From a virus: a stretch of 26,216 nucleotides of DNA. The notes beneath the pieces are model-generated. The model was not told the origin of the DNA. It searched no databases and saw only the letters and a list, made by a program, of their open reading frames with translations. Below, piece after piece: positions 1-26,216 of the stretch (its first letter is position 1; each line of letters opens with the position of its first letter). The stretch spans positions 1-26,216 of the IMG/VR virus record IMGVR_UViG_3300013286_000049; one strand, 5' to 3'. The translations under genes were made by a program, and so were the position numbers.

Positions 1-3000
1 AATGCTGGATTGGGTGTTATGATGCCGTGCACCATGTTGGTTGCTGATGGACTTTTTAATTTACCATATTGATCTACTGGCACACAATTAATCAGCCAAG
101 GTCGTACATAGTTGGACAACTGCTTGGCTGCCATACCAGGCTCTCGAACCATGCCTGCCGAAATATCTTTCCACATCACCTGATTGTCACTGGTGTAGGG
201 AGCTGGACCGTACAACAAGGTCCACCAAGCGGGCTGTATTGTAAACCCCAGTATCTCCCACGGGCACAGGTGGGGTCTATCTGTGTTCAAAAGATATCTA
301 TATACGCCTCTCCAATAACTGGGCAAGGCAGATCCATCAGGTGCTGTGTTGTTGGCATAGTTGTAAGTGAAAGGATTGGCATTGTCAAAACTGATTTGTT
401 TGCTGAAATCTACTCCAACCGATTTGGCCCATGTATAAAAACTGGGCGCAAGCACAGCGTCGAATTCCTGTCTAGAATAATCTAAACTCCTTGTATAGCT
501 TGGTACTATGCTTGATATATCAAACAGTGTGGCATCATAAGAAATCTTGATATTGTTATAGATTCTAAGCTCCAGTTCCAATATCAAAGCATCTCTATAG
601 TCACCATAGGCCAAAACCTGACTGCCATCATGCCCTTGTATCATCAGTTGAGGGGTTAGCAAAGTGGTATCTAGATAGATACTAGGTTCGTACTTAGGCA
701 TCATGCCCAATTTGGCAGGAGTTTCTGGCACAAAACAGCCGTCAGTGCTGTCATATTCTATGGTCTTGATCTCGTCACCCTTTGATAAAATTACACTGGC
801 ATCAATAACCACAAATGCCTGACTATTGAATGTGTATTCTTTTTGATATACCAACTGAATTCCGTTGTGATATATGCCCACTGCTTTGTTGCTAGGAGTA
901 CTCAAGGAAAAGAAATTGCTGAGAGGATAAGTGCGGATTCTGCCATCCACTACGATTAGCTTGGTGACAGTATTGGCACCAAAAGGCACCATGTCACTGA
1001 AATTATACGGAGCAGTCTTGGGCTTGATGCCAGTTATCTTGGTCATAGCCAATTCAAACATGGTATTGACATCCGCATCCAGGCCAAGATTACTGATAAC
1101 AGTTACAAATTCTCTCTTGAAGTTGTTGTAGTCAACTTGTGCCTGGTCCAATGCCCTGATTATGTTGTTGGCTTGATTGGTAACATGATACATGGTCAGG
1201 CTGGCTGGCGCACTGTGTTGCACAAATTTGGTACCGTATTGAGTGATATTGCCAAGATCTCTCATATTATTGTTGCCAGGATATGATCCAGAAAAATTAT
1301 TCAAATTTGTAATGATTGATTTCACATGATCCGACACTTCGCCCAGTGTAAAGTCAGTCATAACACCGTTGAGTGGATTATTTTGTATAGCAAGTGGCAC
1401 TTCATAAAAACCATTTACATTAATGGCCTGCTGGGCAAATGCTTTAATGGTCACTATGTCCGTTAGGCTTACTGCTTGTTTTAGCTCAATGTTGTAGTAT
1501 ACACTGCCGGCAGTGATGCTGTAGCCGCTGGCTGGCAACAGATTATCATTGATGTACACATGAGTAACTAGATCACTTAACCTTGTGACATCATCAAATA
1601 TATCTAGAGGGAACAATTTGGTTCGCTTTGAATTTTTGTAAATTCTCACAGCCGCCTGTGTGTTTGACACAGCACATGTTTGCCACCCATTCACTAAAAC
1701 CTGTGAGTTGCCATAAGTTTTACTGGCCAAATAGCCTATACCAGTTTGAACTGTCACAAACCCTGTGGCCTGTTTGTATTGGAATATGTCCTGGGCTAGA
1801 TCGAAATTAAAAACAATGTCACCTATGTTGCTGACATTTTGATGGCTTAAAGCAAATCCTAAAAATTTATCCTTGGCTCCCAGGCCTGGTTTGTAGCTGA
1901 ACACCTTGGTTCCTCTAAATGTTGTACCAGGATAAGTGTTAATGTCTGCATAGCTAGTTTGTTCATTGTCAAACAAATCAAACAAGGGTGCTTGGTTGGT
2001 GTTAGTCTTTTGCTGACTCAAGACCCAAGCACCGCCATTGTACCAATACATTAAACTTTTATTCTTTTTGCCTTGTTTGATAAGAACGCTTTGATAAAGA
2101 CTAGGACTAGCCAATTCTACTAAATGTATTTGCTTACTGCCTGTATTGAGATGCTGAACATCAACAAATTCTACCATGTACAACTTGTTGTTTACTCTGG
2201 GATCAAGATCTGCTGTAACCAGTATCACTTGTCCTGCAACAACGGCTTCGCCGTCTATGTTGTAGCCTAACGATCCTTCCACAATAGAAAACATGTCTGT
2301 GGTAAAGTTGTCAATGAGGTCAACATCATGGCCAGCATCAGTTCCAAAATTGTACAGTTTAAGATTAGCTTCAAATTCAATAATAGGCCTGGTGGCTCTA
2401 GCCGCTTGATCAAGACTTGGTGTGGATGAATTGTATTGCGCACTGGCTGTGATCACATCCTTGTGGAACCAACGATTGTATCTGCTCCACGGATTGTAGT
2501 CTCTACTAGCTCTATTAATGGTGATAAAGTCCTGCTGACTGGCATAGCCGGTGGCATCGCTGAAAGGCAAGGAATCAAACGGAGTATCATCGAATAACAC
2601 CGCTTCGGATGTGGTGTAGGGGCTGATCACTTCCAAAACAGTCTTGGCAATCAACTGTATGCCACTGCCAACTCCTTCAACATAATACTGACCTGTTGCA
2701 TACTTGTTGGGTAGCACATTGCCTTTGAAATACACCAACATGCCATTACTGAGACTTACGCCGTTGGCCAAAGTATAGGTTTTTTTGCCCAGTACGTCAT
2801 TATCCACATCAATGTGTGTAGCTTGATCGATGTCAAATATCTGTATGGTGCCGCCCAAGTTTATGTCTGCAGCACTTTGATAATACAAAATACCAGGTGA
2901 ATATTTGTCTAATACCAAAGTAACAGTGCCATTGGTTATGTTGTTGTTGGTGATGCCAATGGCATACTGATCTGCGGACAACAAACTGCGGGCTGTTCGA

Positions 3001-3626
3001 ATGGTGAAAGGATTGCCGGGACTGTTGATATCAAAAGTATATGTTTGTCCCCGGTACAATTTCAATGTAGGGTTGGGCGACAGTCCATCAGGTGTAAAGA
3101 TGTATTCGTTGCTGTTGCCATTGCCCAACACACTGACCGAGTAACCACTTTCAATCACATCTGTTTGACCTGTGATCACTATAGGCTCAGGTCCATACGG
3201 CAACCAATAGTAATTTTGAAAATTGGTAAACTTGTCCCAGTCAATGTGCGGATCCCATGAATAGGTTTCCTGCTTGTCGAGTCTGGCATGATTGCGCACA
3301 TCAGCACCTAACACCTGCAACTGATTGATATAGTCTTGGTAATCCTTGAAAAAGGTAACATTATTCAGTTCGTCCTTGATCACTGCGCCCGATTCCAATT
3401 GGTAGTTCCGTCTATTGCGACTGAGACCTTGTACAAAGATATCAGATCCTATCGCAGCTTTGGCATTTCTTCGGCCTAAAAATCCTGATATTTTGTCTAC
3501 TGATCCGGTCTGAAACAGCTGGTCAATGGTGGATTGTAAAAATTTTCTGTTGGCTGTGGTCTGGTACAGCTTGGGTAAAAAATTTATACTCAGCCCTTGG
3601 TTGCCTATTGAACTTTTGTTAGCCAT
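1..3626 (-). CDS. Giant baseplate/tail structural protein in gp7 position (partial, C-terminus outside window)
   Basis: This frame is open on the minus strand from an ATG at 3626 to the left edge, at least 1208 codons; I read the triplets through and found no stop. The ATG overlaps the gp6 stop codon by one base (TGATG), so translation is probably coupled. The N-terminus reads MANKSSIGNQGLSINFLPKL, followed by aromatic-rich stretches such as WDPHIDWDKF and YYWLPYGPEP. Near the window edge it reads SYWRGVYRY, PWEILGF and YGPAPYTSDN. I associate these with very large virion proteins encoded after gp6 in environmental T4-likes. In T4 the gene after gp6 is gp7, a baseplate wedge protein of 1032 aa, so position and size suggest a gp7 counterpart. 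That is inference; I cannot show homology to T4 gp7. The protein should act in the assembled baseplate of the virion. Confidence 0.72.
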   Translation of the reverse strand, partial: MANKSSIGNQGLSINFLPKLYQTTANRKFLQSTIDQLFQTGSVDKISGFLGRRNAKAAIGSDIFVQGLSRNRRNYQLESGAVIKDELNNVTFFKDYQDYINQLQVLGADVRNHARLDKQETYSWDPHIDWDKFTNFQNYYWLPYGPEPIVITGQTDVIESGYSVSVLGNGNSNEYIFTPDGLSPNPTLKLYRGQTYTFDINSPGNPFTIRTARSLLSADQYAIGITNNNITNGTVTLVLDKYSPGILYYQSAADINLGGTIQIFDIDQATHIDVDNDVLGKKTYTLANGVSLSNGMLVYFKGNVLPNKYATGQYYVEGVGSGIQLIAKTVLEVISPYTTSEAVLFDDTPFDSLPFSDATGYASQQDFITINRASRDYNPWSRYNRWFHKDVITASAQYNSSTPSLDQAARATRPIIEFEANLKLYNFGTDAGHDVDLIDNFTTDMFSIVEGSLGYNIDGEAVVAGQVILVTADLDPRVNNKLYMVEFVDVQHLNTGSKQIHLVELASPSLYQSVLIKQGKKNKSLMYWYNGGAWVLSQQKTNTNQAPLFDLFDNEQTSYADINTYPGTTFRGTKVFSYKPGLGAKDKFLGFALSHQNVSNIGDIVFNFDLAQDIFQYKQATGFVTVQTGIGYLASKTYGNSQVLVNGWQTCAVSNTQAAVRIYKNSKRTKLFPLDIFDDVTRLSDLVTHVYINDNLLPASGYSITAGSVYYNIELKQAVSLTDIVTIKAFAQQAINVNGFYEVPLAIQNNPLNGVMTDFTLGEVSDHVKSIITNLNNFSGSYPGNNNMRDLGNITQYGTKFVQHSAPASLTMYHVTNQANNIIRALDQAQVDYNNFKREFVTVISNLGLDADVNTMFELAMTKITGIKPKTAPYNFSDMVPFGANTVTKLIVVDGRIRTYPLSNFFSLSTPSNKAVGIYHNGIQLVYQKEYTFNSQAFVVIDASVILSKGDEIKTIEYDSTDGCFVPETPAKLGMMPKYEPSIYLDTTLLTPQLMIQGHDGSQVLAYGDYRDALILELELRIYNNIKISYDATLFDISSIVPSYTRSLDYSRQEFDAVLAPSFYTWAKSVGVDFSKQISFDNANPFTYNYANNTAPDGSALPSYWRGVYRYLLNTDRPHLCPWEILGFTIQPAWWTLLYGPAPYTSDNQVMWKDISAGMVREPGMAAKQLSNYVRPWLINCVPVDQYGKLKSPSATNMVHGIITPNPA

Positions 3627-6600
3627 CAGTAACTTGCTCCATTGTTTGCACTATTGATATTTTGTGATGTGGCCAATGTGGTGATCCCAGCACCAGTTAA
3701 TGTTTTCAAATTGGTACTGGTAAGACCAGTCACTATGGCAATATCGGTAGATTGCGCACAGCTAATAAAAATGCTGTCACTGGGGCAAGCAATCTCAAAT
3801 AAACTGCCAAAATATTGTGTGGCTTGATTTGGCACAATAACAAAACTTGTAATATCTGGGGTCAATTGATTGATAATGTATGTCGACAACTCAGTGAAAT
3901 AAAATGTATTTCCAAAATCCCAGTTGTCAAGAGCAAAAAATTTGTTTATTGACAATAGTATTCTTGATTTGATATTGGCATCACTGGCTGTGGAGCTGAT
4001 GTTCTTGATCACATTAAATGTTGCCTGCAATTTTGCATCCGATGCTTGCCCAAATAACAGGATATATTTCACGGGATGATAAATTATTTCATCGCTTATG
4101 GCCTTGATCAAGTTGAGGTTAGGACTCAGCAATCCGTTGAGTTCAGCTGAACTGGGTGGCAAGGGCATCATGCCGCTAATGCTGCCATTAGCCACCCATT
4201 GTCGGAATAGATTGTCATACCCTTTGGTCAACACATACATGTCTATCAAGTTGCTAGGACTGGGATCAATTCTACTGTCATAATCTGCACTGTGCGTGTA
4301 TTGAAATTTCAATTTGTCACGGCCTTGGAATATCTTGTAATCAAGACTGGGGGCAATCTGCACTCCATCATAAAACTTAACAGTGTCCGTGTCAATAAAA
4401 TAGTAGTACATGTTGCTTTGATATCCACCACCTGGATCAGTATCAAGAATTAGTACTGGTCCCAATAACGGATCATTGACCACATATCTATAATCTTCTT
4501 GGCCTTGTGATATGAGATATTTTTTTTGAACTATGTATTTTTCTTTATAACTTAAAGATTTAGTAAGTGTGGTTGGATTAACTATGTCCAAAAACAACTG
4601 AGGATTATCTGCGATTCCAGTATTGCCGGTATCTGCAAACGACATTATGATTTTTTTTGGATCTATGTAACCATCCTGACCGTTGTACTCACTAATCACT
4701 TCCCAGTCATAGTCCTGCGTGAATGGTAACAAGCCAAGAGAATCCTTGATATTTTTTGGTTGCGTGTTTATACTAAGAATCTTGATGTTGTCTTTGACCA
4801 CGCTGCTGCTGACTACATCGTATATCTTTTGATTAGTATCAAAATAAAATGTCAACTGGTTGTCACTTTCAAAGATGTACCTTTGCATTCTACTGGTTAT
4901 GGTATAAGAGGTATTGTTGGTAGTAAACAGCACCAGCCAACTAGTATCCTTATGGCTGTTGGTTGTATCACCCTGAGTACCGATACTGAATGGCAATGTA
5001 GTATTGAGATTGGTTTCAAAGATTATTTGCCAAGTTTGATTTGCACCATTGTAGCCAAGGCCAAAAGGTTGATTGGAAAAAATCAAGTCAATCATGGTGG
5101 TTATGATGCTGGTGCTAAGGGTGCGTGTGAACTTAGGAATTATTTGATCTATGAGACTGCCGTGTGGTATCACACTAGCCAGTGTTATGGCACCTTGTCC
5201 GTTACTGAGCACTCCCACTGTGCCACTGAGAGTGCCGCTTGCGGTACCGTCGCCTATTAAACTGCTCACTTGCGCATACACATAAGTGCTTGTGCCCTTG
5301 GCTGCCAATGTGGTCAACTGATTGTTGTTAAGTTTGTTAAAATAATAACCCTCGGGTGCGCTGAATCTTAGGATACTGCCTACAGTAATGTATTTGAATG
5401 TGGTCTGGCTATCTGCGCCCACCATGTTGGGCACTCCTTCTTGCCCCAAATAACCGGTTGTTTGATTGCTGTCACTTGTCACTGCATTCCATATCACCAA
5501 TTTGGTATTGTTGTAGTAGTTGACATAATTGTTGTAGTAGAAATTTCGCAGATCCGGCATGTTGAAAATGTTGTACAGTGTGGTGTTGATCACGCCTTCG
5601 ATGTCGCTTTGTACTATGTAACTGAATACATTCTGTGCTGTGTAGTTTTCGAGATACAATACACCATCATCAGCAAACAGATTGGTACTGGAATATTTGC
5701 CCGTTGGATCTTTAAGATCAAAATATCTACTGATACCGCTGCTGGCTCGATTGAGAGACTTGACCTTGGCCACTTGCAGACTGGTTGTCAAAGGACTGAT
5801 GTTGTAGTCCTCGCCTGTGATCATTCTGTTTTGTGTATAGAAGGTCTGCGGAGCGTTGGCCTTGATGCTGGCATTGGTTTCCGTTGTGGTGCTGTTAGAC
5901 ACAGTGCTGACCAGATTCAGATAAATGGTCAATATTTCTTCCTGACCAGTTGCACTTGTGTAAGGTATGGTCACGCTGACATTTCTTATGTCTGTGGGAT
6001 TTATGGTGTAAGTGAGCGCATTGCTGGTTCTGTAGTACACCCTGAAATTGCCTTGGGGCAGTTGTCCAAATATGCCATCACCAAATGCCAAACTTATTGC
6101 ATCGTTGGCCCTAGTGATCACATTGTAAATGGTCTTTATTTTGTTGCTGATGCTGTTGTAAATGATGTTGCTGCCAGCAGTATTGGGCACCTGTGTCCAC
6201 AGTTTATTCTCTAAGCCTGTGGGAAACAAATCATACAACCACACATCTGTGTTATTGATATTTTCTTTGGCCACATCCACTTGTTGATTTGGTGTGGGTT
6301 GATTCAAGGTAAAACTACTGGTGTTTAAACTGCCTTGAGTAAAATTAAAAAAGAAACCGGTTCCTCCACTGCCGGCACCATAGCCATCATCCTTGTAGAT
6401 AGATGCTATTTTGTTGCCAATTTTAGGAGGCTCTTCGTAGATGTAATCTTTGTTGGCAAATGTGGTGCTAGTAATATCAAAGATCATGGTGTTTCCAGCA
6501 ATGGGTTTGCTGAAACTATATATGGGCACATTGGTGTTGTTGCCGTTGAATCTGTACTGTGCAGTGGGCACCCCGTAGATTGTAGCACTGTCGGCGGGAC

Positions 6601-7114
6601 TGCCGAACTGCTGTGTGGTAGGAAATGCTGCATTTAATATCTTGATAAATTGATCATACCAGTTGGTGTTGGCACTATCATTCCAAGTGATATTTTGACC
6701 TGACAAATTGCGTCCACTGCTGTCCAACACATTTTCTGTGGTATTGATAATGCCGAATTTCAACAATCCTGTACTGGGGGTATTTCTACTGGGACTGTAG
6801 TTGATCAATCGTGCCAGTCTCAATATGCTTTCCCTGCGTTCAGCCAATTCTAGAAAGTTTTCTCTGGCATTTAGATCCACACGAAATGCTATGTTTTGTC
6901 CCACATAAGCTATGAGGTCGATCAATGCCAAATATTCACTACTTTCTATGTAGTCGTTGAAATCTTCAGGAAAATTGGTACGCACATAGTCAATCATAGT
7001 GCGTCTTAAATTGTCAAAGTCGTAGCTTTGGAAGTCTACATTTTTGAAACTGCGATAAATTTTCTGCCAGTCCTCGCTCACCAGCAGGTTATTTTGACGA
7101 TCCGTTGAGCTCAT
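3626..7114 (-). CDS. gp6: Baseplate wedge protein gp6
   Basis: The 1162-aa product begins MSSTDRQNNLLVSEDWQKIY. Its first 120 residues carry the strongest family signal: FPEDFNDYIESSEYLALIDL, then IAYVGQNIAFRVDLNARENF and ESILRLARLINYSP, typical of gp6 in marine T4-likes. In T4, gp6 dimers form the continuous ring of the baseplate wedges and join gp25 and gp53. T4 gp6 is about 660 aa, so this copy is much longer; the extra length is Asn/Thr/Ser-rich and beta-like in the middle. The start is supported by an AGGAAG ribosome site 4 nt upstream and a late promoter box ending 18 nt upstream. The downstream gene overlaps its stop by one base. Its own promoter separates it from gp25, so it may be made at a different level from the rest of the operon. 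Confidence 0.9.
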   Translation of the reverse strand: MSSTDRQNNLLVSEDWQKIYRSFKNVDFQSYDFDNLRRTMIDYVRTNFPEDFNDYIESSEYLALIDLIAYVGQNIAFRVDLNARENFLELAERRESILRLARLINYSPSRNTPSTGLLKFGIINTTENVLDSSGRNLSGQNITWNDSANTNWYDQFIKILNAAFPTTQQFGSPADSATIYGVPTAQYRFNGNNTNVPIYSFSKPIAGNTMIFDITSTTFANKDYIYEEPPKIGNKIASIYKDDGYGAGSGGTGFFFNFTQGSLNTSSFTLNQPTPNQQVDVAKENINNTDVWLYDLFPTGLENKLWTQVPNTAGSNIIYNSISNKIKTIYNVITRANDAISLAFGDGIFGQLPQGNFRVYYRTSNALTYTINPTDIRNVSVTIPYTSATGQEEILTIYLNLVSTVSNSTTTETNASIKANAPQTFYTQNRMITGEDYNISPLTTSLQVAKVKSLNRASSGISRYFDLKDPTGKYSSTNLFADDGVLYLENYTAQNVFSYIVQSDIEGVINTTLYNIFNMPDLRNFYYNNYVNYYNNTKLVIWNAVTSDSNQTTGYLGQEGVPNMVGADSQTTFKYITVGSILRFSAPEGYYFNKLNNNQLTTLAAKGTSTYVYAQVSSLIGDGTASGTLSGTVGVLSNGQGAITLASVIPHGSLIDQIIPKFTRTLSTSIITTMIDLIFSNQPFGLGYNGANQTWQIIFETNLNTTLPFSIGTQGDTTNSHKDTSWLVLFTTNNTSYTITSRMQRYIFESDNQLTFYFDTNQKIYDVVSSSVVKDNIKILSINTQPKNIKDSLGLLPFTQDYDWEVISEYNGQDGYIDPKKIIMSFADTGNTGIADNPQLFLDIVNPTTLTKSLSYKEKYIVQKKYLISQGQEDYRYVVNDPLLGPVLILDTDPGGGYQSNMYYYFIDTDTVKFYDGVQIAPSLDYKIFQGRDKLKFQYTHSADYDSRIDPSPSNLIDMYVLTKGYDNLFRQWVANGSISGMMPLPPSSAELNGLLSPNLNLIKAISDEIIYHPVKYILLFGQASDAKLQATFNVIKNISSTASDANIKSRILLSINKFFALDNWDFGNTFYFTELSTYIINQLTPDITSFVIVPNQATQYFGSLFEIACPSDSIFISCAQSTDIAIVTGLTSTNLKTLTGAGITTLATSQNINSANNGASY

Positions 7115-7132
7115 GATGCTTCCTAATATTTG

Positions 7133-7140
7133 TATTTATT
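7133..7140 (-). promoter_or_regulatory. T4-type late promoter of gp6 (AATAAATA)
   Basis: On the minus strand the box reads AATAAATAC, 7 of 8 matches to the T4 late consensus TATAAATA. Placing its last base at -6 puts the start near 7127, giving a leader of about 13 nt with the AGGAAG ribosome site before the ATG at 7114. A 15-bp motif shared with the gp48 promoter lies 9 nt further upstream. Confidence 0.7.
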
Positions 7141-7149
7141 GAATAAAAT

Positions 7150-7164
7150 TAAGTGCGCAGTTTA
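7150..7164. repeat. Copy 1 of a 15-bp motif AAGTGCGYAGTTTAT upstream of a late promoter
   Basis: The plus strand reads AAGTGCGCAGTTTAT. The same motif with one change (AAGTGCGTAGTTTAT) is at 12850-12864. Both copies have the same orientation and lie 9-10 nt upstream of a minus-strand TAAATA late box. This copy fills the short gap directly after the gp25 stop codon and is non-coding. Confidence 0.6.
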
Positions 7165-7596
7165 TCACCTTACAAGACCATTGGCCTGATCAAATTTCAT
7201 TTGTAGATTTTCTTGTATGTTGTACACTAGATATTTCAAGGTGCACTGTATTTGTATGCCGGTTTGATAGGGCGTTACTAGAATATTAGAAGCCTGTATA
7301 CGCGGATCACTATTGAAGATAGCACTAACATTTTGCACAATTGAGTTTTGCACATCTGCTGTCATAGGCTCAAATAACAAGTCCCATATCACAGTCCCGT
7401 ACTCGGGATTCATGAGTCGTTCACCCTGTCTGATATAGAATGCATTCAACAGATCCTGCTTGATCAATTCAAAATCATACAGCTTGAAATTTTGTGTAGA
7501 GGTATTGACTGTGCTGAAACCCTTGTAAACCTGTGTGCTTATGGCTTTCACAGGTGCTGCTGTTTTTATGGTAACTTTGTTGTGTATAGAAGCCAT
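7165..7596 (-). CDS. gp25: Baseplate wedge protein gp25 (GPW/gp25 family)
   Basis: The 143-aa product belongs to the gp25/GpW baseplate family, part of the conserved wedge core (gp6-gp25-gp53) that initiates sheath polymerisation. The diagnostic stretch, around residues 45-75, reads LIKQDLLNAFYIRQGERLMN followed by PEYGTVIWDLLFEPM, with the family's arginine-glycine-glutamate motif (RQGERLMNPEYGT). Length is close to T4 gp25 (132 aa). It starts 2 nt after the gp5 stop, with an AAGG ribosome site inside the gp5 end. It is the last gene of the run that begins at gp48; the next gene, gp6, has its own late promoter. Confidence 0.93.
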   Translation of the reverse strand: MASIHNKVTIKTAAPVKAISTQVYKGFSTVNTSTQNFKLYDFELIKQDLLNAFYIRQGERLMNPEYGTVIWDLLFEPMTADVQNSIVQNVSAIFNSDPRIQASNILVTPYQTGIQIQCTLKYLVYNIQENLQMKFDQANGLVR

Positions 7597-7598
7597 GA

Positions 7599-9227
7599 TT
7601 AATTACCTTTTCTGAATGTGTCACTTTCGGTGCTGTATTTTTTGTAGGCATTAGGCACTACTGGATCTTTACCAGATTCTCTGTCAGTGACGGCTCTAGC
7701 AGAATTTGCAGGATCAAGATTTTCATGTCCTGGCCACGGTTCACTGCTAGGTATGCGCTTCATAATGCTGGTAATGACAGTTTTTTCACTTGTGGGCACT
7801 TTGTGTGTTGACAGTGCCGCGGGCGCTTCGGCAGCGGAAGCCGACGCCGCCGCTTCTGCTATACCTGAGTTTAGATTTATTTTGCCGCCATCTATCGCTG
7901 TGTTGGCTGCTTTGATAGTAAAGTCCCCTGAACTTGAAACTACACTTGCTCCGCTAACTTTTAGATTCAATGCTCCACCAGTAGTTATATTGGTTGCACC
8001 GCCTGTGGTCAAATCAAAAGTGGCACCATAGGATTCTTTCACGGCACCTGTCACAGTTTCGTTCTGAGTGCCGTCCACTTTGATTTTAACACTACCGCCA
8101 ACTATACAAATTTTATCTTTGCCAACTTCGGTCTGATGTCTGCCTGCAGCTTTTAAATTAAAATTCCTACCAGCTTCCATGTTGATATCCCTACCAGCAT
8201 AAAAATTCATGTCTGTACCAGTGTGTATGCTGATACTATCTCGGGCAAAAATATCAATTTTGCCGTTGCTAGTCAATTCGATCCACGCAGTGCCACGGCT
8301 GTTGCCTATATAGATTAGGTCCTCGGTATTGTGCAACAGTATTTGATGCCCAGTCCTAGTGCGTATCCTAAAAAGCTCATTGTGAGGCCTATGCACATCA
8401 CCGTCAGTTTCATTTGCATCAATACTGGCATAATCAGGAGGAGTAGATGCTGGGCTACCTTTGCGGATCCAAGCCGCATCACCGTCATCCATAACAAATG
8501 TAGTGCCTCCCAGTCTGCTAACAAATGCATGGGCTTCATGTTCTTTTTTGCCTATGAATCCTTTGGGACCTTTTTTATCTAGTGGACCCGGTGTGCTGAT
8601 GCCAAACACCATGCTGGGTGCTTCCCTTCTTGCACTGCTGGTTGTGATACCTCTTGCATCATCAAACAACAAGCCTTGACGGCTCAGCACTCCGGCAAAC
8701 AGATGTTCTGGTTTGTAATTTTGTGTGGGATCAGTTGCTGCGCGATTATCATCTATATTTTTATTGTATTCCGCCACTGGCACCCGGCCATAAAGACCTG
8801 CTGCATCTGATTGCACATCCTCAACAACTTTTTGGGTAGCGGCAATGCCTGGCATCATGAAATTCATGTTTTCATCAGGCACACATCCAAACCAGTAACC
8901 ACGTTTGGCATCACCGTCCACAAACATGATCATTACAATTACTCCTACATCGGGCGGTATCATCCACATGCCGTAACTTTTTTGCACATGGTTGTAATTG
9001 TCAGGATCTTTTTTGGTAAATTCCACTCCAGTTACACCGTAAAAAGGAGTCATGTACTTTACTCTGTGCAATTGACCTTCTTGTCTTGCTGCGGCTCCAA
9101 CTGGTCTCAGAATCTCAACTTCCAATGCACCCATATTGGTAGGATCAACATTGCTTACTACCCTGGCCAAGAACGGTCCCGGTTTAGGGGAAGGCTGATC
9201 AAGATCACTTTTGGTTAGATCTTCCAT
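7599..9227 (-). CDS. gp5: Baseplate hub/needle protein gp5, apparently without lysozyme domain
   Basis: The 542-aa product has an N-terminal OB-like domain (about residues 18-130), including FLARVVSNVDPTNMGALEVE and VIVMIMFVDGDAKRGYWFGC. From about residue 290 a repetitive VgrG/gp5-like beta-helix follows (MNFYAGRDINMEAGRNFNLK and later GGATNITTGGALNLKVSG), which would form the trimeric membrane-piercing spike. T4 gp5 (575 aa) carries a lysozyme domain between these parts. Here the linking region has no sequence I recognise as a T4-type lysozyme. A GC-rich Ala/Ser/Glu linker follows the helix, then a C-terminal tail with SSEPWPGHENLDP, a phrase I know from marine T4-like gp5 proteins. A strong AAGGAG ribosome site sits just upstream. 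The gap to the upstream gene is 2 nt. Confidence 0.87.
   Translation of the reverse strand: MEDLTKSDLDQPSPKPGPFLARVVSNVDPTNMGALEVEILRPVGAAARQEGQLHRVKYMTPFYGVTGVEFTKKDPDNYNHVQKSYGMWMIPPDVGVIVMIMFVDGDAKRGYWFGCVPDENMNFMMPGIAATQKVVEDVQSDAAGLYGRVPVAEYNKNIDDNRAATDPTQNYKPEHLFAGVLSRQGLLFDDARGITTSSARREAPSMVFGISTPGPLDKKGPKGFIGKKEHEAHAFVSRLGGTTFVMDDGDAAWIRKGSPASTPPDYASIDANETDGDVHRPHNELFRIRTRTGHQILLHNTEDLIYIGNSRGTAWIELTSNGKIDIFARDSISIHTGTDMNFYAGRDINMEAGRNFNLKAAGRHQTEVGKDKICIVGGSVKIKVDGTQNETVTGAVKESYGATFDLTTGGATNITTGGALNLKVSGASVVSSSGDFTIKAANTAIDGGKINLNSGIAEAAASASAAEAPAALSTHKVPTSEKTVITSIMKRIPSSEPWPGHENLDPANSARAVTDRESGKDPVVPNAYKKYSTESDTFRKGN
7816..7853. repeat. GC-rich GCTTC/GAAGC patch inside gp5
   Basis: By my count 32 of these 38 bases are G or C, in a much AT-richer gene. 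The patch and its edge contain alternating arms GCTTC (7825-7829), GAAGC (7837-7841) and GCTTC (7852-7856). It encodes the Ala-rich linker after the gp5 beta-helix. Similar GAAGC/GCTTC patches occur in gp46 and in the 17.8-kb gap. Confidence 0.45.
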
Positions 9228-9229
9228 CT

Positions 9230-11533
9230 TTATTTCTCCTTGGCATTTGGATCTTTGGGATTATTTTCAGTACGATTGGCAAACACCTGGTCATTTCTAG
9301 GTTCTTTTTTGCTTTCGTAGTTGGGTCTGCGGTATCCAGACAGCTTTTGCGTAAACATGCCCTTGCTGAATGAATTGGTTATGGTATTAATTTTGTACAG
9401 GCCGCTCATTCCCAACACAGGAGCTGAGGCATTGTTCTTGGAAAAATCATACAGCCCAGTGGCTTGATTGATGTCAACAGGTGTTCTGAAATTTATCAAG
9501 ATGTCAACTTCACCACTTTGGTAGTCTACCGAATGATCTGACGCTAGGTTATAGTACTGACTGTGTTTGGCAGTGTAATTACCCAAGCCACTTTGAACTA
9601 TGTAGTACGGGTCGCCTATGATTTCAAAATTGTCAAGATTAACCATGTCTCTGCCCTTGGTTATACTGTCATGAAACAATCTTGCTGATCTAACGGCCTG
9701 TGTTTCCAAACCGCCACCGCCTTGTTTGTCAGTGCCTGACTGGGTGCCAGCAAAACTGTTGAGTCCTGTGCCCAATACACCTGGTGTGGTGTCCGAGTCT
9801 TGACCTTGGGGCAGACTTTTTTCCTGAGGATTGCCGGTTTTTTCTGAAGTGCTAGACTGTGCTGCAGTTTTGCTGTCCATCGTGCCACTGAATCCGTCTG
9901 CCACATTGGCATTATTAAAATTTGTTTCAAATTTAATATCAAATCTTATGATGTCAGTGTTCTTACCTGTGTACACATAGTTGTATTCTTTCACTGCCTG
10001 TTCTTTTAATTTTGGATACCCTTTGGGTTTTGTTTGGGACGGTACAGGACCCGAACTGTTATGCACTGAGTATTCAAGCACTCTGTACACAATCAGTTTT
10101 GGCTTTTCGCCAGTGGCTTTGTTTTCTTTGCCTACTGGATACATTTGCACATCTACACTCCACCAAGTTCTATATCCCTCAGGAGTCAAGGCCTCAGGAT
10201 CTAATGCTTTTTTGGCATAAGTGCTTTGCATGATAACTTGGTTGATAGCGTTGGTAATATCAGTATCCTGACTGAATTTCATTTCAGTCACGGTGGCATC
10301 CACAGTGTTTTGTCCTCTTTTCAAATTACCCTTGTCATCGTATGCATCATTATCCTTGCCGATTGGAGTATCAGCTTTTCTTGTGTCGTCAAAGCCCATA
10401 GTTGACAAACCAATTTTGTTTGTGCTAATGGCTCCTTGTATCAGTTCACCGTCCACCTCGCTCACTCCCAATTTGTTATAAATCTGCTGGGAGTTTATGT
10501 CCACTGTGGCACCATCTGTATTTTCACCTGTTGTCACTGTGGCCGAACCAGCACTGGATCTATCGGCAGGGAACAGTATCAATATTTGATCAGGTTTTTC
10601 CATGCCCACCGCATCAGCAGTATCCACTAATCTTTTGTTAATAGCAGCCTGCAGGCTTTTTTCACCTTTCTGCAACAACTCTTGTACAGTCCTGCCTCGA
10701 ATTGAATGATCAACTTTGAATTTGGTATACTTGTTGGAAAAGGCTCCATGATTGTCTGGACGACCTTCTATGTCATATACCGCACCATTTTCTGTAACAG
10801 TCATGCGCATCACGGTCATCTGTATTGGAAGATATCTACTAGTGTTGGGTATGCTTAATATTTGTCCCGTTTCTTTGTTGCCTCTAAATTCTATTATCAG
10901 TAACCATGGAGCAACCTTCCAATTGTTCCATTCAGGTTTGCCGGTGTTGGGATTTTTTTGTTGCGCCAATGCCTGACATGCCAAAAAGAACATGCCCATG
11001 CTGTAGGGTTCTATGATCTTGAATTTTACATCCCCAGTAAGATTGCTGTTACTGCCCTTTTCATGACCTATCTGTGTGCCAATTACCAAGTCTTCTATGT
11101 AGAAATCAAATTTGCCATAGGCAGTTTGTGGTCTGTTGCTAGGATCTCTGTTAGCCGATCTTGCCAGCAGTTGCCCCGTGATGCCTTTTCGATAGGTTTT
11201 GTCAGGATCATTTAATTCTTTCTGTGTCAGTCTTGCTAGACCCAGACTATAGGTATAACTGGCATAATCAAACAAGGGATTAGGGATCGGCAATTTAACA
11301 TCTAATTTTTTTGTGGCAGTAGGCAACAAGCTGGCCAGTCCACCAAATAATTTTCCTATACCGCCTGTCAATCCATCAAGAGAGAATCCCGAACCAAGGT
11401 CGCCTATACCGCCCGCGGCATCCTTGACGGCAGACAGCCCTGACGCTAATCCGTCTTCAACTGCGGTTACAGCACTGGATATCGAATTGCCTATGCTAGA
11501 AACGGTGGCAGATGCTTCATCAAATATACCCAT
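9230..11533 (-). CDS. Large baseplate hub candidate, gp27-like position (767 aa)
   Basis: I do not recognise this as a named T4 protein. It starts with a Gly/Ala/Ser-rich amphipathic stretch (MGIFDEASATVSSIGNSISS). A structured region follows, with NPLFDYASYTYSLGLARLTQ, FKIIEPYSMGMFFLACQALA and WLLIIEFRGNKETGQ. The end has a pattern G-x-Y-K-I then F-x-x-G-x-F-x-x-x-L-x-x-x-R (SGLYKINTITNSFSKGMFTQ), seen in several phage hub proteins that interact with the spike. It lies directly upstream of gp5, as a spike-binding hub would. T4 gp27 (391 aa) is the gp5 partner, so a gp27-type role is plausible but inferred. An AGGAC ribosome site lies at the gp53 end, with a 1-nt gap. Confidence 0.65.
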   Translation of the reverse strand: MGIFDEASATVSSIGNSISSAVTAVEDGLASGLSAVKDAAGGIGDLGSGFSLDGLTGGIGKLFGGLASLLPTATKKLDVKLPIPNPLFDYASYTYSLGLARLTQKELNDPDKTYRKGITGQLLARSANRDPSNRPQTAYGKFDFYIEDLVIGTQIGHEKGSNSNLTGDVKFKIIEPYSMGMFFLACQALAQQKNPNTGKPEWNNWKVAPWLLIIEFRGNKETGQILSIPNTSRYLPIQMTVMRMTVTENGAVYDIEGRPDNHGAFSNKYTKFKVDHSIRGRTVQELLQKGEKSLQAAINKRLVDTADAVGMEKPDQILILFPADRSSAGSATVTTGENTDGATVDINSQQIYNKLGVSEVDGELIQGAISTNKIGLSTMGFDDTRKADTPIGKDNDAYDDKGNLKRGQNTVDATVTEMKFSQDTDITNAINQVIMQSTYAKKALDPEALTPEGYRTWWSVDVQMYPVGKENKATGEKPKLIVYRVLEYSVHNSSGPVPSQTKPKGYPKLKEQAVKEYNYVYTGKNTDIIRFDIKFETNFNNANVADGFSGTMDSKTAAQSSTSEKTGNPQEKSLPQGQDSDTTPGVLGTGLNSFAGTQSGTDKQGGGGLETQAVRSARLFHDSITKGRDMVNLDNFEIIGDPYYIVQSGLGNYTAKHSQYYNLASDHSVDYQSGEVDILINFRTPVDINQATGLYDFSKNNASAPVLGMSGLYKINTITNSFSKGMFTQKLSGYRRPNYESKKEPRNDQVFANRTENNPKDPNAKEK

Positions 11534-11534
11534 G

Positions 11535-11834
11535 TTACAGTCCTAATGCTTTGTTTAGTCCGCTTTGCTTAGGTAGATATATTTTTGTACCAGGTACAAA
11601 ATCCAGCACAGGATCCTGTAGCACATCTAGATTTCGCTGAATGAACACCCACCACAAGGATGGTGTGCCGTACAAGGCATAGGCCAGCAGATCAGGTCTA
11701 TAGGCAAATTTGTTGTCTATAGTGTATAAAATATCAGTTGAACTGGCACTGACTGGTCTAATTTTTAATACATCAAGATAATTCTCGTTGACCTGCGTGG
11801 CATAATAGGGACTGGTGTTTGAATAGTCGGCCAT
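11535..11834 (-). CDS. gp53: Baseplate wedge protein gp53
   Basis: The 99-aa product begins MADYSNTSPYYATQVNENYL. It carries the gp53 family core YRPDLLAYALYGTPSLWWVF, followed by VLQDPVLDFVPGTKIYLP. In T4, gp53 (196 aa) clamps neighbouring wedges together at the gp6/gp25 core and helps set the hexagonal baseplate. This copy is about half that length, as in many environmental T4-likes. I chose the ATG at 11834, one base after the gp48 stop, over an in-frame TTG at 11849 that would overlap gp48. Downstream there is a 1-nt gap to the hub candidate, so translation of this cluster is tightly coupled. Confidence 0.85.
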   Translation of the reverse strand: MADYSNTSPYYATQVNENYLDVLKIRPVSASSTDILYTIDNKFAYRPDLLAYALYGTPSLWWVFIQRNLDVLQDPVLDFVPGTKIYLPKQSGLNKALGL

Positions 11835-11835
11835 G

Positions 11836-12810
11836 TTAAATGTATCCAAATGGATTGTTCAAATAGCCGCCTTGTACAAATCTATCAAGACTGAAATTTC
11901 TCGTACTATTTCTGCTGTACATGGGCATGAGCCTGATCTGAAAACTGCTCTTGGCTGGCACATGGCTAACCCCGCCACTAGTCTGTCCGCCTAGCCCCAA
12001 ACTGCCAGCCAGGCCAGCCACTTGTCCCACACCACCTGCAAGATCACTTATCAGTCCCGCAGCACCACCAACTAGGCTGGAGCCAAATGCCCCTCCCAAT
12101 TGACCTGCTATGCCTCCCACGGCATCAGTGACTCCTTGAATAGCTCCTGCGGTGCTACCAACCACATTCACACCGATGTAATCAGTATCTGCTTGCATGG
12201 TGCAACTGAAATTGGTAACTGCTACTGGTACATTTTTAAAAACATAATTGCCATATCCGTTAAGGAATACAATAGGTGGAGGATTGCCAGCCTTTGGATC
12301 AGATCCTGTGAACATTTTGGTTAAACTTCTTAAATAATGCACAGCTGCGATCCAATACAGAGCCTGGGTGGAATCCTCCACATTCATGGCAGCGGTAATT
12401 TGTATTTCTCCAGGGTCACTGGATTTGAACGCATGGAACATGTGGTTAACATGTGTAACATCAATTTTTGAATAAGTGGCGGTGCTGGTCATAGTTATAT
12501 CAGGAGTGAAAGGAAAAATTAAACCACCTGCTTCTTTTAAAGGTTTGAGCACTGGACTGCCTTGGAAGCTGGTCCATTTGGCCAGGCTGAGTCTCACACG
12601 CCAGTCGCTGGCATTTGCACTGTCGTCCCCAAAGCTGGCAGCAGCGCCTGCTAGATCACCTATAATCTCCGCGCCGGCTGACAGTCCGGTACCACTCAAG
12701 AGTGAATCCTGCAAACCACCACCGAATAAAAAATCCGTTGCATTTGAAACTGCACCCACAGCACCTTGTGCGTTGGTAACTGCATTTGTTAAGCCGTCAA
12801 GAAAACTCAT
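11836..12810 (-). CDS. gp48: Baseplate tail-tube cap protein, gp48-like
   Basis: The 324-aa product starts MSFLDGLTNAVTNAQGAVGA, a small-residue-rich amphipathic segment. The core DWRVRLSLAKWTSF is followed by GLIFPFTPDITMTSTATYS and HAFKSSDPGEIQITAAMNVE. Later come HYLRSLTKMFTGSDP, PPPIVFLNGYGNYVFKNVPV and a Gly/Ala-rich tail. I associate this core with tail-tube-cap (gp48-type) proteins of environmental T4-likes, which sit on the hub and nucleate tube and sheath. gp54 would be the closest alternative. The ATG at 12810 follows an AAAAGGAC ribosome site; an in-frame TTG 21 bases further upstream would swallow that site and is rejected. It is the first gene of the leftward baseplate operon, preceded by a late-type box at 12832-12839. 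Confidence 0.75.
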   Translation of the reverse strand: MSFLDGLTNAVTNAQGAVGAVSNATDFLFGGGLQDSLLSGTGLSAGAEIIGDLAGAAASFGDDSANASDWRVRLSLAKWTSFQGSPVLKPLKEAGGLIFPFTPDITMTSTATYSKIDVTHVNHMFHAFKSSDPGEIQITAAMNVEDSTQALYWIAAVHYLRSLTKMFTGSDPKAGNPPPIVFLNGYGNYVFKNVPVAVTNFSCTMQADTDYIGVNVVGSTAGAIQGVTDAVGGIAGQLGGAFGSSLVGGAAGLISDLAGGVGQVAGLAGSLGLGGQTSGGVSHVPAKSSFQIRLMPMYSRNSTRNFSLDRFVQGGYLNNPFGYI

Positions 12811-12831
12811 AGTGTTGTCCTTTTGATACAA

Positions 12832-12839
12832 TATTTAGT
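12832..12839 (-). promoter_or_regulatory. Late-type promoter of the baseplate operon (ACTAAATA)
   Basis: On the minus strand the element reads ACTAAATATTG, 6 of 8 matches to TATAAATA, with the TAAATA core intact. The predicted start is near 12826, with an AAAAGGAC ribosome site before the gp48 ATG at 12810. It shares base 12839 with the -35 box of the rightward gp55 promoter. Confidence 0.55.
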
Positions 12840-12867
12840 TGACTTTGATAAGTGCGTAGTTTATAAT
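12839..12867 (+). promoter_or_regulatory. Sigma70-type promoter of gp55
   Basis: The -35 box is TTGACT (12839-12844) and the -10 box is TATAAT (12862-12867), separated by exactly 17 bp. That is 11 of 12 matches to the host housekeeping consensus. The predicted start is near 12874, with AGAGGA at 12876-12881 before the ATG at 12891. It would let host sigma70 polymerase express gp55 and the recombination genes before late transcription begins. Confidence 0.75.
12850..12864. repeat. Copy 2 of the 15-bp motif AAGTGCGYAGTTTAT
   Basis: The plus strand reads AAGTGCGTAGTTTAT, one mismatch from the copy at 7150-7164. Here it covers most of the spacer and the first half of the -10 box of the gp55 promoter. 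It lies 10 nt upstream of the leftward gp48 late box. Confidence 0.6.
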
Positions 12868-12890
12868 TAATCATTAGAGGACTCTACAGG

Positions 12891-13721
12891 ATGACAGCCA
12901 AAGTAAATTATCTCAACAACAAGGACATGTTGTTGGAAATACATAGATCAAAAAGCTCATATTGCAGCTTTACCAAACCAGAGTACCATCAATACGATCT
13001 AATTCTGCCCAGCGTAGAAAAAATCAATGTAAGGACCATTGCAGAAGCCAAAAGAAATCAAGCCAAGCGCATAGGCGATGCAGATTATGCCACCCGTAAA
13101 AAAGCCGGAGAAAAAGTCAAACAAGCGGACTGCGAAGTGGACTATAAAAAAATAGCCAAGACAGATGTGGTGTTTAGAGTCATGACTTTTGATCACATTC
13201 CCTTGAACAATGTTCGTAAAAAGAATCCTAAAAGTCTTGCTGACCATAGGGACAAGGTGAACTTTCCTCCGTTTCAGCATTGGAAATTCAATGAGGAAGA
13301 TGTACTAGAATGTGTGGGCAAGAGTCACTGGAAGGGTCCATTAGATACCGGACACTTTGACAAGGATGCTGGCCAAATCACTAACACCTTGGCACGAATG
13401 ATGTTAAAATTGTGTGAGAGGTATGCCACTAGAGGAAATGTTCGTGGCTATACCTACAACGATGAAATGAAAGGTCAGGCCATACTGCAACTGGCACAAA
13501 TTGGACTACAATTCGATGAATCAAAATCAGACAATCCTTTTGCTTATTTCACTGCCGCTGTTACTAATAGTTTTGTGCGTGTTATTAATATAGAAAAACG
13601 CAATCAAAATATTAGAGATGACATATTGGAGATCAACGGCATGAATCCTAGCTATAGCCGAACGGGTGCAGGCGAACATGCGGCTGCACTGAAAAGACAC
13701 AATGAGGACATGGGTGAATAA
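12891..13721 (+). CDS. gp55: Late-transcription sigma factor gp55
   Basis: The 276-aa product is the T4-like late sigma factor, which directs host core RNA polymerase to TATAAATA-type promoters. The second half holds the sigma-2-like helices: TNTLARMMLKLCERYATRGN, DEMKGQAILQLAQIGLQFDE, and NPFAYFTAAVTNSFVRVINI followed by EKRNQNIRDDILE. The first half has a lysine-rich segment (about residues 45-90) and VMTFDHIPLN. T4 gp55 is 185 aa, so this has an N-terminal extension, as in other environmental T4-likes. The C-terminus ends KRHNEDMGE; I see no hydrophobic-acidic tail like the sliding-clamp-binding end described for T4 gp55. The start follows an AGAGGA ribosome site by 9 nt and a strong sigma70-type promoter. 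It is first in the gp55-gp47-gp46 operon and overlaps gp47. Confidence 0.88.
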   Translation: MTAKVNYLNNKDMLLEIHRSKSSYCSFTKPEYHQYDLILPSVEKINVRTIAEAKRNQAKRIGDADYATRKKAGEKVKQADCEVDYKKIAKTDVVFRVMTFDHIPLNNVRKKNPKSLADHRDKVNFPPFQHWKFNEEDVLECVGKSHWKGPLDTGHFDKDAGQITNTLARMMLKLCERYATRGNVRGYTYNDEMKGQAILQLAQIGLQFDESKSDNPFAYFTAAVTNSFVRVINIEKRNQNIRDDILEINGMNPSYSRTGAGEHAAALKRHNEDMGE

Positions 13722-14727
13722 TTTATTTAAAAAAATAGCATGTTTTACTGATATCCACTTTGGATTAAAATCCAATAGCAGTGTACACAATCAAGATTGT
13801 TTGGACTTTGTGGATTGGTACATTGACACAGCCAAAGCTAGCGGGTGTGACACTGGCATCTTTATGGGAGACTGGCATCACAATCGCAACAGTCTCAACA
13901 TAACCACCATGGATTACAGTTTACGAGCATTGGAAAAACTAGGTCAGAGTTTTGACAACTTTTACTTTTTCCCGGGCAATCATGATCTGTACTACAAGGA
14001 CAAGCGAGACATCCATTCAGTAGAATTTGGCAAATACATTCCAGGAATCACAGTGGTGCATGAACCAACCACTATGGGCAATGTAACACTGTGCCCATGG
14101 CTTGTGGGAGAAGAATGGAAATCAATCAACAAGAAAGGTGGCAAATATTGTTTTGGTCACTTTGAACTGCCCAAGTTCTTTATGAATGCCATGGTGCAGA
14201 TGCCTGATCACGGTGAGTTGCAAGTAGATGCATTCAAGGGTTTTGAATTAGGATTCAGCGGACATTTCCACAAGCGTCAGCAGAATGAAAATATGATCTA
14301 TATAGGCAATGCGTTTCCGCACAACTACTCAGATGCCTGGGACGATGATCGCGGCATGATGATCATGGAGTGGGATGGCACCCCTGAATACAAAACTTGG
14401 CCGGATCAACCCACATTCCGCACTGTGAAACTGAGTCAGTTGATTGATCAAGCAGATACCATCATACGACCCAAACAGCATCTGCGTGTGACTCTGGATA
14501 TAGACATCACATTCGAAGAGGCAAACTTTATAAAAGAAAAGTTTGTGAAAGACTACAACATACGAGAACTCACTCTGATAGCTAAAAAACAAGATCTCGA
14601 AATCAATACTACCATAGACATACAGGCATTTGAAAGTGTGGACCAGATTGTAAGCAGTCAGATTGTGAGTATAGACAGCGACACATACGACAAAAACACC
14701 TTGCTTGCCATATACAATAATCTATGA
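13702..14727 (+). CDS. gp47: Recombination endonuclease subunit gp47 (Mre11/SbcD-like)
   Basis: The 341-aa product has the calcineurin-like phosphoesterase motifs in order: FTDIHFG (about 15-21), GDWHHNRNS (about 55), FFPGNHDLYY (about 88-97), YCFGHFELPKFF (about 150) and GFSGHFHKRQ (about 183). The metal-binding Asp, His and Asn residues are all present. With gp46 it forms the Mre11/Rad50-type nuclease that resects DNA ends for recombination-dependent replication. Length matches T4 gp47 (339 aa). It overlaps the gp55 end by 20 nt. A GTG at 13714, 5 nt after GAGGA (13704-13708), is an attractive alternative start giving MNNLFKKIACFTDIHFG, closer to the usual short N-terminus; the ATG at 13702 has only a weak ribosome site. 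The stop overlaps the gp46 ATG by 4 nt. Confidence 0.94.
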   Translation: MRTWVNNLFKKIACFTDIHFGLKSNSSVHNQDCLDFVDWYIDTAKASGCDTGIFMGDWHHNRNSLNITTMDYSLRALEKLGQSFDNFYFFPGNHDLYYKDKRDIHSVEFGKYIPGITVVHEPTTMGNVTLCPWLVGEEWKSINKKGGKYCFGHFELPKFFMNAMVQMPDHGELQVDAFKGFELGFSGHFHKRQQNENMIYIGNAFPHNYSDAWDDDRGMMIMEWDGTPEYKTWPDQPTFRTVKLSQLIDQADTIIRPKQHLRVTLDIDITFEEANFIKEKFVKDYNIRELTLIAKKQDLEINTTIDIQAFESVDQIVSSQIVSIDSDTYDKNTLLAIYNNL

Positions 14728-16505
14728 CCATAAACATAAAAGAATTAACAGTAAAAAACTTCATGAGCGTGGGTAATCAAACGCAGGCTGTGAATTTTGC
14801 ACAAGAAAATTTAACATTGGTACTAGGAGAAAACTTAGATCAGGGCGGTGATGATGCTGGTAGCAGAAATGGCACTGGCAAAACTACCATTGTGAATGCC
14901 TTAAGTTTTGCACTATTTGGTCAGGCCTTGACCAATATCAAGAAAGACAATCTCATCAACAAGATCAACAACAAAAACATGTTGGTAACCTTGGCATTTG
15001 AAAAGAACGGCATTGAATATCGAATAGAGCGCGGCCGCAGACCCAATGTGCTACAATTTTTTGTGAATGACCAAGCACAAGAAACTGAAGAAACTGACGA
15101 TGCACAGGGAGACATGCGTGAGACTCAACGAGATCTAGATGATCTCATGGGCATGAGCCATGACATGTTCAAGCACATTGTGGCCTTGAACACCTATACC
15201 GAACCCTTTCTCAGCATGCGAGCCAATGATCAAAGAGTGATTATTGAACAACTGCTAGGCATAACTATCCTGAGCGAGAAGGCAGAAACACTCAAGGAAC
15301 AGATCAAATACACTAAGGATTCTATCACACAGGAAACTGCCAACATAGAAGCCACACGGCGCAGCAACGAAGGTATACAAAAAAGCATAGACGGCCTGTT
15401 GAGCAAACAAAGTGCTTGGCGCAGTCAACATGCCAATGATCTAGAAAAAATCGGCAGAGCCATAGTGGAACTGGAAGGGGTGGACATTGATGCTGAGCTT
15501 GCGAAGCATGCGGAGCTAAAAGTTTTTGATGAAAAAACAGCAAAGCTGAAAAGCCTAGAAAAGGAACGAGCTACTTTGAATAGCGCGATAGCGCAAGCGG
15601 AGCGAAGCGTCACAAAGTATGACAGCGAGCTCGCCAAATTGGCTAACAAGACCTGTCACGCTTGTGATCAACAGCTACAGGATCACCAGCATGAGTCCAT
15701 GATGGGCCAAGCACAACTGCATCTGGATGAAGCCCGGAGATATCACAGCAAGGTGCATACGGATCTCACAAAAATTTCCGATGAAATCGAAGCCATTGGC
15801 ACAGTGCCACACAAGCCCCACATCTACTACGACACTGTGGAGCAGGCACTCAAACATCAAAACAACTTGGCCACATTGGAAACCCAGTTGATATCCAAGA
15901 GCCATGATGTGGATCCCTATAAGGAACAGATTGACGAATTGCTTACCACTGCCATGCAACCCATTACCTGGGATGCGGTAAACACCTTGAACACACTCAA
16001 AGATCACCAGGAGTTCCTGCTGAAACTGCTAACTAGTAAAGACAGCTTCATACGCAAAAAAATCATTGATCAAAACTTGGCCTATTTGAACAACAGACTC
16101 ACATACTACCTGGATCGCATGGGCCTTCCACACACAGTGCTGTTTCAAAATGATCTCACCGTGTTGATCACTCAGTTGGGCCAGGACCTGGACTTTGACA
16201 ATCTCAGCAGAGGCGAGCGCAATCGCTTGATACTGGCTCTGTCATGGAGTTTCCGTGATGTGTGGGAAAGCCTGTATCATGGCATAAATTTGCTGTTTGT
16301 GGACGAGCTGATAGACAATGGCTTGGATGCAAGCGGTGTGGAAAGCGCACTGGGTGTGCTGAAAAAAATGGCAAGGGAAAGAAGCAAAAACATCTTCTTG
16401 ATCAGCCACAGAGATGAACTGATAGGACGTGTTAATCATGTGCTAAAAGTCATAAAAGAAAATGGATACACGTCCTATGCAAATGACTTGGAGGTCAACG
16501 AATGA
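14724..16505 (+). CDS. gp46: Recombination endonuclease subunit gp46 (Rad50/SbcC-like ATPase)
   Basis: The 593-aa product is an SMC-type ATPase partner of gp47. The Walker A loop is GSRNGTGKTTIVNA (about 46-59). A long coiled coil (about 180-430) is broken by a zinc hook CHAC (near 311-314). The ABC signature NLSRGERNRLILALSWSF is near 492, Walker B INLLFVDELIDNGLDASG near 521, and the switch histidine is in FLISHRDEL near 561. Length fits T4 gp46 (560 aa). The ATG overlaps the gp47 stop (ATGA) and the stop overlaps the next ATG the same way. Between about 15497 and 15632 the coiled-coil codons turn GC-rich (repeated GCG, AGC, GAG, CGA), unlike the GCA/GCC Ala codons elsewhere; this coincides with GCGAAGC-type palindromic bits. 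Confidence 0.95.
   Translation: MTINIKELTVKNFMSVGNQTQAVNFAQENLTLVLGENLDQGGDDAGSRNGTGKTTIVNALSFALFGQALTNIKKDNLINKINNKNMLVTLAFEKNGIEYRIERGRRPNVLQFFVNDQAQETEETDDAQGDMRETQRDLDDLMGMSHDMFKHIVALNTYTEPFLSMRANDQRVIIEQLLGITILSEKAETLKEQIKYTKDSITQETANIEATRRSNEGIQKSIDGLLSKQSAWRSQHANDLEKIGRAIVELEGVDIDAELAKHAELKVFDEKTAKLKSLEKERATLNSAIAQAERSVTKYDSELAKLANKTCHACDQQLQDHQHESMMGQAQLHLDEARRYHSKVHTDLTKISDEIEAIGTVPHKPHIYYDTVEQALKHQNNLATLETQLISKSHDVDPYKEQIDELLTTAMQPITWDAVNTLNTLKDHQEFLLKLLTSKDSFIRKKIIDQNLAYLNNRLTYYLDRMGLPHTVLFQNDLTVLITQLGQDLDFDNLSRGERNRLILALSWSFRDVWESLYHGINLLFVDELIDNGLDASGVESALGVLKKMARERSKNIFLISHRDELIGRVNHVLKVIKENGYTSYANDLEVNE
15497..15612. repeat. GCTTGCGAAGC / AGCGCAAGCG patch inside gp46
   Basis: The palindrome GCTTGCGAAGC is at 15497-15507 and GCGCGATAGCGC is close by at about 15583-15594. 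AGCGCAAGCG at 15590-15599 is followed by GAGCGAAGCG. The 10-mer AGCGCAAGCG recurs exactly at 17868-17877 in non-coding DNA. In gp46 the patch codes for coiled coil (AIAQAERSVT), so the frame is kept. Confidence 0.4.
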
Positions 16506-16786
16506 ACACCACAACACCCACACAGCTGGCTCTGCTGGATGAACCAGAAGTGCCACGGCAGGAACTGGCACTCACCAAAAAATACGGTCTTCTGACTCGC
16601 GAGCTGATCATAATTGAAATGTGCCGTGCCGCCAGACCCGACTGGAATCTGGTCAAGGACATCAGTCAAGGCAGCATGAATCAGCTGGGCATCACGCCTC
16701 AAGAACGAGCCGAAATTGAACACATGATGAGTCAGGTGTTTGACACAGTACTGGCTCCACACGTGCCACATGAGCCGACACCTTGA
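16502..16786 (+). CDS. Small unknown protein in the recombination operon (94 aa)
   Basis: I do not recognise a family. The ATG overlaps the gp46 stop (ATGA) and follows a strong GGAGG ribosome site at about 16489, so it is surely translated with gp46. The N-terminus MNTTTPTQLALLDEPEVPRQ looks disordered, and its QLALL resembles the QL-x-L-F/L peptide by which many bacterial proteins bind the DNA sliding clamp. That is a short, chance-prone motif. The rest (KYGLLTRELIIIEMCRAARP, then ITPQERAEIEHMMSQVFDTV) looks helical and acidic. The position right behind gp46/gp47 suggests a link to DNA replication or recombination, but this is only context. Confidence 0.7.
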   Translation: MNTTTPTQLALLDEPEVPRQELALTKKYGLLTRELIIIEMCRAARPDWNLVKDISQGSMNQLGITPQERAEIEHMMSQVFDTVLAPHVPHEPTP

Positions 16787-17045
16787 TCCGCTTGACTATC
16801 AGGACGAAGTCACTCATGATCAACTCATGACTGCCTTTAGAGAATATTTTCGTGCCAATCAGGACTGGATCGCCCGAGGCACACGCAGTGCCGGTGAACG
16901 CAGCAGATACTGGCTGGCACAGATACGCATCATTGCCAAGCAACGACGCCAGCTGATACAGCAGTATCGTGTGCATTTGGATCAACAAAAACAGGCCAAA
17001 CTCAATCACAAACCCACAGAGGCACCCCATACTGGCACTAACTAA
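16770..17045 (+). CDS. Small basic helical protein of unknown function (91 aa)
   Basis: The product begins MSRHLDPLDYQDEVTHDQLM. Its core is TAFREYFRANQDWIARGTRS, then AGERSRYWLAQIRIIAKQRR, and it ends in a Gln/Lys-rich tail. The G-T-x-x-A-G-x-R-x-R pattern followed by an Arg-rich helix recalls small conserved proteins of environmental T4-likes whose function I do not know. The net charge is basic and nucleic-acid binding is possible but unproven. I chose the ATG at 16770, which overlaps the preceding gene by 17 nt. An in-frame TTG at 16740 would lengthen the overlap without a better ribosome site. It is followed 3 nt after its stop by the GIY-YIG gene. Confidence 0.7.
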   Translation: MSRHLDPLDYQDEVTHDQLMTAFREYFRANQDWIARGTRSAGERSRYWLAQIRIIAKQRRQLIQQYRVHLDQQKQAKLNHKPTEAPHTGTN

Positions 17046-17048
17046 AGC

Positions 17049-17486
17049 ATGTGCTGGTATTATCAAGACAACATCATAACTCAACTGCCACCGGACTGTG
17101 TGGGTTTCGTGTACATCATAACCAACACAGTCACTGGGCGCAAGTATATAGGCAAAAAGCTGGCAAGATTCAGCAGAACCACCACCAAGATGGTTCAGTT
17201 GAAAAACGGCACCAAGAAAAAAAAGCGCATTCGCAGCAAAATTGATTCTGATTGGCCCACCTATTATGGGTCATCACCTGAGCTAACGGAAGACGTTTCC
17301 CGCATGGGGCAGGATCAGTTTCGCAGAGAAATACTTTTTTACTGTGCCAGCAAGGCAGAAACTTCATACGTAGAGGCACGGGAACAGTTCAGTCGCAGAG
17401 TGCTGGAATCAGATGACTACTACAATGGTCACATACAGGTTCGAGTGCATGGTTCCCACATCAAAGGCCGCATACTCAAGAGCTAA
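17049..17486 (+). CDS. GIY-YIG nuclease-domain protein (145 aa)
   Basis: The N-terminal half holds a GIY-YIG-type signature: CVGFVYIITNTVTGRKYIGK (residues about 17-36; VYI then YIG at the usual spacing). A Lys/Arg-rich insert follows (NGTKKKKRIRSKIDSD), then WPTYYGSSPEL, a phrase common in GIY-YIG homing-type nucleases. KAETSYVEAREQFSRRVLES supplies a candidate helix with the metal-binding Glu, and the end is DDYYNGHIQVRVHGS. The family cleaves DNA. In T4, relatives are the Seg homing endonucleases. Here the stable place in a packed operon behind gp46 makes a resident recombination or repair nuclease as likely as a homing enzyme. The ribosome site is weak (TAAAG). It is the last gene before a 441-bp gap. 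Confidence 0.75.
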   Translation: MCWYYQDNIITQLPPDCVGFVYIITNTVTGRKYIGKKLARFSRTTTKMVQLKNGTKKKKRIRSKIDSDWPTYYGSSPELTEDVSRMGQDQFRREILFYCASKAETSYVEAREQFSRRVLESDDYYNGHIQVRVHGSHIKGRILKS

Positions 17487-17784
17487 CAGCTAGCGCAGGC
17501 CAACATCGTGCGCTCTAGACCTGGATCCAGGATCACAGGGACGGAACCTTGCCGGCTCAGCAAGTACTCAACCACTATCCTTGACAGGACGCTGATGGCA
17601 AAATCCTTGCTGTTTGGTTGTTTGAATATATTCTCAAGGAAAAAGAGGGTAACCAACCCACGGCGCAGTGTGCGACAATATGCTCACTGTGTCCCGCCGT
17701 CGTGATCAAGACTGAGCTCGAAGTACCGGATGACCGCTTCTGTAATGCTTTAATATTGTGTGACATGTTCAACTCAGATAATGT

Positions 17785-17808
17785 CACTTGGCCCGCTAGG
17801 GCCAAGTG
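17785..17808. repeat. Perfect inverted repeat CACTTGGCCC-GCTA-GGGCCAAGTG
   Basis: Ten-base arms (17785-17794 and 17799-17808) with a 4-nt loop GCTA form a GC-rich hairpin on either strand. No run of T follows on the plus strand and no matching run of A precedes it, so it is not a standard intrinsic terminator. It could be an RNA structural element, a protein-binding site or a processing signal between modules. Confidence 0.7.
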
Positions 17809-17834
17809 TGACTGAACAATCTAGATAATATCGC

Positions 17835-17847
17835 AACGCTTCGCGTT
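17835..17847. repeat. Small hairpin AACGC-TTC-GCGTT
   Basis: Five-base perfect arms with a 3-nt loop. It contains CGCTTCGCG and belongs to the GCTTC/GAAGC-type palindromic cluster that continues at 17863-17880 (TTCGAGCGCAAGCGAA). Confidence 0.45.
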
Positions 17848-17883
17848 AACACTGCACAGTAAGTTCGAGCGCAAGCGAAGAAC

Positions 17884-17903
17884 AGAAGAACTCATGTTCT
17901 TCT
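17884..17903. repeat. Perfect hairpin AGAAGAAC-TCAT-GTTCTTCT
   Basis: Eight-base perfect arms with a 4-nt loop lie 12 nt before the late-type box at 17915. No T-run follows. Placement just upstream of a late box could matter for promoter access or for ending transcripts arriving from the recombination operon. Confidence 0.6.
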
Positions 17904-17914
17904 ACCAAGTGCCT

Positions 17915-17922
17915 GCTAAATA
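17915..17922 (+). promoter_or_regulatory. Late-type promoter box GCTAAATA before the 414-aa gene
   Basis: The box reads GCTAAATATC, 6 of 8 matches to TATAAATA, with the same CTAAATAT core as the gp48 element. With T4 spacing the start would fall at 17928, exactly the A of the gene's ATG. That would make a leaderless transcript; no ribosome site is visible before the ATG. Confidence 0.45.
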
Positions 17923-17927
17923 TCTAC

Positions 17928-19172
17928 ATGAAAGTGCATGAAATAATCTCATTGAATGAAACTATAGCTGGAGCAATAAGCGGTGCCATGGGCTCAGTGG
18001 CCAAGGGCATTGAACGAGTCAAGAATCCTTCCAAACTGTTCAAGACAGCTGAAAGCACTCTCAAAGACAAAGTGGCTGATGAAATTGCCACTATTGCCAG
18101 CAGTGACAACATATCATATGCCGAGGCGGCAGCCAAATACATTACCAAGCACAAGGTGGATGTGGACACCCAAGTGGCGCGACTTCGAACCACACGGGAC
18201 TATCGTGACATGCCTGAGGATCAATTGCGCAAAGTTGCCATGGACTTGAGGGGCATTGACCCTAAACAACTGGATCCTGCATTTGTGAACAGCGCATTGG
18301 GACGCACACAGCGCGGCGCACTGATCAAGGCAGTGGGCATGGCGGATGTGTCAGCGTGGAGGTTTGCTGGCAATGCAGTGAAACTGGGACTGAACGGCTA
18401 CGGATTTTATATTGGATTCATGGAGCCGTGGAATCAGTTTTCCAAAACCATGAACGGCTATGGTGAACAACTGAGAGCTGGCAAGCTTCAAGGAGGCGAA
18501 GCACAATATAATTTTTTAATGAATCAAGAACTGACTGTGCTGCTGGCTGCATGGGGCACTCAGTTGGCAGCTGGCGCCTTCCTCAAGGGCGTGGCCAATA
18601 AACTCTCGCCTGGTGAGAAAAAGATGGGCTTTTTACTGCGCAAAGAAAACCCCAAATTTGATCTAGTGACAGCTGCGGGTTTGCAGGTGGTTAGAACTTG
18701 GCTAAACAATGGCGAAAATACGAGTGCATTGGCTGGTCTTCTGTTGACTGACATTTTGGGACGAGAACAACCCATTGCACAATACATAGGGCAGTTGGTG
18801 GCGCCCATGCTGAGTGTGATTAGATCATTCACCGGTCCATCTGTGCTGGGCGTAAATGTGCCAGCCGCCAGTGGTGCTGATGCAAAAAATGACAAATCAA
18901 CAGTTACACCTGTAGCTCAAGGTGCTGGCAGTGGCACTAGTGCGGCAAAACCAGCCAGCGGCAATGCCCAAGTGGATGCTACCAGTCCGGCCGCACCTGC
19001 TGGTCAGTCCAACGGCGCCCCCATTACAGCCAGTGACTATCACTATCGTTGGGCCGCTGATCCTGACATACGAAATTGGGTGCAAGACCCAGTACACTCG
19101 GATAGATTGTTGGATCCCAACTCTGGCAATGACATTGCAAAACCACCTGGTTGGAAACCTGCCAAGAAATAA
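17928..19172 (+). CDS. Unknown 414-aa protein, probable virion or late protein
   Basis: I do not recognise the family. The N-terminus MKVHEIISLNETIAGAISGA has the MKxxEI opening I have seen on several virion-associated proteins of environmental phages. Lys-rich helical segments and YAEAAAKYITKHKVDVD follow. A mid-region has small-residue, weakly hydrophobic helices (LTVLLAAWGTQLAAGAFLKG, about 205-224; GLLLTDILG about 270) that could contact membrane. From about 310 to 365 it is a low-complexity Ala/Ser/Gly/Pro linker. The C-terminus has YHYRWAADPDIRNWVQDPVH and ends in lysines. A linker plus terminal module and a late-type box point to a structural or ejected protein, but this is inference. 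Its stop abuts the stop of the convergent gp51-position gene with no spacer. Confidence 0.75.
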   Translation: MKVHEIISLNETIAGAISGAMGSVAKGIERVKNPSKLFKTAESTLKDKVADEIATIASSDNISYAEAAAKYITKHKVDVDTQVARLRTTRDYRDMPEDQLRKVAMDLRGIDPKQLDPAFVNSALGRTQRGALIKAVGMADVSAWRFAGNAVKLGLNGYGFYIGFMEPWNQFSKTMNGYGEQLRAGKLQGGEAQYNFLMNQELTVLLAAWGTQLAAGAFLKGVANKLSPGEKKMGFLLRKENPKFDLVTAAGLQVVRTWLNNGENTSALAGLLLTDILGREQPIAQYIGQLVAPMLSVIRSFTGPSVLGVNVPAASGADAKNDKSTVTPVAQGAGSGTSAAKPASGNAQVDATSPAAPAGQSNGAPITASDYHYRWAADPDIRNWVQDPVHSDRLLDPNSGNDIAKPPGWKPAKK

Positions 19173-19466
19173 TCACAGTAAAGGCAGTCCTGTGACTTTC
19201 ACAGTCTCAAGATTTTCCTTTATGATGTTGTAGATCATTTCTCTGTCTTCATGGCTGTAGTTGTACAGCAAATCGTTGACTGATATGCCACCTCGCATGT
19301 ACCACGAAATTCTAAACAGCTCTTCTTTGAATGATTTTGTTTCACTTTCCAGCCTAACCAGTTTTTCTTCAATGACCTCTGAGGTCAAACCAATTAGGCT
19401 ACCCCGAAAAAATTTGACTGATCCAGTTCTACACGCAGTTGAGATTCGTGTTGGCAGTTGGTGCAC
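19173..19466 (-). CDS. gp51-position ORF, likely made as a -1 frameshift extension of gp26
   Basis: This frame overlaps the 3' end of gp26 by 73 nt in the -1 frame. The protein-like part starts only after the overlap: FFRGSLIGLTSEVIEEKLVR, ETKSFKEELFRISWYMRGGI, NDLLYNYSHEDREMIYNIIK, ENLETVKVTGLPLL. Before that the reading (HQLPTRISTACRTGS) looks like a by-product of the gp26 zinc-motif codons. A slippery A-AAT-TTT at 19415-19409 would join the frames, giving a 349-aa gp26 fusion (271 + 78 residues). A separate start (GTG at 19466 or a TTG inside) is possible but has poor signals. In T4 gene 51 (hub assembly catalyst) follows 26, so position suggests that role. It could equally be viewed as the second half of a tail-assembly chaperone. 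Confidence 0.7.
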   Translation of the reverse strand: MHQLPTRISTACRTGSVKFFRGSLIGLTSEVIEEKLVRLESETKSFKEELFRISWYMRGGISVNDLLYNYSHEDREMIYNIIKENLETVKVTGLPLL

Positions 19467-20221
19467 TGAACCTTAAATGCGGGTACACGCCATAGCTCTC
19501 GATTTTTTTCTATATGATTCGAAATGGCATCAAACACAGTTTTTTCGCAGTTGTGCATCCATTCCTGTATGAAACTTTTTTCTGTAACAGTTTGGGTGCC
19601 AATCTCCACACTTTCCACGCTGGCCACATAGATGTCATTGCGCACCTGCGCCAGATCTCTAAACAGCACATTTATGATATTTTGTTTTTCCGTGTCGTTG
19701 GTAACAGCATCCACTTGACTCATTTGCTGTTGCAGTTGGAAATTTTTGAGATTGGCCTGGGTGCTTTCTTTGTATGTCAAAGGTCTAAGATTGATAACCA
19801 TGTCGTGCAACACAATTTTGTTGTTGTATGTCATTTTTTTAAAATGATCTATCACGGTACCTAAATCCACTTCATATTCATTTTCTGTATTACATGCCGG
19901 GCAGGCATTGTCCAAGCTCATCTTGTTGCCAAATGTGGCCACACGCATGGCGGTGAAAATCAGCGTGGTGTCCAATATGCTGAGATCCCATGCGTCCTTG
20001 ATAGCACTGCAACAGCTTTGAATCACTTTGACTGAACTTTCTCCGCTCAGCAATGCATCTGGAGTTTTCAGTATGATCTCGTCCATGCCTGTCATGGCAC
20101 ACACGGGTATGCTGGTCACATCACCCTGTATGGTGCCCGGCTTGTTGTACACGCCCTGGCTGGGCAAGCTGATAAAGATCTTGGGCTGTCTAAAATACTG
20201 TTGAAGGGGATTTTGTGGCAT
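19394..20221 (-). CDS. gp26: Baseplate hub assembly protein gp26 (T4 baseplate protein family)
   Basis: The 275-aa product begins MPQNPLQQYFRQPKIFISLP and matches the gp26-type family: PVCAMTGMDEIILKTPDALL, SGESSVKVIQSCCSAIKDAW, and two CxxC pairs, CPAC (107-110) and CTNC (253-256), likely a split zinc site. The C-terminal half has LRPLTYKESTQANLKNFQLQ and SFIQEWMHNCEKTVFDAISN. T4 gp26 (208 aa) is needed for hub assembly. A late promoter (20251-20258) gives a 24-nt leader with GGAG 6 nt before the ATG. The gene ends NFFGVA, immediately after a slippery sequence, and the -1 frame continues with conserved-looking protein. With the tape-measure candidate next door this resembles a G/G-T chaperone arrangement. 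Confidence 0.85.
   Translation of the reverse strand: MPQNPLQQYFRQPKIFISLPSQGVYNKPGTIQGDVTSIPVCAMTGMDEIILKTPDALLSGESSVKVIQSCCSAIKDAWDLSILDTTLIFTAMRVATFGNKMSLDNACPACNTENEYEVDLGTVIDHFKKMTYNNKIVLHDMVINLRPLTYKESTQANLKNFQLQQQMSQVDAVTNDTEKQNIINVLFRDLAQVRNDIYVASVESVEIGTQTVTEKSFIQEWMHNCEKTVFDAISNHIEKNRELWRVPAFKVQCTNCQHESQLRVELDQSNFFGVA
19409..19415 (-). promoter_or_regulatory. Candidate -1 frameshift heptamer A-AAT-TTT
   Basis: In the gp26 frame the codons are TCA AAT TTT TTC GGG. The heptamer A AAT TTT fits the X-XXY-YYZ rule for simultaneous -1 slippage, entering the frame AAA TTT TTT CGG GGT. It lies 12 nt before the gp26 stop. Downstream, GGGGT/ACCTC can pair (with one G-U), and TGACCTC-A-GAGGTCA (19387-19373) is a perfect inverted repeat 21 nt after the heptamer; either could help slippage. 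Confidence 0.6.
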
Positions 20222-20232
20222 TACTATCTCCA

Positions 20233-20240
20233 GATAAATA
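20233..20240 (+). promoter_or_regulatory. Late promoter of the tape-measure candidate (GATAAATA)
   Basis: The box reads GATAAATATC, 7 of 8 matches to TATAAATA. The predicted start is at 20246, giving a 38-nt leader before the ATG at 20284 with a weak CGGA ribosome site. It faces the minus-strand box at 20251-20258. Confidence 0.65.
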
Positions 20241-20250
20241 TCACGTGCAG

Positions 20251-20258
20251 TATTTATA
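20251..20258 (-). promoter_or_regulatory. Late promoter of gp26 (TATAAATA, perfect)
   Basis: On the minus strand the sequence is TATAAATAC, an exact match to the T4 late consensus. The predicted start is at 20245, one base from the plus-strand start predicted for the opposite promoter. GGAG at 20231-20228 precedes the gp26 ATG. Confidence 0.8.
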
Positions 20259-20283
20259 TACGCACATTCTAACGGAATTTTTT

Positions 20284-22968
20284 ATGGCAGATCAGTCAAT
20301 TATAGATGCAATCACTGAAGGTTTCAGGCAGGTAATGAAATTGACCGGCGGTAATAGTGTTGGCTCGGGCAATGCAACGGGCGGAAACAGCAAGCCTTTC
20401 CAAGACAGCGGCGCTATCGATAAATTAATGAAGGCAGCGGACAATACAGGACAAGCTCTTGGACCGCTGTATTTTGGATTTATAAAACTAACAACGGGTG
20501 TGGACGCTACCACTACTGCCCTGACTGGCATGAAAGACTTTGCCTCCAAGTTTCCTGTATTGGGGGGCATGACGGGACAAGCTATCGAAGCCTTAGTCAA
20601 GTCAAGAGATGATCTCAACAAGGCCATGTCCGAGGCAGGAGTAGGCAACAATGATCTTGGTAGATTTATCAGAATGAGCGGCGAGGCGGGTTTGACCACA
20701 AAAGAATTTGCAGACTTTGCAAAAACTGGTGGACAAGCAATAGCAGGACTTAGCAGCAGTGCCAACAAAAATGCAGAAGCATTCAGCAAAGTACAAAAAG
20801 AACTGATAAACAATCCCGCTGGACAAGAGCTAATGAGGGCTGGGGTCGGAGCCAAAGAACTAGCAGAATACACAGCACTCAGTGTTGCCATGGGAAGAAA
20901 TAGGGATGTCAGTACTCAAAGAGGACAACAACAGTTGGCAACTAGTGTTGCCCTGCTTGGTAGAGAAATAGATAACACAGCTAGAATGACAGGACAGAGC
21001 AGAGAAGAAATAGCCAAAGATCTCAAAGCCCGTGCTCAGTCAGCTGACGGCATAATGTCGATGCAGGATCTTGATGAAGAGCAGCAGGAAAACATGAAAG
21101 AATTCAATGCCTCTGCTAGCAAACTGGGTCCAGCCATGCAGGATCTTTTGCAAGAAAATCTTACCAAGGGTGCTGTGACCAGTGAAAAAGGCAGGGCTCT
21201 TTTGACCATGTATGGTACTGCGGGAGAAGAGTTGCTTCAGGCACAACAAGCAGCGTTGAATGCAAGAACTCCTGCAGATAAAGCCGCAGCTCAAGCGCAA
21301 CTTGACAAAGCACAGGCTGATGTGATGGCATTTCAAGCCAGTAGAGACTTTGCTAAGAACTACAAAAGCATGACCGACGATCAACGAGCCGTTGTTGGAC
21401 CAACCATTGTGGCACAAAATGCCTTTGCGCAGAATCTCAAAAAGGCTGCCCAAGAAACTGGTAGCTATGAGGCCGGCATGGCCAAGATGAAAGATGAAGC
21501 TAGCAAAGGTAGACTTGGACTGAAAGAAGATGGCACACGCGACGAAGGTCAAGAATTGAATAGAGGCTTGAATGAAGCCAACATTAGAAGCACTATAAGC
21601 ATGGGTGCATTGGCTGGCAAAGTGGAAGAAGTCAATCTAGCATTTGGAAAAAGTCCAGAAGCCATTAATGCATTTAACAAAGCATTGGGATATGTAGGAG
21701 CTGCGAATGAAAATATGGAGGGCAGGAAGCAAAGTTTCAACAAGACTCCTGAAAAAGTTACTAGTATAGTATCTAACATGCTTACTGGTACAGACACACC
21801 ACCCACAGCAAGCCCAAGCAACGATAAAAATATGCAAAAGACTCCTGAGGGTAGATACAAGCCAGCACCCAAAAAAGAAGACGGCGGTGTAGTACCTGGC
21901 ACTGACAGCGGCACCACTATCACCGTTGGAGAAAAAGGCAAACCAGAAGCAATATTGCCTCTGGACAAACTGCAAACCATGATGGGCGGCATCACTACTC
22001 AAATCAGTTCCGCCACTACACCAGCTGGCGGTTCATCTGTGAGTGCCTTGGACAACAAGCAATACTTAGAACAATGGAAAAAGAATTACGAAGAACAAAC
22101 TGTAGTGATGATTGGCACAGAAAAGCAGCAGGCCCAACAGGATATACAGTATGCTCAAGAAAGAATCAATTCCAAATCCGCAAAAATAAAAGAGTTGGAA
22201 GATATCAAGGCCACTAGAGAGCTGACCGAGGACGAACAAAGGCAGTTGAGATTGTCTCAAAGAGGCAAAGCCAGAGCTGAACAGAATCTAGCCAGCGATC
22301 AAGCTAGATTGTCTGTGCTTGAACTTATTGACAAAAGCGGACTGGCCAATCAGGCCAACATGGCGGAAAAGTTTATTGCAGGACAAGCTGACACCAAAGA
22401 AGCACAGGAAACAGCTATGAAACTGACAACCGAAGGAGCTTCTGAAATACTTAAAATTAACGGCAAAATAATGGATCCATCTGGACCTGAAGCTAAGGAA
22501 GTCATGGCCAAAATGTCAGTATCTAAGGCTGAGATTGATAAAGTCATGGCAGACACCATGGGCATTAAAGCCAGTGCTCCTTCGGACAGCAAAGCCAGTG
22601 TCACCGCAACAGGAGGACTGGGTGGCTATGACATGTTCAATCCAGTGATCAAGGATCAGCAGGCCGCAGACGAACAAAAAGCTAAGAGGGCTGCTCAAAA
22701 AGCTGATTTGGTCAAGAAAGAAGCCGCAGAGAAAAGTGATGCTGACGCATTTGATCGCTTGACTGTAAAACCCAAAACCGAAAACAAACAGGCAGAGTCT
22801 ACTGCCAGCCCTGCTCGCGCGGCAGAAACCACTCTAAAAGATCTCAATGACCAGCTGATTGCCTTAAATAAACAAATGGTACAACTAATAAATCACAATG
22901 CAGAAATCGTGGATCACACCAAGACTTCCGCTAGAAAAGAACCAGCTGGCTACCGAAAGGGACTTTAA
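20284..22968 (+). CDS. Tape-measure protein candidate (894 aa)
   Basis: The product begins MADQSIIDAITEGFRQVMKL. It is largely helical, Ala/Lys/Gln-rich, with few aromatics. Around residues 533-560 stands GGVVPGTDSGTTITVGEKGK then PEAILPLDKL. This is close to the G-G-x-V-x-G...VGE-x-G-PEA-x-x-PL signature near the C-terminal part of many tail tape-measure proteins. A coiled coil follows at about 600-685 (KQQAQQDIQYAQERINSKSA, then KIKELEDIKA). Before residue 120 there are small-residue hydrophobic segments. In T4 the tape measure is gp29 (590 aa); this would be a longer counterpart. Chaperone-like gp26 lies divergently next door, which supports the call. The ATG at 20284 is chosen over a TTG at 20215 that would read through both late promoters. 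The gp20 ATG follows its stop directly. Confidence 0.68.
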   Translation: MADQSIIDAITEGFRQVMKLTGGNSVGSGNATGGNSKPFQDSGAIDKLMKAADNTGQALGPLYFGFIKLTTGVDATTTALTGMKDFASKFPVLGGMTGQAIEALVKSRDDLNKAMSEAGVGNNDLGRFIRMSGEAGLTTKEFADFAKTGGQAIAGLSSSANKNAEAFSKVQKELINNPAGQELMRAGVGAKELAEYTALSVAMGRNRDVSTQRGQQQLATSVALLGREIDNTARMTGQSREEIAKDLKARAQSADGIMSMQDLDEEQQENMKEFNASASKLGPAMQDLLQENLTKGAVTSEKGRALLTMYGTAGEELLQAQQAALNARTPADKAAAQAQLDKAQADVMAFQASRDFAKNYKSMTDDQRAVVGPTIVAQNAFAQNLKKAAQETGSYEAGMAKMKDEASKGRLGLKEDGTRDEGQELNRGLNEANIRSTISMGALAGKVEEVNLAFGKSPEAINAFNKALGYVGAANENMEGRKQSFNKTPEKVTSIVSNMLTGTDTPPTASPSNDKNMQKTPEGRYKPAPKKEDGGVVPGTDSGTTITVGEKGKPEAILPLDKLQTMMGGITTQISSATTPAGGSSVSALDNKQYLEQWKKNYEEQTVVMIGTEKQQAQQDIQYAQERINSKSAKIKELEDIKATRELTEDEQRQLRLSQRGKARAEQNLASDQARLSVLELIDKSGLANQANMAEKFIAGQADTKEAQETAMKLTTEGASEILKINGKIMDPSGPEAKEVMAKMSVSKAEIDKVMADTMGIKASAPSDSKASVTATGGLGGYDMFNPVIKDQQAADEQKAKRAAQKADLVKKEAAEKSDADAFDRLTVKPKTENKQAESTASPARAAETTLKDLNDQLIALNKQMVQLINHNAEIVDHTKTSARKEPAGYRKGL

Positions 22969-24699
22969 ATGACTTGGAAAAAATATTTTACACCTGTGAG
23001 CGTTGAGGGTCAGCTGAGCACCATATCAGGCATGACCAATGGCAACAGACCAGGTCCAGCTCGCAGCAACTACAGCAGTTATTTGCCTGATGTTTATACA
23101 GGCAGTCCTAATCGTATTGAACGCTATCAGCAGTATGAAACCATGGACTCGGACCCTGAAGTCAATGCAGCCTTGGACATACTAGCGGAGTTCTGCACAC
23201 AAAAACTTAAAGATAATAAGAGTGCATTTGCTGTGAAGTGGCGCAGTAAGGCCACCAATATTGAAGTACGAGTGTTGGGTGAATATCTCCAACAATGGAA
23301 CAAGTTGCAGAAATTTGATGTGAGAATTTTTAGAATCATGCGTAACGTGTTCAAGTATGGAGATGCGTTTTTTATTCGTGATCCTGAAACACAAAAGTGG
23401 TCATGGGTTGATACAGCACAGGTTATCAAGGTAATAGTGAATGAAAGCGAAGGCAAGAAACCCGAGCAGTACGTGATCAAGAACATAGCTCCTAACTTTG
23501 AAAGCCTTGTGGCCACACAGATAACACCAAATATCAATCCACGCAACAACGGCGCAACTTCAGGCGGGAGTGTGGGATACACAGGCACAGGCAGTCAAGC
23601 TGGCGTGGGCGTGGCTGGATCCAGCAGCTCTAATAGATTTGGCCTGCAACAAACAGAACATGCTATCAACAGCGAACACGTGGTGCATCTCAGTCTCAGT
23701 GAAGGCCTTGACAACAATTTTCCATTTGGCAACAGTCTGTTGGAAAATGTGTACAAGGTGTACAAGCAAAAAGAGCTGTTGGAAGATGCTATACTGATCT
23801 ACAGAATACAGCGAGCTCCGGAACGCAGAGTGTTTTCAATTGATGTGGGCAACATGCCCAGCCATTTGGCCATGGCCTTTGTGGAACGAGTCAAGAACGA
23901 AATACATCAGCGCAGAATTCCTAGCCAAAGTGGTGGCGGACAAAATGTGATTGATTCAGCATACAACCCACTCAGCATCAACGAAGACTACTTTTTCCCC
24001 AAAACCGCAGACGGTAAAGGTAGTGATGTGAAAATGTTGGAAGGCGGTAAAAATATAGGAGAAATAGATGACCTTAAATACTTTACGAACAAACTTTTTC
24101 GTGGCCTTAGGATTCCTAGCAGTTACTTACCTACAGGTCAGGACGATTCGCAATCCAACTTCAACGATGGAAGAGTCGGCACAGCTTATATACAAGAATT
24201 ACGATTTAACAAGTATTGCGAGCGATTGCAAAGCCTAGTAAGCACAGTGTTTGACGAAGAATTCAAACTGTATCTCAATTGCAAAGGCATGAATATTGAC
24301 CCTAGCTTGTTTGAACTCAACTTCAATCCTCCCATGAACTTTGCAAGTAGCCGTCAAGCGGCCATAGATGCAGAGCGTATTAACACATTTAACACTATTC
24401 AAGCAGTGCCATACATGAGCAAACGATTTGCCATGAAGCGTTTTCTAGCACTCACAGACGAAGAGTTGGCAGACAACGAACGCTTGTGGGCAGAAGAAAG
24501 TGGCAAAGGCGAACCAACTACCACAGATGCTGCAGGCGAACTGCGTAGCGCAGGCATAAGTGCCAGTGGACTGGAAGGGGACATGGGCATGGCGGGCGAT
24601 CTGTCAGCTCCTGAAGACATGCAAGCTCCTGAAGGCGACATGGGTGCAGGTGCCCCTCCCGTGGCGGCACAACCAGGTGCAGCTCCACCTGTTGCATAA
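22969..24699 (+). CDS. gp20: Portal protein gp20
   Basis: The 576-aa product is the T4-like portal, the dodecameric ring at one head vertex that starts prohead assembly and passes DNA. Diagnostic stretches in order: RYQQYETMDSDPEVNAALDI, LAEFCTQ, RNVFKYGDAFFIRDPETQKW, HVVHLSLSEGLDNNFPFGNS, RIQRAPERRVFSIDVGNMPS, DLKYFTNKLFRGLRIPSSYL and FNDGRVGTAYIQELRFNKYC. T4 gp20 is 524 aa. A Gly/Ser/Thr-rich insert (about 192-225) and a Met/Gly/Ala/Pro-rich acidic tail after about 525 account for the extra length. The ATG follows the previous stop TAA directly, with AAAGGGA as ribosome site. The stop TAA is itself part of the late-type box of the next gene. Confidence 0.96.
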   Translation: MTWKKYFTPVSVEGQLSTISGMTNGNRPGPARSNYSSYLPDVYTGSPNRIERYQQYETMDSDPEVNAALDILAEFCTQKLKDNKSAFAVKWRSKATNIEVRVLGEYLQQWNKLQKFDVRIFRIMRNVFKYGDAFFIRDPETQKWSWVDTAQVIKVIVNESEGKKPEQYVIKNIAPNFESLVATQITPNINPRNNGATSGGSVGYTGTGSQAGVGVAGSSSSNRFGLQQTEHAINSEHVVHLSLSEGLDNNFPFGNSLLENVYKVYKQKELLEDAILIYRIQRAPERRVFSIDVGNMPSHLAMAFVERVKNEIHQRRIPSQSGGGQNVIDSAYNPLSINEDYFFPKTADGKGSDVKMLEGGKNIGEIDDLKYFTNKLFRGLRIPSSYLPTGQDDSQSNFNDGRVGTAYIQELRFNKYCERLQSLVSTVFDEEFKLYLNCKGMNIDPSLFELNFNPPMNFASSRQAAIDAERINTFNTIQAVPYMSKRFAMKRFLALTDEELADNERLWAEESGKGEPTTTDAAGELRSAGISASGLEGDMGMAGDLSAPEDMQAPEGDMGAGAPPVAAQPGAAPPVA

Positions 24700-24702
24700 A
24701 TA
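24695..24702 (+). promoter_or_regulatory. Late-type box CATAAATA at the gp20 stop
   Basis: CATAAATAC, 7 of 8 matches to TATAAATA, overlaps the gp20 stop codon. The predicted start at 24708 coincides with the next gene's ATG (24707-24709), so a transcript from it would be leaderless or start within the codon. It could also be chance, since TAA is needed as the stop. Confidence 0.4.
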
Positions 24703-24706
24703 CAGC

Positions 24707-24946
24707 ATGATACTGAGAGAACTTTTTTATATTGATCCGGACACTAGGCATGTGGCAAATGATCTGCGTTATGATGCAGGTAGAGATGGCGGCCAACTGC
24801 ACAGGGCTGACTCAAGAAAAACTAGACTGACTCTTAGACAAATTAATGAGTTGAGAAAAAGCAGCGAAGCGCACATACTGGAACAAGAGAGCGAATTGGA
24901 ATTTATACATGCCATGTATGCAACTCCGGCAGCTCCGCCCGCATAA
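24707..24946 (+). CDS. Small head-module protein of unknown function (79 aa)
   Basis: The product begins MILRELFYIDPDTRHVANDL. It has an Arg-rich centre (SRKTRLTLRQINELRKSSEA), then an acidic helix (HILEQESELEFIHAMYATPA) and ends APPA. I associate this wording with a small gene that follows portal gp20 in environmental T4-likes; its function is unknown to me. It lies between portal and prohead-core genes, so a role in prohead assembly is possible. There is no clear ribosome site before the ATG 7 nt after the gp20 stop; it may be coupled to gp20 or read from a leaderless late transcript. A terminator-like hairpin follows. Confidence 0.8.
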   Translation: MILRELFYIDPDTRHVANDLRYDAGRDGGQLHRADSRKTRLTLRQINELRKSSEAHILEQESELEFIHAMYATPAAPPA

Positions 24947-24950
24947 TCTA

Positions 24951-24976
24951 AAAAAAGGTTGTTTTGACCTCTTTTC
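24951..24976 (+). terminator. Probable intrinsic terminator after the gp20 pair
   Basis: AAAAAAGGT, a 7-nt loop TGTTTTG, then ACCTCTTTT can pair over most of its length (one A-C mismatch), and the 3' arm is T-rich. The stem is short on GC, so strength is doubtful. Its place directly after a gene and before a new late promoter fits a terminator. Confidence 0.5.
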
Positions 24977-24988
24977 ACACCTTATCTA

Positions 24989-25011
24989 TACACTTTTTTA
25001 ATAAAAGTGTA
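24989..25011. repeat. Inverted repeat TACACTTTT-TTAAT-AAAAGTGTA
   Basis: Nine-base perfect arms (24989-24997 and 25003-25011) with a 5-nt centre. The right arm overlaps the late-type box of gp67. It is AT-rich, so it is a weak RNA terminator but a reasonable operator-like dyad. Confidence 0.5.
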
Positions 25012-25015
25012 AATA
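25008..25015 (+). promoter_or_regulatory. Late-type promoter of gp67 (TGTAAATA)
   Basis: TGTAAATATAATAC has 7 of 8 matches to TATAAATA. The predicted start near 25021 leaves a 32-nt leader containing AGGAG before the ATG at 25053. A sigma70-like TATAAT (25014-25019) overlaps it but has no -35 partner. Confidence 0.5.
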
Positions 25016-25052
25016 TAATACAGCCTTGAACCATAATCACAGGAGAATAAAC

Positions 25053-25895
25053 ATGACTGACCGCGCTCAATTTGAAGCAATGCTTGAAGCTTTGATCAAT
25101 GATGACCAAGACCAAGCCAAAGAAATATTCCACAACATTGTGGTAGGCAAAAGCCGTGAAATCTACGAAGAACTACTAGCAGAAGATTTCTCCTCAGCCG
25201 AAGCCAACAAAGCCATGGGTGGACACGCCAAGTCAGATGACATGGAAGAAGAAAACATGGAAGAAGAACAGGACGACATGGATGGTGAAGATGAACTAGA
25301 CATGGATGGTGAAGATGATGACATGGATGACGAAGAAGAGCCAGAAATGGACATGGACAGCGATGACAATAGCGATATGGAAGATCGCGTGATGGATCTT
25401 GAAGATGCATTGGAAGACCTGAAAGCAGAATTTGAACAGCTCATGGCTGATGAAGAGCATGAGCCAGCACACTCAGACGGCATGGATGATCCTGACATGA
25501 TGGGAGGTGACCACATGATGGGAGGTGACCACATGGGTGACGAAGATGATATGGAAGCCATGATGGAGTATGTGAACAAGGTTGGCAATCCAGTGCATGG
25601 TGACAACGGTGTCAACACACTATCTACCATCGACAACATGGCCAACAACATGGGCGGTACAACTGCTAACATCGCAAAGAATTTTTCAACAACCTCAGGT
25701 GGTACACAAGGCGGATTGTTAGCGCCCAATGCCAAGGTAGAAAATTTTGGCAACATCAATGTGCCAGGCGCGAAAGCTGGTAAGACTGCATTTAAAAAGC
25801 AAGAACCAGGTCATGGCGCTGAAAAAGCCGGTAAGAAAGAGACAGCAGACAACAAGCAAAGCATGTTGAATGGCGCTCCAAAGCGTAACAAATAA
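25053..25895 (+). CDS. gp67: Prohead core protein, gp67-like with expanded acidic region (280 aa)
   Basis: The N-terminus (MTDRAQFEAMLEALINDDQD, then QAKEIFHNIVVGKSREIYEE) matches the short helical head of T4 gp67/PIP, a prohead core protein later cut by the gp21 protease. As in T4 gp67 (80 aa) an acidic region follows, but here it is far longer (about residues 60-180, almost all Asp, Glu and Met). It includes repeats of DMDGEDE and a tandem MMGGDH. The C-terminal third is different: a Gly/Asn/Thr-rich linker (HGDNGVNTLSTIDNMANNMG) and a Lys-rich tail ending APKRNK. A gp22-type scaffold role cannot be excluded. The ATG at 25053 follows AGGAG by 7 nt; an upstream TTG at 25026 would read through the ribosome site and is rejected. 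gp21 follows 20 nt downstream. Confidence 0.82.
   Translation: MTDRAQFEAMLEALINDDQDQAKEIFHNIVVGKSREIYEELLAEDFSSAEANKAMGGHAKSDDMEEENMEEEQDDMDGEDELDMDGEDDDMDDEEEPEMDMDSDDNSDMEDRVMDLEDALEDLKAEFEQLMADEEHEPAHSDGMDDPDMMGGDHMMGGDHMGDEDDMEAMMEYVNKVGNPVHGDNGVNTLSTIDNMANNMGGTTANIAKNFSTTSGGTQGGLLAPNAKVENFGNINVPGAKAGKTAFKKQEPGHGAEKAGKKETADNKQSMLNGAPKRNK
25497..25532 (+). repeat. Tandem 18-nt repeat in gp67-like gene
   Basis: ATGATGGGAGGTGACCAC occurs twice head to tail (25497-25514, 25515-25532), followed by a partial third ATGGGTGAC. It encodes MMGGDH-MMGGDH-MGD. Exact nucleotide identity suggests recent slippage duplication. Confidence 0.85.
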
Positions 25896-25915
25896 TACAA
25901 GAAACATTGAAAAAC

Positions 25916-26216
25916 ATGTTGTACCTCCGAGAGAATCTCAGTTTCAACGAAGCAAAAATGATCGTTGAATCTGATGACAAAGATGGGAAAAGTTTATACA
26001 TGTCCGGGATTTGTATCCAGGGCGGTATAAAAAACGCCAACCAGCGTGTTTACCCTGTTAATGAGATTGGCAAGGCTGTCAAAACCCTTAATGATCAGAT
26101 TCAAAACGGTTATTCAGTTCTCGGAGAAGTGGATCATCCAGATGATCTAAAAATTAACCTGGACCGTGTGAGCCACATGATAACAAACATGTGGATGGAC
26201 GGCCCAAATGGTTACG
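25916..26216 (+). CDS. gp21: Prohead core scaffold protein and protease gp21 (partial, N-terminus)
   Basis: The first 100 codons are in the window: MLYLRENLSFNEAKMIVESD, then MSGICIQGGIKNANQRVYPV, NGYSVLGEVDHPDDLKINLD and RVSHMITNMWMDGPNGY. The QGGIKNANQRVYP and GEVDHP(D/E) motifs are typical of T4-like gp21, a serine prohead protease; the His of VDHP is the expected catalytic histidine, and the Ser region lies beyond the edge. gp21 cleaves core and capsid proteins after the prohead is complete. The gene starts 20 nt after the gp67-like stop with only an A-rich, weak ribosome site, so coupling with gp67 is likely. The order portal, core protein, protease matches T4 20-67-68-21, with gp68 not seen. 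Confidence 0.93.
   Translation, partial: MLYLRENLSFNEAKMIVESDDKDGKSLYMSGICIQGGIKNANQRVYPVNEIGKAVKTLNDQIQNGYSVLGEVDHPDDLKINLDRVSHMITNMWMDGPNGY

Follow-up and report, generated by a model that had tools for sequence, protein, structure and literature searches.

The DNA analysed here, called the window, is a stretch of 26,216 nt from a virus (positions 1 to 26,216 of IMG/VR record IMGVR_UViG_3300013286_000049). A gp26-like gene on its minus strand ends in a region where the -1 frame is open and continues beyond the stop codon, which raises the question of whether this frame is a gene of its own or is joined to gp26 by ribosomes that change frame. Our analysis favors the second answer, and we place the probability that a -1 programmed ribosomal frameshift yields two forms of a tail assembly chaperone at roughly 93%.

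The gp26-like gene and its surroundings

19394..20221, minus strand: gp26-like gene, short form TAC-N, 275 aa (PF12322, phrog_150, GGAG before the ATG)
20215..22968, plus strand: divergent neighbour, probable tape-measure protein, 917 aa counted from a GTG, an ATG at 20284 being the likelier start (position, RaK2 annotation)

The gp26-like protein matches PF12322 (T4_baseplate; 1.3e-13, 51.6 bits against a cut-off of 24.5) and phrog_150 (5.4e-19), and its ATG is preceded by GGAG, 6 nt to the 5′ side. A fold search of its model against the PDB returned no match with E <= 0.001, and a DNA-level search among phage records returned none. On the minus strand, the gene closes with TCA AAT TTT TTC GGG GTA GCC TAA, giving a protein that ends in NFFGVA before the TAA at 19396-19394.

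Several observations concern the surrounding DNA. The T4-type late promoter element TATAAATA is found at 20251-20258 on the minus strand, about 30 nt upstream of the gp26 ATG; this is its single occurrence in the window, where about one would be expected by chance. At the other end, the open -1 frame terminates at 19173 against a convergent 414-aa ORF (17928-19172, plus strand), stop codon against stop codon. A strong Rfam match to the Polynucleobacter-1 RNA (RF01718; 104 bits, gathering score 37) sits between two phage ORFs at 17488-17623 on the plus strand.

The 917-aa divergent neighbour is probably the tape-measure protein: the annotation of its RaK2 counterpart records similarity to a tape measure protein, and its opposite-strand relatives adjoin gp26 in 48 loci. 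Family searches with this protein (Pfam, PHROG) gave no match, and comparison with GAP32 was weak.

The slippery heptamer and the stem that follows it

19406..19412, minus strand: conserved slippery heptamer T_TTT_TTC (invariant in 52 of 52 relatives below 95% identity)
19409..19415, minus strand: A_AAT_TTT, overlapping T_TTT_TTC (in 16 of 52 relatives)
19387..19400, minus strand: 5′ arm of the putative stimulatory stem (folding z in 44 relatives; pairing and covariation in 38)
19351..19364, minus strand: 3′ arm of the same stem (folding z in 44 relatives; RNAalifold; covariation)

The initial annotation had proposed a -1 shift at A_AAT_TTT, which is indeed present near the end of gp26 (19415-19409), and had suggested aligning the 26/51 overlap across related phages. 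Viral contigs supplied 71 relatives, of which 70 reach the slippery site; adding the window and seven annotated jumbo phages brings the set to 78 genes, falling into 52 clusters below 95% identity and 23 below 60%. This alignment revealed a conserved slippery site in a conserved phase, in the form of T_TTT_TTC: a T precedes TTT TTC in 52/52 clusters and the run is six T long in every one, while the codon ahead of TTT TTC varies (AAT, AGT, ACT, CAT, GAT, CGT, TAT). A_AAT_TTT, kept in just 16/52, was ruled out as the functional heptamer. The proposed -1 shift and its NFF-RGS junction stand, with the site moved to T_TTT_TTC; slippage on either heptamer would give the identical junction, SNFF-RGS.

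Codon usage further strengthens this observation. Elsewhere in the aligned gp26-like genes phenylalanine is encoded by TTT 415 times and by TTC 100 times, and, with Met and Trp set aside, no near-invariant residue column besides TTT TTC is restricted to one codon. By our own arithmetic, the chance that 23 lineages, which are not fully independent, would agree at 0.156 per lineage is about 3e-19. Because TTTTTTC occurs 15 times in the window, the heptamer by itself is not rare, and it is therefore its conservation that constitutes the evidence. The site conforms to the X_XXY_YYZ pattern of -1 frameshifting, in the correct phase, in 52/52 clusters.

The pairing downstream of the site, which had been put forward as a candidate stimulator, takes the form of a covarying stem that opens 5-6 nt 3′ of T_TTT_TTC. 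Folds of 50 nt from +5 have a mean z of -3.54 across 44 relatives, against approximately zero at +40 to +120. Among 38 aligned relatives, a 14-pair stem (columns 13-26 with 49-62) is paired in 89.1% of cells, a value that applies to this set only, its members having been picked after folding; slid versions of the stem reach at most 55%. Six pairs are altered on both sides, in 42 cells compared with a shuffled mean of 18.5 (0/500), and RNAalifold recovers ten of the 14 pairs from the same alignment. That alignment leaves out six divergent relatives that do not carry this particular stem (L054, L062, L064, L066, L068, L071). In the 38 relatives the covarying stem, starting at +5/+6, thus lies within the 5-9 nt downstream where a stimulatory structure is sought, while stems in other phage groups are varied (z from about -5 to 0). 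Cyanophages and HTVC008M (L081, L087, L094, L088) carry GAGGG-type sequences 10-15 nt 5′ of the heptamer, which are possibly Shine-Dalgarno-like stimulators; the window has no such sequence upstream of its heptamer.

Reading of the -1 frame extension

19173..19406, minus strand: -1 frame extension (TAC-C), 77 codons plus TGA (open frame in relatives, pN/pS, helical model)

The extension begins at CGG (19406) and ends with TGA at 19175-19173, so that TAC-N plus the extension would make TAC-NC, a protein of 349 aa, in agreement with the fusion of about this size that had been predicted. Of 44 metagenomic clusters, 43 have an extension of 77 codons and the remaining one ends with its contig; the alignment of the extension has a mean column identity of 68% with R1, K27, W35, M37, R38, G39, and N65 invariant. 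Sequence conservation of the -1 frame starts exactly at the heptamer, and at the slippery site the substitutions pass from the phase of frame 0 to that of frame -1. The pN/pS of the extension is 0.27 in the -1 frame (129 pairs), while the other frames give 1.0 and 1.5; protein-level selection on the extension is restricted to the -1 frame. The predicted structure is helical (pLDDT 90). Searched alone, the extension had no match among named families (Pfam, PHROG), and the window extension without its N part had none in profile comparison with cyanophage extensions.

The initial annotation had also regarded the -1 frame ahead of the heptamer as a by-product and the extension as lacking a good start, and the relatives bear out both points. 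In many of them a -1 stop lies directly 5′ of FFR / TTT TTT, and in 34/52 no ATG, GTG, or TTG occurs in the -1 frame before extension codon 12. The earliest conserved -1 frame ATG is codon 36, which falls within SWYMRGG; given this and the upstream -1 stops, no start would therefore give the whole domain. A downstream ORF with an independent start was ruled out by these start positions and upstream stops. What the sequence comparison across relatives establishes is the conserved site, the stem, and a coding extension that has no start of its own.

From this arrangement we infer slippage itself, as well as its efficiency, along the following lines. Most ribosomes would terminate at the TAA (19396-19394) and release the 275-aa gp26-like TAC-N, while some, aided by the stem 5-6 nt downstream, would slip back one base on T_TTT_TTC and translate 77 further codons to yield TAC-NC. 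Listing of T4 gp26 and gp51 as hub assembly chaperones (PMC3004832) and the binding of the tape-measure protein by lambda gpG and gpGT (PMC5009743) provide the functional context in which we infer that TAC-N and TAC-NC would be chaperones of the tape-measure protein. By analogy with gpG/gpGT, the N part may coat that protein and the C part may recruit the tail tube protein. The tail-chaperone reading of gp26 and gp26-51 given in the initial annotation gains strong support from the cross-phage comparison.

The same fusion protein could also arise by transcriptional slippage, with RNA polymerase adding a U in the T6 run to produce mixed mRNAs. The six-T run, and the eight T of HTVC008M, would suit such a process; however, the phase NNT TTT TTC is invariant although polymerase slippage needs no fixed phase, the run stays at six T in all 52 clusters, and the covarying stem stands at a distance typical of ribosomal frameshifting, which together make this explanation improbable. 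Least probable is an independent gene 51 with its own start or translational coupling, as cyanophage annotations have it: short ORFs are annotated at the extension position in S-RSM4 (g51), HTVC008M, P-SSM5, and PBECO4, and in the window's -1 frame codon -20 is a GTG and codon 36 an ATG, but start positions are not conserved, Shine-Dalgarno-like sequences are sporadic, and codon 36 splits the conserved SWYMRGG while conservation starts right at the heptamer.

Distribution among phages and comparison with known systems

The gp26 3′ end and open -1 frame were found alike in RaK2, Atu_ph07, XaC1, PBECO4, Phosso, Vibrio 2.275, and Cassandra, and also in GAP32 and SCTP-2, as well as in RAS14 and XacN1 with T_TTT_TTT. 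The same arrangement occurs in S-BM1, S-RSM4, P-SSM5, S-RIM14, SRB7757, YB07, VS1, EniLVp02, and AdhaM_G2, and in HTVC008M with T_TTT_TTT in its longer run. It thereby spans RaK2-, 121Q-, and GAP32-type jumbo phages, cyanophages, a pelagiphage, and KVP40-like vibriophages. T_TTT_TTC or T_TTT_TTT is present in 21 of the 22 annotated T4-like phages examined, the exception being Vibrio phage D509, whose gp26 (L093, 1339-2079) is followed by an open -1 frame with CTT TTC replacing the T6 heptamer. Annotations mostly omit the extension or call a short ORF there (gp51 in cyanophages). The analysis corrects these annotations: where gp51 is missing or entered as a short ORF, as in most T4-like phages examined, the real product would be a gp26 fusion. 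It also supplies a clear frameshift signal for a large group of jumbo phages.

Both T4 gp26 and gp51 match PF12322, and gp51 consists of a PF12322 half (3.9e-52) and a C-terminal phrog_634 half, to which the S-BM1 -1 extension matches at 1.8e-30. Fusion profiles match end to end across the junction, the window family against the jumbo set at 2.9e-75 and against the cyanophage set at 1.8e-15, and the cyanophage set profile matches T4 gp51 likewise at 1.6e-10. TAC-NC is thus co-linear with T4 gp51 in two steps, with the cyanophage set as bridge; when the window family profile was compared directly with T4 gp26 and gp51 as single sequences, neither match convinced. The proposed link to 26/51 holds in that gp51 contains both the gp26-like half and the extension, but T4 itself has no frameshift, its genes 26 and 51 being separate and divergent. 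Since gp51 is a gp26-like half plus the extension, T4 has, judged from sequence, two whole genes, one short and one long, whereas window-type phages have one gene and a predicted shift. We consider it an evenly balanced proposition that the T_TTT_TTC shift is the ancestral route to the long chaperone throughout the T4-like phages, many jumbo phages among them. On this view the covarying stem would be lineage-specific and so far undescribed, the separate 26 and 51 of T4 coliphages would be derived, and the cyanophage gp51 entries would be truncated frameshift products.

Vladimirov, Gautam, and Davidson (2022, Virology 566:9-15) reportedly identified the T4-like tail assembly chaperone genes, with frameshifting said to be retained in several T4-like groups and 26 and 51 separate in T4. 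The initial annotation knew of no description for the T4 26/51 pair, a view that does not hold: PMC12846349 and PMC10885494 attribute the naming of T4-like chaperone genes to Vladimirov et al. 2022. PMC12846349 cites poly-T runs as -1 slippery sites in the TAC-N genes of T4-like phages, and PMC10885494 cites separate short and fused chaperone genes in some of them; in 2016, T4 was still the listed exception (PMC5009743). Our search of the open-text literature found no tail-chaperone frameshift in jumbo phages. In principle, frameshifting in T4-like tail chaperones has been known since 2022, and the window phage is a well-supported further case, sharing with those chaperones a gp26-family short form and a long form made of a gp26-like half and a C-terminal half.

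Other systems resemble the window in arrangement. In lambda, the slippery heptamer of gpG/gpGT is G_GGA_AAG, other than that of the window, and the tape-measure candidate of the window phage is divergent, unlike that of lambda; homology to lambda was sought in sequence and fold, with no lambda-type Pfam match and, as above, no PDB match for the gp26 model. P2 E/E+E′ is a tail gene pair with a -1 shift at the T6 heptamer T_TTT_TTG, and in this arrangement it resembles the predicted pair of the window. The TAC locus of the Vandenendeviridae phage Adele has a conserved GTTTTT motif and a -1 extension of over 200 bp (PMC12846349); as in the window, a poly-T motif goes with a -1 extension, and the likeness, to a phage of another family, is again one of arrangement.
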